NCBI GenBank assembly: GCA_025358925.1
Contig: JANYHT010000050.1
Span: 186,001 to 250,000, forward strand
Direction: 5' to 3'
DNA length: 64,000 nucleotides
Source of the DNA: Gemmatimonadaceae bacterium
GTDB taxonomy: Bacteria > Gemmatimonadota > Gemmatimonadetes > Gemmatimonadales > Gemmatimonadaceae
The notes beneath the pieces are model-generated. The model ran no database searches. It had not been told where the DNA came from and saw only the letters and a list, made by a program, of their open reading frames with translations. Numbering within the stretch: the stretch's first letter is position 1; the number at the start of each line of letters is the position of its first letter. Of the stretch, positions 1 to 64,000 are shown in pieces. The translations under genes and the position numbers were made by a program.

Positions 1-498
1 GACGAGGACAACCGGCTGTCCCGCATCATGTTCATTCTTGGTGAAGTTTCGCCCAGGAAAAATATCCGCCGCGTCGACCTCGGGCCATTCGCTACTGTAG
101 CCATCGTAGCCAACCGATTCGACGCGATTGTTCTTGTAGGAAAAGTTGCTGTTGCCACCGATCGCACCGATAACGTTTTCGATGCCGGGCAACCGTTTGA
201 TCATTTCCCACTCGGAAAATGCAATGGGCGGATTGCGCAGATCAGGACACTTCTCGTCCGTGCCATCGCATGCATTAATACCGGCACTGCGGCGCTGCAC
301 AATGAACGTGGTGGCGCCAATCGCCTGCAGGTCTTGCTGAAACGATGCCCGAATGCCGTTGACCACCGCCCCCATCGCCACGACCACAAACACGCCGATG
401 GCCACGCCGGCGATCGTCAGTGCTGCGCGAACCTTGTTGGAGCGAATTGCTTCGAGTGCCATTCCAACGCCCTCGAAAATCAGAAGTAGCCGATTCAT
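1..498 (-). CDS. MacB/FtsX-family ABC transporter permease, type B (partial, C-terminus beyond the window)
   Basis: The reverse strand reads continuously from an ATG at 498 to the window edge, giving the first 166 residues of a MacB-type permease. It begins MNRLLLIFEGVGMALEAIRS, followed by a hydrophobic first membrane helix (about residues 24-48) and the start of the periplasmic domain. It closely matches the start of the permease at 1828-3081, including the FVVVAMGA membrane segment and a Cys-Asp-Gly...Cys...Leu-Arg-Asn-Pro-Pro stretch with two conserved cysteines. It starts 4 bases after the stop of the type-A permease at 503, so the two are probably translationally coupled. It is the last visible gene of the efflux operon. 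The family (known) couples cytoplasmic ATP hydrolysis to periplasmic extrusion without transporting through its own membrane helices. The missing three FtsX helices should lie beyond position 1. Confidence 0.85.
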   Translation of the reverse strand, partial: MNRLLLIFEGVGMALEAIRSNKVRAALTIAGVAIGVFVVVAMGAVVNGIRASFQQDLQAIGATTFIVQRRSAGINACDGTDEKCPDLRNPPIAFSEWEMIKRLPGIENVIGAIGGNSNFSYKNNRVESVGYDGYSSEWPEVDAADIFPGRNFTKNEHDAGQPVVLV

Positions 499-502
499 TG
501 TG

Positions 503-1744
503 CTACTCTTGCCGCAACGCGGTAATCGGATCGAGCTTCGATGCGCGACTTGCCGGATACAACCCCGCAGCAATTCCAACACCGGCGCCGGTCACAAGCG
601 CGGCCGCGATAGACCACGGTGCAACGGCGGCAGGCAACGGCGTGAGTGCCGCGATGATTTCGGCCAACGCAATGCCGAGCCCGATACCAATGGCGGCGCC
701 CAATGTGCTGAGTGTGGCCGCTTCAACGAGGAACTGCGACATGATGTCGCTGCGCTTCGCACCAAGCGCTTTGCGAATGCCGATTTCGCGCGTGCGCTCT
801 GCGACGGCCACGAGCATAATGTTCATGATGACCATTGCGCCCACCACAAGACTGATGGCGGGCAACGCGGTGCCAAACAACACGAGTCGTCCTTTCAGTT
901 CGTTGATAAATCCGAACGCGCCATCTTGCGTTACTAAACCGAAATCATCCGGTTCTCCGGCGCGCAGTCCTCGAATGGAACGCATCGCACCACGCGCCAG
1001 CTCGACACCATCCGTTATCTCCGGCTGCGTTTTTGCTTGCACTATCAGTGAACCTAAATCGCCGCGTGGACGAATGATGCGTCCCATCGGTGAGGTGCGC
1101 GGCGCAACGGCCAGTCGATCAAGCGAAAATCCAAATACCGAGCCTTGCTTTTCAACAACGCCAATGATGGTAAACGGAATACCCGCGACACGAAGCTGTC
1201 GTCCTTCGGCATTCAGCCCTGGAAAGAAATGCTCCGCAACCTCAACCCCGATGACCAAGACTGCCGACCCCGCGCGTACTTCTTGATCCGTAAATGCGCG
1301 ACCCTGATCAATCTTCAGTTTCTTAATTGCGAAATACTCTGCATCCGTTGCCACCGCTTGCACCTGCCGAGGACGAGCGCCGGGTGCAGTAGCATATGTG
1401 AAGTTTTCGCTTGAGACAGCTGACGTCATTGTCGATGGCAGGACCGCGCGAACCGCGACAACATCGGTCATGCGAATGAGCGGGCGCCGCAACACCGAGC
1501 GAGAGTCGAATCCGCGATTTCCGCCCGGACCAATGTTGTCGTAACGGCGAAGCGTAAACGTGTTTGCGCCGATGAGCCGGCCGGCAAAGTCTTCTTCGAC
1601 GTAACGTCCCATACCCTCGACGATGGATACGACGGCGATCAGAAACATCACGCCGATCGTCACACCAAGGAGGGTAAAGGCGCTCTTCAGCTTCTGAACA
1701 CGGAGCTGGGAGAGGGCGAGACCAATTGCATCACGAGTTTTCAC
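503..1744 (-). CDS. MacB/FtsX-family ABC transporter permease, type A (second copy)
   Basis: A 413-residue permease of full family length. It has one N-terminal membrane helix (about residues 19-43), a periplasmic MacB_PCD-like domain of about 230 residues, then three C-terminal FtsX helices, and ends in the family-typical ASRASKLDPITALRQE. It shares the opening QKLKSAFTLLGVxIGVMFLIAV and the closing residues with the permease at 3085-4332, so the two are paralogues. The gene follows the type-B permease at 1828 after an 83-base gap and leads directly into another type-B gene at 498. It carries no ATPase domain and presumably uses the ATPase at 4401-5210. Substrate is unknown; MacAB-type pumps handle macrolides, peptides, lipoproteins or siderophores. 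Confidence 0.9.
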   Translation of the reverse strand: MKTRDAIGLALSQLRVQKLKSAFTLLGVTIGVMFLIAVVSIVEGMGRYVEEDFAGRLIGANTFTLRRYDNIGPGGNRGFDSRSVLRRPLIRMTDVVAVRAVLPSTMTSAVSSENFTYATAPGARPRQVQAVATDAEYFAIKKLKIDQGRAFTDQEVRAGSAVLVIGVEVAEHFFPGLNAEGRQLRVAGIPFTIIGVVEKQGSVFGFSLDRLAVAPRTSPMGRIIRPRGDLGSLIVQAKTQPEITDGVELARGAMRSIRGLRAGEPDDFGLVTQDGAFGFINELKGRLVLFGTALPAISLVVGAMVIMNIMLVAVAERTREIGIRKALGAKRSDIMSQFLVEAATLSTLGAAIGIGLGIALAEIIAALTPLPAAVAPWSIAAALVTGAGVGIAAGLYPASRASKLDPITALRQE

Positions 1745-1827
1745 CTCTGACTGCTACTGTAGCGACATGCGTGGGTCAAGGCTTCGGTGTTGGAGCGTGA
1801 AAAATTGGCGTGTACAGACCGGTATTC

Positions 1828-3081
1828 CTACTCATACCGGAGTGCGTCAATGGGGTCGAGTCGTGACGCGCGACTCGCCGGCAGCAGTCCGAAGAGAATT
1901 CCAGTAATACAACTCGCACCGAGTGCCGCGACGACGGCCAAGGGGGGAATGGATGCCTGTATCGGCGTGAAACTGCGAATACCCAGCGCGGCGAGCCAGC
2001 CAACGAAAAGACCGATGGCGCCGCCGATCCCCGTGAGCGTTGCCGCTTCGACCAAAAACTGCCACAAAATGGTCGCGCGCGTAGCGCCCAGTGCTTTGCG
2101 CACGCCGATTTCTCGCGTGCGCTCGGTGACGGAAATCATCATGATCGCCACAACGCCAACACCACCAACAATGAGGCCCACCGCTGACAGCGCGATCATC
2201 ACGAGCGAGAACATACCGAAAACTTTGTCGTACGTCTCCATCAGCTTGTCTTGCGTAATAATTGCAAACGTCGACTCCTCAGTGGGTCGCGTACCGCGCT
2301 GACCGCGCAGTGATGCGGTCACATCATCCACCGCCTGATCACGCGCCACGCCCTCTCGTGGCTTGATGGCGAGCGCCATGTTGCTTGCGCGAGCGCCGAG
2401 ATAGCGCGTGAGCGCCTGCACGGGGATCACCGCCTTCGGACGATCTCCACCGGAGAGGAAGCTGGAGTTGTCCTTATAGACACCGATAACCTCAAAAGGC
2501 ACACCGTTCATGGTGATCGTCTTGCCGATCGGATCGAGATCGTCGAACAACCGATCTTTCATCAGCGTGGTGATGACAGCTACACGAGCGCCTGTTCGCG
2601 CCTCCGCCGGCGTAAACGCCCGTCCAGGAAAGACCTCCGGTGCGGCGATGGTTGTCCACTCGGCCGAGTAACCTTCGAGCGGTGCCGAGCTCAGTTCGCG
2701 CTCGCGATACTTGACGGACGCGCTCCAGTTGAGTTGGGATCCCACCGCTTCGAGCGTCGTGAGGCGATGCAATGCTGCGATTTCCGAGGCGCGCACCGGT
2801 GGATTGCGCAGCCATTTACACGTGCCATCGGATCCGTCACAATTCTCGAAGCTGATGGGATAGCGCGAGACAAAAAACGTGCTCGGTCCGGTGGCCGCAA
2901 AATCGCGAGCAACCGATTCGTTGATACCGTGCACCGCAGCCGACATCGCGACAACGACGAACACGCCAACAGCGATGCCGAGAATCGTGAGGCCCGCGCG
3001 AACGCGATTGGCACGAATGGCATCAATTGCAATGCGCACACCCTCGCCCACCGACGCAAACCGCGTGGAGAGATTGGTCAC
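1828..3081 (-). CDS. MacB/FtsX-family ABC transporter permease, type B (first copy)
   Basis: A 417-residue permease with one N-terminal helix (about residues 28-52, GLTILGIAVGVFVVVAMSAA), a periplasmic domain and three C-terminal FtsX helices, ending ASRASRLDPIDALRYE. The periplasmic domain carries a CDGSDGTC motif before LRNPP, which is also found (as CDGTDEKC) in the type-B permease at 1-498 but not in the type-A copies, so a disulfide-bonded loop may mark this subtype. Its ATG lies 3 bases from the stop of the type-A permease at 3085, so the A and B permeases are probably made as a pair and may form a heterodimer (inference). Membership of the MacB permease family is secure; the cargo is not known. 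Confidence 0.9.
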   Translation of the reverse strand: MTNLSTRFASVGEGVRIAIDAIRANRVRAGLTILGIAVGVFVVVAMSAAVHGINESVARDFAATGPSTFFVSRYPISFENCDGSDGTCKWLRNPPVRASEIAALHRLTTLEAVGSQLNWSASVKYRERELSSAPLEGYSAEWTTIAAPEVFPGRAFTPAEARTGARVAVITTLMKDRLFDDLDPIGKTITMNGVPFEVIGVYKDNSSFLSGGDRPKAVIPVQALTRYLGARASNMALAIKPREGVARDQAVDDVTASLRGQRGTRPTEESTFAIITQDKLMETYDKVFGMFSLVMIALSAVGLIVGGVGVVAIMMISVTERTREIGVRKALGATRATILWQFLVEAATLTGIGGAIGLFVGWLAALGIRSFTPIQASIPPLAVVAALGASCITGILFGLLPASRASRLDPIDALRYE

Positions 3082-3084
3082 GTA

Positions 3085-4332
3085 CTACTCCTGCCGCAAG
3101 GCGGCGATCGGATCAAGTCGTGATGCGCGGCTGGCGGGATAGACGCCGGCGACGATACCAACACCCGCCCCGAGCGCGACGCCGACCACGATGGACCACG
3201 GCGCAACGCTGGCCGGCAATGGCGACAACACCGAAATGAGTTTGGCCAACGCAATGCCGAGGGCAACGCCGATGGCTGATCCCACCGTACCGAGCGTGGA
3301 CGCTTCGATCAAAAATTGCGACAGTATATCTCGACGTCGCGCGCCAAGTGCTTTGCGAATGCCAATTTCGCGGGTGCGTTCGGAAACGGCGACGAGCATG
3401 ATGTTCATGATCACGATGGACCCGACCACGAGACCGATCATCGGTAGCGCGACACCGGCGAGCACGAGGTATCGTTTGATTTTATTCCAGAATTCGAGCG
3501 CGGAGTCGGCGGTTTGTAGCGAGAAATCATCCTTTTGCGACGGTCGAAGACGATGCGCGGCGCGCATGCTTGCACGAACCGTTTCCATCGTCTCCTTCAT
3601 CGCCGCTTCACTCGGCGCTTGCACCATCAGTGCGTCAATGATGTTCGGTCGCGAGTTGAGCAAACGACGCGCTTGTGAATGCCACGGTGCGATGATGAAA
3701 TTGTCAAACGAGATGCCAAGCGCGCTGCCTTGTGGCTCCGCAACGCCGATCACGCGATATGGTACGCCACCCATCTTCACATCGCGTCCGAGTGGATCGA
3801 GCGCGGGAAACAGCCGCTTCGCGGCATCGACGCCAATTACGACGACTTTTTCACCGCGCGCGAGTTCTTGCGGTGTCATGCTGCGTCCCTGCGTGACCCC
3901 GAGTTTCTTCATTTCAAAGTAGGCGCCATCAATAGCGGTGACATGAATTCGACGCGGTTTGCCACCAGTTGGGGTACTGACGGCAATGTTATCTTCGCTG
4001 GTGATGGCCCAGCGCACATCGGCGGGTAAATCCCGAATCACCGCGGGCACGTCCGTGATTTCAAGTCGACGCCGACGTCGATATTCCTCCCAAGTGGCCT
4101 GATCGATATCGCCCATGGTGATGTTGGGGCGATTGCGCAATTCGAATGTATTGACGCCGATAAGTTTGCCGACGAGGTCATCTTCCATGTACCGCCCCAT
4201 CCCCTCGACAATCGAGACGACAGCGATGAGGAACATGACCCCGATGCAAACGCCGAGGAGTGTAAATGCGCTCTTGAGCTTCTGCGTACGTATTGTACGC
4301 AGCGCGAGCCAGATAGCTTCGAAGATGGGCAC
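3085..4332 (-). CDS. MacB/FtsX-family ABC transporter permease, type A (first copy)
   Basis: A MacB-type permease of about 415 residues with the usual helix, large periplasmic domain and three FtsX helices, ending ASRASRLDPIAALRQE. The open frame extends upstream to a TTG at 4356. I prefer the GTG at 4332 because residues from there (VPIFEAIWLALRTIRTQK) align without gaps to the first residues of the paralogue at 503-1744 (MKTRDAIGLALSQLRVQK). It is the first permease after the ATPase gene, separated from it by a 14-base perfect palindrome. It is followed at 3 bases by its type-B partner. Translation start is the main uncertainty. Confidence 0.88.
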   Translation of the reverse strand: MPIFEAIWLALRTIRTQKLKSAFTLLGVCIGVMFLIAVVSIVEGMGRYMEDDLVGKLIGVNTFELRNRPNITMGDIDQATWEEYRRRRRLEITDVPAVIRDLPADVRWAITSEDNIAVSTPTGGKPRRIHVTAIDGAYFEMKKLGVTQGRSMTPQELARGEKVVVIGVDAAKRLFPALDPLGRDVKMGGVPYRVIGVAEPQGSALGISFDNFIIAPWHSQARRLLNSRPNIIDALMVQAPSEAAMKETMETVRASMRAAHRLRPSQKDDFSLQTADSALEFWNKIKRYLVLAGVALPMIGLVVGSIVIMNIMLVAVSERTREIGIRKALGARRRDILSQFLIEASTLGTVGSAIGVALGIALAKLISVLSPLPASVAPWSIVVGVALGAGVGIVAGVYPASRASRLDPIAALRQE

Positions 4333-4381
4333 AGTGACTCGAGGCGTCGCACGCAACGCCGGTCGGAGTTGGAGAACCCCG

Positions 4382-4395
4382 GGGGCACGTGCCCC
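4382..4395 (-). terminator. Intercistronic palindrome between the ATPase and permease genes
   Basis: A perfect 14-base palindrome, GGGGCACGTGCCCC, lies just downstream of the ATPase stop codon and upstream of the first permease start. No T-run follows it on the transcribed strand, so it is not a textbook intrinsic terminator. It could be a partial attenuator or an mRNA-stabilising hairpin that sets a higher level of ATPase and adaptor than of the four permeases (inference). A DNA-binding site is the alternative. Confidence 0.4.
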
Positions 4396-4400
4396 GGAGT

Positions 4401-5210
4401 TTAAAGCTGCGGCACCTCAATGCCGACTTTTGCCGCGAACTGTTCGCGACGTTCATCGCTCGAGATCACGCCGTCACGCAACACGATGACGCGGCGCGCA
4501 TGCGCGGCGATGTCCGGTTCGTGCGTCACCATGACAACGGTTTGACCTTCCCGCGCCAATTCTTCGAAGACGCGCATAATCTCTTCGGACGTTTGCGAGT
4601 CCAAGTTTCCGGTGGGTTCGTCCGCGAGCAGAATGGACGGTCGATTGACCAACGCGCGTGCGATCGCCACTCGCTGACGCTGACCGCCTGAGAGTTCGTT
4701 CGGACGATGACCCATACGCTCGCCGAGTTGCACGCGATCCAGTGCCTCGGAGGCGCGCTTTTTGCGCTCAGCCGAAGACACGCCAGCGTACACGAGCGGC
4801 AGCTCGACATTTTGCAGCGCCGATGCGCGCGGCAAAAGGTTAAACGTCTGAAACACGAAACCAATTTCCTTGTTGCGCACATGTGCGAGTGCATCGTCAG
4901 ACATCTCGCTGACAAGCATGCCGTTCAGCCAGTACTCGCCGTCGTTCGGCGTATCAAGGCAGCCAATGAGGTTCATCAGCGTGGACTTGCCAGAACCGGA
5001 CGGGCCCATGATCGCGACGTACTCGTTGCGACGGATCGCGAGATCGACGCCGCGCAGCGCGCGCACAATTTCGCCACCCATGTCGTACTGACGCGTGAGG
5101 CCGCGTGTAACGATGACCCAATCCTTCTCCGGCGCGACGCCTGGTGCCGTGACAACGGCTTTCCGTTCGCCGGTCGTGCTTACTCCGATATCGTCTAGCG
5201 TATCCGTCAC
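4401..5210 (-). CDS. ABC transporter ATPase, MacB/LolD type
   Basis: A 269-residue ATPase with all expected motifs in order: Walker [10 protein letters not shown] (about residue 70), Q-loop, signature [15 protein letters not shown], Walker [13 protein letters not shown] and the switch histidine in VTHEP. About 30 extra residues precede the domain. It uses a GTG start whose last bases overlap the stop of the adaptor gene upstream by 4 (GTGA), so the two are translationally coupled. It is the only ATPase in an operon holding four separate permeases, and so should power one or both permease pairs. In Escherichia coli MacB, ATPase and permease are fused; here they are separate as in LolCDE. Confidence 0.93.
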
Positions 5211-6496
5211 GGTTTCTTTCCTGGTGCAAGCGGCTTCTTGTCTTCGGGTTTCGCGGTACGAATCACGGCGCCGTCTTTCAATTCACGGATTGCCTGATAC
5301 GTGCCGGCCACGATCGTTTCGCCGACCTTGAGACCATCGAGCACTTCGAAATGGCGCTCACCGGCGATGCCTACCTTAACGGGGCGGAAGCTCACTTTGT
5401 TGTCAGTGCCAACCACAAAGACGCCTTCAACATCACGTTTGCCCACTTCTTTGGCTGGCTGACCGCGTCCGACTGTCACTGCGGTATCGGCGTTTGGTAA
5501 CTTTTCGTTTTCACGCACGGTTAACGCGATGATCGGAATCGAAAGCACCTTTGATCGGCTCGCCGTGACGATTTTGGCCGTCGCCGAAAAATCGGGACGC
5601 GTGTCGATGGGCGGATTAAGCAATTGCACTTTGACTTCGTAATCGATGGCTTGGTCGCCCGTTGCTGCACCTCCGCTCTTGGCAACCGAGCTGTTGGAAA
5701 TCTCAACGACTCTGCCGACAAACGTGGTGTCCGGAAATGCATCGATTTGAATGATCGCCGAGTCGCCAAGACTAATGCGGGCCACGTCAGTCTCGTCAAC
5801 CTTGACCTTGGTTTCAAGGATGCTCATGTCGCTGATGGTGAGCAACGTGGCGGCATCTTTGTTGAGCGTGCCCATGATGGCGGTTTCGCCCTCTTGCACC
5901 ACGAGTCGCGTGATCTTGCCGCTCATCGGCGCGACGATGGTTGTGCGCGTGAGGGCCTGCCTCGCGTCGCGTACGGACGCGACCGCTTGCGTGACACTGA
6001 AACCCGCCGCCTCAAGCAGTGCCGTGCTCACTTCAGTCTGCGTTTTGAGCTGCTCAACCTGCTCAACGCTGACAAGTTCTGGTGACTGCTTCTTGATTTG
6101 CAATTGCCGATCGTAGTTGCGTTGCGCCTGCAACAAGTTGGCACGCGACTGCGCTTCCTGCGCTTTTGACGACGCAAGTCCGGCTTCGGCGCGCTGCAAC
6201 GCGGCCGTTACCTGTTCCGGATCGATTTGCAACAGAAACTGCCCCTTCTTGACGATGTCGCCCTCTTTGACGGCGAGTCGCACGATTTTTCCCGTGACGT
6301 CAGCGCTGACATTGACTTTCGTGCGCGGTTGGATTTGTCCGCTGGCGGTGACTGAAGCGACGAGGTCACGCGTCTCAATTTTTTCGGTGCGAACTTCCAC
6401 CGCTTTTGTCTGGCCTTTCTGTTGCGCGACATAAGCAAGTGCGCCCACGGCGACCACAACTACGACACCGATCCCGTATTTTACTGCGTTCGTCAT
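5207..6496 (-). CDS. Periplasmic adaptor subunit, MacA/HlyD type
   Basis: A 429-residue membrane-fusion protein. An N-terminal anchor helix (about residues 6-24) is followed by the split barrel-sandwich ([24 protein letters not shown]), a long heptad-rich coiled-coil hairpin (about residues 90-180), the returning lipoyl half ([16 protein letters not shown]) and the beta-barrel and membrane-proximal domains. The C-terminus is Lys/Pro rich. In MacA-TolC systems this subunit bridges permease and outer-membrane channel. It lies 12 bases after the TolC-like gene and overlaps the ATPase gene by 4 bases, so all three parts of a tripartite pump are encoded together. Family is certain; cargo is unknown. 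Confidence 0.92.
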
Positions 6497-6508
6497 GAAG
6501 TGGTCCGG

Positions 6509-8047
6509 TTAGCGAAGAGGACGGCCGACCGCAGCTTCAAGCGCGGTAAAGGCACGTTGTACGTCGTAGACCGCGTTGATGCGATCGGTTTCGGCCTTCT
6601 CGTAATCACCGCGGGCCTGCACCAGATCCACGAGACTGATCGCGCCAACGCGATATCGCTCTTGCGCTAACGCGAGGACTGTGCGCGCCGTGCGCACGTT
6701 TTGTTCTTGTAAGGCGACGGTCTGCTGCGAATTCGTGAGCGACAGGTATGCCGACGTGACGTCTGCCGAAACGCGGAGCTGTTGCGTTTTCAGATCGTTT
6801 TCTGCGTTACGGCGCTGCACGGTGGCTTGTTCAACTTGCTGTTCGCGCCGAAAGCCATTGAAAATAGGTAAAGAGAACGACGCTGACAGGCTGTACGGAT
6901 TGCGCGTTAAATCGAAGGGATATTTGTTTTGCGAATCACGAATCGCTTGTTCCTGCGCCGACGTGAAGGCGATGGCCTGACAGCCCACGAGATTGTTGGA
7001 TAGGTTGAGCGCCGCACGAACCTCTTCGCCGCGAATGCAACCGGCCTTTGACGAGATCGCACTATTTTTGCCACCGTCGATCAGCAACTGCGTATCAGTG
7101 TAGCGATTGGTAAATCCCGACACAGAGGCGCTCAGCGACAGCGAGGGGAAATACGCGCTTCGCGCCGATGCGATAGAGCGTATCGCGGACTCCTCTCGAA
7201 ACCGCAGCGCGTCGATTTGCGGATTGGACTTGCCCGCCATGTCGAGGATCTGCTGCATGTCGACTATTGGCGTTGCGGGCAGATTCGCGTCGAGCCCCAC
7301 ATCCAGCACGGCGGGAACGCCGATCTGTTGAAACAGCCGCACCACTTCAATCGCTGCCTGATTGCGCGCGTTCAGCGAAGCAACACGCTGCTGTCCATCG
7401 GCGACTTCTGCGCGCTGCACGTCGAGCTGGGTGCCCGAGCCGACCTGCAAGCGCGCGCGCGCTAACTGGAGTTGCGCGGTGGTGGTGGTAACGAGTGTGT
7501 CCTGTAACACGGCGCGCGCTTTCGCTTGGAGTGCGGCGAGATACTGCGTCGTGACATTCGTGCGGAGCGATTGTTCGGCCGACGCGATATCCGCCTCAGT
7601 GGCCGCCTGATTTGCACGGGCCGTGCGACGATCGTTAAAGGTGGCGAGCGAAAGATTGTAGGACGCGCTTGCCGACGCGCTGGAGGATAGCTGATCGTTC
7701 GTGGCGCCGAATGCCTGGCCTTGAAAGAACGTTTGCCGACCTTCGCGAAAGTCGCCGCCAATGCTGGTGTTCAAGCTTGGCAATAACGCACCGTTGGCCG
7801 ACCGGAGCGCAGCTGCAGCCGTGCGGCGCGCGTTGATGGACGTGGCAAGTCCGGGATTGCTGCGACGCGCCAGCGCAACCGCCTCGGCGAGCGTGAGCAC
7901 TGCGCCCACCGTTGCGGAAGCGGACGCCGCTGGTCTCGGCACCGCTTGCGCGTGGAGTGAGAGCAGTGGGACGAATGCAGCGCCGGCAAATGCCAAGGCA
8001 AACGCGGAAGCGTGCGTGCGCATAATGGAGTGTCGAGAAGAGGTCAT
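6509..8047 (-). CDS. TolC-family outer-membrane efflux channel
   Basis: A protein of about 512 residues with a signal peptide ending near LSLHAQA and two repeats of the outer-membrane efflux (OEP) fold, seen as long Ala/Gln/Arg-rich helices with LTLAEAVALARRSNPGL at the start and a second copy in the C-terminal half (RYRVGAISLVDLVQARGDYEKAE). The middle holds an unusually long insert with two cysteines (CIRGEE...LVGCQ), which may form a loop disulfide. Possible starts are a GTG at 8053, the ATG at 8047 chosen here, or an ATG at 8023; all keep the signal peptide. It is the first gene of the efflux operon and should provide the outer-membrane exit duct. Confidence 0.9.
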   Translation of the reverse strand: MTSSRHSIMRTHASAFALAFAGAAFVPLLSLHAQAVPRPAASASATVGAVLTLAEAVALARRSNPGLATSINARRTAAAALRSANGALLPSLNTSIGGDFREGRQTFFQGQAFGATNDQLSSSASASASYNLSLATFNDRRTARANQAATEADIASAEQSLRTNVTTQYLAALQAKARAVLQDTLVTTTTAQLQLARARLQVGSGTQLDVQRAEVADGQQRVASLNARNQAAIEVVRLFQQIGVPAVLDVGLDANLPATPIVDMQQILDMAGKSNPQIDALRFREESAIRSIASARSAYFPSLSLSASVSGFTNRYTDTQLLIDGGKNSAISSKAGCIRGEEVRAALNLSNNLVGCQAIAFTSAQEQAIRDSQNKYPFDLTRNPYSLSASFSLPIFNGFRREQQVEQATVQRRNAENDLKTQQLRVSADVTSAYLSLTNSQQTVALQEQNVRTARTVLALAQERYRVGAISLVDLVQARGDYEKAETDRINAVYDVQRAFTALEAAVGRPLR

Positions 8048-8127
8048 AGTCACGGGGCCGTACGGTCACCCTCCCGACACGGTTTCAGTGTATTCGATGC
8101 GAGCAAGTTCGATGGTCGCCGTGCAGT

Positions 8128-8838
8128 CTAGCGAGGTACGTCGTCTCGTATAGCCTCGAAGCCGCGCGACGCAATCACCACGCGCAAGATACGTCCGTCA
8201 GCGTCCGCCCACACCACGCGCACTTCGCCGCTCAGAAACACAAGGGACCAACGTGTCGCCTCGCGACGCGTACCCGCAATAATGACGGTATCCCGCATGG
8301 TTTCGCGTGCGAGTTGGACGACTCCCTGTAGGTTGTTGCCGAGCGAGAGGATCGGAATGCTGGCTGCTTCGCTCATCTTTCGTTGTCGGTCGCGGATCAC
8401 GAGCGAATACTGCGACACGCCATTGTCCTCCAGTACCAAGGCGCCGGGCACAAGCAAGTACTCGTGCGCGGCTTCGCCGACCTTGCTTCGCGCCAGCGTC
8501 GCGAATCGGCCGCGCACGCGCCGTCCGCCAAGCCGCATGGTGACCTCAGCACCCGCGCGTTCCTCAAACGAATAGCGCACCGGTGTGCCGGCCGAGTCAG
8601 TTTCGAGTCGCATAGCCGTTCGTCGTCCGCCTGTCACGGATTCGGCGCGCAACTCCAAAACGCCGCCCTCCTGCGATTGCATGCGTTGCATGGAGAACTG
8701 CTCGCGCCCGACGCGTGTGCCGTTACTGAGGAGCGTAAAACTGCCCACGTCGAGCCGCGCACCCTGCGCCGATGCGGGCCGGTCGCCCATGACAATCGCA
8801 AGAGCGGCGCAGGCGACGAAATGCAAGGCACGGGGCAT
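8128..8838 (-). CDS. Secreted protein of unknown function
   Basis: Starting at the ATG at 8838 gives 236 residues with a clean signal peptide (MPRALHFVACAALAIVMGDR, cleavage near PASAQG). The open frame runs further upstream but without signal-like sequence, so the later start is preferred. The mature part is rich in beta-strand patterns, with alternating Val/Leu and Arg/Glu and stretches such as VGREQFSMQRM and LRVVIASRGFE, and has no cysteines or visible catalytic motif. I do not recognise a named family with confidence. It lies 80 bases upstream of the TolC-like gene on the same strand, so it could be the leader gene of the efflux operon, and is divergent from the histidine kinase gene. 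Confidence 0.65.
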   Translation of the reverse strand: MPRALHFVACAALAIVMGDRPASAQGARLDVGSFTLLSNGTRVGREQFSMQRMQSQEGGVLELRAESVTGGRRTAMRLETDSAGTPVRYSFEERAGAEVTMRLGGRRVRGRFATLARSKVGEAAHEYLLVPGALVLEDNGVSQYSLVIRDRQRKMSEAASIPILSLGNNLQGVVQLARETMRDTVIIAGTRREATRWSLVFLSGEVRVVWADADGRILRVVIASRGFEAIRDDVPR

Positions 8839-8908
8839 TCGTGAAAGATAGCGCACGGCCCAGCGTTCACTGGTCGCCATACAGAGTGGCGTGGGGTATT
8901 GTGCGGCG

Positions 8909-11900
8909 ATGCCTTCTCCGCCCACGTCACGTATCGAGCTGCCACTGGATCGCGTTCCCGTCCTTCAACGCGAGGCCGAGCGTTGGCCGTACGGTTGGGT
9001 GACATCGGCGGTGAGTGCGATCATCGCTTTTTCCGTGTGGCAGCGTGCGCCCGGTTGGCAATTACTCGCCGTGGCAGCGCTCGGCACGCTGGGCATGTTG
9101 GTGTTTTTTCGAACACTTCGGCGGCCTCGTGGCTGGGCCGTCGCGGCTGTGCTGATGATGTTGCTCGCGCTGAGCTTCGCGCGTTCGGACCTCGGTACCA
9201 TACGTGCTGCTGCGAGCGACTGGAGCGGTTGGTCGGCCGCCGAACGCGAAGCGCGCGCGGAGCGAGTGGCAACGAAGGTGGCTGATGTTGCGACGTTGCT
9301 TGAAGGCGCTGCGGCGCGTGTGGTTGCTGACACGGCGTTGGTGCGTGCGCTTGTGGACGGCACGGCGTCGCATGTCCTGCAACCGCCGCGGCTCGACGAT
9401 GGGGTGGAGTCGGCAATGTTGGTGTTTCGCGATGGCGTTTTGGTGGCGCGCGCCGGACAGTTGCATATCGCTCTCACGAGTGTTGGCGAAATCGGCACGC
9501 GATTGATTGAAGGCGCATTTCACACGTCATTGGTCACGCGTATTCCGTCGCGAAACGGTGAAGTGCAGGCCGTGGCGGTCGCTCTTATCGCGTCGGCGCC
9601 CCCGGCGGATCGATTTGCGCACTCACTCACCCAAAGTCTTGCGGGCAGTTTGGATATTGCACGCACAGTGATTGAATCGCCGGATTCGGCGCGTGTGGTG
9701 TCTGGTTCAACCGTGATCGTGGTCCCCGACGGACCACGGCGACTCGCCCGCGTGCGTGCGCTAGCGTATTCGGAAGAGGAGACACGAGAGTCGATGCTGC
9801 AGCGCGCACGCGCGCGCACGGGAATTCCGCTCGCGATTGCCGTGTTGCTCGTGCTTGTCACGAGTTGGCGTCGCCCGGCGCGCACGATGGAACGCATTGC
9901 GACGGCGCTGGCGCTGCTCGCGGCGGTCGCGATCGCTCCACTCAACGCGTTGTCGAATGTCTCATCGATTTTCAACGCGGCCAGTTATTTCGCGCCGATG
10001 GGTGGTCCACTTACAGCAAACGTTGCGGCGCTCCTCATCACGAGTGCGCTTACACTCGCGATGGTATTTTTAGTGTTGCGCGCGATCCACGTGCGACATG
10101 CGCCGGCGCGCGTGTGGTCGTTCGTGCTGGTGGTGCTTGTAGCGTCGCTCGGACCATTTCTGCTGCGCAACCTTGCGCGCGGCGTAGCCCTGCCGCCAGA
10201 AGGGGCGAATGTCCCGTTGTGGATGGCGTGGGAGCTGGCGCTCGCACTCGCGGCGGCGTCGGTGTTGCTATCCGGTGCCGCGGCTGGTCAGATCGCCTTG
10301 GGCCGTCGACGTGGTGTGCCACCAATTTCGGCGCCGCTTTTGGGACTTGTGGCGGCTGTGTTGGGGCCATTCGTATGGAGCGCGCTTGGCACGTGGCCCT
10401 CGTGGTATCCAGTGCTCTGGGTGTTGGCTGCGGGCGCGTTAGCGTTTACTCGTCGCGGTGTCGCACTGGTGATGAGCACTGCTATCGTTGCGGGTGCGGG
10501 AGCGGCAACGTTGACGTGGGGTGCGACCGTGCGCGCGCGCATGGATCTCGCGCAACATGATCTCACGCGCATCACCGTCGTGGACGAAAATGCCTTTCGC
10601 CTGTTGGAGCGGTTTGCGACCGCAATTGGCGCAGAGGCCGCGCCGCCGAGTGGCAACGCGGCCCTGCTACGTCGCTATGCGGCGAGCGATCTCGCATCGG
10701 CAGGCTATCCGGCGCGCATTGCGCGTTGGATTCCGCAGCAGCCGAACACGCCCATTAGCGAGTTTGCGCTCGTGCCAGTGAATGATACGATTGGCGCACA
10801 GGCCATCATTGCGGCGATCGCACGTGAAAGTGGTGCGATCGAAATTCGTGCCGTCGACGACGGGCCGACCGCCATGCTTGTTGCGGCAATTCCGTCGCGT
10901 GATGGAGTTGTGATCACGATCGCAGTGCCTCCACGCACACGACTGCTCCCTGCGGATCCCTTTGCGTCGCTCACTGGTGTTGCTGGTGCACGACGTACAG
11001 AGCCGCCGTATCGGCTCACACTGACGGCACCGGAGTCGAACGTGCTTCGTGCGACGCCACTGCAATGGCGTCGCATTGGCAGCGCGATGCATGGCGATGG
11101 TGTGGTGGGCAACGGCCCACAAGCGCGACAAGCGCATGTGGAATTGGAACTGCGCGGTGCGGACGTGCTGCTGCCGCGTGGCGCATTGCTCATCTTGCTT
11201 GATCTTGGGGTGATCATCGTGTTGTGGGGCTCGAGCGCGATGGCCGACGGTGCGTTTACTCGGTGGCTACGACTCAGACGGACGCGGTGGTCACGATCCT
11301 ATCGTGTCCGATTGAGCGCCACATTGCTGGCGTTTTTCGTGGCACCGGCGGCAATCTTTGCGGCGTGGGCGTGGTATCGCTTGCAAGATGATGATCGTGC
11401 CGCGCGCGAACTGTTGGTTCGCGAGGCGTTGCGCGTTGCGGCCGTGGATGCGGATCGACGTGCGCTCGACGGTTCGGCGTCGAGCCTTGGCGCGCCATTG
11501 TTTCTGTACAGTAACGGGCAACTGATGGCCGCCAGCGACCCGCTTCTAGACGCGCTGGCTCCGCTCGGGCGTCTCTTGCCGGTGTCGCTCGATGGCGATG
11601 ACTTTGGCACCGATGAAGTGTTCGCGACCCGTCGCCTGCAGGTTGGTGGACGAGAAGCATTGGTCGGCTTTCGCCGCACACCGCAGCTTGAACCGCGAGC
11701 GGTCTTGGCGACCCCCGCCCGCGGTGACGAATACGCGCTCGACCTTCGGCGCGAAGATCTCGGCGTGTTACTGGCGTTTGTTACGGCGCTTGGTGCGCTC
11801 GCGGCTGTGTGGTCAAGTGGTATTGCTGCGCGCTCGCTCGCGCGACCTGTCGGTGCACTGCGCGAGGCCGCATTGGCGATTGCGGCGGGACGCGCGGACC

Positions 11901-12997
11901 CGTCGCTCGGTGCAGCACCGGCCGCAGAATTTGCACCCGTGTACCGTGCGTTCAGTCGCATGGCCGAAGATCTCTCAAGTAGTCGTGCTGCGCTCGAAGC
12001 CGCGCAACGACGAACGGAAGCAGTCTTGCAACACGTGGCGAGCGGCGTGCTCGCGTTGCGACCCGACGGCAGCATTCTCGTCGCCAATCCGCGCGCGGAG
12101 ACCATGTTGGCCACGCCGGTGCGTGAGCCGCGCAGTTCGCTCACGTTGTTGCCGATACGACTCACGGCGCTTGTCGACCGATGCACGCAGTTCCTCGCTT
12201 CGGAGGGCGAAACGGATGCCTTTGAATTGGTGGTGCACAGTCGGCAGCTACGCGCACGCTTGACACGACTCCCAAGTGGCGCGGTACTGACATTGGATGA
12301 TGTGACGGAACTTGCATCGGCGCAGCGTGTGCTCGCATGGGGTGAAATGGCGCGTCAAATTGCTCATGAGATCAAGAATCCACTCACGCCCATTCGTCTG
12401 GGCGTGCAACACTTGCGTCGGGCGTACAAAGATGGTCGCGGTGACTTCGGCGCAATCCTTGAGACGAACGTGACTCGCGTGTTGGCGGAAATCGATCACC
12501 TCGACGAAATAGCGCGCGCATTCAGTCGTTACGGGACTGCACCGCAGGATCGCGCACCCGCAGTCGCGGTCAATGTGGGCGCGGTCGTGCAGGACGTGCT
12601 TGAGCTCGAGCGGATGGGAGATGACGGCGTGCGTTGGCTGTACGAGGCATCAAGTGGGTCTATTGATATTCTGGCGCTCGCCCAAGCGGACGAATTACGG
12701 GAAGTCTTGCTCAACCTACTTGAGAATGCGCGACTCGCGCAGGCGCGTTCGGTCTTGGTTTCCGTGGTGACCGAGGGGACGCGCGTGACCATTGTAGTGC
12801 ATGACGATGGGACTGGTGTTGCCGACGATGTGATGTCGCGGGTATTCGAACCACATTTTTCGACACGCACGAGCGGCAGCGGGCTTGGTCTGGCGATCAG
12901 TCGGCGGCTGATCGAAGGGTGGGGCGGAATGATCACACTGGTGAGTCCGGAGCGGGGTGGTACGGAAGTGCGCATCGAGCTGCAATCCGCCACGTAA
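8909..12997 (+). CDS. Large multi-pass NtrY-like sensor histidine kinase
   Basis: About 1362 residues, far longer than typical NtrY (700-780). The N-terminal half holds many hydrophobic segments (roughly ten predicted membrane helices between residues 25 and 510). An extracytoplasmic region follows, then a further helix pair near residues 790 and 940, a HAMP-like linker (RSLARPVGALREAALAIAAG), a PAS region (about 1015-1130), a HisKA domain with the phospho-accepting histidine in AHEIKNPLTPI (about H1153), and a HATPase with the N-box LLNLLENARLA and G-box TSGSGLGLAISRRL. The C-terminal half matches NtrY (known: senses nitrogen or redox state and phosphorylates NtrX). A GTG at 8891 is an alternative start. 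No response regulator is adjacent; a candidate partner lies at 35505. Confidence 0.88.
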   Translation: MPSPPTSRIELPLDRVPVLQREAERWPYGWVTSAVSAIIAFSVWQRAPGWQLLAVAALGTLGMLVFFRTLRRPRGWAVAAVLMMLLALSFARSDLGTIRAAASDWSGWSAAEREARAERVATKVADVATLLEGAAARVVADTALVRALVDGTASHVLQPPRLDDGVESAMLVFRDGVLVARAGQLHIALTSVGEIGTRLIEGAFHTSLVTRIPSRNGEVQAVAVALIASAPPADRFAHSLTQSLAGSLDIARTVIESPDSARVVSGSTVIVVPDGPRRLARVRALAYSEEETRESMLQRARARTGIPLAIAVLLVLVTSWRRPARTMERIATALALLAAVAIAPLNALSNVSSIFNAASYFAPMGGPLTANVAALLITSALTLAMVFLVLRAIHVRHAPARVWSFVLVVLVASLGPFLLRNLARGVALPPEGANVPLWMAWELALALAAASVLLSGAAAGQIALGRRRGVPPISAPLLGLVAAVLGPFVWSALGTWPSWYPVLWVLAAGALAFTRRGVALVMSTAIVAGAGAATLTWGATVRARMDLAQHDLTRITVVDENAFRLLERFATAIGAEAAPPSGNAALLRRYAASDLASAGYPARIARWIPQQPNTPISEFALVPVNDTIGAQAIIAAIARESGAIEIRAVDDGPTAMLVAAIPSRDGVVITIAVPPRTRLLPADPFASLTGVAGARRTEPPYRLTLTAPESNVLRATPLQWRRIGSAMHGDGVVGNGPQARQAHVELELRGADVLLPRGALLILLDLGVIIVLWGSSAMADGAFTRWLRLRRTRWSRSYRVRLSATLLAFFVAPAAIFAAWAWYRLQDDDRAARELLVREALRVAAVDADRRALDGSASSLGAPLFLYSNGQLMAASDPLLDALAPLGRLLPVSLDGDDFGTDEVFATRRLQVGGREALVGFRRTPQLEPRAVLATPARGDEYALDLRREDLGVLLAFVTALGALAAVWSSGIAARSLARPVGALREAALAIAAGRADPSLGAAPAAEFAPVYRAFSRMAEDLSSSRAALEAAQRRTEAVLQHVASGVLALRPDGSILVANPRAETMLATPVREPRSSLTLLPIRLTALVDRCTQFLASEGETDAFELVVHSRQLRARLTRLPSGAVLTLDDVTELASAQRVLAWGEMARQIAHEIKNPLTPIRLGVQHLRRAYKDGRGDFGAILETNVTRVLAEIDHLDEIARAFSRYGTAPQDRAPAVAVNVGAVVQDVLELERMGDDGVRWLYEASSGSIDILALAQADELREVLLNLLENARLAQARSVLVSVVTEGTRVTIVVHDDGTGVADDVMSRVFEPHFSTRTSGSGLGLAISRRLIEGWGGMITLVSPERGGTEVRIELQSAT

Positions 12998-13025
12998 GTT
13001 GGCGCGCGCCGCGTTATTTTTCGCC

Positions 13026-14843
13026 ATGCCTTCGGATGCCTTGTTCGACGTTCATCGCGCGACTGCGTCGCCCCCTCCGCATCTAGAAGCGTGGACGCTT
13101 CCGCCCGGTTGGACGTGGGGAAATGAAGCGTTACTACAAGGACATCGACATTACCAAGAGGTCGTGGACGCGCTCGGGCGCTCGCTGTCGTTGGTGAGTG
13201 CGCCGAATGCGTTACACAGTGAATGGATCCTGCAGGAAGCGCGCGCACTCGCGCACCGTAACCATCCATCGATACCGACCACGTACCACTATTGGGCGTC
13301 GTATGAAGAGAGTCGCCGCGGCCCAGGCTACTTACGTCGATGGATTGGCGGTGAAACGGTACTCTCGCGAATCGCACGCCTCGGTCCGGAAAACGTGCCG
13401 GTCGCACTACAAGTGTTGCGCGAAGCGGGCAGCACACTCGCTTATTTGCACGATACGGGATCGGCACACGGCGACATTTCTGCGAACACGGTGTGGTTAA
13501 CTCCGGGTGGACGACTGTGGTTGCTTGGTTGGGAGTGGGTGCTCACGCGAGACCAGATTCCGGATGGCTTGCGCCCAAATCCGTTGCATGCGCCTCGGCC
13601 GCCGGAGTGGACGAGCACCAACGTGTGGCAACCAACGACCGCGTCGGATCAATGGCAACTCGCCGCGATGCTCTTCACCATGTTGACCGGAGAAACACCG
13701 CCGGAGCGCGATGCGCCACCACTTTCGCTCTTGCGCGCAGATTGTCCGCAGGCGTTGGCGACGGTCTTGGCGCGTGCATTGAGTGCGGATCCGGCGGCAC
13801 GCTTTCCAACCATTGCGGCATTGCTGCGCGATATGGATCGCCATGTCAACGTGCGGCAGGTGATGATCACGCCTGAAGGCGACGAACTGCCGCCAGCGCT
13901 CGATACGGCCGATGCGCGATTACGCTGGGCCACTGCGGACGACTATGAAATTTTGTCGCCATTGGGCGATGGTATGTTCGGCAGCGTGTGGCGCGCGCGG
14001 GATCTTTCGCTCGCGCGCGAAGTCGCGATTAAGGTGCTGCATCCACATATCGCGAAAGACGATGTTGCGGTTGCCAGATTCCGTCGCGAAGCACGACTCG
14101 CAGCGCAGCTCGCGCATCCATCAATTGTGCCGATCTATGACACCGATAGTCGCGGTGATATTGTGTGGTATACGATGGAGCTCGCTGAAGGTGGATCAGT
14201 CGCGAGCTTAATTGCGCGCAGCGGTCCACGTGCTTTTGAAGAAATCGCACAGCAAGTCGACGATGTCCTTGAGGCGTTGATCGCGGCGCACGCGAGCGGC
14301 ATCATTCATCGCGATCTCAAACCAGAAAATATTCTGATAGATCGCTACCGTCGCTGGCGCATCGGGGATTTTGGTATTGCCTACGCGCTCGGCGACGAAC
14401 ATGCGGGCTCGTCTGGCACACCATCATTCGCCGCACCCGAGCAATTACTTGGCGAAGCACAAGGACCCGCGACCGATTGCTTTGCGCTCGCGAGCATCGT
14501 GTACTTCGTGCTGACGGGCGTTGCGCCGTTTGGTGACGGCCCAGGCGAAATGATTCTCGCGCGTCAGCTGGCCGATACACTACCGGAGCGACTATCTCAA
14601 GACGGATTTCCCGACGCGCTCAGTAGTTGGCTGCGTCACGGGCTCGCGTCGCGCGTCGAAGATCGTTTCCCCGACGCGCAAGAGATGCGCGTTGAATGGC
14701 GTCAGGTGGTGCGCAGCATTCGTCGCGCTGAAGATGCGCGACCGTGGTGGCGTCGATTAATTGGCGGCACGCAAGAGGAAGACGGCGAGAACGTGCCCAC
14801 AGCTGCACCTAACGATGCACGTACACCGTTTTTGCGTTCGTAA
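13026..14843 (+). CDS. Pseudokinase-Ser/Thr protein kinase fusion
   Basis: A protein of 605 residues with two kinase-fold regions. Residues about 310-565 are a complete PknB-type kinase: glycine loop LGDGMFGSV, catalytic lysine K336 (VAIKVL), HRDLKPEN at about 428, DFG at D448 and an SSGTPSFAAPEQ activation segment. Residues about 20-280 look like a degenerate kinase domain: an HGDISAN stretch replaces HRDLKPEN, LGW replaces DFG, no VAIK lysine is visible, but the C-lobe TSDQWQLAAMLFTMLTGETP is retained. No membrane helix or extracellular sensor follows. The gene starts 28 bases after the histidine kinase gene and may share its transcript. The chosen ATG removes 23 upstream residues that overlap the previous gene. 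Its last 35 bases overlap the end of the convergent dehydrogenase gene. Confidence 0.9.
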   Translation: MPSDALFDVHRATASPPPHLEAWTLPPGWTWGNEALLQGHRHYQEVVDALGRSLSLVSAPNALHSEWILQEARALAHRNHPSIPTTYHYWASYEESRRGPGYLRRWIGGETVLSRIARLGPENVPVALQVLREAGSTLAYLHDTGSAHGDISANTVWLTPGGRLWLLGWEWVLTRDQIPDGLRPNPLHAPRPPEWTSTNVWQPTTASDQWQLAAMLFTMLTGETPPERDAPPLSLLRADCPQALATVLARALSADPAARFPTIAALLRDMDRHVNVRQVMITPEGDELPPALDTADARLRWATADDYEILSPLGDGMFGSVWRARDLSLAREVAIKVLHPHIAKDDVAVARFRREARLAAQLAHPSIVPIYDTDSRGDIVWYTMELAEGGSVASLIARSGPRAFEEIAQQVDDVLEALIAAHASGIIHRDLKPENILIDRYRRWRIGDFGIAYALGDEHAGSSGTPSFAAPEQLLGEAQGPATDCFALASIVYFVLTGVAPFGDGPGEMILARQLADTLPERLSQDGFPDALSSWLRHGLASRVEDRFPDAQEMRVEWRQVVRSIRRAEDARPWWRRLIGGTQEEDGENVPTAAPNDARTPFLRS

Positions 14844-16200
14844 ATTCGCGAAAACCGGCGGCACCAAGCTCCCGTCCCACTCCAGATTGTTTGATGCCGC
14901 CAAAGGGGAATCGAGGATCGGACGCGACCATGTCATTGATGAAGACCATGCCCGCATCGAGCTCGGCGATGCAGCGATCAATGGTGGCGGGGTCCCGCGA
15001 CCAGACACTGGCACCGAGTCCAAACGCTGAGTCGTTCGCCTTCGCGATGGCGGCGTTAACGTCAGCAACGCGAAACACCGACGCCACGGGGCCAAAGAGT
15101 TCTTGTCGAGCGGCGGGAGCGTTATCTGGAATGTCAACGAGCACGGTCGGCGGATAGAAGTATCCCGGCGATGTTGCGCTGCCGCCACCCAGTGCAATAC
15201 GCGCACCCATCCGCGTGGATGTTTCCACTTGCTCGGCCAAGCCGTCTCGCACACTTGCTGTCGCAATCGGACCAATCTGTGTGCGCTCGTCGCGCGGATC
15301 TCCAACAACCAAGTGCGACATGCCATCAATGAAGTGCGTGAGAAACTCGTCGTAGACCGCGTCGCAAACGATAAATCGTTTTGCGGCAATGCACGACTGC
15401 CCTGAGTTCACGGTCCGTGCGGCAACGGCAACCGTTGCCGCGCGCACGACATCGGCACCTGGCAATACAATAAATGGATCGCTGCCGCCAAGTTCGAGCA
15501 CGACTTTTTTGAGATGTGCGCCGGCAACCTCCGCGACGTGACGACCGGCGCGATCACTGCCAGTGAGTGTTACGCCAACGATACGGTCATCGGCGATTAC
15601 GGAATCAAGCGCATTAAGGGCGAACAGCGCGATGTGGATCGGCGCATCTACGCCGGCGCTGCTGTGGGCTTCGGCTCGCGCTTCTGCAAAACATTGACTG
15701 AGCAATACCGCACTTCCCGGCACAGAACCAGCGGGTTTAATGAGCACGCCGTTTCCGGCGAGCAGGGCAGGAACGGCAAATCGCAGCGCTTGCCAATGCG
15801 GAAAATTCCACGGCATAATTGCAAGCACCGTTCCCAGCGGATCGTGTCGAACACGAACCAACGCCGTCGCATCATCGACCAGCACCTCGTCGGCGAGCGC
15901 ACGAATTGCCATGTCCGGCGCGAGATCGCACAGCAGTGCACACTTGTCAATCTCGGCGCGCGCCGCGTTGATTGGCTTGCCCATTTCGAGCGTGAGCATT
16001 GCGGCCAGCGCTTCGCGGTGGTGACGCAGCACAGCGCCTAGCGCGCGAACAAACGGTGCACGCTGCATGAGCGTGAGTCGCCGCCACACTTGCTGTTGCG
16101 CGTGCGTGGTGGCGAGCAGATCCTCGCCCTGCTGGGCAGTGAGCGCGGCGACGTCTTGCACGAGCTCGCCAGTGGTGGGATTGCACGCGTGAAATGTCAT
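14809..16200 (-). CDS. NAD(P)-dependent aldehyde dehydrogenase, succinate-semialdehyde dehydrogenase-like
   Basis: A 463-residue aldehyde dehydrogenase with the expected motifs: PWNFPHWQALRF (cofactor groove), FTGSDRAGRHVAE-like turn (here LTGSDRAGRH), general base Glu in LELGGSDPFIV, nucleophile Cys in NSGQSCIAAKRF, and FGPVASVFRV near the C-terminus. Length and the opening FHACNPTTGELVQDV resemble the GabD/Sad group, which oxidises succinate semialdehyde; substrate assignment is inference. It lies 21 bases after the diguanylate cyclase gene and its start sits right behind a strong hairpin. Its 3' end overlaps the kinase gene tail-to-tail. Confidence 0.88.
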   Translation of the reverse strand: MTFHACNPTTGELVQDVAALTAQQGEDLLATTHAQQQVWRRLTLMQRAPFVRALGAVLRHHREALAAMLTLEMGKPINAARAEIDKCALLCDLAPDMAIRALADEVLVDDATALVRVRHDPLGTVLAIMPWNFPHWQALRFAVPALLAGNGVLIKPAGSVPGSAVLLSQCFAEARAEAHSSAGVDAPIHIALFALNALDSVIADDRIVGVTLTGSDRAGRHVAEVAGAHLKKVVLELGGSDPFIVLPGADVVRAATVAVAARTVNSGQSCIAAKRFIVCDAVYDEFLTHFIDGMSHLVVGDPRDERTQIGPIATASVRDGLAEQVETSTRMGARIALGGGSATSPGYFYPPTVLVDIPDNAPAARQELFGPVASVFRVADVNAAIAKANDSAFGLGASVWSRDPATIDRCIAELDAGMVFINDMVASDPRFPFGGIKQSGVGRELGAAGFREFTNAKTVYVHR

Positions 16201-16210
16201 ACAACAAACT

Positions 16211-16241
16211 CCGCGCTTGACCTATGCGTGGTCAAGCGCGG
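16211..16241 (-). promoter_or_regulatory. Hairpin spanning the cyclase stop codon and the dehydrogenase ribosome-binding region
   Basis: Perfect 11-base inverted repeats (16211-16221 and 16231-16241) with a 9-base loop. The cyclase TAG stop (16222-16224) lies in the loop. On the transcribed strand the 3' arm ends in GCGGAG and is followed by AGTTTGTTGT and the dehydrogenase ATG at 16200. The purine-rich foot of the stem could be the Shine-Dalgarno of the dehydrogenase. The element could act as a weak terminator or as a translational gate coupling the two genes. Confidence 0.5.
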
Positions 16242-17454
16242 AAGTGTGAACAATGCCGCGCGAGACCGGACTCAAGTCTGGCGGAGATAGCTTGGTTGTC
16301 ACGAGTGCAGCACGTGCTCGAGGCAGTCGCGCGATCGGGTTTGATGCGGCGCGCGCCGTTACTGCGGCGGTCAGTTTGCGGCGTTTCTTGCGCGCATACA
16401 GCAGCGTGTCCGCCCGAGCGAGGAGTTCGATCAACGACGAATGATCGGAGGATCGAACGCGCGTATGTCCGATCGTCAGCGCGAGCGTTCCTTGTAGCTC
16501 GTGCGTTGCGTTGAATTGCGCGACGCGATCTTCGATGCGACGCTGGATAATGCGCGCCGCTGCACCGTCGGCATCAATGGCGAGCATCGTAAACTCGTCA
16601 CCGCCCATACGGGCAACGATGTCACAATCACGCACGGTGCGACGGAGCAGACGCGACACGGCAATCAGTGCGCGATCTCCTTCGGCGTGTCCGTATTGGT
16701 CGTTCAGCAACTTGAAGTCGTCAAGATCGACATATAGCAGGACGACATCTTTCCCTTGTCGACGCGCCACGCGAAGCTGCTGTTCAGCAAGGGTGAGAAA
16801 TCCGCGCCGATTATAGAGCTGCGTGAGATCGTCCGTCAGCGAAGCACGACGCAGCCGGATCTCTTCGCGCTTGCGTTCAGAAATATCTTGCAGCGTGACC
16901 GCCAGTCCGTCTGCTGTCGGCACCACTTGATGCGACAGCCACGCCGCAGTAAATCGACGGCGATGGACGCGAACTTCTTCCAGCAGCGATCGCTTCGTCG
17001 ACAGTGCGTTGATGTACCGATCGATGGTATCCACGCCGAGCATCGATGTGAGATCGCGACGCAACAATCGCCCAACAAGTTGGTTCCGCGTGTCACGGAG
17101 CAGGGCGGCACCGCTGGGATTAATGTCGGTGATTTCGAAATCAAGCACATCGCCGGTTGTATTTCGCTGCGCGCGCAGGAGCACAACGCCGTCAGGGCTC
17201 GCGTGCATCGCATCGTCGAGACGGCGGACGCGGTCGCGCAGCGATGCCTTATCCGATTGGAGTCGGCCGATTTCCCCATGCAGCAAGCGCCAGCCGACGA
17301 CCACCACCGCTAATGCCGCGAGTGACAGCAAGGGAGCTATTTGCCCAAAAGTGGGTGCGCCGATCGTCAGGCCGTATGCATCGAGTGATGCGACAGCACA
17401 GCCGACCGCGAGGGCAGTCCAAAAAGTTGCGCGCACAAGCAATCGGTCGAACAT
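16222..17454 (-). CDS. PAS-GGDEF diguanylate cyclase, membrane-anchored
   Basis: About 410 residues: two N-terminal membrane helices (residues about 9-30 and 40-60), a short coiled coil, a PAS domain (about 80-205, DAMHASPDGVVLL to LQDISERKREE) and a GGDEF domain with the intact catalytic GGDEF in ARMGGDEFTML. An RDCD inhibitory I-site lies five residues before it, so feedback inhibition by c-di-GMP is likely. The product makes c-di-GMP from two GTP. A TTG at 17490 extends the frame, but the ATG at 17454 gives the better membrane-anchor start. The C-terminal tail (about 50 residues, Ala/Arg/Pro-rich) is not part of the domain. YajQ, a reported c-di-GMP binding protein family, is encoded at 40865. 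Confidence 0.9.
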   Translation of the reverse strand: MFDRLLVRATFWTALAVGCAVASLDAYGLTIGAPTFGQIAPLLSLAALAVVVVGWRLLHGEIGRLQSDKASLRDRVRRLDDAMHASPDGVVLLRAQRNTTGDVLDFEITDINPSGAALLRDTRNQLVGRLLRRDLTSMLGVDTIDRYINALSTKRSLLEEVRVHRRRFTAAWLSHQVVPTADGLAVTLQDISERKREEIRLRRASLTDDLTQLYNRRGFLTLAEQQLRVARRQGKDVVLLYVDLDDFKLLNDQYGHAEGDRALIAVSRLLRRTVRDCDIVARMGGDEFTMLAIDADGAAARIIQRRIEDRVAQFNATHELQGTLALTIGHTRVRSSDHSSLIELLARADTLLYARKKRRKLTAAVTARAASNPIARLPRARAALVTTKLSPPDLSPVSRGIVHTSALDHA

Positions 17455-17673
17455 GCGCTGCTCTGGGGTGAAGGCGAAGACGTGCAGCAACGGCGTGCCG
17501 CTACCGACGACATTTTAAGCCGCAGCCGAGCGGCCAACGCGCCGACTCATTGCAACCGTCATGCCAGACTCTAGCATGACATAGACCTTTTCATAAATCG
17601 TGTACCAGCAATGCTTTACGCGAATGGGCTATGTCGCTTTGCGGAAAAAGGAGAATTTAGCCGACGCCGTTGC

Positions 17674-17690
17674 CCGGCAAGGATTGCCGG
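17674..17690 (-). terminator. Short hairpin downstream of the symporter gene
   Basis: Seven-base inverted repeat CCGGCAA-TCC-TTGCCGG about 30 bases past the symporter stop, in the 265-base gap before the cyclase gene. No T-run follows on the transcribed strand, so it is at best a weak or Rho-assisted terminator. Nothing else was recognised in this gap; no c-di-GMP riboswitch pattern is visible. Confidence 0.3.
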
Positions 17691-17719
17691 ACCGTGCGAT
17701 TGACCTAGGCATATTTTCG

Positions 17720-19261
17720 CTAATCCGCCCCTAATAGCAGGCGCTTTTCGAGCGCGGCATAGCGCGCTTCTCCGTCGGCGTCTGGACGTAGCAACGACAC
17801 GATGATGCCGGTTGCAAAGGACAAGGGAATGGTCACGATCGCCGGATTCTTGAGCGGAAAGAACGCTTGTGCGTGATGCAGCAGGTCGATCTGCACGGCC
17901 GGAGACAGCGTGATCAGCGTGAGCGTACTGACGGTGCCGATGATCATGCTCGAGGTCGCCCCGGCGGTGCTGGTCCGTCTCCAGAACACGCTGAGCACGA
18001 GCGCCGGAAAATTCGCGCTGGCCGCAATCGCAAACGCGAGCCCCACCATGAATGCAACGTTCTGCCCTTTAAACGCGATGCCGAGTACAATGGCAATCAT
18101 CGCGAGTGCAATTGTTGCGAGACGCGCGACTTTGAGTTCTTCACCTGGTTTTGGTTGACCGCGTCGTATCACGCTCGACCAAATATCGTGCGAGATGGCG
18201 GCCGCACCGGATAGCGCGAGTCCAGCTACGACGGCGAGGATGGTGGCGAACGCAACGGCCGCGATGAAGCCGAGGAATGGACGTCCACCAAGAAGTTCGG
18301 CGAGCATTGGTGCCGCCATGTTGCCACCGGCGTCAACGGCTTTGATGGCGGTGGGTGTAACCAATACCATTGCACCAAAACCGAGCACGAACGTCATCAG
18401 ATAAAAGAGTCCAATAAGTCCTGTCGCGATAAATACGGAGCGACGCGCAGCGCGTGCATCGGGCACGGTGTAGAAGCGCATCAGAATGTGCGGCAAACCA
18501 GCGGTGCCGAACATGAGCGCGAGTCCGAGCGAAATGGCATCCATCGGATTGGACACCAACTTTCCTGGTGCGAGCACACCGGCGCCGTATTTCGCAGCGG
18601 CCGCCGCGAAGAGTTGTCGCGGATCGAAGTTGAAACGACTCAGCACGAGCAGCGCGAGCGCTGCAGCACCCCCTAATAGCAACACGGCTTTGACGATTTG
18701 CACCCACGTGGTTGCAAGCATACCACCAAAGAGCACGTACGCCATCATCGCAAAGCCTACGATGACAACAGCGCCCTCATACGGAATGCCGAACAGCAAG
18801 TGAACAAGTCCGCCAGCACCAACCATTTGCGCGACGAGATAGAACGCGATCGTGGCTAAGGTTCCGCATGCCGCGGCGATGCGTACGGGCATGGGGTCGA
18901 GTCGCGCGGCAACGACGTCGGCAAATGTATAGCGTCCAAGGTTGCGCAGCGGTTCGGCAATTAAGAACAACACAATAGGCCACCCGACGAGCCATCCGGT
19001 AGAATAGATCAACCCGTCGAAACCGCTGGTGGACACAAGTCCCGCGATGCCGAGGAACGACGCAGCACTCATGTAATCACCGGCGAGAGCTATGCCATTT
19101 TGCGTTGCGGTCACGGACCGTCCTGCCGCGTAGAAATCTTCGGTGGTTCGCGTGAGTCGCGACGCCCAATACGTGATGGCGAGCGTGAGCGTGATGAAGC
19201 CGGCAAAAAATGCGACGGCTACTCGATCTGGGGAGCCGAGTCCAACAGTCGCTTGCGTCAT
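17720..19261 (-). CDS. Sodium:solute symporter, ActP (acetate permease)-like
   Basis: A 513-residue carrier with about thirteen hydrophobic segments and the SSS-family pattern. It opens with a Tyr-Trp-Ala-Ser-Arg segment before the first loop, then RTTEDFYAAGRSVTATQNGIALAGDYMSAASFLG, which is typical of the ActP/acetate branch, and later has GLPHILMRFYTVPDARAARRS. The family imports monocarboxylates such as acetate with Na+ at the inner membrane. The upstream DUF485 gene overlaps it by 4 bases (ATGA), the usual ActP neighbour (YjcH), which supports the assignment. The substrate remains inferred. Confidence 0.88.
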   Translation of the reverse strand: MTQATVGLGSPDRVAVAFFAGFITLTLAITYWASRLTRTTEDFYAAGRSVTATQNGIALAGDYMSAASFLGIAGLVSTSGFDGLIYSTGWLVGWPIVLFLIAEPLRNLGRYTFADVVAARLDPMPVRIAAACGTLATIAFYLVAQMVGAGGLVHLLFGIPYEGAVVIVGFAMMAYVLFGGMLATTWVQIVKAVLLLGGAAALALLVLSRFNFDPRQLFAAAAAKYGAGVLAPGKLVSNPMDAISLGLALMFGTAGLPHILMRFYTVPDARAARRSVFIATGLIGLFYLMTFVLGFGAMVLVTPTAIKAVDAGGNMAAPMLAELLGGRPFLGFIAAVAFATILAVVAGLALSGAAAISHDIWSSVIRRGQPKPGEELKVARLATIALAMIAIVLGIAFKGQNVAFMVGLAFAIAASANFPALVLSVFWRRTSTAGATSSMIIGTVSTLTLITLSPAVQIDLLHHAQAFFPLKNPAIVTIPLSFATGIIVSLLRPDADGEARYAALEKRLLLGAD

Positions 19262-19560
19262 TGCTCGTCCTCATGGTGTGCGCGCAACTCGGCGAGCGCT
19301 GGATCGTAGACACGGTTGGCCCATGACACATAGACGAATGTGAGGACCCATGCTGCCACTATGACGAGTGCACCGAGGACGATGCCAACCGTGAGTCCGT
19401 CGCCGAGTGGTGAGGCGAGGAGTAACGGTTTGAAGGCGACGAGTGCGATGAAGCCGAAGTACACGCAGACCATCAACGCTGTGAGCGATGCGGCGAGGCG
19501 CCAGCGGCGGATCGCGAGCGTGCGAGTGGCTGCGGCGGCGGAAGGACGAGGAGTCGTCAT
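19258..19560 (-). CDS. DUF485-family inner-membrane protein (symporter partner)
   Basis: Starting at the ATG at 19560 gives 100 residues: a short basic cytoplasmic N-terminus, a hydrophobic helix (LTALMVCVYFGFIALVAF), the conserved FKPLLLASPLGDGLTVGIVLGA segment and a second helix ending in YVSWANRVYDPALAEL. These are hallmarks of DUF485 (YjcH). The upstream extension of 35 residues has no family similarity. It overlaps the symporter gene by 4 bases, indicating co-translation. Members accompany ActP-type acetate carriers; their exact role is unclear. Confidence 0.85.
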   Translation of the reverse strand: MTTPRPSAAAATRTLAIRRWRLAASLTALMVCVYFGFIALVAFKPLLLASPLGDGLTVGIVLGALVIVAAWVLTFVYVSWANRVYDPALAELRAHHEDEQ

Positions 19561-19648
19561 AGCGCGCGAAGGTACGGGTGGACGAGCGCCATGCCAAGGG
19601 CTTGTTGAGGATGGCATCACTTTACGATGAATTTGGGTCATATTCGAC

Positions 19649-20149
19649 GTGGCCGCGCTGCACACGGTGGCGCGTCATTCTTCACGCGGACCTCGCACTG
19701 GATTTTCTGTGACGCAACGCATGGGCATTGCCTTGGCGAGCCTCGTTTCCGGTATCGTCGCGCTCTATCTGCATCTTTGGAAACTTGGCATCACGGGTTC
19801 ACTGGTATGTACGGGCAACGGTGGCTGTGAGTACGTGCAGGGGAGCCGCTACGGGTGGTTTTTGGGTGTGGACGTCGCGCTCATCGGCACGGTGGGATAT
19901 GCCATGCTTTTTGTCACGGCGATGATCGGCACGTTCTCACAATACGAAGATGCGAAGTGGCCGAACACGGTGATGCAGTTGATGATTTGGCCAGCGGTGT
20001 TGTTCACGCTGCGTCTCAAATACGGCGAATTTATTGTGCTGCGAAGTTTCTGTCCGTGGTGCGCGATTTCGGCGACGGCAATTGTGGTGTGCGCGGTGTT
20101 GGTGGTCTGGGACAGGAATAGGGATTCGGGGGTAGGGATTAGGGATTAG
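19649..20149 (+). CDS. Vitamin K epoxide reductase (VKOR)-family protein
   Basis: A protein of 166 residues from a GTG at 19649 (a GTG at 19709 or ATG at 19721 are alternatives). It has four membrane helices and both functional cysteine pairs of the family: loop cysteines C54 and C60 in LVCTGNGGCEYV, followed by SRYGWFLGVDVALIG, and the active-site C135-P-W-C138 in RSFCPWCAIS. VKOR proteins in bacteria replace DsbB: they reoxidise a thioredoxin-like partner and pass electrons to quinone. The partner-like gene at 20219 and menG at 20868 sit next door. The last residues (GVGIRD) and the TAG stop are encoded by a GGGATTA repeat array, so the C-terminus is repeat-derived. Confidence 0.88.
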   Translation: MAALHTVARHSSRGPRTGFSVTQRMGIALASLVSGIVALYLHLWKLGITGSLVCTGNGGCEYVQGSRYGWFLGVDVALIGTVGYAMLFVTAMIGTFSQYEDAKWPNTVMQLMIWPAVLFTLRLKYGEFIVLRSFCPWCAISATAIVVCAVLVVWDRNRDSGVGIRD

Positions 20150-20224
20150 GGGATAGGAGCGACCAGTTTGCAATTTGCCACTCCTAATCCCTAATCCCTA
20201 ATCCCCAATGCCTAATCCCTATCC
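20116..20224. repeat. GGGATTA heptamer array with inverted arms between convergent genes
   Basis: The plus-strand arm (about 20116-20158) contains variant and perfect GGGATTA units, and an opposed arm (about 20183-20224) contains TAATCCC units, separated by about 25 bases. The stop codon of the VKOR gene (20147-20149) and that of the thioredoxin-like gene (20219-20221) both lie inside TAGGGA units. The arms could form an imperfect hairpin of roughly 40 base pairs in either transcript, giving a bidirectional terminator-like structure. Confidence 0.85.
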
Positions 20225-20869
20225 AGGTACTTCAGCGTCTCCCACCATGACCGCATACCACTGCTTCATTACCTCGCGCATGGGATAGCCGGGCATGGTT
20301 TGCACGACGCGGCCATTGCGATCGATGGCGATGAAGGTTGGTGTGCCGCGATAGCGAAACGTGAGCAAAACCTGATCGGAGCTTCCAAACGGTCCAACGA
20401 GTTGCGCGCCGACAATGTTCTCTTTCGCCAGCATTGGAATGCCGTCGGCTGCGCCCTCAAGCGTGAGCATTTTCAATCGTGGGAGAGGGCGTCCTGCGGA
20501 GAGTTCGCCTAAGTCTTTGAGCGCGCGTTTACACCAGCTACAGGTACGAGAGCTGATCATCAAAATGACCGGCTCCCCCTTGGTAATGAGCGGCACGACT
20601 TTGCCAGCCAAGTTGCGTACGCGAAACGCACCGACGGCTTGCTCGGCGGTGGGTTGCGTGTCCGATGCCGTATCGGTCCCTGCAACAACGGATGCTCCGC
20701 TCAATAGATTTGACGTGAGCGTATCGTCGGTGACTCCGAACATGCGCTGGCCAGCGACAACGCTGATACCGAAGGCGCAGCAAATGAGCAGCAGGTTGCC
20801 CAACGTTACTGTACCGCCGCGCGCGGTGCTTCGGAGAGAGGTATGGGATGATCTGTGAGAGAGAGCCAT
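20219..20869 (-). CDS. Membrane-anchored thioredoxin-like protein (DsbA/TlpA-like)
   Basis: About 216 residues from the ATG at 20869: a basic N-terminus, one membrane helix (TLGNLLLICCAFGISVVAG), a linker, then a thioredoxin-fold domain with the active site C-S-W-C in MISSRTCSWCKRALKDLGEL and the cis-proline region RGTPTFIAIDRNG. It is probably anchored in the inner membrane facing the periplasm. Position next to VKOR suggests it is the oxidant partner or a linked reductase (inference). The ATG shares the CCATGG palindrome with the divergent menG start, and no Shine-Dalgarno is evident; a GTG at 20941 is a weaker alternative. The stop codon TAG is the first unit of a heptamer array. Confidence 0.8.
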   Translation of the reverse strand: MALSHRSSHTSLRSTARGGTVTLGNLLLICCAFGISVVAGQRMFGVTDDTLTSNLLSGASVVAGTDTASDTQPTAEQAVGAFRVRNLAGKVVPLITKGEPVILMISSRTCSWCKRALKDLGELSAGRPLPRLKMLTLEGAADGIPMLAKENIVGAQLVGPFGSSDQVLLTFRYRGTPTFIAIDRNGRVVQTMPGYPMREVMKQWYAVMVGDAEVPG

Positions 20870-21677
20870 GGTAGAACAATACCCGAACGAGCCAGCGACG
20901 GTACCATCATCGGTGCGATTGGGATCGCTCGACGTCGACACCTATCTGCGGGATCCAACGCTAAAGCAGGCGTTCGTCACACCGATGTTCGATGTAATCG
21001 CCCCGCGTTATGACGCCTTCACGCGATTGTTTTCATTTGGCATGGACGTCGCCTGGAAGCGCGAAGCTATCGCGGCCGTCGTGCGCGGCGCCGCCAACGC
21101 ACAGGCTGCGCTGGACTTGGCCTGCGGCACCGGTGATCTCGCTGTCGCCATCGCGCGCGCCTTGCCTGCGGTTCACGTGACAGCCGTCGATGCGTCTGCG
21201 CAAATGATCGTGGCTGCGGACATGCGATTGGTTGATGCCGCACGAGATGCCGATGTTTCTTTGCGTATTCGTACAACGATTGGAGACATGACGGCGCTTA
21301 ATCTCCCCGATGCCAGTATGGACGTGGTGATGGCGGGGTACGGCGTGCGCAATGTGCCGGATGCGACGCGCGCGGTGCGAGAAATGGCGCGCGTATTGCG
21401 ACCAGGTGGCGTTTTGGTGACGCTCGATTTTTATCGCCCCGCGTTTTCACCGTGGCGCGCGTTGCTGCTGTGGTATTTGTCGCTTGCGGGCAATGCGGTT
21501 GGTTGGCTATGGCATCGGGATCCCGTCGTGTACGGATACATTGCGCGAAGCATCGAGCATTTTATGAGTTGGCAAGCGTTCAGCGCGTTGCTCGAGCGCG
21601 AGGGGTTTCACGTGCAGCGCGTCACACGTCACCTCGGTGGTGGCATTGCACTTCACGAAGCGCGCCGAAACACGTAG
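20868..21677 (+). CDS. menG: Demethylmenaquinone methyltransferase (UbiE/COQ5 family)
   Basis: A 269-residue SAM-dependent methyltransferase with the UbiE signatures MFDVIAPRYDAFTRLFSFGMD (about residues 40-60; 21 residues, cited by position) and motif I LDLACGTGDLAVAIA, plus YGVRNVPD and VLRPGGVLVTLDF. The family performs the last methylation in menaquinone or ubiquinone synthesis. Menaquinone is the likely product in this type of organism (inference). A GAGAGAG purine run just before the ATG at 20868 serves as ribosome-binding site. It is divergent from the thioredoxin-like gene, with both start codons in one CCATGG. Confidence 0.88.
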   Translation: MVEQYPNEPATVPSSVRLGSLDVDTYLRDPTLKQAFVTPMFDVIAPRYDAFTRLFSFGMDVAWKREAIAAVVRGAANAQAALDLACGTGDLAVAIARALPAVHVTAVDASAQMIVAADMRLVDAARDADVSLRIRTTIGDMTALNLPDASMDVVMAGYGVRNVPDATRAVREMARVLRPGGVLVTLDFYRPAFSPWRALLLWYLSLAGNAVGWLWHRDPVVYGYIARSIEHFMSWQAFSALLEREGFHVQRVTRHLGGGIALHEARRNT

Positions 21678-21709
21678 GATTTTTTCGAGACCACTTCAAT
21701 CGCGTGCCA

Positions 21710-23035
21710 ATGAAAGAGAACGAGAGCAGTCGCGGCGGGTTGACGCTCGCCCATGCGTGGTACGCAGTGGCGATTCTGACGCTCGCCAACGTTTCTGGAT
21801 CGGTGGATCGACAAATTTTGTCGCTCCTCGTGACGCCGATCAAACGCGACCTGCATGTCACAGACACGCAACTCAGCTTGCTGATGGGCCTGAGTTTTGT
21901 CGTCTTTTACTCGGTGCTCGGACTTCCTATCGGACGATGGGTTGATCGGGGTCGTCGACCACTGATCGTCGCACTCGGCGCGGCAGTATGGAGTGTGCTG
22001 ACGGCTGCATCAGGTCTGGCGCGCACCTTCAGTCAACTATTCGCGGCGCGTGTGGGCGTTGGCATTGGTGAAGCCACACTCGGACCAGCCGCCGTGTCGA
22101 TCATCGCGGACGCGTTTCCAAGACGTCGACTCGGTACCGCGATGAGCGTATACATGCTCGGCACATTTTTTGGCTCAGGCGTTGGCTACGCGCTCGGCGC
22201 GTGGATTGTCGGTGCCATTGATGCACCGGGATTTGTCACGCTGCCGATTGTCGGTGATGTCCGGCCGTGGCAGACGATCTTTTTTATCGTGGGATTGCCG
22301 GGTGTCTTGGTCGCTTTGCTCGCGCTGACGATGCGCGAGCCTGCGCGACCGCAGGTACACGGCACGACCAATGTCAGTGTTCCGCTATACGAGGTCATCG
22401 CGTATGTCCGCGCCAATGCGCGCACTGTTATCGGGCTCTCACTTGGCTTCGCGTGTTCGGCCTCCGTGAACTACGGAATCGGCGCGTGGCTCGCGACGTT
22501 TTTTGTACGGACGCACGGATGGACGATCCAACACGCGGGCACGGTGCAAGGCATTCTTACCATGATTTTCGGCGTTGTCGGCACTCTCGGTGGCGGCCGC
22601 CTCACTGACTACTGGGCCGCCAAGGGCAGCACCGATGCGCCTATTCGCGTTGGTATCGCGGGCGCGGTGGGCATGCTGGTGTTTGCCGGATTGTATCCGA
22701 TCGTACCGTCGGCGACCGTTGCGGCAGCGCTTCTGATTCCTGTGAATATCTTTGCGGCGCTTCCATGGGGAGCGGCGAACGCGGCGATTGCTGAAGCAAT
22801 GCCATCACGCATGCGGGGGCAGGGCAGTGCGCTTTATCAGCTCGTTGTCAATCTTTTGTCAGGTGTGCTTGGGCCAACCGCCGTTGCGCTACTCACTGAC
22901 AAAGTTTTTGGCGATGAAACGTCGCTGCGTTGGTCGTTGATGGTATGCACTGTGGTTGGCATGTCATTGACAATCGCGTTGTTATCGTGGGTGCGACCGG
23001 CGTTTCGGAAAACGGTTGCCGCGCGTGACGCGTAA
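21710..23035 (+). CDS. Major facilitator superfamily transporter, spinster-like
   Basis: From the ATG at 21710 the protein has 441 residues and about twelve membrane helices. MFS motif A appears as LPIGRWVDRGRRPLIV, and the N-terminal half has TLANVSGSVDRQILSLLVTP and GIGEATLGPAA, which resemble spinster-like carriers. The frame is open much further upstream but that part lies inside menG in another frame and is not family-like. It starts 32 bases after menG and is likely co-transcribed. Substrate cannot be deduced; spinster-like MFS proteins include sphingolipid or organic anion exporters. Confidence 0.85.
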   Translation: MKENESSRGGLTLAHAWYAVAILTLANVSGSVDRQILSLLVTPIKRDLHVTDTQLSLLMGLSFVVFYSVLGLPIGRWVDRGRRPLIVALGAAVWSVLTAASGLARTFSQLFAARVGVGIGEATLGPAAVSIIADAFPRRRLGTAMSVYMLGTFFGSGVGYALGAWIVGAIDAPGFVTLPIVGDVRPWQTIFFIVGLPGVLVALLALTMREPARPQVHGTTNVSVPLYEVIAYVRANARTVIGLSLGFACSASVNYGIGAWLATFFVRTHGWTIQHAGTVQGILTMIFGVVGTLGGGRLTDYWAAKGSTDAPIRVGIAGAVGMLVFAGLYPIVPSATVAAALLIPVNIFAALPWGAANAAIAEAMPSRMRGQGSALYQLVVNLLSGVLGPTAVALLTDKVFGDETSLRWSLMVCTVVGMSLTIALLSWVRPAFRKTVAARDA

Positions 23036-23044
23036 TGTGGGTCG

Positions 23045-23286
23045 AGAAAAACGAACGGCCTCCCGCGAACTGAGACGGCGCCATTCGCGAGATTCGCAGT
23101 CTGTTGTGGTAGTTTTTTAGACCGCTCATCGTTGCGTCGACTGTCGGCGCTGCACGCGTGGTGCTGAAAAAAAAGAAACGAACGGCTTGTCGCGAATTGG
23201 AACGAACGCCGCGAATTGAGACGGAGCCATTCGCGGCCTGTTGGTGTAGTTTGTTTTTGAGACCTACGCTTCGCTTCGACTGTCAC
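23045..23286. repeat. Two degenerate direct repeats downstream of thrE-like gene
   Basis: Copy 1 (about 23045-23146) and copy 2 (about 23169-23286) share in order: AAACGAACGGC, then CGCGAA(C/T)TGAGACGG, then GCCATTCGCG, then CTGTTG and GTAGTTT plus a T-run, then CGACTGTC. The CGCGAA...TTCGCG parts form a 6-base stem. Copy 2 runs into the last codons and stop (23264) of the convergent exporter gene. No gene is seen in the 228-base gap. The T/A-rich stretches could serve as terminators for either neighbour. Confidence 0.65.
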
Positions 23287-24535
23287 CACTATACACGACG
23301 GTGCCCGCTAGCAAACCGGCCGCGAGTGAAATGCCGACGATAAGCACGCGAAAGCCAGTCGACACCCCAGCTTCCACTTGTTGACCGAGTAACGACGTCA
23401 CGCTACGAAAGCCAATGCTTCCGGGTACGAGAATGAGCAAGCCAGGCACCACCGTCACCAGGGACGAACGTCGGAATTGTCGTGCTACCACATTGCTGCC
23501 GGCACTTACCACAAACGCGCCGAGAAATGCGCCGAGCTCTTCACCCATACTTGCGCCGGCGAAGCGGGATGTGAGGTACGCAGCGACGCACGCGAGTACG
23601 ATGTAGCCTGCGTCGCGCGCTTCGGCGTTGAGCAGGACGGTAAATGCGAGAGGGGCGATGAGCAGCGCGAGCCATTCCGTCCAGAGAGGGAGTGGTGCGC
23701 GCGCGAGCCAGTCGAGCATATGGGAACCCACAAGGTTCTGTAGGGCGAATCCAAAAAACGTACCGAGCTTGGCACCGAGGGCGAGTCCAAAACCAAGTCC
23801 AAGAAAGACCACTAAAGCGCCGCTGAGTCGCGCAGTACCCGAGGCCAAGTGGCGCGTCGAGAGTTCGGTGAGCGCGACGGTGAACGTCAGTCCTGGCAGC
23901 ATAATCACGAGGCCTGCGAGCGACGTCAGATAGCCACTATCGGTGTGCGCGAGGACGTCAACGATGAAGGCGAGTGTCGTGACCAGAAATGCGGCGAGTG
24001 GCTCGGTGACGTTGCGCCAGTCTTCGGTGCGCGCGGCGTACAGTGCGATGAGTCCGGTCACGAGTCCGAGCATGGATGCAACAAACACATCGCCGACGCG
24101 CACACGAAGGAACACGGCGACAGCTGCGGAGACCAGGACATAACCCATCAATTGCAACCACAGCGGCCAACGCGTCGGATCCATGTCGAGTGCGCGAATG
24201 CGTCGCAGTCCGTCCGCTGGCGCCACGTCACCGCTCATCACGTCGCGCGTGATATCGGCGAGTCGAGACAAGTGTCCAAGATTGGGTTTACCCGGATCGA
24301 CGCGGAGGAGGTGTACGCGTTGATCCACCAACTGGCCGAAGCCCACCATGATGCTGGTGGGCGTGGAGAAGAATTCCGCGCGCAGTGCGAGTTTTCTCGC
24401 GATGGTGGACAGTGCGGTTTCCAGGTGATGCGCTGGCGTGCCGTGCATGTGCAGGGCACGCGCCAGCTCCAGCACAAACGTGATGGCGGCGGCGTCGCGC
24501 GGGTCTGTCGTGGCGTCAGGGTTACCGATGATCAT
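23264..24535 (-). CDS. ThrE-family threonine/serine exporter-like membrane protein
   Basis: About 423 residues with the two-part ThrE layout: an N-terminal soluble and hydrophobic domain (ALHMHGTPAHHLETALSTIA, then FFSTPTSIMVGFG and LSRLADITRDVMSGDV) followed by about ten membrane helices, with the second half matching the ThrE_2 part. Known members export threonine, serine and other small amino acids by proton antiport. The ATG at 24535 is preferred over the upstream start at 24571. It is divergent from the FKBP lipoprotein gene. Its last eight codons lie in a direct repeat (see the repeat at 23045). Confidence 0.85.
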   Translation of the reverse strand: MIIGNPDATTDPRDAAAITFVLELARALHMHGTPAHHLETALSTIARKLALRAEFFSTPTSIMVGFGQLVDQRVHLLRVDPGKPNLGHLSRLADITRDVMSGDVAPADGLRRIRALDMDPTRWPLWLQLMGYVLVSAAVAVFLRVRVGDVFVASMLGLVTGLIALYAARTEDWRNVTEPLAAFLVTTLAFIVDVLAHTDSGYLTSLAGLVIMLPGLTFTVALTELSTRHLASGTARLSGALVVFLGLGFGLALGAKLGTFFGFALQNLVGSHMLDWLARAPLPLWTEWLALLIAPLAFTVLLNAEARDAGYIVLACVAAYLTSRFAGASMGEELGAFLGAFVVSAGSNVVARQFRRSSLVTVVPGLLILVPGSIGFRSVTSLLGQQVEAGVSTGFRVLIVGISLAAGLLAGTVVYSGDSRSEA

Positions 24536-24668
24536 GATCCAGAGCGTAGGCGAAAGGGACACCCTGCGCAACAGCCTCGCTGCTATGTTGCAATGGTCAA
24601 ATCGCGGGAATTGCCCGTGCGCGGCGCGTCACTCGTCGCCCCAACGTCGTCACCAGCCTCCGCTACTT

Positions 24669-25172
24669 ATGAATCGCGTAATCTCGCCGACCCGTCGCCT
24701 GTCGTCTGCAATTTCTTCGAGTGTGGCCATCATGGCGACGCTGGTGCTTTCTGCGTGCGGTGGCGGTGACTCGCCAACGACGCCGTCCAACCCCGCCACC
24801 GATACCTACGCATCCGCGTTGGGTGTGTCGATTGCGAACATGACCAAGAAAAGCGATGCGCTGTACTACACGGATGTTGTCGTTGGCACTGGCGCCGAGG
24901 CCATCGCGGGCCGCACGTTGGGTATGAATTACACTGGATATTTGGTGAACGGTATGAAGTTCGACACAAACGCCGGCAAGAATCTGTTCTCGTTTACGCT
25001 CGGCGCGAACGAGGTGATTGCCGGTTGGGATCAGGGCATCGCCGGCATGAAGGTTGGTGGAAAGCGGAAGCTCGTCATTGGCTCCACGCTTGCCTACGGC
25101 GCCGGTGGTAGTGGCGCGATCGGACCGAATGCCACGTTGGTGTTTGACGTGGAGTTGGTGACGGTAAAGTAG
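24669..25172 (+). CDS. FKBP-type peptidyl-prolyl isomerase lipoprotein
   Basis: From the ATG at 24669: 167 residues with a lipoprotein signal (VAIMATLVLSAC, lipobox LSAC), a Ser/Thr/Pro-rich linker, then an FKBP domain: VGTGAEAIAGRTLGMNYTGYL, followed by GMKFDTN, FTLGANEVIAGWDQGIAGM and ending GPNATLVFDVELVTVK, which is the complete fold of about 110 residues. The function is cis-trans prolyl isomerisation in the periplasm. The upstream open frame overlaps the divergent exporter and is ignored. The TAG stop is the first unit of a GGGATTA array. Confidence 0.88.
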   Translation: MNRVISPTRRLSSAISSSVAIMATLVLSACGGGDSPTTPSNPATDTYASALGVSIANMTKKSDALYYTDVVVGTGAEAIAGRTLGMNYTGYLVNGMKFDTNAGKNLFSFTLGANEVIAGWDQGIAGMKVGGKRKLVIGSTLAYGAGGSGAIGPNATLVFDVELVTVK

Positions 25173-25201
25173 GGATAAGGGATTAGGGATTAGGGATTAG
25201 G
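25170..25201 (+). repeat. GGGATTA heptamer array, single arm
   Basis: Begins exactly at the stop codon of the FKBP gene: TAG, then GGGATAA and three further GGGATTA-type units ending in GG. It offers four GGG runs spaced by four bases, a G-quadruplex pattern. No opposed TAATCCC arm follows, unlike the other two arrays. It is followed at once by a C/A tract in which ACC is repeated about six times (25203-25220), which leads up to the next start codon. Confidence 0.85.
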
Positions 25202-25231
25202 AACCACCACCACCACCACCCACACCCACAC

Positions 25232-25741
25232 ATGAACTACTACGGCGCGAAGCAAATGGCGGCGAGTTGGCGTACGGTGCGTAAGAACACGATTCAAGTT
25301 GCCACTGAAATTCCAGAGGCGCAGTACACCTTTCGTGCGACACCCGAGACCATGTCGGTCGCCGAGATGTTGAAACACCTCGCCACCGGTCCACACTGGG
25401 CAATGCAGTTGCATTTCCTCGACAAGAAGAGCGCCGTGTCAGGTGAGGATTTTGGTCGCTATATGGGCGAGGCTCAGCAGCTAGCTGGGGCGTTGACGAG
25501 CAAGGATGCAATCGTTGCATCGCTTACTGAGAATGGCGAAGCGCTTGCCAAGCAGTTGGAACAGATGACGGATGAACAGTTGGCCGAACCTGTAGCCGTC
25601 ATGGCGACGGACAAGTCACGTTTTGAACTCTTGCTCGGCCTCAAAGAACATGAGATGCATCATCGTGCGCAATTGATGCAAATGCAACGGCTGCTTGGTA
25701 TGGTGCCACACCTCACGCGTGCACGGCAACAAACGTCTTAA
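25232..25741 (+). CDS. DinB-superfamily protein
   Basis: A 169-residue helical protein with the DinB four-helix pattern: MNYYGAKQMAASWRTVRKNT, then MSVAEMLKHLATGPHWAMQ (first metal-ligand histidine), and KEHEMHHRAQLMQMQRLLG with the two histidines that usually bind a divalent metal. Members are damage-inducible or thiol-linked transferases of mostly unknown activity. The 5' leader is a CCA/CCCACA-rich tract with no Shine-Dalgarno, so translation initiation may be weak or leaderless-like. A strong hairpin follows the stop. A second, unrelated-looking DinB gene is at 61885. Confidence 0.82.
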   Translation: MNYYGAKQMAASWRTVRKNTIQVATEIPEAQYTFRATPETMSVAEMLKHLATGPHWAMQLHFLDKKSAVSGEDFGRYMGEAQQLAGALTSKDAIVASLTENGEALAKQLEQMTDEQLAEPVAVMATDKSRFELLLGLKEHEMHHRAQLMQMQRLLGMVPHLTRARQQTS

Positions 25742-25747
25742 ATAAAA

Positions 25748-25788
25748 AGCGGCACTCTTCGTTGCATTTCGCAATGAAGAGTGCCGCT
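25748..25788. terminator. Bidirectional terminator hairpin
   Basis: A 13-base perfect inverted repeat (25748-25760 and 25776-25788) extends inward by a further G-U pair and four pairs to an 18-base-pair stem with a 5-base loop. It is preceded by a run of A and lies between the convergent DinB and DUF4397 genes, so it can stop transcription from both sides; on the minus strand the run of A becomes a T tract. Confidence 0.8.
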
Positions 25789-25802
25789 CTGTTGCGCCAC
25801 CA

Positions 25803-26573
25803 CTATCTGTTCGCGGTATTATCCAAAATTGGCCGCGTTGTCGCCGTGGTCGATGTCACGGTGATGTCGCCACGCGCGCCGATCGTATAGACTTTCCCGG
25901 CAGAAAACGACACCGCCGCTCGGCTGATCGCGTTCGTTGCCACGCCCGCGAACCTTGTGCTTATATCGTAAACGCCGTTCGGTAAGGCTGTGAATGCACC
26001 GGCGGTTTTGTATGTTACTGCATTGCCAACCGCGACCTCGACCAATGTGGTCGAATTTTTCGCATACAACGTCATCGGCGCCGAGTTCGGAATCGCGTTG
26101 ACAAAACGAACGTATGCGACCGAAAAGTCGATCACTGTCGTGAACGGGTCTTCGACAAGAAACCCCTCCGCAGTTTTCGCCGTGACGTCGTAAAATCCGC
26201 TCATATAGAACGAATAGTTTTTTCCATCTGCGATGGTTCCGGTCACTTTCGACACCGCCAGATCCTTGTCGATTGTCGCCGAGATTTTTCCCGCAAACGT
26301 ATACTGACCTGGTGCGATGGCTGAGTAGAATCCGCCTGACCCTACGCTGCCGTACGCGACACCGAGCGTCGACTCGGCGCCGGACGTGGAGCTGATCGCC
26401 GTCACCTTCGTGTCGTTCGCGTAGAAGTTCACGCTGGGCGCATTCACGCCGAAGTTGAAGAACTTGATGCGCGAGGAGGCGATAGGCCCGGTGATATCCT
26501 GCACGCCGTTTTTCTCGCAACCGGCGAACATGGCAACGCAGAGCAGCGCCGCGAGTGATCTATAGCTATTCAT
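25803..26573 (-). CDS. DUF4397-type surface lipoprotein
   Basis: About 256 residues from the ATG at 26573: lipoprotein signal (MNSYRSLAALLCVAMFAGC, lipobox FAGC), then two DUF4397-like beta domains (SSRIKFFNFGVNAPSVNFYA... and VAYVRFVNAIPNSAPMTLYA...). It closes the susC-susD gene set, 8 bases after susD, and is rich in Ser/Thr/Ala as typical for exported outer-membrane lipoproteins. A role as an accessory binding lipoprotein of the SusCD transporter is inferred from position only. Confidence 0.75.
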   Translation of the reverse strand: MNSYRSLAALLCVAMFAGCEKNGVQDITGPIASSRIKFFNFGVNAPSVNFYANDTKVTAISSTSGAESTLGVAYGSVGSGGFYSAIAPGQYTFAGKISATIDKDLAVSKVTGTIADGKNYSFYMSGFYDVTAKTAEGFLVEDPFTTVIDFSVAYVRFVNAIPNSAPMTLYAKNSTTLVEVAVGNAVTYKTAGAFTALPNGVYDISTRFAGVATNAISRAAVSFSAGKVYTIGARGDITVTSTTATTRPILDNTANR

Positions 26574-26580
26574 GTCTCGG

Positions 26581-28146
26581 TTACGGTTGAGTGATCCACA
26601 ACGGCTTCGTGTGGTAATCCAAGAACAGACCGCCAATGGCGGTCAACGCCGGCACGTTCCACACATACTCCGAGTTGTAACGGGGTCGTATGCGTTGCAC
26701 GATCTTTCCGCCGTTGTCCGGATACAGGCTGGTCGGAGCGGTGAAGCCTGGAAACACCTGTACTCCGCTTACAGGATCAATGTCGGTGTAATGGTAGCGA
26801 CGCAGATCCATCCAAATTTCGTTGTGCCCCCAGCCCCACTGCGCGATGTACTTCTGCGACATGATATGCGTGAGCGACAAGCCACCGACGCCAGGCACGA
26901 TATTGGGATCGGCGAGAAACGCTGTCTTTTCACCTGACGTGATCTGCGTGGGTGACTGGTTGTTGTCGCTGTTGCGCGCGTTGACGAAATCGAGATGCGC
27001 CGAGACGCCGTTGCGGTACGCGGTCAGGGCCGTTGCTTTGTCGCCCGAACGATACGCGGCCTCGGCCTTAATGAACTGCAACTGCGCATACGTCATGAGT
27101 GGCATCTTGGCCTTGTCGTCAAACAAATAACGACCCGGGAGCTGCAACCCACCGGTGCCCGCATAGCCATACAAGTTGTTCGGCTGCTGCGCTGTGCTCA
27201 GCGCGCCAAACCCGACGACGTTGATGTCGAGGCCGCGATACTGCCCATCGGGTGACGGCGGCAACATCCGGCTCAAGCGCGGATCAACGACCCCCCCAAA
27301 CTGCGAGCCGTTGAGCAGGTTGACTACAAACTGCGTTGGACGGTACGCGTTGATGTTGCCGCGTGTGCGTCCGTAAAAGTTGATGTCGTCGTTTTGCGTA
27401 TTCGGGTAGGTCAGCAGCGCATCATCAAAGTTGCCGACAAAAGACTTGTCGACCGCTGAGATGATGTCGGCTGGCTTGTACGTTGACTTGTTGGAGTAGT
27501 GGTTCAGGTTGAGCGCCAACATGCCGTACGCCAGCTTCAGCCACTTCGTGCGATCACCGTTGTAAATCTTGTCCGTGCGTGCGAGATACGCCGCGTCCAC
27601 TGCGCCATCGGTCTTCTGTAAGAGTTCGATAGCCCTCGTGAGTAAACGTTGCGTCTCCTGATACGCGTATTCTTGCGTGTCGTAGTTGAAGCTGAACTTG
27701 GACTGATCGATAGCTTCTTTGACGATGATCTCGCCATGCATATCCGTCAGCACCTGCCAGCCCCACGCTTTCAACACGTATCCCACACCGAGCAGGTCCC
27801 ACCGTTGCTCGGCTTCCGCTTTGGTGTTCATGTCCACCAAGTTTTGCCCAAGCGTCCAGTAGACGTCGCGCCATTGCTGCGCGGCGTTGTCACTGGACGG
27901 ATCGTAGCCCATGCGATCCCATGTCGTCACGACGGTGCTCGTGAGTAACCATTCTTGATTGTATCGGCCGACGAAGCGTCCGTCGAACTGTGGCGATGTC
28001 ACCATCCAATGCAGCATCGGCGAAAGATATAAATTGGCCGAGACGACTTGGGGGGCGTTTGGATTGGTGTTGACGTCGAGGAAATCTTTGCAACTCGTCG
28101 ATAACGCGAGCACACCGCCAAGCAGGGCTCCGCGAATGATTTTCAT
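26581..28146 (-). CDS. SusD/RagB-family nutrient-binding outer-membrane lipoprotein
   Basis: About 521 residues with lipoprotein signal (MKIIRGALLGGVLALSTSC, lipobox STSC) followed by KDFLDVNTNPNAPQ, the start typical of SusD_2-like (RagB) proteins. The body is helical TPR-like (EAEQRWDLLGVGYVLKAWGWQ, AYQETQRLLTRAIELLQKTD) and ends with the usual VWNVPALTAIGGLF segment. An ATG at 28212 adds 22 residues without signal character; the start at 28146 is preferred. It follows susC by 2-68 bases. SusD is the lid that captures ligand above the SusC barrel. The ligand is unknown. Confidence 0.9.
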   Translation of the reverse strand: MKIIRGALLGGVLALSTSCKDFLDVNTNPNAPQVVSANLYLSPMLHWMVTSPQFDGRFVGRYNQEWLLTSTVVTTWDRMGYDPSSDNAAQQWRDVYWTLGQNLVDMNTKAEAEQRWDLLGVGYVLKAWGWQVLTDMHGEIIVKEAIDQSKFSFNYDTQEYAYQETQRLLTRAIELLQKTDGAVDAAYLARTDKIYNGDRTKWLKLAYGMLALNLNHYSNKSTYKPADIISAVDKSFVGNFDDALLTYPNTQNDDINFYGRTRGNINAYRPTQFVVNLLNGSQFGGVVDPRLSRMLPPSPDGQYRGLDINVVGFGALSTAQQPNNLYGYAGTGGLQLPGRYLFDDKAKMPLMTYAQLQFIKAEAAYRSGDKATALTAYRNGVSAHLDFVNARNSDNNQSPTQITSGEKTAFLADPNIVPGVGGLSLTHIMSQKYIAQWGWGHNEIWMDLRRYHYTDIDPVSGVQVFPGFTAPTSLYPDNGGKIVQRIRPRYNSEYVWNVPALTAIGGLFLDYHTKPLWITQP

Positions 28147-28214
28147 CGGTTTTTCGGTAAGCAGTGTGTGCACGGTGTGACGACGCGCTGAACGTGCGAA
28201 TAGTTGAGTCATGC

Positions 28215-31200
28215 CTAGAACCCGATCTTGAGGGCGAAACTGACGCCGCGCGGTACAGGGAAATTGCCGTAGTCGATACCGGCCGCCCCGGATCCACCAA
28301 CAGCCGCGGTATTGCCGTTCACGATCGGGTCGAGGCCGGTGTAGTTGGTGAAGAGCAACAGGTCGGTGCCCGTGATGGAGATACTGGCGTCGCGCGCGTT
28401 GAGAAATCTTCCGGGGAGGGCGTAGCGAAGACGCACGTCCTTAAGTCGCACCCAGTTGATGTTCTTCTCGATGAACAGTTCTTCGCTGATGTTCGTGTAA
28501 TACGAGGTTTGCACGGCCGGAATGACGACGATGTTGTTCGGTGTCGGGTTGGCCGTATTTTCTTTGCCGTCACGCAACACGCCCGCGATGACACGCGGCG
28601 TTTCGCGATCAAGGGTGCGTGTGCTGAGGCCACGCGCGGTTAAGAACTGCTGTGTCGCGTTGAACACGTCGCCACCCTTTCGGATGTCAACGAGGAAGTT
28701 GAGCGAGAAGCGCTTGTATCGAATCGTGTTGGTGAGGCCAATCGTAAAGTCGGGTTGACGATCATATCCCGCGTTGACGAACGTGCTGGACCGCAGCGGC
28801 AGGCCCGTGGTTGGATCGATGAGCAGCTTGCGCGAGCCAGGGATGGTGTCACGAAGGTAGAACAGACCGGTGAGCGAGCGCGTGGAGAGTCCGGGCGCGG
28901 TGCCGTTGCGCACGTTGCCGAACAGCCAGGTGTCGGAGACGTACGATTCCGGCAAGGCATTGGGTAGCGCCAGCACGCGACCATGCGAGCTTTCGAAGTT
29001 CGCAAGCACGTCCCACGAGAAATTGCGCTTCAGTACCGGCGTGCCGCGGAGCGAAACCTCGATGCCCTCGTTTCGCGTAACCGCGCCGTTCAAGTTGAAC
29101 AAAATGAATCCGGTGGCATAGCTGCCGCGAATGTCATTGACGATTTGGTTTTTCGTCTGTTTGCGATAGACCGTCACGTCTAGACCAACTCGGTCATGAA
29201 AGAAGCCCAGCTCAGTACCCAACTCTTTTGAACGCGCAAATTCAGGCTGCAAGTTCAGATTGGGTCCGGTAAAGCCGTATCCGTATCCACCGTTCGTGGT
29301 CGTCTTGTACTCAAGCGACGGGCGATACGCGTATGGGCGTGCATCCTTTCCGACTTCCGCGTAACTGGCTCGCAGCTTACCCGTCATGAATCGACCAATG
29401 GACGGAAACGCGTCGGAGAAAATGAAACTCGACGATACCGACGGATAGAAGAACGAGTTGTTCGCGACGGGAATGGTCGACGTCCAGTCGTTCCGTCCCG
29501 TGACGGTCAGGTAGAGATACTTCTGGTAGTCGAGCGTGAGCTGTCCAAACGCACTCAGCAAGCGGCGCTGCGAAATTGTAGTGCGGTTGGTTCGAAGATT
29601 GGTGTTGTTGATCGAGATAAAATTTGGATCCAAGAAATCTTGGCCCTTGAGCGCGTCGGTGGACGACTTGGCGTCAGAGACTTGGTTGCCCAGCAGGCCG
29701 CTGACGGAAATACGCTTGGTCAGCGCGTGGCTGTACACGTTCAACAATGTCACCGCGTTGATATTGCGCGTGATGTCGTTGGCTTGATCGAGGACACCGT
29801 TATAGGTGATGCCTGCCGAGCTTTCCGGATTTCGTTCGATCAGATTCTGATTGGTATAACCGTCGACGCCAATTGTCGTTTTGAGCTCGCCCCACGAAAA
29901 CGGCGTGACGATGAGGCCGACGTTGGTGATGAGTCGGCTTGTCTTTGCGTTGATTTTATTCTTTTCGACGTTGAAATACGGATTGTCGATTTCACTCGCT
30001 GCCGCGAGGAGCGTTTTCCGGCGTCGATTGCCTGCGGGCGTGAGATAATCTTTCGCGTTGTCGGTCTGTGGCCAGAGCATCAAGCCGATGAGCGGACCGT
30101 TGTCGCCCTTCGTTGCCTGATTGTTGTCGGCGTACGAATAGTTCATCGACAAGTCGGCCTTGAACCACGAATTGGCCACGACTTGCGATCGTCCCGTGAT
30201 ATTGATGCGTCCGTAATCGGAATTGGGTACGACGCCGGCTTGCTTTGTGGACGACACGCCAAGTCGAAAATTCACTCGGTTATCGGGTGATGCACCACTG
30301 AACGACAGGTTGTGACTTTGTGTTAACGCGGTTTTGAAGAAGCCATCGACATTGTCGAAGAAGGGTGTTCCGGCGGCGTACGGATTGCCGAAGTACGAGA
30401 ACGAACCGAGCGTGTTGCCGTCGACAGATGTTGGACCGTAGTTGCGTTGGAGTTCGGGACGTGTACCGGTGCGTTCGACGCGGAAGTTGTTGCTGTACTC
30501 CATGCCACCGCCCGACTGCCCGTGCTTGGTAGTAATGACAATCGCACCGTTAGCGGCGTCGATTCCATACAACGCGGAGGCTTCCGGACCCTTGAGCACC
30601 ACCAAGGATTCGATGTCTTCCGGATTGATATCGGCCGCGCGATTGGTGAAGTCGATGCCACGATTGTTAAACGCCGTCAGTGAACCCGGAGCATCCGACG
30701 CCAAGACACCCGTGTTCAGCGTTTTGTTGTCCATCGGTAAGCCGTCGATGACCATCAGCGGTTGGTTGCTGCTGCTAATGGAACTGACGCCACGAATTGT
30801 GATGGACGACGACGCACCCGGCACGCCCGAACTACTGATGACTTCGACGCCGGCCACACGTCCCTGCAGCGCGTTGACGAAGTTTTCGCGATGGGTGTCG
30901 GCGATGACCGGACCATCCACACTCTGCTGCGAGGTGCCGAGCGAGCGTTTCGTGGCTGTCTGGCCGAGCGCGGTGACGACCATGGCATCGAGTGTTGCGA
31001 CTCGACGCATTTGCACACTGATGATGTTGTCGGCGCCGACGGTGCGCTCTTCTGGCACAATGCCGATGAGCTTGTACTGCAGCACTTGGCCTTGGGCAAC
31101 GCGAATGGAATAGTTGCCCTCGCTTGTGCTCAGTGTGCCCGTCCCTGTGCCTTTAACGACGACGGATACACCGGCCAATGGGGCGCCGCCTGCGCTCGTG

Positions 31201-31292
31201 ATTTTGCCCGTCACAATTTTTTGTTGCGCGATGGCTTGCGTCGCGGAGAGGAGCGAGCCTATCAGCATCGCGAGTATTCGTTTCTTCATCAT
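28215..31292 (-). CDS. SusC/RagA-family TonB-dependent outer-membrane transporter
   Basis: About 1025 residues: signal peptide (MMKKRILAMLIGSLLSATQA), a carboxypeptidase-regulatory-like domain (GKITSAGGAPLAGVSVVVKG, then TLSTSEGNYSIRV), a TonB plug (NALQGRVAGVEVISSSG, ITIRGVSSISSSNQPLMVIDG, the SusC signature), and a 22-strand barrel ending in an aromatic residue (FALKIGF). Energy comes from TonB. The upstream frame from 31454 is rejected because the signal peptide starts at 31292 or 31289. It is the first gene of a susC-susD-lipoprotein operon. No local SusR, sigma or polysaccharide lyase gene is visible, so the substrate could be peptide or glycan. Confidence 0.93.
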   Translation of the reverse strand: MMKKRILAMLIGSLLSATQAIAQQKIVTGKITSAGGAPLAGVSVVVKGTGTGTLSTSEGNYSIRVAQGQVLQYKLIGIVPEERTVGADNIISVQMRRVATLDAMVVTALGQTATKRSLGTSQQSVDGPVIADTHRENFVNALQGRVAGVEVISSSGVPGASSSITIRGVSSISSSNQPLMVIDGLPMDNKTLNTGVLASDAPGSLTAFNNRGIDFTNRAADINPEDIESLVVLKGPEASALYGIDAANGAIVITTKHGQSGGGMEYSNNFRVERTGTRPELQRNYGPTSVDGNTLGSFSYFGNPYAAGTPFFDNVDGFFKTALTQSHNLSFSGASPDNRVNFRLGVSSTKQAGVVPNSDYGRINITGRSQVVANSWFKADLSMNYSYADNNQATKGDNGPLIGLMLWPQTDNAKDYLTPAGNRRRKTLLAAASEIDNPYFNVEKNKINAKTSRLITNVGLIVTPFSWGELKTTIGVDGYTNQNLIERNPESSAGITYNGVLDQANDITRNINAVTLLNVYSHALTKRISVSGLLGNQVSDAKSSTDALKGQDFLDPNFISINNTNLRTNRTTISQRRLLSAFGQLTLDYQKYLYLTVTGRNDWTSTIPVANNSFFYPSVSSSFIFSDAFPSIGRFMTGKLRASYAEVGKDARPYAYRPSLEYKTTTNGGYGYGFTGPNLNLQPEFARSKELGTELGFFHDRVGLDVTVYRKQTKNQIVNDIRGSYATGFILFNLNGAVTRNEGIEVSLRGTPVLKRNFSWDVLANFESSHGRVLALPNALPESYVSDTWLFGNVRNGTAPGLSTRSLTGLFYLRDTIPGSRKLLIDPTTGLPLRSSTFVNAGYDRQPDFTIGLTNTIRYKRFSLNFLVDIRKGGDVFNATQQFLTARGLSTRTLDRETPRVIAGVLRDGKENTANPTPNNIVVIPAVQTSYYTNISEELFIEKNINWVRLKDVRLRYALPGRFLNARDASISITGTDLLLFTNYTGLDPIVNGNTAAVGGSGAAGIDYGNFPVPRGVSFALKIGF

Positions 31293-31715
31293 CCAGTGTA
31301 CCGGGGAGTGGTAATCGGCGAGTCCTGGTGCGGACGTTCGCTTCGAGCGCAATGAGGCAGACAATTGGGTGGAGACGCGTGAGGGGCCGAATCGCTCGCT
31401 GCGGGAACCGATGGAGCGTTCGTGTGGTGGGAGCGTGACAGGCCGAAATCTCACTACAAAACTTTATCGTGCCGTAGGTCACGTTATGACCGAGTAACGT
31501 ACGCCCCGAATGAAAAGCTGTCAAATAATTAGTGGCATAATCGAAAGCGCCTGAAGTGGCAAAGAAGTTTTCGGGAATCGCTTTGACGAGGGAAGTGCGG
31601 TGTACGATCGCGCCGACGGCGTTGATTCGTTCGGTGACGATCCTGTCGAAATTCCGGAGACATCCCAAGGCAACCCACGAAACAGCAGAGGACACGTCAC
31701 CCAGCAGGGAGAGAC
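31293..31715. other. Intergenic region between susC-like gene and IS3 element
   Basis: A 423-base stretch without a convincing gene. It must hold the promoter and leader of the susC operon (reverse strand) and the left end of the IS3 element. I searched for an inverted copy of the sequence right of the element (32833-32880) and found no convincing terminal repeat. A GGGAGA ribosome-binding run precedes the orfA start at 31716-31719. Confidence 0.5.
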
Positions 31716-32054
31716 GTGATGACCCGAGAGCGGGCGCAGCATCGGTACAGTGCGGAATTGAAGCAGCGACTGGTTGCCGAAATCGACGCGGGGCATCTGT
31801 CGATTCGGGGGGCCGCGCGAGACGCGCCAACGACCGTCACCTTGATGCATCAGTGGCTGGAGGAGTATGGCCGCTTCAAACCGAAACGCGACATCGTCGA
31901 GGCGGTGATGAAGAGCGAGCAAGACAAGATCACCGCGCTGGAGAAAGCGCTGGCGGACGCGCATTTGAAGCTGGTCGTGTACGACGAGTTGATCACGCTG
32001 GCGAATCGCCTATACAAGACCGATTTTCAAAAAGCTTTGGTACCCCGTCGCTGA
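31716..32054 (+). CDS. IS3-family transposase OrfA (helix-turn-helix protein)
   Basis: 112 residues (GTG at 31716 or ATG at 31719) with an N-terminal helix-turn-helix (RYSAELKQRLVAEIDAG, then SIRGAARDAPTTVTLMHQWL) and a C-terminal leucine-zipper-like coiled coil (MKSEQDKITALEKALADAHL). OrfA binds the terminal repeats and regulates transposition. Its last residues ALVPRR look unrelated to the family; the same DNA read in the other frame after the A-run gives QKSFGTPS, which resembles usual OrfA ends. This points to loss of one A in the run at 32029-32033. Confidence 0.8.
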   Translation: MMTRERAQHRYSAELKQRLVAEIDAGHLSIRGAARDAPTTVTLMHQWLEEYGRFKPKRDIVEAVMKSEQDKITALEKALADAHLKLVVYDELITLANRLYKTDFQKALVPRR

Positions 32055-32832
32055 CGCCCTCAGTGGCGGCGGACGGGACGTCACCGCCGTCTGTGCCACG
32101 CTCGGTCGCACCCGCGACGCTTATTACACGCGGCAGCGGCGCGGCACGCGCGACCCCCAAACGGCGCTCGCGCTAGTGGCGGCGCAGGTCGCGGCGGCCG
32201 GTGTCACCGTCGGACGGGATCGCCTGTTTACGCTCCTGCGCACGACGGGGCAGCTGGTGCACCGGAAACCGCGCTACACGCGCACCACCTACGCGCAGCA
32301 CGGCTATGTCGTCGCGCCCAATCGCCTACGCGATCATCCGCTCACCGCGCCGCGCCAGGTCGTCGTCAGTGACATCACATATCTCCGCCTCGCAGGTGGG
32401 GCGTTTGTGTATCTGTTTCTCGTCACCCATTTATTTGCGCTGCGCATCGTCGGCTGGCATCTCAGTCGCGATCTGTCGCATCACGCCGCGCTCGTCGCGC
32501 TGGCGCAGGCCGTGTCCGTGCTCGGCGCGACGGCGGAGCTCCGGCATCACTCCGATCGCGGCAGTCAATATTGCTGTCACGCGTATCAACAGGCGCTCCG
32601 CGCACACCACATCGTCGCCAGCATGACGGACGCCGATCACTGCTATCAAAACGCCGTCGCGGAACGCGTCAACGGGATCCTGAAAGACGAATTCAATCTC
32701 GATGCGGAATTCCCGTCCTTCCTCGTCGCGCAGCAGCAGGTCGCGCACGCGATCACCATCTACAATCGCGTCCGCTTACACAGTCAGCTGCAGTACCAGA
32801 CCCCCGACACCATCTTTGCGAACGCTGCATGA
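32026..32832 (+). pseudogene. IS3-family transposase OrfB (DDE integrase), start lost or frameshift-dependent
   Basis: A continuous frame codes for about 268 residues of an IS3 OrfB. It begins FKKLWYPVADALSGGGRDVT, has the HTH_21-like region and an integrase core with all three catalytic acids: D in VVVSDITYLRL, D in LRHHSDRGSQYCC, and E in NAVAERVNGILKDEFN. No ATG occurs in this frame before a GTG at 32176, which would miss the N-terminal fifth. The frame sits +1 to OrfA, whereas IS3 elements use a -1 shift; adding one A at 32029-32033 would restore the normal order. OrfAB fusion is therefore unlikely from this copy. Confidence 0.75.
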
Positions 32833-33038
32833 TGAATGGTGTCCTTCCGGTGTAGACGTTCTTCAGGACCAGACACATTTAGTATCCGTGCGTTTCTGTG
32901 GTTTCTGTTCGTATCCGTGTCGTTTGCGGTTCTATAGGCGGACACGTCTGTAGGGATATGTGATGAAACGCAATAGCGTGACACCACCCGCCATTAAATG
33001 GTGACGAACCATCGAATACGTCGCGCTACCATGTCGTC
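32833..33038. other. Gap with a short direct repeat before comM
   Basis: No gene. The sequence GTATCCGTG occurs at 32882-32890 and again at 32911-32919, each followed by similar CTGTGGTTTCT / TTGCGGTTCT text, giving a degenerate 29-base unit twice. The promoter of comM must lie in the last 100 bases. Confidence 0.5.
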
Positions 33039-34604
33039 ATGCTTGCAGCCGCCGCCTCCGCCGCCGTCCTTGGAATTGACGCCCTCGACATTGTCGTTGA
33101 GGTGCATGTAGCCAATGGGCTACCGCAGTGGACGCTCGTTGGACTCGCGGCAACTGCAGTGAAAGAGAGCCGCGACCGCGTCGGGGCGGCGTTGGCCAAC
33201 TCGGGGTTTGTCATTCCGCCGCGACGGATCACGGTGAACCTCCAACCCGCCGACACACCGAAAACAGGAACAGCCTTTGATCTTCCAATCGCTCTCGCTC
33301 TGCTCGCCGCCAGTGGGCAGCTGCCGCTGGATGCGTTGCAGGGCGTGTGTGCGATTGGCGAACTCGGTCTCGACGGACAACTCCGGTCCGTGCGCGGTGT
33401 ACTCGCTGTCGCTCGGCACATCGCGGCGACCAGTGATGCACTGCTCATCGTCCCGCCGGACAATCTGGAGGAAGCGTTGCGCGTGCCGCTCTCGCGCGCA
33501 ACGGCACCGCGCACGTTAAGCGAACTCGTGGCCGCATTGCGTGGCGGTTTGCTGCGGGCAGAAACACGACGACGCTCCGATGCACCGCTCGTGCTCGACA
33601 CGCCAGAATTGGGCGACGTGGTGGGACAAGAGATGGCCGTGCGCGCTCTCGAAATTGCTGCAGCGGGCTCGCATAACTTGCTGCTGCATGGCCCGCCTGG
33701 CGCGGGCAAAACCATGCTCGCGCGACGATTGCCAGGTATTCTGCCACCGCTTGATGATGATGAAGCGCTCGAAGTGTTAGCCATTCATTCTGTGGCGGGG
33801 TTGCTCCCCACGTCTGGTGCACCGTTTGCTTCGCGACCACATCGTCCGTTTCGTGCGCCGCATCATTCGATCTCCACGGCGGGGTTGGTGGGTGGTGGGA
33901 GCTGGCCTCGGCCTGGCGAAGTGAGTCTCGCGCATCGCGGCGTGCTTTTTCTTGACGAACTCTCCCTCTTTCCTCGCAGTACGCTTGAAGCGCTGCGCCA
34001 ACCGCTCGAAGATGGTGTTGTCGTGATCGCTCGGGCGCTGGGTGCCATTCGGTTTCCATCGCGGTTTTCGCTCATTGCCGCGAGCAATCCGTGTCCGTGC
34101 GGATACGCCGGCAGCGATGATCGACACTGTCGTTGTACCGTGGCCGAATTGGAGCGACATCGCGCGCGTCTTTCGGGTCCGCTCGCCGATCGCATTGATT
34201 TGCATGTGCCGGTGCAACGCGTACCACCAGAACAATTAGCGTCGCACGAGTCGGCTGAGCGCTCGCTGGTCGTGCGCCATCGTGTTATCCGGGCGCGCGA
34301 CCGACAGCGCGCGCGGTACACGCACACGGATGCGTCGCAAAGGCAAGAGGTGGGAATCACCAATGCATCGGCACCGTTGCGTCTTGTTGCGCCAACGGCA
34401 CGACTCGACGGCGACGCGCGCGCACTCCTCGTTCGCGCCGCCGATCGGCTGCGCCTCTCCGCGCGGGCATATCACCGTGTGTTGCGCGTCGCGCGCACGA
34501 TAGCCGATCTCGATGATCTCGATGCGGTGACGCGCGCACACGTTGGCGAGGCGTTGCGCTATCGCCCTGTAGTGCCCGACACAGAATCCAACACCACGCA
34601 GTGA
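33039..34604 (+). CDS. comM: YifB/ComM-family Mg-chelatase-like AAA+ ATPase
   Basis: 521 residues with the ComM layout: N-terminal Lon-like domain (ASAAVLGIDALDIVVEVHV, LVGLAATAVKESRDRVGAAL, ITVNLQPADTPKTGTAFDLP), the AAA+ core with Walker A GPPGAGKTM, Walker B FLDELSLF, and the C-terminal Mg_chelatase_C region (RARDRQRARYTH, YHRVLRVARTIADLDD). ComM is a hexameric branch-migration helicase that helps integrate donor DNA in natural transformation; in other bacteria its role is less clear. An ATG at 33031 is out of frame and is not used. It heads the long plus-strand block. Confidence 0.92.
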   Translation: MLAAAASAAVLGIDALDIVVEVHVANGLPQWTLVGLAATAVKESRDRVGAALANSGFVIPPRRITVNLQPADTPKTGTAFDLPIALALLAASGQLPLDALQGVCAIGELGLDGQLRSVRGVLAVARHIAATSDALLIVPPDNLEEALRVPLSRATAPRTLSELVAALRGGLLRAETRRRSDAPLVLDTPELGDVVGQEMAVRALEIAAAGSHNLLLHGPPGAGKTMLARRLPGILPPLDDDEALEVLAIHSVAGLLPTSGAPFASRPHRPFRAPHHSISTAGLVGGGSWPRPGEVSLAHRGVLFLDELSLFPRSTLEALRQPLEDGVVVIARALGAIRFPSRFSLIAASNPCPCGYAGSDDRHCRCTVAELERHRARLSGPLADRIDLHVPVQRVPPEQLASHESAERSLVVRHRVIRARDRQRARYTHTDASQRQEVGITNASAPLRLVAPTARLDGDARALLVRAADRLRLSARAYHRVLRVARTIADLDDLDAVTRAHVGEALRYRPVVPDTESNTTQ

Positions 34605-34683
34605 GCCACGCCTCGATCAACGACAACGGTACTAGCTTGCCACAGCACACGATCTTCGCTGCTTCCTCTTGCTCCGCCTCATT

Positions 34684-35409
34684 ATGGGCTGTCTTTCCCG
34701 CATCGGATGTCTCGCGGTGCTCGCCGTTGGTGGCGTCATTGCATGGTCGATGTACGGTGATCGTGTGCCGACCGACCTCACGCGATCGGCACAGCGCGCG
34801 GGATCGGTGATCAGCGATCAGGTGAGGAAAGGTGCGCAGTCGTTGCGCACGCCCAACGGTGCCGACAATGCGCGTGCGCGACCGATCGCGTGGATGTCGC
34901 TCGACGATGCACCAACGGGTGACATGGATGCACTCCGTCAACTGAGCCGACGTAATGGCCCCGCGTTTGTAACGCTGACCGCTCCCCAGTTAGCGAGCTT
35001 GCTCATAGCCAGCCTCGAACGCGAACTGCCGCGCTCAGCAACGCATGCGCAAATCGCGATCAGCAGTGATCAACTGCTCGTGCGCGCCGTCGTCGAGTTG
35101 CGCGATTTCGCCGGCAGCAGCGCCATCGGCGCGCTGATTGGATCGGCACTAAACACGCGGGATACCGTGCAACTCGGCGGCACACTCGACGTCGTGCGGC
35201 CCGGCTTGGCACAGTTTCGTATTCGCGACGTTCGATTGAAAGGCATTGATCTGCCGACGCGTCTGATTCCAACCGTGCTGCATTCGTTCCAACGGGCAAC
35301 GTCGAAGGATGCTATCGCCGACAACGCCATTGCATTGCCGCTGCCCACGGCCATCGCCGACGTGCGCGTCATGAATGGACGCGTCACGCTGTACAGGGCG
35401 GTGCCGTAG
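34684..35409 (+). CDS. Hypothetical membrane-anchored protein
   Basis: 241 residues from the ATG at 34684, with one N-terminal hydrophobic helix (GCLSRIGCLAVLAVGGVIAW) and a soluble domain, probably periplasmic. The soluble part shows regular beta-type stretches (QLLVRAVVELRDFAG, DVRLKGIDLPTRLIP, IADVRVMNGRVTLYRAVP). It has no cysteines after the anchor and no catalytic motif. I do not recognise a family. It lies 79 bases after comM and 95 bases before the response regulator gene. Confidence 0.7.
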   Translation: MGCLSRIGCLAVLAVGGVIAWSMYGDRVPTDLTRSAQRAGSVISDQVRKGAQSLRTPNGADNARARPIAWMSLDDAPTGDMDALRQLSRRNGPAFVTLTAPQLASLLIASLERELPRSATHAQIAISSDQLLVRAVVELRDFAGSSAIGALIGSALNTRDTVQLGGTLDVVRPGLAQFRIRDVRLKGIDLPTRLIPTVLHSFQRATSKDAIADNAIALPLPTAIADVRVMNGRVTLYRAVP

Positions 35410-35504
35410 CACTCGCGGCTGGTCCGCCGAGTGGAGCGAGTGCATTTTTCGTCGAACGCGGGTATGCGTCTCTGAGGTTTCCTTCGATCATTCGCTAGAC
35501 ACAC

Positions 35505-36881
35505 ATGAGCCCTTTGCGCATCCTCGTAGTTGACGACGAACCGGGTATTCGCCAAGCGCTTGGTCAGCTGCTGGAGTACGAAGGCTACGAGGTCCGCACG
35601 GCGGCGGGTGGAACCGACGGACTCGCGGAGTACGAGAAATTCAAACCGCAGCTGGTTTTTCTCGATGTGAAAATGGCCGGGCTCGACGGCCTTGAAGTGT
35701 TGAAGCGTCTGCGACAGCTCGATCCGCGCGCGATGGTGGTGATGATCTCGGGACACGCGACCATTCAAACGGCGGTTGAAGCGACACAGTTGGGCGCATA
35801 CGATATTCTCGAGAAGCCACTCGATACCGATCGCGTCTTGGTGTTGTTGCGAAATGCGCTCGAACAGCGCACGCTCACTGAAGAAAATGAACGTTTACGA
35901 CAAACGGTTGAATCGCGCTACGAAATTGTCGGACGCACGTATGCGGTGCGGGCATTGCTCGAACGCATCGAGAAAGTGGCGGGTACGCCGGCGCGCGTGC
36001 TGATCACCGGCGAAAATGGCACGGGCAAAGAGCTCGTGGCGCGCGCGTTACATCGGGGTTCGACGCGCGCACGCAAACCGTTTATAGAAGTGAATTGTGC
36101 GGCGATTCCGTCGGAGTTAATTGAAAGCGAATTATTTGGCCACATGAAGGGCTCGTTCACCGGAGCTATCGCGGATCGCGCCGGAAAGTTTGAGCAAGCC
36201 GATCATGGGACGCTGTTTCTTGATGAGATTGGCGACATGTCACTGGCCGCGCAGGCGAAAGTTTTGCGAGTTCTGCAAGACGGCGTGGTCACGCGCATTG
36301 GCGGCAACAAGCCCATTCAGGTGGATGTGCGCGTACTCGCGGCGACCAACAAAGATGTCGAGGAAGAAATTGCGGTGGGTCGGTTCCGCGAAGACCTGTA
36401 CTATCGACTGAATGTCGTGCCCATCGCGGTGCCACCACTGCGTGAACGACGCGAAGATGTGGAGATGTTGGTCGCGCACTTCTTGCAGCAACTGGCAGCA
36501 CGCGATGGATTTCCTGTGCGCAATATCACCGACGATGCGCTGCGACGATTGACCGAGTTGGACTGGCCCGGCAATGTCCGCGAGTTGCGGAATACCGTAG
36601 AACGTCTGGTCATCTTGGCCAACGGACCCACGATCAACGAAGCGGATATTGAACGACTCGTTGGACGTCGGGCTGTCGAACCAGCGGCATTAGGCGGACT
36701 GGCGGACTGCGACACCTTTGAAGATTTCAAAAACGCCGCCGAACGCGCATTTTTGCTCACCAAGTTGCGCGCGTATGACTGGAACGTTTCAGAAACCGCG
36801 CGCGGCCTCGACATGCCGCGGTCGAATCTCTATAAGAAGATCGAGCGTTATGGTTTGACACGCGAAAGCACACCCGCCTGA
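35505..36881 (+). CDS. NtrC-family sigma-54-dependent response regulator (NtrX-like)
   Basis: 458 residues: receiver domain with phospho-acceptor D54 (LVFLDVKM), lysine and threonine of the switch face, then an AAA+ domain with Walker A GENGTGKE, GSFTGA loop (for contact with sigma-54; the common form is GAFTGA), Walker B LFLDEIGDMS and arginine fingers, and a C-terminal Fis-type helix-turn-helix (NVSETARGLDMPRSNLYKKI). The layout and end (KKIERYGL) resemble NtrX. A partner kinase of NtrY type lies 22 kb upstream at 8909 and is not adjacent here. It is followed at 12 bases by a membrane protein gene. Confidence 0.92.
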   Translation: MSPLRILVVDDEPGIRQALGQLLEYEGYEVRTAAGGTDGLAEYEKFKPQLVFLDVKMAGLDGLEVLKRLRQLDPRAMVVMISGHATIQTAVEATQLGAYDILEKPLDTDRVLVLLRNALEQRTLTEENERLRQTVESRYEIVGRTYAVRALLERIEKVAGTPARVLITGENGTGKELVARALHRGSTRARKPFIEVNCAAIPSELIESELFGHMKGSFTGAIADRAGKFEQADHGTLFLDEIGDMSLAAQAKVLRVLQDGVVTRIGGNKPIQVDVRVLAATNKDVEEEIAVGRFREDLYYRLNVVPIAVPPLRERREDVEMLVAHFLQQLAARDGFPVRNITDDALRRLTELDWPGNVRELRNTVERLVILANGPTINEADIERLVGRRAVEPAALGGLADCDTFEDFKNAAERAFLLTKLRAYDWNVSETARGLDMPRSNLYKKIERYGLTRESTPA

Positions 36882-36893
36882 TACAACGCCACC

Positions 36894-37469
36894 ATGACCG
36901 ATCGCAATTGGGAAGCAGAACTCGCGAAAATCGACAAGCAACTCGCGTCCGTATCCGACGATCAGTTGCTGGCGAAGCCCGTGCCTGCGGGGAAAGCGTT
37001 GCCGCCTGGCAAATCACCGCCTTCTGTTGCAAGCGCTCCCTCGGTGCGCACCGCGACCGCGCCGACCACTTCCGCTACCACCGGGACGTGGCGCGGATGG
37101 GTAAAAGTGGTCATCGCAGTCGCAGGAGCTGCAGGACTGATGTTTTGGCCATTTGCGGGTCATTGCGGCTGGCCGCTTGTCGGATTCACCGCCGCCACTG
37201 GCGCCGTCGCACTCCTCGGCGTCTGGAGTGCGGTAGGCACATGGCGGCACCGACTGGGCGTGGCGCATTTCGCCTCGTTACTCGTCATTGTCTGGGGCGT
37301 GCTGTTGGGCGCTCGGGAGGTGCTGCCGCGGATCGGCTACGCGATACCCACGGAGCTGCGCGGCGCGCACTGGCAATGTGAGATGGGGTCACCTTCGCTG
37401 TCAGCGCCAAATACCGCGCCAACAGTGCTGCCACCGGCGAATCCCGTACCGAGCACGCCACGCGCTTGA
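36894..37469 (+). CDS. Hypothetical membrane protein
   Basis: 191 residues with a cytoplasmic, Pro/Ser/Ala-rich N-terminal region (residues about 1-65), three hydrophobic helices (about 70-90, 95-115 and 125-145) and a short C-terminal tail with one cysteine-containing HWQCEM stretch. It starts 12 bases after the response regulator, so they probably share a transcript. No known domain was recognised. Confidence 0.7.
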   Translation: MTDRNWEAELAKIDKQLASVSDDQLLAKPVPAGKALPPGKSPPSVASAPSVRTATAPTTSATTGTWRGWVKVVIAVAGAAGLMFWPFAGHCGWPLVGFTAATGAVALLGVWSAVGTWRHRLGVAHFASLLVIVWGVLLGAREVLPRIGYAIPTELRGAHWQCEMGSPSLSAPNTAPTVLPPANPVPSTPRA

Positions 37470-37485
37470 TTGAGTAGGTTTCGAG

Positions 37486-38979
37486 ATGACGACGTTCAAG
37501 AATTTTATCGGCGGCCAGTGGGTCGCGCCCGCAACGGGCGAATATTTCGACAATCGCAATCCGGCCGATCAAGACGATTTCATCGGTCGTTTCCCTGCAT
37601 CTGGCGCGGAGGATGTGGAGCGTGCCGTACAGAGTGCGGTGCGCGGATTTGCGCGTTGGAAAAACACACCAGCACCGGCGCGCGGCGATGTGCTGCGACG
37701 TGTTGGTGATTTACTCGCGGCGCGCAAAGAAGAAATTGCGACGCTGATGACGCGCGAGATGGGAAAGCCACTCGCGGAAACGCGCGGCGACGTGCAGGAA
37801 GGCATCGACACCGCGTACTACGCAGCAACCGAGGGTCGCCGCCTCTTCGGTCATACAGTGCCAAGCGAGTTGCGAGAGAAATGGGCGATGAGTATGCGTC
37901 GTCCAATTGGGGTGTGCGGTTTAATCACGCCGTTCAATTTCCCTTTAGCGATTCCGACGTGGAAGGCGTTCCCGGCACTGCTGTGTGGCAACTCAGTCAT
38001 TCTCAAGCCAGCGGAAGATGTCCCGCACACGGCCACCGTGTTGGTGGAAATTTTGCTTGAAGCCGGACTGCCATCGGACGTGATTCAACTGGTGCATGGT
38101 ATGGGTGAAGTCGGCAAAGCCATCGTCGAACATCCGCTGGTGCCTGTGATTTCATTTACCGGATCAACGGAAACTGGGCGCTCGATTGGGGAAACATGCG
38201 GCCGCATGCACAAACGACTCTCGCTTGAAATGGGTGGCAAGAACGCGCAGATCGTGCTTGATGATGCGAATCTCGATCTCGCGATTGACGGAGTGTTGTG
38301 GGGGGCATTCGGCACGACTGGACAACGGTGTACGGCGACTAGTCGTTTGATTTTGCAAGATGGTATTCACGACACGTTCGTCGATCAGCTTGTGGCGCGT
38401 GCGACGGCGCTCCGATTAGGTGATGGTCGGCTGGCCGGCACCGATGTAGGTCCGTTGGTGCATGCGACCTCGCGCGAAAAAGTTGAACGCTATGTGCAAA
38501 TTGGCCTGAGCCAAGGTGCCACGTTGCGCACCGGAGGACGACGCGCGTCCGGCACCTTGAACGGCGGCTCGCTCGAGCGCGGATTTTTCTTCGAACCCAC
38601 CATCTTCACGGGTGTGACGGCGGGCTCACGCTTGGAGCAAGAAGAAATTTTCGGACCAGTGTTGTCCGTTATCCGGGTGCCGAGTGTGGAGGAGGCATTC
38701 ACGGTAAACAATGACGTGCGCTACGGACTTTCGTCCTCCATATATACCTCGAACGTGAACGTCGCCTTTCGTGCGCTGCAGGATCTCGATAACGGGATCA
38801 CGTACGTGAATGCGCCAACGATTGGTGCCGAGGCGCACATGCCGTTTGGTGGTGTGAAGGAAACGGGCAACGGTCATCGCGAGGGCGGCTGGGAAGTGTA
38901 CGAATTTTATTCGGAGACGAAGGTGGGATACGTCGACTATTCTGGCGTATTGCAGCGTGCACAGATAGACAACTATTGA
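37486..38979 (+). CDS. NAD-dependent aldehyde dehydrogenase
   Basis: 497 residues of full aldehyde dehydrogenase length. Seen are the N-terminal FKNFIGGQWVAPATGEYFD, LITPFNFPLAIPTWK (cofactor and oxyanion region), FTGSTETGRSIGETCG, general base Glu in LEMGGKNAQIV, nucleophile Cys in TTGQRCTATSRLIL, and FGGVKETGNGHREGG near the end. It resembles the branch containing alpha-ketoglutaric semialdehyde and related dehydrogenases; the substrate is not clear. It is not a copy of the gene at 14809, which is 34 residues shorter and has other motifs. Confidence 0.88.
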   Translation: MTTFKNFIGGQWVAPATGEYFDNRNPADQDDFIGRFPASGAEDVERAVQSAVRGFARWKNTPAPARGDVLRRVGDLLAARKEEIATLMTREMGKPLAETRGDVQEGIDTAYYAATEGRRLFGHTVPSELREKWAMSMRRPIGVCGLITPFNFPLAIPTWKAFPALLCGNSVILKPAEDVPHTATVLVEILLEAGLPSDVIQLVHGMGEVGKAIVEHPLVPVISFTGSTETGRSIGETCGRMHKRLSLEMGGKNAQIVLDDANLDLAIDGVLWGAFGTTGQRCTATSRLILQDGIHDTFVDQLVARATALRLGDGRLAGTDVGPLVHATSREKVERYVQIGLSQGATLRTGGRRASGTLNGGSLERGFFFEPTIFTGVTAGSRLEQEEIFGPVLSVIRVPSVEEAFTVNNDVRYGLSSSIYTSNVNVAFRALQDLDNGITYVNAPTIGAEAHMPFGGVKETGNGHREGGWEVYEFYSETKVGYVDYSGVLQRAQIDNY

Positions 38980-39019
38980 CGGTGCCCGCGCGACGGCTTT
39001 ATTCAACGAGAGGCGCGCA

Positions 39020-39877
39020 GTGTCCCCGACGACAGCGAACGAAGTGCCGATGGATCGTCCGGTAGTGACCCCACCCGAAGCGCCGCGCACCGTGCCCACG
39101 ATTGCTGATCGTGACGAAGCCGTGCGATCAGCAGCGCTGCGAGCGGCCAACGGTCGCACACGTACCGCGCATCCGCTTCGTCTCACGTGGTTGTGGGAAT
39201 GGGCGAAGGTTTTCCCAGCAGCCGTGCTGCTGTTTTTGGTGCTTCGGGCGTTTTTCGTGGAAGCCTACAAAATCCCGTCGGGCAGTATGGAGCGCACGCT
39301 ATTGGTGGGCGATTTCCTACTCGTCAACAAGTTGGTCTATGGAGCCGAATTTCCATTTACAGGAAAACGACTGCCGGCCATTCGTACACCGAAACTTGGT
39401 GACGTCGTGGTGTTTGACTGGCCGGTCGACCCGAGCAAAAATTTCGTCAAACGGTTGGTCGGACTTCCGGGAGACACGCTGTCCATGCGCGATGGGGTGC
39501 TCTCGCGCAACGGAGCGCGTCTCGTGGAGCAGTACGTTGTGCACTCGGAGCCGGGCGTCGATCCCGTCAACGAAGACTTTCGTTGGCAGCGCGGCTATCT
39601 CGTGAATACCGCGTCGGCTGCCGATACGCCGCCGAGTGGTGGGTATCGACCGTCGCGCAATAATTGGGGGCCGTTGGTGGTGCCCCCCAGTCACATGTTC
39701 GTGTTGGGAGACAACCGCGATAATTCGCTCGACAGTCGCTACTGGGGTTTCGTACCCGATAGTTTATTGCGTGGCACTCCACTCGTTGTGTACTACAGCT
39801 TCACGCCAGACTCCGCCGCGATTGCGCCTTGGCTCACGCGTATTCGTTGGGGGCGTGTAGGAAACGTGGTGCGTTGA
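39020..39877 (+). CDS. lepB: Signal peptidase I
   Basis: 285 residues (GTG at 39020; ATG at 39050 is an alternative). One membrane helix (AKVFPAAVLLFLVLRAFFVEAY) precedes the catalytic domain: serine S89 in SGSMERTLLVGD, the lysine K144 in FVKRLVGLPGD, and the NRDNSLDSRYWG box that follows, all as expected for type I signal peptidases. It cleaves Sec signal peptides at the outer face of the inner membrane. The N-terminal about 50 residues are Pro/Ala/Arg-rich and likely cytoplasmic. It precedes the sigma factor gene by about 106 bases. Confidence 0.93.
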   Translation: MSPTTANEVPMDRPVVTPPEAPRTVPTIADRDEAVRSAALRAANGRTRTAHPLRLTWLWEWAKVFPAAVLLFLVLRAFFVEAYKIPSGSMERTLLVGDFLLVNKLVYGAEFPFTGKRLPAIRTPKLGDVVVFDWPVDPSKNFVKRLVGLPGDTLSMRDGVLSRNGARLVEQYVVHSEPGVDPVNEDFRWQRGYLVNTASAADTPPSGGYRPSRNNWGPLVVPPSHMFVLGDNRDNSLDSRYWGFVPDSLLRGTPLVVYYSFTPDSAAIAPWLTRIRWGRVGNVVR

Positions 39878-39983
39878 CGTAGACTTCCACGAAAGTTCAC
39901 GATTCGTTTTGTCCGTGGCACCCGCGTCTCCACACGCGACCCCGCCGTCCGCCTCGCCTACCGTTCCACGAGCCGCTGTCCTC

Positions 39984-40847
39984 ATGGCCGTCACATCGTC
40001 GAAAAAGAAAGCGTCCACGTACGACGAAGGGTCGCTCGACCAATACCTGCGAGACATCAGCGCGTATCCGCTGATCTCGCGAGAAGAAGAAGCCGAACTG
40101 GCTCGACGCATTCGCGTGAGCGATCAGGAAGCGCTCGACAAGCTGGTGCGCTCGAATTTGCGGTTTGTGGTGTCTGTGGCAAAAAAATATCAGAATCAAG
40201 GCGTGTCGCTCTCCGACTTGATCAACGAGGGCAACCTCGGCCTCATTCGCGCGGCGCACAAGTTTGATGAAACGAAGGGCATCAAGTTTATCTCGTATGC
40301 CGTGTGGTGGATTCGCCAAGCGATTTTGCAAGCGCTCGCCGAACAGTCCCGCATTGTACGCGTCCCGCTGAATCGCGCGGGGACGTTGCATCGCATCGGC
40401 AAGCGCGCGAACACGCTCCTGCAGGAACTTGGACGCGAAGCCACGCACGCCGAGATTGCCGAAGGGATGGACATTTCTGAAGAAGAAGTGTCAAAGACGA
40501 TGTCTATTTCGCAGGTGCATTTGTCGCTCGACGCGCCACTTACGCCAGGCGAAGACAATCGCTTACTCGACTATCTCGCCGACACGGTTAATCCAACACC
40601 CGACGAGATCACGTTCGAAAAGGCGCTCACGGAAGCGATCCAAGATTCGTTGGGTAGTCTGAAAGATCGGGAAGCCCGCATTCTTAAATTGTACTTCGGC
40701 ATCGAAGATACCGAGCCGATGACGCTTGAAGAGATCGGCGGACTGCTTGGCATCACGCGGGAACGGGTGCGACAAATCAAAGAGAAGGCGCTTTCACGCT
40801 TGCGTCACGTCTCGCGCGCCAAGTCCCTCGAAAGTTTCCTCGGCTAG
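39984..40847 (+). CDS. rpoD: Primary-type RNA polymerase sigma factor (short sigma-70)
   Basis: From the ATG at 39984 the protein has 287 residues, shorter than RpoD of enterobacteria (613) because region 1.1 and the non-conserved insert are missing. Regions 1.2 to 4.2 are present: SLDQYLRDISAYPLISREEE, core helix DLINEGNLGLIRAAHKFD, region 2.4 FISYAVWWIRQAILQAL, and region 4.2 TLEEIGGLLGITRERVRQIK. The frame extends upstream to 39909, but the 25 extra residues are Pro/Ala-rich and unlike sigma factors. It may be the housekeeping sigma factor or a group 2 relative; a second such gene cannot be excluded outside the window. Confidence 0.85.
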   Translation: MAVTSSKKKASTYDEGSLDQYLRDISAYPLISREEEAELARRIRVSDQEALDKLVRSNLRFVVSVAKKYQNQGVSLSDLINEGNLGLIRAAHKFDETKGIKFISYAVWWIRQAILQALAEQSRIVRVPLNRAGTLHRIGKRANTLLQELGREATHAEIAEGMDISEEEVSKTMSISQVHLSLDAPLTPGEDNRLLDYLADTVNPTPDEITFEKALTEAIQDSLGSLKDREARILKLYFGIEDTEPMTLEEIGGLLGITRERVRQIKEKALSRLRHVSRAKSLESFLG

Positions 40848-40864
40848 CCCCAGTCTCTCGTCTT

Positions 40865-41365
40865 ATGGCCACGAATAGTTCGTTCGACGTCACCACTGGC
40901 GTCGACCTGCAGGAAGTCGACAACGCCGTGAATCAAGCGCAAAAAGAAATTGCGCAGCGGTACGATTTTAAGGGCGCGACCGCGACGATTGAGTTCAAAC
41001 GCACCGAAGGCGAGTTGTTGTTGATCACCGACAGCGATATGCGCATGGAAGCGATGTTTGATGTCATTCAGTCCAAGTTGATCAAACGCGGTGTGCCCGT
41101 GAAGAATCTGGACATGGGCGAGGTAAAGCCAGCGGGTGGAGACACCGTCCGCCGAGAGATCAAACTCAAAATGGCGCTGGATAGCGATACGGCGAAAAAG
41201 GTTTCGGCCTTTCTGAAAGACGCGAAACTAAAGAAAGTGCAGGCGTCCATTCAGGGTGATCAAGTGCGCGTCTCCTCGCCGTCGAAAGACGACTTGCAGG
41301 AAGCAATTGCGGTACTGCGCAAAGGCGATTTTGGCGTAGAACTCCAATTCGGCAACTTCCGATAA
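40865..41365 (+). CDS. yajQ: YajQ-family nucleotide-binding protein
   Basis: 166 residues matching the YajQ (DUF520) pattern: SSFDVTTGVDLQEVDNAVNQ at the start, RYDFKGATATIEF, ITDSDMRMEAMFDVIQSKL, and the C-terminal VQASIQGDQVRVSSPSKDDL. Known members bind c-di-GMP or nucleic acids and affect virulence or translation. It is 17 bases after rpoD and 27 bases before rimO, so probably part of one transcript. A diguanylate cyclase is at 16222. Confidence 0.93.
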   Translation: MATNSSFDVTTGVDLQEVDNAVNQAQKEIAQRYDFKGATATIEFKRTEGELLLITDSDMRMEAMFDVIQSKLIKRGVPVKNLDMGEVKPAGGDTVRREIKLKMALDSDTAKKVSAFLKDAKLKKVQASIQGDQVRVSSPSKDDLQEAIAVLRKGDFGVELQFGNFR

Positions 41366-41392
41366 GCTGCCGTTTCCGGGTATCTTTCCGGA

Positions 41393-42790
41393 ATGTTGAA
41401 ATTCGGCTTGGTCACCCTCGGGTGCGATAAGAACACGGTGGACTCCGAGCGGTATCTCGCCGACCTCATTGCGCACGGTGCCGAACAGGTCACGGACCTG
41501 CGTGAGGCCGAGGTGGTGGTGGTGAACACCTGCGGCTTTATCGATGCGGCGAAGAAGGAATCGATTGATGCGATTCTTGATGCGACGCGCCTGAAGGACG
41601 ACGGCGCATGCAAAGCGGTGTTCGCGATTGGGTGCATGATCGAGCGACACAAAACCGAACTCGAAGACGCGTTGCCTGAAGTGGATGTGTTTTTGGGCAC
41701 GTCGGAGACGGATCGACTCGTACCGGAGTTGGTCGAGCGCGGCTTCCTCGGTGGCGCGATGCTCGAGCACCCGGGCGTGCGCGTGTTTGGCGGCGATGCT
41801 GCGCACGTGCGGTACTTGAAAGTCAGCGAAGGCTGCGATCATGGCTGCGCGTTTTGCGCGATTCCGCTGATGCGCGGCAAGCACCGCTCGTTTGCGCTGG
41901 ACGATCTCGTGCGCGAAGCGCAATTGCTGGAGTTACAAGGCGCGCGCGAACTGAATCTCGTTGCGCAGGATTTGGCGCACTACGGGCGTGATCGCCGCGA
42001 TGGATTTGCCCTCCCGGAACTGCTCGAGGCGTTGGTGCGCGAGACATCAATTCCGTGGCTACGCAATTTGTATTTGTACTCGGCGGGCATTACGCCACGT
42101 CTGCTCGAGGTAATTGCGGCAAATCCGCGCGTGTTACGGTATGTCGACACGCCCATGCAGCATGGATCGGACGCGGTACTCGCGCGCATGCGTCGACCAG
42201 AACGACAGAAAACAATTCGTGAACGGTTGCAACGCTATCGCGATATCGTGCCAGACTTAGCCGTGCGTACCACGGTGATCGTTGGTTTTCCTGGCGAAAC
42301 CGAAGACGATTTTAATGTGCTCTGCGATTTCCTCGAGGAGATGCAGTTTGATCGCGTGGGTTGCTTCACGTATTCGGCGCAGGAAGGCACGCGCGCGTTT
42401 GACATGGAAGACGATGTGCCGGATTCGATTAAGAGCGAGCGCAAGGAGCGCGTCGAAGAGTTGCAGCGCGCCATCACATCGGAACGCTATGAGCGGTTCC
42501 TTGGCACGACGACGCGTGTGATGGTGGATCGCGCGGGCGATGTGCCGGGCCGACTGGTGTGTCGTGCGCCGTGGCAAGCGGATGATATTGATGGTGTGAC
42601 CTTTGTGCGCGGCGCGGCGCCACCGGGGGCGCTCCTCGATGTCACGATCGATCACGTGGTAGACGATTACGATTTTTCGGCAACGATGCACGCGATTGCC
42701 GATCTGCCGCACAATGCGGAGCGACGACCATCCCGCATCTTGCCGCTGGCGACTATCGGTCTTTCTACAGTGGGGAGTTACGGACGATGA
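41393..42790 (+). CDS. rimO: Ribosomal protein uS12 methylthiotransferase RimO
   Basis: 465 residues with the RimO layout: N-terminal UPF0004 domain with cysteines in LGCDKNTVDSE, VVNTCGF and IGCMIE (auxiliary iron-sulfur cluster), a radical-SAM domain with the CDHGCAFCAIP motif, and a C-terminal TRAM domain. It adds a methylthio group to an aspartate of ribosomal protein S12. The stop overlaps the ATG of hemL by 4 bases (ATGA), so the two genes are translationally linked. Confidence 0.95.
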   Translation: MLKFGLVTLGCDKNTVDSERYLADLIAHGAEQVTDLREAEVVVVNTCGFIDAAKKESIDAILDATRLKDDGACKAVFAIGCMIERHKTELEDALPEVDVFLGTSETDRLVPELVERGFLGGAMLEHPGVRVFGGDAAHVRYLKVSEGCDHGCAFCAIPLMRGKHRSFALDDLVREAQLLELQGARELNLVAQDLAHYGRDRRDGFALPELLEALVRETSIPWLRNLYLYSAGITPRLLEVIAANPRVLRYVDTPMQHGSDAVLARMRRPERQKTIRERLQRYRDIVPDLAVRTTVIVGFPGETEDDFNVLCDFLEEMQFDRVGCFTYSAQEGTRAFDMEDDVPDSIKSERKERVEELQRAITSERYERFLGTTTRVMVDRAGDVPGRLVCRAPWQADDIDGVTFVRGAAPPGALLDVTIDHVVDDYDFSATMHAIADLPHNAERRPSRILPLATIGLSTVGSYGR

Positions 42791-44121
42791 GGATAAGCAC
42801 CGCACTTGATGTTGTTGGCGCAGCGATTGATCGACCGAGCGCGCGTTCCGCCGCAATCATGGCGCGAGGGCGCGCTCGTTTTCCGGGTGGTGTGAATTCG
42901 CCGGTGCGTGCGTTTGGTGGCGTTGGTGGCGAACCGTTTGTTGTCGCGCGGGGCGACGGTGCGCGCATCTGGGATGTCGATGGCAACGAATACATCGACT
43001 ATGTGTTGTCGTGGGGACCGCTCGTGCTCGGTCATGCACCGCGTGTGGTGTTGGACGCGTTGACTCGTACGATGAAAGACGGCACGAGCTTTGGCATGCC
43101 CACCGGACTTGAAGTGGAGTTGGCCGAGCGCATCGTGGAGCGCATGCCGCATCTGGAAATGATGCGCTTTACGTCGAGCGGCACCGAGGCCGCGATGAGC
43201 GTTGCGCGATTGGCTCGTGCTGTCACGAAGCGCGAACACATTCTCAAATTTGAAGGCTGCTATCACGGTCACGCCGATTCGTTTCTGGTGCGCGCGGGGT
43301 CGGGCGTTGCCACGCTTGGCTTGCCCGATTCACCGGGTGTGCCAGACGCGCTCGCGAAGTTGACGCTCACGTGTCGGTACAACGATCTCGAGGCAGTGGA
43401 GAAAATTGCGCGCGAGGTGCCGTTGGCGTGCATCATGCTCGAACCGATTGTTGGTAACGGTGGCTTTATCGAACCGACGGCAGAATTTATTCCCGGATTG
43501 CGTCGCATTGCTGACGAAACCGGTGCGTTGCTCGTCTTTGATGAAGTTATGACAGGATTCCGCATTGCCTACGGTGGAGCGCGTGAGCGCTTCGATGTGA
43601 CGCCCGATCTCACCGCCCTCGGCAAGGTGATCGGCGGCGGCTTGCCCGTGGCCGCCTACGGTGGTCGACGGGACCTGATGTCGCGCATTGCGCCGACAGG
43701 TCCGGTGTATCAGGCGGGGACCTTGTCTGGAAATCCGTTGGCGATGGCGGCTGGCATTGCGACCTTGAGCGTTCTCACGCGCGACGTACACGACGCGATC
43801 ACGGCGCAGACGGCACGACTCGTTGAAGGCATGCGTGTCGTTGCGGCAACGCACAACGTGCCGTTTACGGCGGGTCATGCGGGTTCGATGTGGGGATTTT
43901 TCTTTCGCGCGGAACCCGTGCGCACGTTTGATGACGCAAAGTCGTCGGACACCGCGTTGTTTAAGCGGTTCTTTCATGCCGCGCGTCGTCGCGGTGTATC
44001 GCTGGCGCCGTCACCGTTTGAAGCGGGGTTTATGTCGGCGGCGCACGGAGCGCACGAGATTGACGTCACGCTCGAACGTTTGGATGCGGCGTTAGGTGCG
44101 GCTGTCGCGGATCGGGAGTAG
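42787..44121 (+). CDS. hemL: Glutamate-1-semialdehyde 2,1-aminomutase
   Basis: 444 residues with all HemL features: RFPGGVNSPVRAFGGVGG near the start, SWGPLVLGHAPRVV, SSGTEAAMSVARLARA, and the PLP-binding lysine K280 in LGKVIGGGLPVAAYGG. The enzyme converts glutamate-1-semialdehyde to 5-aminolevulinate in the C5 route to heme, so this organism probably uses that route. It overlaps rimO by 4 bases and abuts the SpoIID-like gene, whose GTG follows its TAG with no spacer. Confidence 0.95.
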   Translation: MRISTALDVVGAAIDRPSARSAAIMARGRARFPGGVNSPVRAFGGVGGEPFVVARGDGARIWDVDGNEYIDYVLSWGPLVLGHAPRVVLDALTRTMKDGTSFGMPTGLEVELAERIVERMPHLEMMRFTSSGTEAAMSVARLARAVTKREHILKFEGCYHGHADSFLVRAGSGVATLGLPDSPGVPDALAKLTLTCRYNDLEAVEKIAREVPLACIMLEPIVGNGGFIEPTAEFIPGLRRIADETGALLVFDEVMTGFRIAYGGARERFDVTPDLTALGKVIGGGLPVAAYGGRRDLMSRIAPTGPVYQAGTLSGNPLAMAAGIATLSVLTRDVHDAITAQTARLVEGMRVVAATHNVPFTAGHAGSMWGFFFRAEPVRTFDDAKSSDTALFKRFFHAARRRGVSLAPSPFEAGFMSAAHGAHEIDVTLERLDAALGAAVADRE

Positions 44122-45441
44122 GTGCACACGCCGTTGTTGCGTGTCGTCGCGACTGGTGCGATGGGTGCAGTTGTAGCGGCGGCGGTGTTCGCGCTCGCAT
44201 GTGCCCCGCGCGGCGGAGTTGCCGGCGGTGCGGTGATTGCGGGTATTGAACAGCACGGCAAACTGAGTGCGGATCGTGTGGTGCGTATTGCGTTGGCGGC
44301 GCGCGTTACGGTGGCGAGTGTGTCGGCCACTACAAAATGGCGTGTTGACGAACAAGGTGGTCGCCAGCTGCTGGTGCGCGGCGTTGGACGCGAGCAGTGG
44401 CGCATTGAGCAAAAGCAGGGACTGCTGCGCATTGCTGGTGTCGGGGACGATGCGACGCCGTGGCGCGCGGGGCCATTTGTCCTCACGCCGATCGCGAACG
44501 ACGGTATGGTGCAGTACGGCGGTCGTCGTTACCGCGGGACGTTGTGGATTACGGCTACGGATAGCGGCCTGTTGGTGGTCAACCGTCTCTTGGTCGAGGA
44601 GTATTTGCGCGGCGTGGTGCCTATCGAATTGGGCACGCGACTCGAGACCGATCGTTCGGCCTTGGAAGCGCAAGCGATTGCGGCACGCAGCTATGCATAT
44701 ATTCGCGTGCCGTCGGAAGAAGACCCGAGTCGTGCCGTGTCGTGGCACATGCTGGCAACCGTCGTGAATCAGGTGTATGCGGGTGCAGACGTTGAGCATC
44801 CGGTCGTGAATGCGGCCATCGATGCGACGGCTGGACTCGTGCTGCGATACGGTGGGCTGCTGGTCGATGCTCCGTATTCGTCGTCGTGCGGTGGTCGGAG
44901 TGCCGTACCGCACGACAACTGGCGTGATGCACGTGAGGAGCCGTATCTGCAGCCCGTTGACGATATCAATCCGGCTACTGGCGCGGCGTTCTGCGATATT
45001 GCGCCGCGTAACCATTGGACCGCCGAACTCGATGAAGCGCAATTGAGCGAGGCGGTGCGACGTGCGTTGGTTGCGGCCGGCGCGCGAACGCCGGAGCCAA
45101 GTGCCGTTCGCGAAGTGCGTATTGACGACCGCACGCCGTCTGGACGTGTAGGGACTTTGGTCCTACGGACTGATCGTGGCGACGTCACCGTACGCGCGAA
45201 TGATCTGCGCGCTGTGTTTCGCGATGCGCGTGACGCTATTCTACCCAGCACGTATTTTTCCATTGATCGCGAGTCGCGATTGCGCGGACATCTCACCGGT
45301 GTCGCGTTGCGTGGCGCCGGCAATGGGCACGGGGTAGGCATGTGTCAGTGGGGTGCGATCGGTCGATCGCGCGCGGGGCAGGATGCACGAACGATCCTGC
45401 GCCACTACTACCCGGGTACCATCGTCGGCTACGCGGACTGA
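44122..45441 (+). CDS. SpoIID/LytB-domain lipoprotein
   Basis: 439 residues from a GTG placed directly after the hemL stop. A lipoprotein signal ends at ALAC (VAAAVFALACAPRGG). The SpoIID domain is recognised by VNRLLVEEYLRGVVPIELG, ALEAQAIAARSYAYI, QVYAGADVEHPVVNAAID, TAGLVLRYGGLLVDAPYSSS, CGGRSAV, and the end GHGVGMCQWGAIGRSRAG. Known SpoIID enzymes cleave glycan strands of peptidoglycan after stem peptide removal. Outside spore-formers the domain appears in lytic enzymes of the cell wall. It is likely attached to the inner face of the outer membrane. Confidence 0.88.
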   Translation: MHTPLLRVVATGAMGAVVAAAVFALACAPRGGVAGGAVIAGIEQHGKLSADRVVRIALAARVTVASVSATTKWRVDEQGGRQLLVRGVGREQWRIEQKQGLLRIAGVGDDATPWRAGPFVLTPIANDGMVQYGGRRYRGTLWITATDSGLLVVNRLLVEEYLRGVVPIELGTRLETDRSALEAQAIAARSYAYIRVPSEEDPSRAVSWHMLATVVNQVYAGADVEHPVVNAAIDATAGLVLRYGGLLVDAPYSSSCGGRSAVPHDNWRDAREEPYLQPVDDINPATGAAFCDIAPRNHWTAELDEAQLSEAVRRALVAAGARTPEPSAVREVRIDDRTPSGRVGTLVLRTDRGDVTVRANDLRAVFRDARDAILPSTYFSIDRESRLRGHLTGVALRGAGNGHGVGMCQWGAIGRSRAGQDARTILRHYYPGTIVGYAD

Positions 45442-45454
45442 CGTTCTACATTCT

Positions 45455-45459
45455 GGAGG
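45455..45459 (+). promoter_or_regulatory. Shine-Dalgarno site fixing the oxidoreductase start
   Basis: A GGAGG run lies 4 bases before the ATG at 45464. It is one of the strongest ribosome-binding sites seen in the window and argues for this start rather than the open frame beginning at 45353. Confidence 0.7.
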
Positions 45460-45463
45460 CGTG

Positions 45464-46468
45464 ATGAAAGACGGCGTTCGTATCGCCGTTGTTGGTACCG
45501 GTGCCATCGCACAACTCACGCACATTCCGGTGCTGTCGAAGTTGCGTGGCGCTTCGCTGGTGGCGCTCTGTGACAACGATGCGGCGAAGGCGCGCGCGTT
45601 GGCGGATCGTTTCGGCGTACCTGACGTGTTCACCGACTTCGAAGAATTGTTGGAATCGGACGAACTCGATGCCGTTGTTATTGCCACGCCCAATCATCTG
45701 CATGAACCGCACGTGCTCGCGGCGCTCAAGGCCAAGTTGCACGTGCTGTGTGAGCGCCCGCTCTCGCTGACGGTGCGTGGCGTCGAACGCTGCATCGCGG
45801 CGGCTGCGAAGGCGGATCGTCGATTGGTCGTTGGGCACAATCATCGCTTTCGTACGGACGTGCAAGCCCTTGATCAGTTCATTCGCAATGCGGAGCTCGG
45901 CCAACTGACGTCCATCCGCGCAGGCGCGCTGCATTTCAAGCGCAATGCGGACGGATGGCGCAATCGTCGCGCCGAAGCGGGCGGTGGCGCCTTTCAAGAG
46001 TTTGGCTTTCCGTTGCTTGACCTCGCGCTGTGGCTCGCGGATTCACCGCCACCGGTGCGTGTCTCAGCGTCCATGCGCCGCGGTCGCGCTGCCACCGCGG
46101 TTGAAGATGCCATGCAAGTCCTGCTCGAGTGCGAGAACGGGCTGACGATCAGCTTTGACGTGTCGTGGTCGTACGTTGGTGATGACGATCGCTGGTGGTT
46201 TGAAACGCACGCGACGCGCGGTTCAGCGCGACTCGCACCGTTACGCGTGCAGAAAGAATTGAACGGACGCGCGGTCGATGTGTCGCCGTCCGGTGCTGCG
46301 GCCCGCGAAAGCCCGTTTTTGCAGAGCTATCGTGCTGAAATTGCACACTTTCTCGCGGTGATGCAGGGCATTGTTCCGTACGAATTGCCAAACGATCAAG
46401 TGTTGGTGCATCGTGTGCTCGAAGCGATTTATCGTGCGGCGGACGACGGGAAAGAGATTCGTTTCTGA
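45464..46468 (+). CDS. Gfo/Idh/MocA-family oxidoreductase
   Basis: 334 residues with an N-terminal Rossmann fold (VRIAVVGTGAIAQLTHIPVL), the nucleotide-binding second strand (VALCDNDAAKARALADRFG), the ATPNHLHEPHVLAAL loop, the CERPLSLTVRG segment (usually CEKP; here Arg replaces the Lys of the family's EKP motif) and a C-terminal alpha/beta domain with GGGAFQEFGFPLLDLALWLA. The family oxidises sugars or reduces biliverdin using NAD(P). The CEKP to CERP change removes the usual catalytic lysine, so activity is open to question. It is co-transcribed with DUF4105 (1-base overlap TGATG). Confidence 0.87.
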   Translation: MKDGVRIAVVGTGAIAQLTHIPVLSKLRGASLVALCDNDAAKARALADRFGVPDVFTDFEELLESDELDAVVIATPNHLHEPHVLAALKAKLHVLCERPLSLTVRGVERCIAAAAKADRRLVVGHNHRFRTDVQALDQFIRNAELGQLTSIRAGALHFKRNADGWRNRRAEAGGGAFQEFGFPLLDLALWLADSPPPVRVSASMRRGRAATAVEDAMQVLLECENGLTISFDVSWSYVGDDDRWWFETHATRGSARLAPLRVQKELNGRAVDVSPSGAAARESPFLQSYRAEIAHFLAVMQGIVPYELPNDQVLVHRVLEAIYRAADDGKEIRF

Positions 46469-47745
46469 TGCGTTGTGTTTGGCGTGCGCTGACCGTTGCG
46501 GTGGCATGTCTTGCCAGCGTCTCGGTGCACGCGCAAGGCGTGGACAGCGCGCCACCTCCGCCGGGTGTTTCCCCATCGCTTGATAGTGCACGAGCCGTTC
46601 GCGGTGCGCGCATGAGTGTGGTGATGTACACGTATGGACCGGGCAGCGAAGTCTTTGAGCGATTTGGGCATATCGCGTTGGCCATTCGCGACAGTGCCAC
46701 TGGTGAGGACGTGGCCTTCAATTGGGGCATGTTTGATTTCGCGCAGCCGCACTTCTTGGTGAATTTTTTAAGTGGCGACACCAAGTATTGGATGGCCGGT
46801 TATCGTGTGATGGATTTCAATGCCGCGTACGCGCGCGACGATCGGTCGATTCGCATGCAGACACTTTTTCTCCCCGCGATTGAACGCGCGGCGCTGTTTG
46901 ACTTTGTCGCGTGGAATGCAACGGAAGCGCACAAGTACTATCGCTACGACTACTACCGTGACAATTGCGCGACGCGGATTCGCGACGCCTTGGATCGGGT
47001 GTTAGGTGGACAACTGCGCACAGCGTTCAGCAACTTGGGCAGTGGTCGCACCTGGCGTGGTGAAACAGCGCGCATCACCGCGACTGAGTTGCCAGTCTAT
47101 GCTGGAATTGAGTTGGCGCTGGGGCGCAATGCGGATCGCACGCTCACGCGATGGGAGGAGTCATTCCTGCCCACGTTATTAGCCGACCATCTCACGTCAC
47201 TCGTGTTGCGAGACCAGTTCGGTGGTCGGTTTAAGCTGGTGATGCGAGACACGATGCTCGCGATGACCAATCGCGTTCCTTTGCCCTCCGACGAACCATC
47301 GCGTATCGTTCCCGCCGCGTTGTTGGGTTTGACACTCGCTGGTCTGCTCGCGGTATTGGCGGACGCGAAACGACGTGCGGCGCGAGTGATGCTGTCCACC
47401 ATCGTCGCCGTGTGGTACGCCGTCGGTGGCGTGCTTGGCACACTCCTCTTGCTCGCGGCGACAATCACGAAGCACGCACCGTACATGGGATCCAACACCA
47501 CGCTGCTGCAAATACATCCATTGCTTTTAGTGGCGGCCATCGTCGTACCGGTCGCCGTTGTTCGCGGTGTGCGGAGTCGCGTTGCGCTCGGCGTGAGCGT
47601 CACGGCGGCGCTGCTGGCGGCATGCGGCGCCGCACTGCAACTCGTACCTGCATTTACGCAACACAGTGGGGTTGTGCTCGCGGTGACGGTGCCGGTGCAC
47701 GCTGCCATCGCTATTACGATGTGGCGCATGAATCGCACGGTATGA
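46468..47745 (+). CDS. DUF4105 membrane protein
   Basis: 425 residues with a signal peptide (cleavage near VSVHAQG), then a soluble domain whose MYTYGPGSEVFERFGHIALA, FNWGMFDFAQPHFLVNF and YRYDYYRDNCATRIRD segments match DUF4105 (Lnb N-terminal periplasmic domain). The conserved His of FGHIAL and the Cys of DNCATR recall NlpC/P60-like catalysis, though no activity is proven. The C-terminal third holds about five membrane helices. It overlaps the previous gene by one base and the hyuA gene by four (ATGA). Confidence 0.85.
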   Translation: MRCVWRALTVAVACLASVSVHAQGVDSAPPPPGVSPSLDSARAVRGARMSVVMYTYGPGSEVFERFGHIALAIRDSATGEDVAFNWGMFDFAQPHFLVNFLSGDTKYWMAGYRVMDFNAAYARDDRSIRMQTLFLPAIERAALFDFVAWNATEAHKYYRYDYYRDNCATRIRDALDRVLGGQLRTAFSNLGSGRTWRGETARITATELPVYAGIELALGRNADRTLTRWEESFLPTLLADHLTSLVLRDQFGGRFKLVMRDTMLAMTNRVPLPSDEPSRIVPAALLGLTLAGLLAVLADAKRRAARVMLSTIVAVWYAVGGVLGTLLLLAATITKHAPYMGSNTTLLQIHPLLLVAAIVVPVAVVRGVRSRVALGVSVTAALLAACGAALQLVPAFTQHSGVVLAVTVPVHAAIAITMWRMNRTV

Positions 47746-49670
47746 TCGCCGTTGGCATTGATGTTGGTGGCACGTTCACCGATCTCGTGACCATCACCAC
47801 CAACGGGACTATTCGTGCGACGAAAGTCCTCAGCAATCCGGCCGATCGTGCGGCCGGCGTGCTTGTCGCGACCGATGCGGCATCACTGAACCCGCACGAC
47901 ATCGCATTTATCGCGCACGGGACCACCGTCGTCACGAACCTCTTGCTCGAACGTCGTGGCGCGCGTGTGGTGGCGTGTACCACCGCAGGCTTCACCGACG
48001 TGTTGGAGTTACGACGTCAGGAGCGCGCGTCGCTCTACGATCTCACCAAGCATCACCCGCCACCGCTCGTTGCACGTACCGACATCGTGAGCGTACGGGA
48101 ACGCATCGTGCCGGAGGGCGTCTTGCTGATACTCGATGAGGCCGCGATCGCCCAGGTTGTCATCGCCGTGACCGCGCTGAACCCAGAAACGGTGGCGATC
48201 ACGCTGCTGCACGCGTATGCCGATGCCTCGCATGAATTGCGAGTGCGGGATGCGATCCAACGCGCGTTACCCGAGTGCGATGTCATCTGCTCGCATGCGG
48301 TGCTGCCAGAAATTCGCGAGTATGAGCGCATGGCAACTACGGTGGCCGAAGCGTACGCGCGCCCTGCGGTTCGACGCTACTTACACGCGCTCGGTGAGCG
48401 ATTGGCGCAGCGCGGACTGCCAGCACCGCGCGTGATGACATCGGCGGGTGGCACATTGTCGGCTTATGAAGCAGCGGAACATGCGGCCTCGTTGGCGTTG
48501 TCTGGTCCAGCTGGTGGCGTGACGGGTGCGGCGGCCGTCGTGCGCGCCCTCGGGTTCTTACGCGCCCTAACGATCGATATTGGTGGCACCAGCGCCGACG
48601 TCGGCCTCATTGAGGATGGCGAACCACTCGTTGAACGCGGCGGTGCCGTTGCTGGCGTGCCAATCGCACTACCTCGCGTGCTCGTTGAGGCCGTTGCGGC
48701 GGGTGGTGGGAGCATTGGGTGGATTGATGCCGGTGGTGCGTTACGCGCGGGCCCAGAGAGTGCCGGCGCATCGCCAGGACCTGCGGCTTACGGCACCGGT
48801 GGCGTGCGTCCGACTGTCACCGATGCGCACGTCGTGCTCGGCCATGTTGCATCGGGCACGTGGAGCGGCGGCGTAACAATCAATGCCGAATTCGCGCGCG
48901 CGGCAATGGCTACGTTGGCCGAGCCGTTGGGTGTGACCGTGGAGCGTGCGGCGTTGGCGTTGATTGCGACCACTGATGCAACGATGGCGCGCGCACTGCG
49001 GCGTGTATCGGTTGAACGTGGAGTGGATCCACGCAGCGCAGTGCTGGTGGCGTTTGGCGGCGGCGGTCCGTTGCACGCGTGTGGCTTGGCCGAACGACTG
49101 GCGATGACACGTATTGTGATTCCGCCGCACGCTGGTGTATTGAGCGCGGTTGGATTGGCGTTGGCACCAGAGCGTCGCGAGGGTCTGGCCAGTTTGGTAT
49201 CGCGTACGGATGCACTCGCAGCGGACGCACTTGCGTTGCTCCTCGAACAGGAAGCGGCGCAATTGCGGGGTGATACTGGTGGCAGACTTACGGCACGGTG
49301 GTGGGCACGATCACGCTATGAAGGACAAGGGTACGAAGTTGATATTCCCATCACCGTCGGTGATGACGGTTCGGTGATTGCACAACGATTTGTTGATCGA
49401 CATCAAATGCGTGCGGGGTTCACTTTAGATCGCGCCGTTGAGTGTATCAGCGTTCGTACGGCACTTGTTGGCGCGCCGTGGCCAGTGCAGTTTGTGCGCC
49501 CCGAACGCCTCGCCGCGGAGCCTTCGCGTGAAGAAGACGATGGGTGCGCGCTGGAGCGTACGGTGGTTGGCCCGGCGGTGATACGTTTGCCTGATGCCAC
49601 GTTACATGTCGCGTCTGGATGGACAGCACGCGCGTTATCGATTGGCGGTTGGATGTTGGAAGTATCGTGA
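47742..49670 (+). CDS. Hydantoinase/oxoprolinase subunit A (HyuA family)
   Basis: 642 residues from the ATG at 47742. The N-terminal actin-like ATP site (MIAVGIDVGGTFTDLVTI), HGTTVVTNLLLERRG, the second phosphate site (ALTIDIGGTSADVGLIEDG) and GGGSIGWIDAGGALRAGPES define the HyuA/hydantoinase_A fold. With HyuB it uses ATP to open 5-membered rings such as hydantoins or 5-oxoproline. The frame extends upstream through the DUF4105 gene to 47412, which is not real. It overlaps both neighbours by four bases, placing it in a tight four-gene set ending with hyuB. Confidence 0.9.
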   Translation: MIAVGIDVGGTFTDLVTITTNGTIRATKVLSNPADRAAGVLVATDAASLNPHDIAFIAHGTTVVTNLLLERRGARVVACTTAGFTDVLELRRQERASLYDLTKHHPPPLVARTDIVSVRERIVPEGVLLILDEAAIAQVVIAVTALNPETVAITLLHAYADASHELRVRDAIQRALPECDVICSHAVLPEIREYERMATTVAEAYARPAVRRYLHALGERLAQRGLPAPRVMTSAGGTLSAYEAAEHAASLALSGPAGGVTGAAAVVRALGFLRALTIDIGGTSADVGLIEDGEPLVERGGAVAGVPIALPRVLVEAVAAGGGSIGWIDAGGALRAGPESAGASPGPAAYGTGGVRPTVTDAHVVLGHVASGTWSGGVTINAEFARAAMATLAEPLGVTVERAALALIATTDATMARALRRVSVERGVDPRSAVLVAFGGGGPLHACGLAERLAMTRIVIPPHAGVLSAVGLALAPERREGLASLVSRTDALAADALALLLEQEAAQLRGDTGGRLTARWWARSRYEGQGYEVDIPITVGDDGSVIAQRFVDRHQMRAGFTLDRAVECISVRTALVGAPWPVQFVRPERLAAEPSREEDDGCALERTVVGPAVIRLPDATLHVASGWTARALSIGGWMLEVS

Positions 49671-50338
49671 AGTCGACACGTCATGAGCAGGGCTCTCGCA
49701 TTGTTGGCACGGCGGTGTTGCCGTTGCTCCCTCCTGAAGGGCCGGTGCACGTGCTGTTGCTTGGCGAAGCACCCGGTCCGCGCGGTGCAGATAAGAGTGG
49801 CGTTCCGTTTTTTGGTGATGCTGCGGGAAAGCATTTGTATGCGGTGCTGCGCGGCATGAACGCCGTCGTGTTGCCGACAAGTATTGATGCACTCCCTTGG
49901 GATGGCGCAACGTTTGCTTCGGCGCAACTTGCGCCCATCGCGCACGGTATCGCTTTAGGGAATGCATTTGATCGTTGTCCAACGGAAAACGGGACGACGT
50001 TTCGCGCGCCGACTCGCGTTGAACTGGAAGGCGCGGACAACATCGCACGATTGACGCGGGAACTCATGACACTGCGGGCGCGAGGCTTGCGTGGTATTGT
50101 CACGCTAGGACGTGTCGCGATGAAAACCATGGATGTTGTACTGACCCGAATGCCGATGGACGGGCTTGTCCGACGCGCGATGGCGCATCCATCGGCGCAA
50201 GGCCTGCTGTCGATGGCGCCGGATCGCGGACGCGGCGCGAAGATGGCGGACCTGATTGACGCGTGGAAAGTGAAGTGCGAGCGGGCCATCATCGAGGCGG
50301 GATTTGTTGTAGCAGAGCAGGAGCCAAGGCATGAGTAG
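49667..50338 (+). CDS. Uracil-DNA glycosylase superfamily protein
   Basis: 223 residues from a GTG at 49667 that overlaps the HyuA stop (GTGA). The motif LLLGEAPGPRGADKSGVPFFG is the family 4/5-type GEAPG site (21 residues; position about 25-45), followed by AGKHLYAVL, IALGNAFDRCPTENGTTF and, near the end, AHPSAQG, which corresponds to the H-P-S loop. The four iron-sulfur cysteines of classic family 4 are not evident; only isolated cysteines occur, so it may be a divergent or non-repair member. It sits between hyuA and hyuB, an unusual place. Confidence 0.75.
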   Translation: MKSTRHEQGSRIVGTAVLPLLPPEGPVHVLLLGEAPGPRGADKSGVPFFGDAAGKHLYAVLRGMNAVVLPTSIDALPWDGATFASAQLAPIAHGIALGNAFDRCPTENGTTFRAPTRVELEGADNIARLTRELMTLRARGLRGIVTLGRVAMKTMDVVLTRMPMDGLVRRAMAHPSAQGLLSMAPDRGRGAKMADLIDAWKVKCERAIIEAGFVVAEQEPRHE

Positions 50339-51914
50339 CAGTCAGCCGCACAGTTTTGACGTGCTCGAACTAACGGTCTTCTCGCAAAGTGTCGCCATGC
50401 TCGCGGAAGAGATGGGCACGTTGCTGGAGCGGAGCGCCATCTCACCGAATATTCGCGAGCGTCGCGACGCGTCGTGCGCGTTATTTGACGCGAGCGGCCG
50501 CATGGTCGCACAAGCGGCGCACATTCCGGTACATCTTGGAGCGATGCCCGAGTCTGTCGCCGCGGTGCGGGCGCGCGATGCGCGGCCGCGCGATCTATTT
50601 TTGCTCAATGATCCGTCGCATGGCGGATCGCATTTGCCGGATCTGACGATGATTGAGGTCATCGCTGATCCGGACGACGAGACGCGCATCATCGGATATG
50701 CGGCGGTGCGGGCGCATCATGCGGATGTCGGCGGTATGAGCCCGGGCAGTATGCCATTTGGTGCGACGGAGCTTTATCAGGAAGGATTGATCGTGCCGCC
50801 GGTGCGCCTTGAAATTGCGGGTGTACCGCAGGTCGATGTCATGCGCCTTGTGCTTGCCAACGTGCGCGTCGCGGGAGAGCGTGAGGGTGATTTGCGAGCG
50901 CAGCGTGCCGCGTGTGCAGCGGGGCGCGACTCGTGGCAACTGCTGTATCGGCGACTTGGTGCGACGCAGCTCAGCCATGCGATTGATGCGTTGCTCAGTT
51001 ACACGGAGCGTCGCGTGCGCGCGCGGCTCGCGCTATTGGAAGGCGCGGAGGGGCGCGCCGTTGATGCGTTAGAGAGCGATGGCGTGAGTGATGCGGACAT
51101 CCCGGTGGTGGTGCATGCGCGCATTGCAGATTCGCTCTTACATCTCGATTTCACCGGTACGTCACCTGCGGTGCGTGGCAACGTCAACGCACCGCCAGCT
51201 GTTGCGCGTGCGGCGGCGGTGTTCGTGCTCCGCGTGTTATGTGATGATGATGTGCCCGTGAATGACGGCGTTGCGCGCGCACTGCGCATTGTCATGCCAA
51301 CCGACTGTGTGGCGAACGCGAAGAGTCCGAGTGCGGTGGCGGCCGGGAACGTGGAGCTCTCGCAGCGCATCACGGATGTGTGTTTCGCGGCGTTGGCGCG
51401 AGCGGCGGCGTCGATTGGAGTGCATGATTTGCCGATACCTGCGGCGGGGCAGGGCACGATGAACAACGTGACACTTGGCGCTTCGGGTTGGAGTTTTTAC
51501 GAAACGTTGGGAGGCGGGCAGGGGGCGAGTGCGCGCGCGCACGGACCTGATGCAGTACACGTTGGAATGAGCAATACGCGCAACACGCCCGTAGAATCGT
51601 TAGAGCGTGCGTATCCCTTGCGTGTAGTGGAATATTCGGTGCGACGCGGCAGTGGGGGTGCCGGCGCGCATCACGGGGGCGATGGCGTGGTGCGTCGATA
51701 TGAAGCGCGCGTGACGTGTACCGCCACACTCTTGACGGAGCGCCGCCGCGTCGCGCCGCCCGGCGCCGTAGGTGGTGCGGACGGTGCGCCTGGGCGCAAT
51801 TTGCTGAATGGCACTGTGCTGCCAGCCAAATGTCGTGTGACCATGCAGCCCGGCGACGTACTAACGATCGAGACGCCGGGTGGCGGGGGACACGGGATAG
51901 GGATTAGGGATTAG
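50331..51914 (+). CDS. Hydantoinase/oxoprolinase subunit B (HyuB family)
   Basis: 527 residues with HyuB signatures: AEEMGTLLERSAISPNIRER, LNDPSHGGSHLPDLTMIE, GYAAVRAHHADVGGMSPGSMP, and the C-terminal GGQGASARAHGPDAVHVGMS and RVVEYSVRRGSGGAGAHHGG. It is the metal-binding catalytic half that works with HyuA. The ATG overlaps the UDG-like gene by 8 bases. The last residues GIGIRD and the TAG stop come from the GGGATTA array, so the natural C-terminus has been replaced or extended by repeat sequence. Confidence 0.9.
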   Translation: MSSSQPHSFDVLELTVFSQSVAMLAEEMGTLLERSAISPNIRERRDASCALFDASGRMVAQAAHIPVHLGAMPESVAAVRARDARPRDLFLLNDPSHGGSHLPDLTMIEVIADPDDETRIIGYAAVRAHHADVGGMSPGSMPFGATELYQEGLIVPPVRLEIAGVPQVDVMRLVLANVRVAGEREGDLRAQRAACAAGRDSWQLLYRRLGATQLSHAIDALLSYTERRVRARLALLEGAEGRAVDALESDGVSDADIPVVVHARIADSLLHLDFTGTSPAVRGNVNAPPAVARAAAVFVLRVLCDDDVPVNDGVARALRIVMPTDCVANAKSPSAVAAGNVELSQRITDVCFAALARAAASIGVHDLPIPAAGQGTMNNVTLGASGWSFYETLGGGQGASARAHGPDAVHVGMSNTRNTPVESLERAYPLRVVEYSVRRGSGGAGAHHGGDGVVRRYEARVTCTATLLTERRRVAPPGAVGGADGAPGRNLLNGTVLPAKCRVTMQPGDVLTIETPGGGGHGIGIRD

Positions 51915-52020
51915 GGATTAGGGATTAGGGATTAGGGATTAGGGATTAGGGATTAGGGTTCGTCTCAATCCCTAACCCCTAGTCCCTAGTCCCTAATCCC
52001 TAATCCCTACTCAGTCCCTA
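51894..52020. repeat. GGGATTA heptamer array with inverted arm, largest copy
   Basis: A GGGATA unit at 51894 is followed by eight perfect GGGATTA units in a row (51900-51955) and a GGGTT end. After a short spacer (CGTCTC) comes the opposed arm of TAATCCC and variants TAGTCCC and TAACCCC (about 51966-52020). The stop of hyuB (51912-51914) and of the S9 peptidase (52018-52020) lie inside TAGGGA units. The arms could fold as a long imperfect hairpin between the convergent genes. Confidence 0.93.
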
Positions 52021-55000
52021 TGGAATAATTTTCGTGACGGGCGCTGCCTTCGGATCGACCAGCGGACGTCGCTCTTTCAAATGGTCTTCCATCTGCAAGC
52101 GTGGTACGCCGTCTTTCAACCAATCTGGAGCCGGTTGATCGCGAAGAAATGTGTCAAACCATTCCGTCATGCGGAGATTGTAGTCCTTCTGATTCGCCGG
52201 TCGTGCGAGTCCGTGGTTTTCACCCACATATTCGAGGAGCACCACATCTTTGCCCAATTGACGGAGATGGTTGTAGTACGTGATACCTTGATTGAAATCC
52301 ACCGCACCGTCACGGTCGTTATGCAAAATCATGAACGGAATGTTCAGATTCTGCGCAAAGTTTTGTGGCGAGTTGCGCATGTACGCGTCGGGCACGTCGT
52401 TCGGTCCACCAGTAAACCGACCTTGGCTCGAGATAAAAATTGAGGCATCGGTGGTACCGGTGTTCCAATACATTGAGCCAAACATCGACACCATGTCCGT
52501 GAGCGGCGCGCCAGCCACTGCCGTCTTAAAAATATTAGTTTGCGTCGTGATGAATGTGGTTTGATAGCCACCCCAGCTGTGCCCTTGCAGGCCAACGCGT
52601 GCCGTATCGATCATGCCCGTGGCAATGGCTGCCTTCACTGCTGGCACGACGCACCACACCGCCGAACGACCCGGATCATTCACGTGATAGACAATGTCCG
52701 GCTTGAGGAAGGCATAACCACGTGACGTGTACACGCTGGGATTGGAATAGCGTGTCGCGTTTGGTTCGGTGTAGACGTTGAACTCTTGGCTCAGCTTTTC
52801 GTAAATGTACGTGAGCATCGGATACGTTTTCCCCTGCTCATAGCCGGCCGGGAGATACAACACCGCCTGATGCTTGCCGCCGCCATTCTCGCACTCGTAG
52901 TTGATCAACTTTGCGCCTGGCGTCCACGCGACGTCTTTCTGCTGCGGATTCGCATCCGTGAGACGACGTTCGTTTTTCAAACCGTCGTCGGCCGCGTAAA
53001 AGTCCGGATATTTCACGACGGACTGTCGCGCATACACCCAGATGTTGGCGTCACGCGCTTTGCGATAGTCCACCTTCGCCTCTTCCCACGCGATGGTTTT
53101 TACGCCGCCCTTGAGCGCGTCCACTTGTACGAGCCCTTCCTTCTTCGTCCACTCGCCGTACGTCTCCATAAACATTGGTTTCGCGACGTCGATAATGCCG
53201 CGATCGCGTGGGTCGGAGAGCACGCGCGTCTGATAACGAATCTGCTCCGTCTTGCCGTTGCTTGTGAGATTGACCGCGGCACCCGTCGCGCCCACCGGCA
53301 AACGCCACAGGTCCCAGTTGTCACGCACAAATACCTGTGCGCCGTCCTTCGTCCACCCAACCAACGCACCACCAATTGCCGGCTTCACTTGGTTGTGGTC
53401 GTCTTCCGTATTCCAAAATTGCGACGGCACACCAGTTGTAATGGTTTTCGTTGCACCCGTTGAAAAATCGTACGTCTTCCAATCGCCCGCATCGAAGTAC
53501 GCATACTTGTTGTTATCAGGCGAAAAACTCAGTGACGGACCGCCACCACGTCCGCCACCACCACCACCGCCTGGTACTTTCGCTTGAATCAGTTTGCGTT
53601 CGCCCGTGCTCACGTTGATCGCATAGATGTCGCGAAACGAAACACCGGAGATGCCTTGCACACGCTCATACGCCGATGCATCAGACGCCACCGCCCAAGA
53701 GTCTTTCGGACCGACCGAGACCTCGCGTAACCTTGGATCGGCAAGCTTCACCACCTTCGCCGTGACCATGTTGTACGCGGCGAGATAGCTGAAGGCTTTG
53801 TCTTGCCCCTCTTGCACCTGCTGTTGGGCCTGCGGACGTGGATCTTTCCAGTGCCACAAAATAAGTGAGGGCACTTCCGCATCGGTCTGCGGTGCAGCTG
53901 CAATTTGCCCCGTGTTGCCGGCGCCTGGCGCAGCACCACCGGGGTTGGGTGCAGTGAACACATTCGCGGTGCGTGAACGCGGCGGACGCGGCTCGCGCAA
54001 GCCAAAATAGAGCACACCGTCTTTGTCGCCCCACTCCAACGCGCGATCACTACTCAACACCAACCCACTCGGCACACCCGCAGATTTCGCGTTCAGTTCG
54101 ATCACTTTCGCGTTGGGTAACGCGGCATGCGGCCAGGCGAGCACCGTCACATCATCATCAGCACCGGCGGTGTCCGTTACCACGCGATACGCGATCAGTG
54201 CATCACTGGAATCGCCCCATGTGAGGCGACGATACGATGCCTTCTTCACGTCCAGTGTGCGTGCAATGCCTGAGGACAATTGACGTAACTGCACACTGTT
54301 GCCCGCTTGATCGGTCGTCGCGATGGCGAGGGCAACCCAATCCCCTGCATCGTCGAATGCGAATTCAGCAACGTCGGAAATTGGTGTCGGCATGCCGCCT
54401 GCGAGGTTCACGAGTTCAAGCGTCGAGCCGACGGCGACACCACCGCCGGCGCCGCCTGCTGCTGGTGCGACTACCACACTGCGCGGGGCTGCGAGATGCA
54501 CGGCAATCCAGTCCGATTTATCACCGGCGAAACGAAACGCGCGCACATTTTCAAACTCGCGCTTCGTACCATCCACGAGATTGACGACCGCCAGCTTTGT
54601 TTGCGCAGCGGTCGCAGGCGCTGCTCCACCGGCGGTTCCTGTACCGCCACGACCTCCACGTCCGTTGCGGCCTGCGGCAGTTGCACTGCTCGCGTACTCA
54701 AGAAATGCCACCCAGTGTGCGTTGCCGCTGATCGCGATGCTCGGCGAGCCGCCGCCGCCGCTGCGGCCAGCGCCCGTAGTGCCAGCCGATGCATCACCAA
54801 TTGGGAAGCGCATCTCTTTCGCGCCTGCCGCAGTACTGCGCACAACGACTTCGGCGTCGCCCTCGTTGGGCGCGATGACATAGGCGAACCACTTGCCGTC
54901 GTTCGATAACTGGGGTGTCCGCACGCCCTTCCACGACAGTAAGTCGTTGACGGTCAGTTGACGGCCAGCCGTTGCGGGCGGGGTCCACTTGGAAACGGGC

Positions 55001-55140
55001 TTGTCGTCCTTGGCACCAAAGGGCAGCGCCGTTAACGGTGAAGGAGTCGACACGTTTTGCGTGGGCGTTTGTGCATGTGCAGCACACGCGAGCAGCCCAG
55101 TGGCCGCGAGGGTCAGGCGAGCGAGGAGCGAAAGACGCAT
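52018..55140 (-). CDS. Secreted S9-family prolyl oligopeptidase
   Basis: About 1040 residues from the ATG at 55140 with a signal peptide (MRLSLLARLTLAATGLLACA, cleavage after HAQ). An N-terminal propeller-like region has WD40-like and glycine-rich inserts (GRNGRGGRGGTGTAGG; GGGGGGRGGGPSLSF), then the alpha/beta hydrolase domain with the catalytic serine in LQGHSWGGYQTTF, the acid in LHNDRDGAVDF and the histidine in YVGENHGL. It should cleave peptides in the periplasm or outside. A GTG-type extension to 55239 gives no signal and is not preferred. Its TAG stop is the start of the heptamer array. Confidence 0.92.
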   Translation of the reverse strand: MRLSLLARLTLAATGLLACAAHAQTPTQNVSTPSPLTALPFGAKDDKPVSKWTPPATAGRQLTVNDLLSWKGVRTPQLSNDGKWFAYVIAPNEGDAEVVVRSTAAGAKEMRFPIGDASAGTTGAGRSGGGGSPSIAISGNAHWVAFLEYASSATAAGRNGRGGRGGTGTAGGAAPATAAQTKLAVVNLVDGTKREFENVRAFRFAGDKSDWIAVHLAAPRSVVVAPAAGGAGGGVAVGSTLELVNLAGGMPTPISDVAEFAFDDAGDWVALAIATTDQAGNSVQLRQLSSGIARTLDVKKASYRRLTWGDSSDALIAYRVVTDTAGADDDVTVLAWPHAALPNAKVIELNAKSAGVPSGLVLSSDRALEWGDKDGVLYFGLREPRPPRSRTANVFTAPNPGGAAPGAGNTGQIAAAPQTDAEVPSLILWHWKDPRPQAQQQVQEGQDKAFSYLAAYNMVTAKVVKLADPRLREVSVGPKDSWAVASDASAYERVQGISGVSFRDIYAINVSTGERKLIQAKVPGGGGGGGRGGGPSLSFSPDNNKYAYFDAGDWKTYDFSTGATKTITTGVPSQFWNTEDDHNQVKPAIGGALVGWTKDGAQVFVRDNWDLWRLPVGATGAAVNLTSNGKTEQIRYQTRVLSDPRDRGIIDVAKPMFMETYGEWTKKEGLVQVDALKGGVKTIAWEEAKVDYRKARDANIWVYARQSVVKYPDFYAADDGLKNERRLTDANPQQKDVAWTPGAKLINYECENGGGKHQAVLYLPAGYEQGKTYPMLTYIYEKLSQEFNVYTEPNATRYSNPSVYTSRGYAFLKPDIVYHVNDPGRSAVWCVVPAVKAAIATGMIDTARVGLQGHSWGGYQTTFITTQTNIFKTAVAGAPLTDMVSMFGSMYWNTGTTDASIFISSQGRFTGGPNDVPDAYMRNSPQNFAQNLNIPFMILHNDRDGAVDFNQGITYYNHLRQLGKDVVLLEYVGENHGLARPANQKDYNLRMTEWFDTFLRDQPAPDWLKDGVPRLQMEDHLKERRPLVDPKAAPVTKIIP

Positions 55141-55284
55141 TGGGAATCCGAGTAAGAGGCGTGCGCCAAGACTAGCGCGCGCGGATTCGCGGCGAAAGCT
55201 ACGGTCATCGGTTCGTCCCAATCCACTCAGACGCGGCACCGTATTGGCTAGGCGATTTCGCGCTCGCAGAATACTGTTATCACT

Positions 55285-56292
55285 ATGTCAGCGCGTCCCC
55301 GGTGTCTTGTGCAGCACCGTCGTCTCCTGAGCACCAGCGCATTCACACTGACATTTCTCGTCGCGTGTGGCTCCGCCGCAGGTCACAACGATGCGCCAAC
55401 CGCGCCGCAAACACCTGTGGCGCAACCGCAAGCACTTACCACGCTGTCAGTGATGGTCGCCTCGGTACAAGTTGGCCAGACTACGACGGCGGTGATTACA
55501 GCGTTGGATCAGCACGGCGCAACAATGACCGTTGGCGTTCCGGGGTGGACCACAAGCACGCCATCCATTGCGACCGCCAGCGCGAGCGGCGTTGTCACGG
55601 CGATTGCTACTGGGCAAACGATGGTCATTGCGAGGGTTGGCGACGTACAAGGCAGCGCACTTTTCGTGGTAACGCCATCTCCCGCCGGACCCGCACCCGT
55701 TGCATTTGTAACACTCAGTCCGTTTGTCGCAAGCATCGAACCGGGGCGCACGTTGCAACTGTTCGTGACGCCGAAAGACTTCGCCGGCAATAGTCTGACT
55801 GGCCGCGAGATTTCGTGGACATCAAGCGACACGACAATTGCGCGTGTTTCGACAAGTGGACTTGTCCATGCGCTCGCCACTGGCACCGCGATTATCGAAG
55901 CAATCAGCGAAGGCAAACACGGCGCGTTCGCGCTCTCGGTCACAGCCGCAATTGATACCGATATCGTGGTGTTTATTCCTATTCCCGTTGCCCATCTCGT
56001 GGTCGGTGACACGATGACGGTGATTGCCACCGTGCAGTCACCGTTTCCCATTATCAGTGTGATCGCGATTGCTGGAGGGAAGCAAACACCCCTGCGCTTC
56101 GGCCCCATTGGTGGCGGCGGTCGAGCACAAGGTTGGTCCGTCACGCTGGATCTTTCGACGATTCCAATCGGACCATACGATCTTGTTGTTGTTGCCACCG
56201 ACGTGCGAGAGCATCGCGGCTTGGTAACAGTGCCATTCGAGCGAAATCCGAAAGTGTCCGGTGGGTCTAAAGGACCGACGGGCAATAAATAG
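55285..56292 (+). CDS. Ig-like (BIG2) domain lipoprotein
   Basis: 335 residues with a lipoprotein signal (AFTLTFLVAC, lipobox LVAC) and two bacterial Ig-like group 2 domains: LSVMVASVQVGQTTTAVITA... with WTTSTPSIATASASGVVTAI, and VTLSPFVASIEPGRTLQLFV... with WTSSDTTIARVSTSGLVHAL. The C-terminal about 110 residues form another beta-rich domain without a clear family, ending in a Lys-rich tail. It is probably surface exposed with an adhesive or structural role (inference). It is divergent from the S9 peptidase, the 144-base gap holding both promoters. Confidence 0.8.
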   Translation: MSARPRCLVQHRRLLSTSAFTLTFLVACGSAAGHNDAPTAPQTPVAQPQALTTLSVMVASVQVGQTTTAVITALDQHGATMTVGVPGWTTSTPSIATASASGVVTAIATGQTMVIARVGDVQGSALFVVTPSPAGPAPVAFVTLSPFVASIEPGRTLQLFVTPKDFAGNSLTGREISWTSSDTTIARVSTSGLVHALATGTAIIEAISEGKHGAFALSVTAAIDTDIVVFIPIPVAHLVVGDTMTVIATVQSPFPIISVIAIAGGKQTPLRFGPIGGGGRAQGWSVTLDLSTIPIGPYDLVVVATDVREHRGLVTVPFERNPKVSGGSKGPTGNK

Positions 56293-56383
56293 TTCGTGTC
56301 CCACTCCCAAACTGACAAATAAGAAATGCACGAATCGCCAACATGCGCGTACACTTTCACGCTTACCCTTCAACCACGCTCCC

Positions 56384-58804
56384 ATGCTCAACCGAATTGT
56401 TGCGATTTTCATTGCATGTATGCTGTTCGCCGGTGCCCCGAAACTTGCGCTCGCGTACACGCCGCTCCTCGCACACGCCATGTTTCAGCGCGAAGGCTTC
56501 GTTGGCGTGCGTGTCGATGCCGACCGCAACAAAGTGCTGCTTGAGATTCCCACCGAGCGCCTCAACAAAGATTTTCTCCATCAGAGCACACTGGCAACGG
56601 GCCTTGGTGCGCTCGGTCTCGATCGTGGGCAATTAGGGAGCAGCGTGGTTGTGCGATTTGAACGACGCGGCAAACGCGTGTTGCTCGTGCGCGACAATTG
56701 GAGCGTGCGCGCGCCTGGTGCAAAGGCCGCCGAGCAGCGTGCTGCTGCCGAGGCGTTTCCAACGTCGGTAGTCGCTTCTTTCCCGATCGAATCGGAGGCG
56801 AACGGCACACTCGTTGTCGATGCGACGTCGCTCTTCCTCTCCGACTCATACGGTATCGCGGAATCGATTCGTCGCGCGCAGCAAGGCACCGCGCGCGTTG
56901 ACGCCAACCGCAGTTGGATTGATACGGCACGCACAAAATCATTTCCGACCAATACCGAAATTCACGCGGTGCTGACGCTCGCCGTGGATAATGCCGGACA
57001 AACACTGCGGCGCAACGCGCCTGACGCAAATTCGGTTACGATGGAAGTGCATCACTCGTTGGTCGCACTGCCTGATTCCGCAGGATTTCATGCGCGGCAG
57101 GGCGACGGTCGATCAGGCGTCAGTGGTCCCCAGTTTCTCGACCTCTCGCAGAGCTATGACGGCACGTATCACAACACGATTGCCGGACGCTGGCGTTTAG
57201 TGCCGAAAGACATAGCGGCATACCAGCGGGGAGAACTGTCGGATCCCGTAAAACCAATCGTCTACTATCTCGACCCAGGAATTCCGGCTGAGTATCGCGA
57301 AGCGTTACGTGAAGGCGGTATGTGGTGGAACAAGACGTTCGAATCGGCGGGCTTCAAGAATGCATTCTTTGTGCGGGATCTCCCGGCGGGTGCAGATGCG
57401 ATGGATGCGCGGTACAACATGCTGTACTGGGTGCACCGTGCAGGCCCGGGACCGAGTGTTGGTCCGTCGTTTTCCGATCCGCGCACGGGCGAAATTGTGC
57501 GAACCGTCGTGCGCATCGACGCGTGGCGTTCGCTCATCGACTACAACATCTATGCGGGACTGCTTCCCGCCGCTGGGCCGCAAGGCTTGAGTGTGAGTGC
57601 CGAGCAGTTCGCGATGTCGCGTCGTCGACAACATGCCGCCCACGAAATTGGACACACACTCGGCTTCCCGCACAACTACATCGCGTCGGCACAAGGACGC
57701 ACGTCGGTGATGGACTATCCGTTTCCGCTCATTTCACTCAACGCGAAAAACGAAATCGATTTGTCGAAAGCGTATGCACCGGCTGGTGGTGCGTGGGATA
57801 CGCTCACGGTGCGTTATGGCTACACGTGGTTTCCAAATGCAACGGCAGAAGCGTCGGGGCTGGGGCAAATTGTGAAGGACGGGCTATCAAAAGGCATTCG
57901 CTTTATCGCCGATCAACATTCGGGTGCAGAGGGTTCAATTCCCGATGCGACACGGTGGACGGAAGGCGCCACCGCGTTTGACGCCGTGGAGCGCACGTCA
58001 AAAGTTCGTCGCCTGCTGATTGACAAATTTGACGAACGCGCGATCAAACCGGGCGAACCGATGTACTTGCTCAACATGCGATTCGCGCATGTGTACCTGC
58101 ATCATCGGTATTCGTTGGAGAGCCTTATCAAGTTTGTTGGTGGCATGGACTTTACCTACGCGATGCGGGGTGACGGACAAACGCCAACAAAAATTCTGCC
58201 TGCAGCATCACAACGTCGCGCGTTAGCGATGGCGCTCGATGCGCTTGAGCCAGCGGCGCTTGCCGTTCCAGAACGCGTGCTCGCGCTCATTCCACCCGTG
58301 CCGCCTGGTGGTGATGCCGACAACGCATGGCTTGACTATGCGGGTACGGCGCTTGATCAGATCACGCTCGCCGGTGGACTGGCCACTGAAGTCGTGGAAG
58401 GCATTCTCGAACGCAATCGTGCCGCGCGCGTGGTGTTGTTCAGTGCGCGCGACGCCGCTAACCCCACGCTCGACGATGTGATTCGCACCGTCGTGACTCG
58501 CACGTGGGGTGCGCCAGCGTCGGCCGGTGCAGGCGATCAGGCGCTGCGTCGCACGGTGCAAGAGGTGGTGCTGAATACGCTCATCGATCGCGCTGGCGAC
58601 GCCCTTGCGCTTGGTGAAGTGCGCGCCGCGTGCGAATTGCAACTCACGGCGCTTCGGACGCGTCTCGCGGCCATGAACACGGGAACGGCAGCTGATCGCG
58701 CGCTACGCGCGAAATCGGTTCGCGATATTGATCGGTATTTCGCTGGACGCGATGATCCAAAAACGCGGTCGCGTTACGCCGTGATCGTGTTGCCGTGGCC
58801 GTAG
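56384..58804 (+). CDS. Secreted zinc metalloprotease (DUF5117/DUF5118 type)
   Basis: 806 residues from the ATG at 56384 with a signal peptide (MLNRIVAIFIACMLFAGAPK, cleavage near LALA). Residues include RLNKDFLHQSTLATGLG, DARYNMLYWVHRAGPGPSVG, SFSDPRTGEIVRTVVRID and the zinc site HEIGHTLGFPHN (H420, E421, H424, H430 as ligands and base). This arrangement is that of the DUF5117/DUF5118 metalloproteases common in soil bacteria. The longer frame from 56261 has no signal and is not used. It ends 9 bases before a convergent NHL gene. Confidence 0.9.
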   Translation: MLNRIVAIFIACMLFAGAPKLALAYTPLLAHAMFQREGFVGVRVDADRNKVLLEIPTERLNKDFLHQSTLATGLGALGLDRGQLGSSVVVRFERRGKRVLLVRDNWSVRAPGAKAAEQRAAAEAFPTSVVASFPIESEANGTLVVDATSLFLSDSYGIAESIRRAQQGTARVDANRSWIDTARTKSFPTNTEIHAVLTLAVDNAGQTLRRNAPDANSVTMEVHHSLVALPDSAGFHARQGDGRSGVSGPQFLDLSQSYDGTYHNTIAGRWRLVPKDIAAYQRGELSDPVKPIVYYLDPGIPAEYREALREGGMWWNKTFESAGFKNAFFVRDLPAGADAMDARYNMLYWVHRAGPGPSVGPSFSDPRTGEIVRTVVRIDAWRSLIDYNIYAGLLPAAGPQGLSVSAEQFAMSRRRQHAAHEIGHTLGFPHNYIASAQGRTSVMDYPFPLISLNAKNEIDLSKAYAPAGGAWDTLTVRYGYTWFPNATAEASGLGQIVKDGLSKGIRFIADQHSGAEGSIPDATRWTEGATAFDAVERTSKVRRLLIDKFDERAIKPGEPMYLLNMRFAHVYLHHRYSLESLIKFVGGMDFTYAMRGDGQTPTKILPAASQRRALAMALDALEPAALAVPERVLALIPPVPPGGDADNAWLDYAGTALDQITLAGGLATEVVEGILERNRAARVVLFSARDAANPTLDDVIRTVVTRTWGAPASAGAGDQALRRTVQEVVLNTLIDRAGDALALGEVRAACELQLTALRTRLAAMNTGTAADRALRAKSVRDIDRYFAGRDDPKTRSRYAVIVLPWP

Positions 58805-58813
58805 TGCGAAACG

Positions 58814-59890
58814 TTACGGGTGCAGTATCAACTTCTGCACCCGCCAGTTCAGAATTTCTGCCACCCACAACTCGTGCTCTGATGGACACGCGATCTCGTG
58901 TATCCATCCAAACTGTTTTGCTGTCTTTCCTGCCTCACCAAGCACGCCCAGCACTTTGCCGTCGAGCGTGAGTTTGTAAATGCGTCCCGGTACGGCGTCA
59001 GCCACATATAGAAATTGTGAGGTGCCAGGGGTGATACAGATTGCCCACGGCGCACCCGAGGCCGCGAGTGGATTGCCACCGCCACCGGGCGCTGCACCAA
59101 CCATAATGTTCGGCTCTTTCGCAAACGGAACGTCAATGGAAAACGTGCGCAGCGCCGCGCCATCAGCGTCGAATACTTGGATGCGACGATTGGTCCGATC
59201 ACCGATGTAAATGTTGCCCTTTGCGTCATTCGCGATCGAATGCAAGATGTTGAATTGTCCAGGCGCTGTGCCACGTGAGCCCCACGTCTTGAGCCAACGT
59301 CCATCTTTATCAATCTTCACCACGCGTGAATTCCCATATCCGTCGGCGACGAAAACGTTGCCCGCGAGGTCCCACGCCACGTCAGCAGGACGATTGAACG
59401 TGCCCCACTGTGCACGCGGCTCGACGCCTGGCGTTGGTGCGGCTTCCGGTTCAATCGCCTCCGGCCGACGACCGAGTACCATCGTTACCCGACCTGCGGG
59501 ATTGAACTTGATAATCATGTTCGTACCTTCGTCCGTCGCCCAAATATTGTCGTCCTTGTCCACGCGGACCGTATGCGCAAAGGCGAAGCCGTAGAGATCT
59601 TTACCGATCTCGCGCACATAGACGCCAGCGGCGTCAAATTCGAATAGTTGCGACGCACTCGCACCGTGCACCGTGCTCCGCTCACCCGTTCGCGTAAATA
59701 CGAACACGTGACGCTTCGAGTTCATTGCCACGCCGACGACTTCGCCAAAATGCATCGAGGGCGGAAGTTTGAGCGGCTCAATGTTGGCGTCGAACTTGAT
59801 CTGTGGCACAGGCGTTTGCGCGTGAACCAAACGCGCCGTCAATAGCGCGAAGAGCAACGCGAAACAGGCAGCCGCACGGGACCGATTCAT
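58814..59890 (-). CDS. Secreted NHL-repeat (beta-propeller) protein
   Basis: 358 residues with a signal peptide (CFALLFALLTARLVHAQT) and a six-bladed NHL-type propeller: YVREIGKDLYGFAFAHTVRV, DVAWDLAGNVFVADGYGNSR, HSIANDAKGNIYIGDRTNRR, and YVADAVPGRIYKLTLDGKVL illustrate the repeats. The blade pattern binds proteins or small ligands; the role here is unknown. It ends 9 bases from the convergent metalloprotease gene and is divergent from the aminotransferase gene. Confidence 0.85.
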   Translation of the reverse strand: MNRSRAAACFALLFALLTARLVHAQTPVPQIKFDANIEPLKLPPSMHFGEVVGVAMNSKRHVFVFTRTGERSTVHGASASQLFEFDAAGVYVREIGKDLYGFAFAHTVRVDKDDNIWATDEGTNMIIKFNPAGRVTMVLGRRPEAIEPEAAPTPGVEPRAQWGTFNRPADVAWDLAGNVFVADGYGNSRVVKIDKDGRWLKTWGSRGTAPGQFNILHSIANDAKGNIYIGDRTNRRIQVFDADGAALRTFSIDVPFAKEPNIMVGAAPGGGGNPLAASGAPWAICITPGTSQFLYVADAVPGRIYKLTLDGKVLGVLGEAGKTAKQFGWIHEIACPSEHELWVAEILNWRVQKLILHP

Positions 59891-60049
59891 GAGTTACTCG
59901 GTGCAGGGGAAGTAAACAGTCGCCTCATGGTGTGGCTCGGCGCCGTCCGCGTCAACGCCTGACCGCGCTTGCGCTGACGCGCCGATCGCGTTCGATTCCC
60001 AGTGTTCACGCGCGATCGGAGAAGATACCCACGCTCTGGAAGGCTCGTC

Positions 60050-61246
60050 ATGGAAGCAAAACACCCGTTGTCTCGTCGCGGCTTTGTTGGTGGCTTGGCC
60101 ACTGCAGTTGGCTATCTCTCCTTGTCGCCGAGTACCGCGCGTGCGGCTGAGGTGTTGATGCGGCAGGGCGGGGGTGCGATGGATCGTCCGTTTGCGGTCG
60201 ACGACTACGATAGTTACGCGAAGTTGGCGGCCAACGAAAATCCGTACGGACCGCCCGAATCGGTCATGAATGCCATGACGCAGGCGTTCAAGTATTCGAA
60301 TCGCTATTCGTATCCGGATGGCAACCTCGTCGCCGAAATTGCGAAGCACCACGACGTATCACCCGACAACATTCTGCTCGGCGCTGGTTCAGGCGAGCTG
60401 TTAAGCGTTGCGGCGCTTGCCTTGTTGAGCGGCGGACGCAAGGTCGTTGGTGTTGATCCAACATTTATGACCGTGTATCAGTATGCCACGGGCGTGAAGG
60501 CCGACTCCATTCGGCTCCCGCTGCTGGCTGATTATCGTCAAGATATTCCGGCGATGATTCACGCGACGCGGAATAACTGGCGCGATGTTGGATTCGTGTA
60601 CCTGTGCAATCCGAACAATCCGACAGGTCGCATTATCACATCCGCCGAAGTGAAAAGTTTGTTGGACGGTATTCCCGAAGACGTGCCCGTGTTGATCGAC
60701 GAAGCGTATCATCATTTCGTCAACGACTCGGCATATGCCACGGCCGTGCCGTATGTGAAAGAAGGGCGGCCGGTGATTGTAACACGCACGTTCTCCAAGA
60801 TTGCTGCGTTGGCGGGCATGCGGCTGGGCTACGCGGTGGCGCCGCCCGAGCTGATCAATCGCCTGCGTCCACATTCGATTGGCAGTATCAACGCACTCGT
60901 GAAGTTGGGCGGTGTGGCGGCGTTGCGTGATACTGAGAGCCAAGTGCGCGTGAAGCAGGTCACGATTGAGTTGCGCGAGAAAACGACGCGTGAACTGCAA
61001 GGCATTGGTTACGAGATCATTCCGTCGGACGCCAATTTCTTCATGGTGAATTTGAAGCGTCCGGTGCAACCGGTCATTGACGACTTTAAAAAGAAGGGCG
61101 TGTTAGTGGGACGTCCGTTTCCGCCGATGACGCAACATTTGCGCGTGTCGATTGGATCGCCAACGGAAATGCTGCGGTTCATGACGGCGTTCCGTGAGAT
61201 TATGCCGGTAAACGGGAAAGCTGCGGGCGATATGGGGAAGCGGTAG
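60050..61246 (+). CDS. Tat-exported histidinol-phosphate-aminotransferase-like enzyme
   Basis: 398 residues from the ATG at 60050. The start carries a twin-arginine signal: PLSRRGFVGGLATAVGYLSL, cleavage near ARA. The rest is a fold-type I aminotransferase with LAANENPYGPPESVMNAM, LGAGSGELLSVAALALL, YLCNPNNPTGRIIT, DEAYHHFVND and the PLP-lysine K250 in TRTFSKIAALAGMRLGYAV, all like HisC. Export of a folded, PLP-loaded enzyme fits the Tat route. Its substrate in the periplasm is unknown; it may not be a histidine-synthesis gene. It is divergent from the NHL gene and lies in no his operon. Confidence 0.9.
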   Translation: MEAKHPLSRRGFVGGLATAVGYLSLSPSTARAAEVLMRQGGGAMDRPFAVDDYDSYAKLAANENPYGPPESVMNAMTQAFKYSNRYSYPDGNLVAEIAKHHDVSPDNILLGAGSGELLSVAALALLSGGRKVVGVDPTFMTVYQYATGVKADSIRLPLLADYRQDIPAMIHATRNNWRDVGFVYLCNPNNPTGRIITSAEVKSLLDGIPEDVPVLIDEAYHHFVNDSAYATAVPYVKEGRPVIVTRTFSKIAALAGMRLGYAVAPPELINRLRPHSIGSINALVKLGGVAALRDTESQVRVKQVTIELREKTTRELQGIGYEIIPSDANFFMVNLKRPVQPVIDDFKKKGVLVGRPFPPMTQHLRVSIGSPTEMLRFMTAFREIMPVNGKAAGDMGKR

Positions 61247-61260
61247 ACCGTCGCCGAGCG

Positions 61261-61677
61261 TTACACCGCGTCGCGAGGCCAGACCTGCGGTTGCCCCACT
61301 AATTCCATCGCGCCGAAATTTCGGAGATCGAGCGTGGCGATAGCGGTCGCGCCGAGTCGTTCGGCGATGGCCGCGACTACGCTGTCCACTAAACCGAGTT
61401 GGAGATCGGCATATTGCGCGCGCAGCAATTGTGCGCGACGCAAATCATTCGCGTCGCCCCACTCAATTTCAAAAGCGCCTTCGACAACATCGCCCGAAAA
61501 CGCCTCTGCTGCATGCGCGCTCACATGACGCGATAAGAGGTAGTCCACCTCTGGCAGAATAGCCCACGGCAGAATCCATGCGGCCGGATCTGCGTCGAAT
61601 AGGCGCACCATGGTGGTGTGGTGCCGGTCGTCCGCGTCAACGAGCGCGATAATTGCGCTGGTGTCGGCGACGATCAC
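61261..61677 (-). CDS. PIN-domain ribonuclease toxin, VapC-like
   Basis: 138 residues from a GTG that overlaps the stop of the upstream frame (GTGA), the layout of a toxin-antitoxin pair. PIN acids are in place: D5 (VADTSAIIALVDAD), E43 (ILPEVDYLL), D98 (LGLVDSVVAAIAERL) and D117 (TLDLRNF). VapC toxins cut RNA, often initiator tRNA. It ends 14 bases from the convergent aminotransferase gene. The upstream gene seems to be only the end of an antitoxin (see next entry), so the toxin may be an orphan. Confidence 0.88.
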   Translation of the reverse strand: MIVADTSAIIALVDADDRHHTTMVRLFDADPAAWILPWAILPEVDYLLSRHVSAHAAEAFSGDVVEGAFEIEWGDANDLRRAQLLRAQYADLQLGLVDSVVAAIAERLGATAIATLDLRNFGAMELVGQPQVWPRDAV

Positions 61678-61886
61678 GCGTCGCTCCCCATGTCATCAAG
61701 CAGCGATTCGGCGCGTTCAGAGATCTCGCCGCGCCCGCTGTGGCCAGCACCAATACTCGATGGTCGAACCGGCAGCGGTTGGCTACGTACGTGGTACGTA
61801 TATATGCAAGAGAGGTAAATTTCAACCAAAAACCAGATTCGTTTACTGAAGCGTCGCGTTCGCCCTTCCTCTTTAGGACAAGACAT
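61674..61886 (-). pseudogene. Probable antitoxin remnant upstream of vapC
   Basis: The frame read into vapC ends in PSSIGAGHSGRGEISERAES followed by LLDDMGSDA, the sort of C-terminal tail seen on ribbon-helix-helix antitoxins of PIN toxins, and its stop overlaps the vapC GTG. The first part of the frame (MSCPKEEGRTRRFSKRI...) lacks the expected DNA-binding beta strand and helices, and its ATG lies in the start region of the divergent DinB gene. This suggests loss of the N-terminal half by deletion. A genuine 70-residue antitoxin with another fold is the alternative. Confidence 0.5.
61784..61800. promoter_or_regulatory. Inverted repeat upstream of vapC
   Basis: TACGTAC and GTACGTA form 7-base arms separated by GTG. 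The position, between the vapC frame and the divergent DinB start, would suit an autoregulatory antitoxin operator, but it lies inside the remnant frame. Arm identity is perfect; its function is inference. Confidence 0.4.
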
Positions 61887-62388
61887 GAGCAACACCGAAT
61901 GGTGGCAACGCGGTCCGATCGCCGACGTTCCAAGTATGCTCCAACCCGTCGCGCACATCTTGTTGCAGGTCGTGGACAGCGTGGACGAGTTGGTCGCGCC
62001 CCTAACGGAACCACAATGGAACGCGCGACCGGCCAACGTTGCATCCATCGCCTTTCATGTGCGACACATTACCGGGGTCGTGGATCGACTCTTCACGTAC
62101 GCGCGCGGTGACGCACTCACTGAGGCACAGCGCACCGTCATGCGTGCTGAAGGCGCCGCAATTACGACGGCGGAAATTCCGCTAGCAATCGCACATCTTC
62201 ACGCGCGCCTCGACGCAGCGGTTGACGAATTACGCAGCATTAATCCGGCAACGCTCGACGAATGGCGAGGCGTTGGTCGCGCGCAACTCCCGTCAACGGT
62301 GATTGGATGTTTGGTCCACGCCGCCGAACATGCGATGCGTCACGTTGGACAACTCTCGGTGACGGCGCGGATTGTAGCAGTCGACTAA
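61885..62388 (+). CDS. DinB-superfamily protein
   Basis: 167 residues with a DinB-like four-helix pattern: PVAHILLQVVDSVDELVAPL, NVASIAFHVRHITGVVDRLF (first ligand histidine region FHVRH) and the C-terminal VIGCLVHAAEHAMRHVGQLS with two histidines spaced as in metal-binding members. Sequence identity to the DinB protein at 25232 is low. The ATG at 61885 shares CATG with the antitoxin remnant's start on the other strand. It overlaps the end of the pseudogene at 62385 by 4 bases. Confidence 0.82.
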   Translation: MSNTEWWQRGPIADVPSMLQPVAHILLQVVDSVDELVAPLTEPQWNARPANVASIAFHVRHITGVVDRLFTYARGDALTEAQRTVMRAEGAAITTAEIPLAIAHLHARLDAAVDELRSINPATLDEWRGVGRAQLPSTVIGCLVHAAEHAMRHVGQLSVTARIVAVD

Positions 62389-63402
62389 CAGCCCTGCGCA
62401 CCCACCCGCCAGCGAACGATCCAACTCGACGCACCGAGTGCGCTGTCGGCATGCTGCACGACGACGATCGGTGTGTCGCCACGCATCGCAAAGCGTGGAG
62501 GTACATCTGTCGGAACCGGCAGTGCGAGCTCGCGACAACTCACGCGACGACGCCAATCAACCATTTGCAAGTAGGACGGTCCGCTGAACTTACCGTTGCG
62601 CAGTGTTGGGTCGTACACAACAACTGCCGTTCGCTCGACGGATTGCGTCGCCAGCAGCATTGGAAAGGACCACGTATAAGCGAGTTCAACTTTGGTCGGA
62701 TCACGTAGCAGTGTTTCGAGTACCGCAGGCTGTGCACCGCGACGCTTCGTGACCGATAGCACCACCGAATCAATATTGGTCCGGCCAAGATGCCACCGGT
62801 ATCCGGTATTATAGTATTGGACGCTTCAAATAGACCAGCAACGGTGCTGTCATCACGCGCAAGTTCAACCCAAACGCGTGTGCGATGGGAGGCAAACGAC
62901 GATAGATCTCCGGAACGCTGCCACCGCGAGGCGGCGGATGCGTCGAATCAAACACGATGGCAAACGCGAAGTTGCTGTCCGCTACCATTGACCGCAATAC
63001 AAATGTCCCTTTCCAACTGGCGATCGCACTCGCTGGAAACGGGATTGGCATATTTACACGAAAACGCTGTGGTTCGAGGTCAAAAAGCTCTATTACACGT
63101 TGACCGGCATTCTTCACGGCGAGCACGGTGTCACCAAGCACAGTGAGCGAGACTGGGTTCATCACTTCACCTGGTCCTCCTCCCTTCGACGCCACGGTCG
63201 TCAACTGGCCGTCGATGTCAACGCGTAACACCTTTTGCTCGGCCCTATCTGAAATAAACACGGTGCCCCGTGGTTTCGTGACGATTGCATTCGGGAAACC
63301 GACAAACAGTTGTTCGGTCTCCCTCACGCGCACGCTATCGATCAGCGTGATAGTCGTGTCGCGCCGGGTATGCGAGGCGTCGCACGCAGATAGCCCCATC
63401 AC
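62385..63402 (-). pseudogene. Frameshifted six-bladed beta-propeller lipoprotein
   Basis: Two frames in series make one protein of about 340 residues. The first (63402 to about 62813) reads NAIVTKPRGTVFISDRAEQK, PVSLTVLGDTVLAVKNAGQR and ends LLVYLKRPIL-stop. The second continues in the +1 frame from about 62813: YYNTGYRWHLGRTNIDSVVL to GASSWIVRWRVGAQGC. Joining them near 62812 gives continuous propeller-like blades, so one base has been gained or lost. The N-terminus also seems eroded: the lipobox LSAC is preceded by a hydrophobic VSIVGIGVMG stretch that has no start codon before it other than the GTG/ATG within it. Confidence 0.65.
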
Positions 63403-63439
63403 GCCGATACCGACAATCGATACCTGGCGGTAGCATCAC

Positions 63440-63838
63440 TTATGCCGGGCGCGCGGCTTCAGGATAAATGCCTAACAGAACATCAGATTCTTCCGACGCC
63501 TCAACGTCGTGCAGTACGCCAGGCGCCAGCGAAAGGAGTGTCCCGCTACGTAGCAGATGCAAAGCCTCTGTCGTTTGCACGCGCACGGTGCCGCGCAGCA
63601 CGTGAATGGTGACCCACCCCGGTGCCGAATGCTGTGGGAGTCGTCCTTGCGCCTCAAACGCAAAGAGCACAAGTCGCACGGGGCCCTCATGCATCAGCGC
63701 AATTTGTCGGTGTCCATTCGCACTGGCGCGCGATTCACTGCGCAACACACGTAACGACGCTGTCAGGTCCAGCAGATGTTCGGCCGCTGCAAAACGATCA
63801 AGCGGACGAGGGCGAAGGCGCTCTTCAGGAGTGGTCAT
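63440..63838 (-). CDS. Small cupin-fold protein
   Basis: 132 residues from the ATG at 63838. The beta-barrel pattern of a cupin is visible: VRLVLFAFEAQGRLPQHSAP, GWVTIHVLRGTVRVQTTEAL, LLRSGTLLSLAPGVLHDVEA. The first metal-binding motif is reduced to QHSAPGWV, the second keeps G-x5-P-x-x-x-H (GVLHDVEA), so metal binding is possible but unproven. Many such proteins bind small signals or buffer oxidants. It overlaps no gene; the frame upstream of 63838 is ignored. Confidence 0.75.
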   Translation of the reverse strand: MTTPEERLRPRPLDRFAAAEHLLDLTASLRVLRSESRASANGHRQIALMHEGPVRLVLFAFEAQGRLPQHSAPGWVTIHVLRGTVRVQTTEALHLLRSGTLLSLAPGVLHDVEASEESDVLLGIYPEAARPA

Positions 63839-63869
63839 GCTGTAGCATGTCGCCGCGTGCGACCGCTCG

Positions 63870-64000
63870 CTAGCCGCGCGGTGCGATGTGGCGATAAAAG
63901 AACGTGGCGCTGCACGATTCACCCTTGGGAAACAGCGCGTAGTGTGGGATGTCGCCGACGCGCTGCCATCCCATTCGCTCGTACAAACGATCGGCGTCCC
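63870..64000 (-). CDS. GNAT-family N-acetyltransferase (C-terminal fragment, gene enters from the right edge)
   Basis: The reverse strand carries the last 42 residues of a protein: DADRLYERMGWQRVGDIPHY, then ALFPKGESCSATFFYRHIAP and a TAG at 63870. The A-x-x-L-Y-x-R-x-G-W and FYRHI patterns match the end of GNAT acetyltransferases, which acetylate amines with acetyl-CoA. The start and the acetyl-CoA loop lie beyond the window. It ends 32 bases upstream of the cupin start and may be its operon partner. Confidence 0.7.
   Translation of the reverse strand, partial: DADRLYERMGWQRVGDIPHYALFPKGESCSATFFYRHIAPRG

What the first reader, a model, noticed from the sequence alone, without database searches (positions are those of the whole stretch)
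51894..52020. Heptamer arrays whose repeat unit supplies the stop codons of all adjoining genes
GGGATTA arrays occur three times (about 20116-20224, 25170-25201, 51894-52020). All five gene ends next to them (20149, 20219, 25172, 51914, 52018) use a TAG that is part of a TAGGGA unit. Two of these proteins (VKOR, HyuB) also end in repeat-coded GIRD. This is direct observation; that it is more than chance needs a genome-wide count. It suggests either an element that nucleates at TAG stops or selection for capping gene ends.
Basis: seen in the sequence. Interest (0 to 1): 0.85.

Follow-up and report, generated by a model that had tools for sequence, protein, structure and literature searches.

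The report
G-rich heptamer repeats at gene edges
This bacterium (probably a Gemmatimonas species) carries about 100 short runs of the 7-letter unit TAGGGAT at the ends of its genes; they often supply a gene's stop signal, but only because a 7-letter unit containing TAG puts a stop in every reading frame, and similar repeats are already known from Xanthomonas and Nostoc.

Summary
The three window loci carry TAGGGRN arrays, and all five adjoining genes stop at a TAG inside an array unit. A count covering 218 of the genome's 240 two-unit hits found 93 arrays. Of 48 arrays starting within 60 nt of a sense gene's 3' end, 38 contain that gene's stop.

The two proposed causes fail. Nucleation at TAG stops: in-array stops spread evenly over first, second and third unit (15/10/12, p=0.60), and genes whose own stop precedes an array use TGA/TAG/TAA like the background. 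Selection for TAG caps: the unit's TA is equally conserved in antisense arrays at gene starts, where it is not read as a stop (81% versus 81%, p=1). Because 7 mod 3 = 1, three units put TAG in every frame, so stop capture is automatic.

What is real is a position and polarity rule: the 5' edge of the G-strand abuts the gene, and close pairs are convergent (23 of 24). Rehm et al. 2015 reported the same for Xanthomonas and Nostoc heptamers. This is a new, fast-evolving, patchily distributed member of that class. The cause of the polarity remains open.

The parts
51894..51960 (+). G-strand array, 9 units of TAGGGAT; supplies the TAG (51912-51914) of the HyuB-like gene 50331-51914
   Evidence: relatives keep ETPGGGGWG and then a variable tail, which the array replaces
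51967..52020 (-). G-strand array on the minus strand (units vary: TAGGGAT, TAGGGAC, TAGGGGT); its outermost TAGGGAC supplies the TAG of the peptidase gene 52018-55239
20115..20160 (+). G-strand array with degenerate first units; supplies the VKOR stop at 20149 (tail NRDSGVGIRD*)
   Evidence: same array in sister genome G018; array-free relative G020 has tail VTAAPSPAP* TGA there
20180..20221 (-). minus-strand G array; its first unit supplies the stop at 20219 of the thioredoxin-like gene
   Evidence: in G020 the two genes overlap by 29 bp with no array
25170..25204 (+). single G-strand array between co-directional genes; its first TAG is the stop of the FKBP-type isomerase (25172)
50331..51914 (+). 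HyuB-like gene (hydantoinase B / caprolactamase beta-like), ends GIRD* in the array
52018..55239 (-). S9-type peptidase-like gene, convergent with the HyuB-like gene
19721..20149 (+). VKOR-like gene (start uncertain), ends GIRD* in the array
20219..20743 (-). thioredoxin-like gene (start uncertain), convergent with VKOR; name from sequence reading, no NCBIfam hit
24669..25172 (+). FKBP-type peptidyl-prolyl isomerase (start uncertain)

Best explanation
These are lineage-specific G-rich heptamer arrays (consensus TAGGGRN), prone to copy-number change and with G-quadruplex or hairpin potential, of the same class as the GGGAATC arrays of Xanthomonas and the GGGGAYT arrays of Nostoc. They sit at the outer border of purifying selection on genes. 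An array is tolerated up to the last residue or codon that matters. If the C-terminus is constrained to its last residue, the array starts just past the intact stop. If the gene ends in a dispensable tail, the array replaces that tail, and the ORF ends at the first in-frame TAG, reached within 21 nt because 7 mod 3 = 1. Shown: positions, frames, stop usage, unit conservation, shared loci with changed copy number in the sister species. Inferred: slippage as the source of copy-number change, and near-neutrality. Not explained: why the 5' edge of the G strand faces the gene, which looks like a DNA-level rule since it holds at 3' ends (sense) and at gene starts (antisense).
For: Stop frames uniform, 15/10/12. 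Stops in all three forward frames in 74 of 93 arrays. Adjacent genes with intact stops have background stop usage. Among loci with an outgroup ortholog, five genes with C-termini conserved to the end keep their own stop 1-24 nt before the array (C1_92321, C15_44394, C26_101171, C26_101239, C3_11215), while genes with variable tails (HyuB, VKOR, C26_86497, C50_118233, C3_4932) are overwritten by the array. TA conservation does not depend on whether it is read as a stop. Sister genome G018 (HyuB 97% identical) has arrays at the same loci with other unit variants and copy numbers, e.g. GGGAGTA for GGGATTA. Position and polarity match Rehm et al. 2015, PMC4692102.
Against: Polarity (45 G-sense versus 7 C-sense at 3' ends; 14 versus 1 at gene starts; 23 convergent and no divergent close pairs) is stronger than neutrality plus purifying selection predicts, because most arrays (70 of 93) also give stops in at least two frames when read in the C-rich direction. 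The TA of the unit is well conserved in this lineage although a G-quadruplex loop does not need it. Several pairs enclose a strong terminator-like hairpin, so a role at transcript ends is not excluded.
Confidence: 0.72

Rival explanations
1. The arrays are selected as fail-safe stop cassettes: TAG every 7 nt terminates in-frame, frameshifted and readthrough ribosomes.
For: Stops in all three frames in 74/93 arrays; TA conserved in the unit; G-sense polarity at 3' ends.
Against: TA equally conserved in antisense arrays at gene starts; arrays also follow intact stops; units without TAG occupy comparable positions in genus G037 and in Xanthomonas (GGGAATC gives no stop on the G strand; PMC4692102); most congeners have none.
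Confidence: 0.08
2. The arrays act at RNA level as 3'-end elements: the G-rich transcript just after the stop folds (G4, or a hairpin with the convergent arm) and pauses polymerase or protects the mRNA, next to the intrinsic terminator.
For: Lie between stop and terminator-like hairpin in several loci (spacers folding at -23 to -31 kcal/mol); 63 of 93 have four G3 tracts; Rehm et al. found their repeats transcribed and G4-forming in vitro (PMC4692102).
Against: The same polarity occurs at gene starts on the antisense strand; 23 of 30 genomes of the genus have no three-unit array; about half of the arrays have no paired arm.
Confidence: 0.2
3. The convergent pair with its spacer is a mobile inverted-repeat element (REP/MITE-like) that inserts at gene tails as a unit.
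For: 23 of 24 close pairs are convergent; at C3:4875-4973 the whole pair is absent in G018, where the two genes overlap by 46 bp, and at the VKOR locus G020 has a 29-bp overlap instead of the pair; a weak 3'-border motif GGAAC (16 of 93 versus 2% of background windows).
Against: Spacers share no obvious sequence between loci; no RAYT-type Y1 transposase and no RVT_1 reverse transcriptase found in G000 or G018; about half the arrays are single.
Confidence: 0.12
4. Arrays nucleate at TAG stop codons.
For: Five of five in the window; 15 genes stop in the first unit.
Against: 22 of 37 stop in the second or third unit, as expected for random frame; background stop usage next to arrays.
Confidence: 0.03

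Closest known systems
GGGAATC / GGGGA(C/T)T quadruplex-forming heptamer repeats of Xanthomonas and Nostoc (Rehm et al. 2015, PMC4692102)
   Same: 7-nt G3/G4 unit, dispersed, intergenic, G strand within 50 bp downstream of the stop (sense) or upstream of the ORF (antisense), convergent pairs, copy number changing between related species
   Different: Here the unit is TAGGGRN, so it carries a stop codon; arrays overlap the stop in most 3'-end cases; different phylum (Gemmatimonadota); no biophysics done here
TAACTGA heptamer repeats of marine Beggiatoaceae (MacGregor 2015, PMC4679880)
   Same: Intergenic heptamer arrays; that paper already notes that forward repeats give stop codons in all three frames, so overlapping copies are necessarily at ORF ends
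   Different: Not G-rich; mostly upstream of start codons; only 13 sets overlap an upstream stop
Short tandemly repeated repetitive (STRR) sequences of heterocystous cyanobacteria (from my own knowledge; the name occurs papers)
   Same: Dispersed heptamer arrays in intergenic DNA
   Different: Other units and lineage; not compared in detail here
REP/BIME palindromic elements with RAYT transposases (own knowledge)
   Same: Intergenic inverted repeats at gene ends
   Different: No shared palindrome, and no Y1_Tnp hit in the array-rich genomes

Membership tests
Rehm-type G-rich heptamer repeats | Heptameric unit with a G3-4 tract, in arrays of about 2 to 26 units | tested here: met
   93 arrays, 2-13 units, mode 5, unit TAGGGRN
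Rehm-type G-rich heptamer repeats | Over-represented in non-coding DNA near gene borders | tested here: met
   Nearly all in intergenic gaps or over gene borders in a 90% coding genome
Rehm-type G-rich heptamer repeats | Sense strand within 50 bp of stop, or antisense strand within 50 bp of start | tested here: met
   45 versus 7 at stops, 14 versus 1 at starts for the -35..+24 range
Rehm-type G-rich heptamer repeats | Close pairs in convergent orientation | tested here: met
   23 convergent, 0 divergent, 1 tandem
Rehm-type G-rich heptamer repeats | Preference for four units / ability to form G4 in vitro | tested here: inconclusive
   63 of 93 have four G3 tracts by pattern; mode is 5 units by my definition; no CD spectroscopy possible
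REP/RAYT elements | Shared palindrome and a Y1 transposase in the genome | tested here: not met
   No common spacer or palindrome seen; no PF01797 hit in G000 or G018
TAACTGA repeats | TAACTGA unit in forward orientation just upstream of start codons | tested here: not met
   Different unit; start-side arrays are antisense

The most novel reading that the evidence does not exclude
A still unknown, directional DNA-level process builds G-rich heptamer arrays outward from gene borders (G strand 5' end at the gene, 3' end into the intergenic gap), independent of transcription direction and of exact unit sequence, and has done so separately in Gemmatimonadota, Xanthomonas and Nostoc. The overwriting of stop codons would be a by-product.
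Probability: 0.25. Interest if true: 0.6.

Novelty: new member of a known kind. Interest (0 to 1): 0.4.

Why it matters
It shows how a repeat whose unit carries a stop and whose length is not a multiple of three can overwrite gene ends harmlessly, so C-terminal tails such as GIRD are repeat-coded noise that can mislead annotation. It adds a new phylum to the G-heptamer class and gives a usable comparison set: two species of the genus with many three-unit hits (133 and 124), five with 2-13, and 23 with none. That set makes the unexplained polarity rule testable.

Tried and rejected
(1) TAG nucleation: rejected by frame uniformity and by stop usage of adjacent genes. (2) Selection for TAG: rejected by equal TA conservation in antisense arrays. 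(3) Break-end capping by a telomerase-like activity, suggested by the outward polarity and the telomere-like unit: no RVT_1 protein found in G000 or G018, and terminator-like hairpins lie inside some spacers. (4) RAYT mobility: no Y1_Tnp. (5) Loss of mismatch repair or DinG-type helicase: MutS1 and PF13307 are present in both array-rich genomes. (6) Assembly artefact: an independent metagenome-assembled genome (G018) has arrays at the same loci. (7) A common element inside the spacers: not found; only a weak GGAAC border.

Full report
OBSERVATION. The consensus unit is TAGGGRN rather than strict GGGATTA: TAGGGAT 150, TAGGGAA 48, TAGGGGT 39, TAGGGAC 37. All five adjoining stops are TAG in register with a unit.

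GENOME-WIDE COUNT. The window is C62:186001-250000 of a 4.0-Mb, 72-contig genome. It has 95 TAGGGATTAGGGA hits and 240 TAGGGRNTAGGGR hits. I fetched 817 kb holding 218 of the 240, called genes with a codon-usage dynamic programme (762 genes, 90% coding), and found 93 arrays. For 48 arrays the 5' edge lies within 60 nt of a sense gene's 3' end, and in 38 of these the stop is inside the array. This is more than random placement and orientation within the same gaps gives: 45 versus a mean of 21.9 and a maximum of 35 in 5000 trials for the -35..+24 range.

WHY THE STOP IS IN THE ARRAY. The unit is 7 nt, so successive TAGs fall in successive frames; 74 of 93 arrays have a stop in all three forward frames and the rest in two. 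An ORF without a stop before the array must end within about 21 nt of its start, with a tail such as GIRD, GNRE or GVRE. If arrays had started from a TAG stop, the first unit would supply the stop. Instead the first, second and third units supply 15, 10 and 12 (chi-square p=0.60). Genes with their own stop 0-60 nt before an array use TGA 9, TAG 6, TAA 2, like the background of 342/169/143. If TAG were selected as a cap, TA should be better conserved where it is read. It is 136/167 in 3'-end sense arrays and 87/107 in antisense arrays beside gene starts (Fisher p=1.0; the same detection rule applies to both groups).

ORTHOLOGOUS ENDS. Relatives in the same genus without this array were read for 13 loci. 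HyuB: 20-plus relatives keep ETPGGGGWG and then carry unrelated tails of about 1-14 residues with TAG, TGA or TAA. The array begins right after that motif. Where the C-terminus is conserved to the last residue (SDAV*, REGY*, GPGC*, YYSS*, VGYDx*), the original stop is intact and the array starts 1-24 nt later. So the array border coincides with the border of constraint, on whichever side of the stop that falls. Some relatives have unrelated tandem repeats at the same place, for example a 16-mer GCGCTAAAAGTGAACT in G002 and a 13-mer in G004 after HyuB, and an 11-mer-like array in G020 after C26_86497.

TURNOVER. The sister genome G018 (HyuB 97% identical) has arrays at most of the same loci among its contigs that I fetched (chosen because they carry arrays, so biased), with other copy numbers and other unit variants. 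One pair, C3:4875-4973, is absent in G018, where the two genes overlap by 46 bp. At the window's VKOR/thioredoxin-like locus, array-free G020 has the two genes overlapping by 29 bp.

DISTRIBUTION. In the genus, G000 has 133 three-unit hits, G018 124, five others 2-13, and 23 none. In the family, 15 of 179 genomes have any, with scattered heavy loads in G042 and G132 and a lighter one in G037. Those genera use other units too: GGGATCA, GGGATTC (G037), GGGTAGA, GGGCTGA, GGGTCTA (G042). There the G strand again follows genes, in several loci directly after intact TAG, TGA or TAA. The genus is probably Gemmatimonas: named close hits are Gemmatimonas sp. and Gemmatimonadaceae assemblies, and the length of G001, 4,636,964 bp, matches G. 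aurantiaca T-27 from my memory.

POLARITY. The 5' edge of the G strand is the edge nearer a gene in 70 of 90 arrays (p=1e-7). Near 3' ends, G-sense outnumbers C-sense 45 to 7; near starts, antisense outnumbers sense 14 to 1. Close pairs are 23 convergent, 0 divergent, 1 tandem. In convergent gaps with two arrays, the length outside the arrays (median 40) resembles that of array-free gaps (34.5), so arrays seem added at the borders of an ordinary gap, though some outgroup gaps are longer than the array-bearing gap. Seven of 19 folded spacers fold at -14 kcal/mol or better and six at -23 or better, five of them as clear terminator-like hairpins.

KNOWN WORK. Rehm et al. 2015 (PMC4692102) describe GGGAATC arrays in two Xanthomonas genomes and GGGGA(C/T)T arrays in Nostoc: intergenic, near the stop on the sense strand or upstream of the ORF on the antisense strand, 70-75 convergent close pairs per Xanthomonas genome, variable between species, G4-forming in vitro, function unknown. 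MacGregor 2015 (PMC4679880) notes for TAACTGA repeats that three-frame stops force overlapping copies to lie at ORF ends. The present arrays are a Gemmatimonadota member of this class; the stop-codon relation is an arithmetical consequence of the unit.

LIMITS. Gene calls are mine, not curated; starts are uncertain. The 93 arrays were selected by a TAGGG rule, so TAG-free arrays in G000 would be under-counted; an unbiased GGGNNNN scan found 82 of 89 runs to be of the NNTA type. Letters from other array-rich genera are few. No expression data exist here.

Noticed in passing
G000, G018 and 28 congeners: Most Gemmatimonas genomes have two strong RecQ-family hits (about 535 aa and about 610 aa). 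Both array-rich genomes have only the longer type; five array-free genomes (G006, G008, G010, G011, G024) also lack the shorter type, so this is only a lead.
   Followed up: partly
G002, G023, G024, G004 (loci L138, L139, L141, L140, L163), just after the HyuB-like gene: Other lineage-specific tandem repeats (16-mer GCGCTAAAAGTGAACT, 13-mer GTCGGCGTAGCTC) occupy the same gene end, as if this border were a repeat hotspot whatever the unit.
   Followed up: partly
G037 loci L324, L327 and L333: Between the two arrays of convergent pairs lies a shared interior resembling the widespread GTCATCCTGAGCGAAGCGAGGATCT-type intergenic repeat.
   Followed up: no
G000:C53:146050-146084 (locus L084) and other gene starts: Antisense arrays reach to within 0-5 nt of predicted start codons (CCCTATGAAG), leaving no Shine-Dalgarno sequence.
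   Followed up: no
G000:C1:92365-92455 (locus L055) and C18:96175-96229: Two contigs end in or right after long GGGGTTA arrays, so the assembly breaks at the longest arrays and the true maximum length is unknown.
   Followed up: no
93 arrays in G000: GGAAC occurs at the 3' border of 16 of 93 arrays versus 2% of background intergenic 25-mers; it could be a remnant of an element border.
   Followed up: partly
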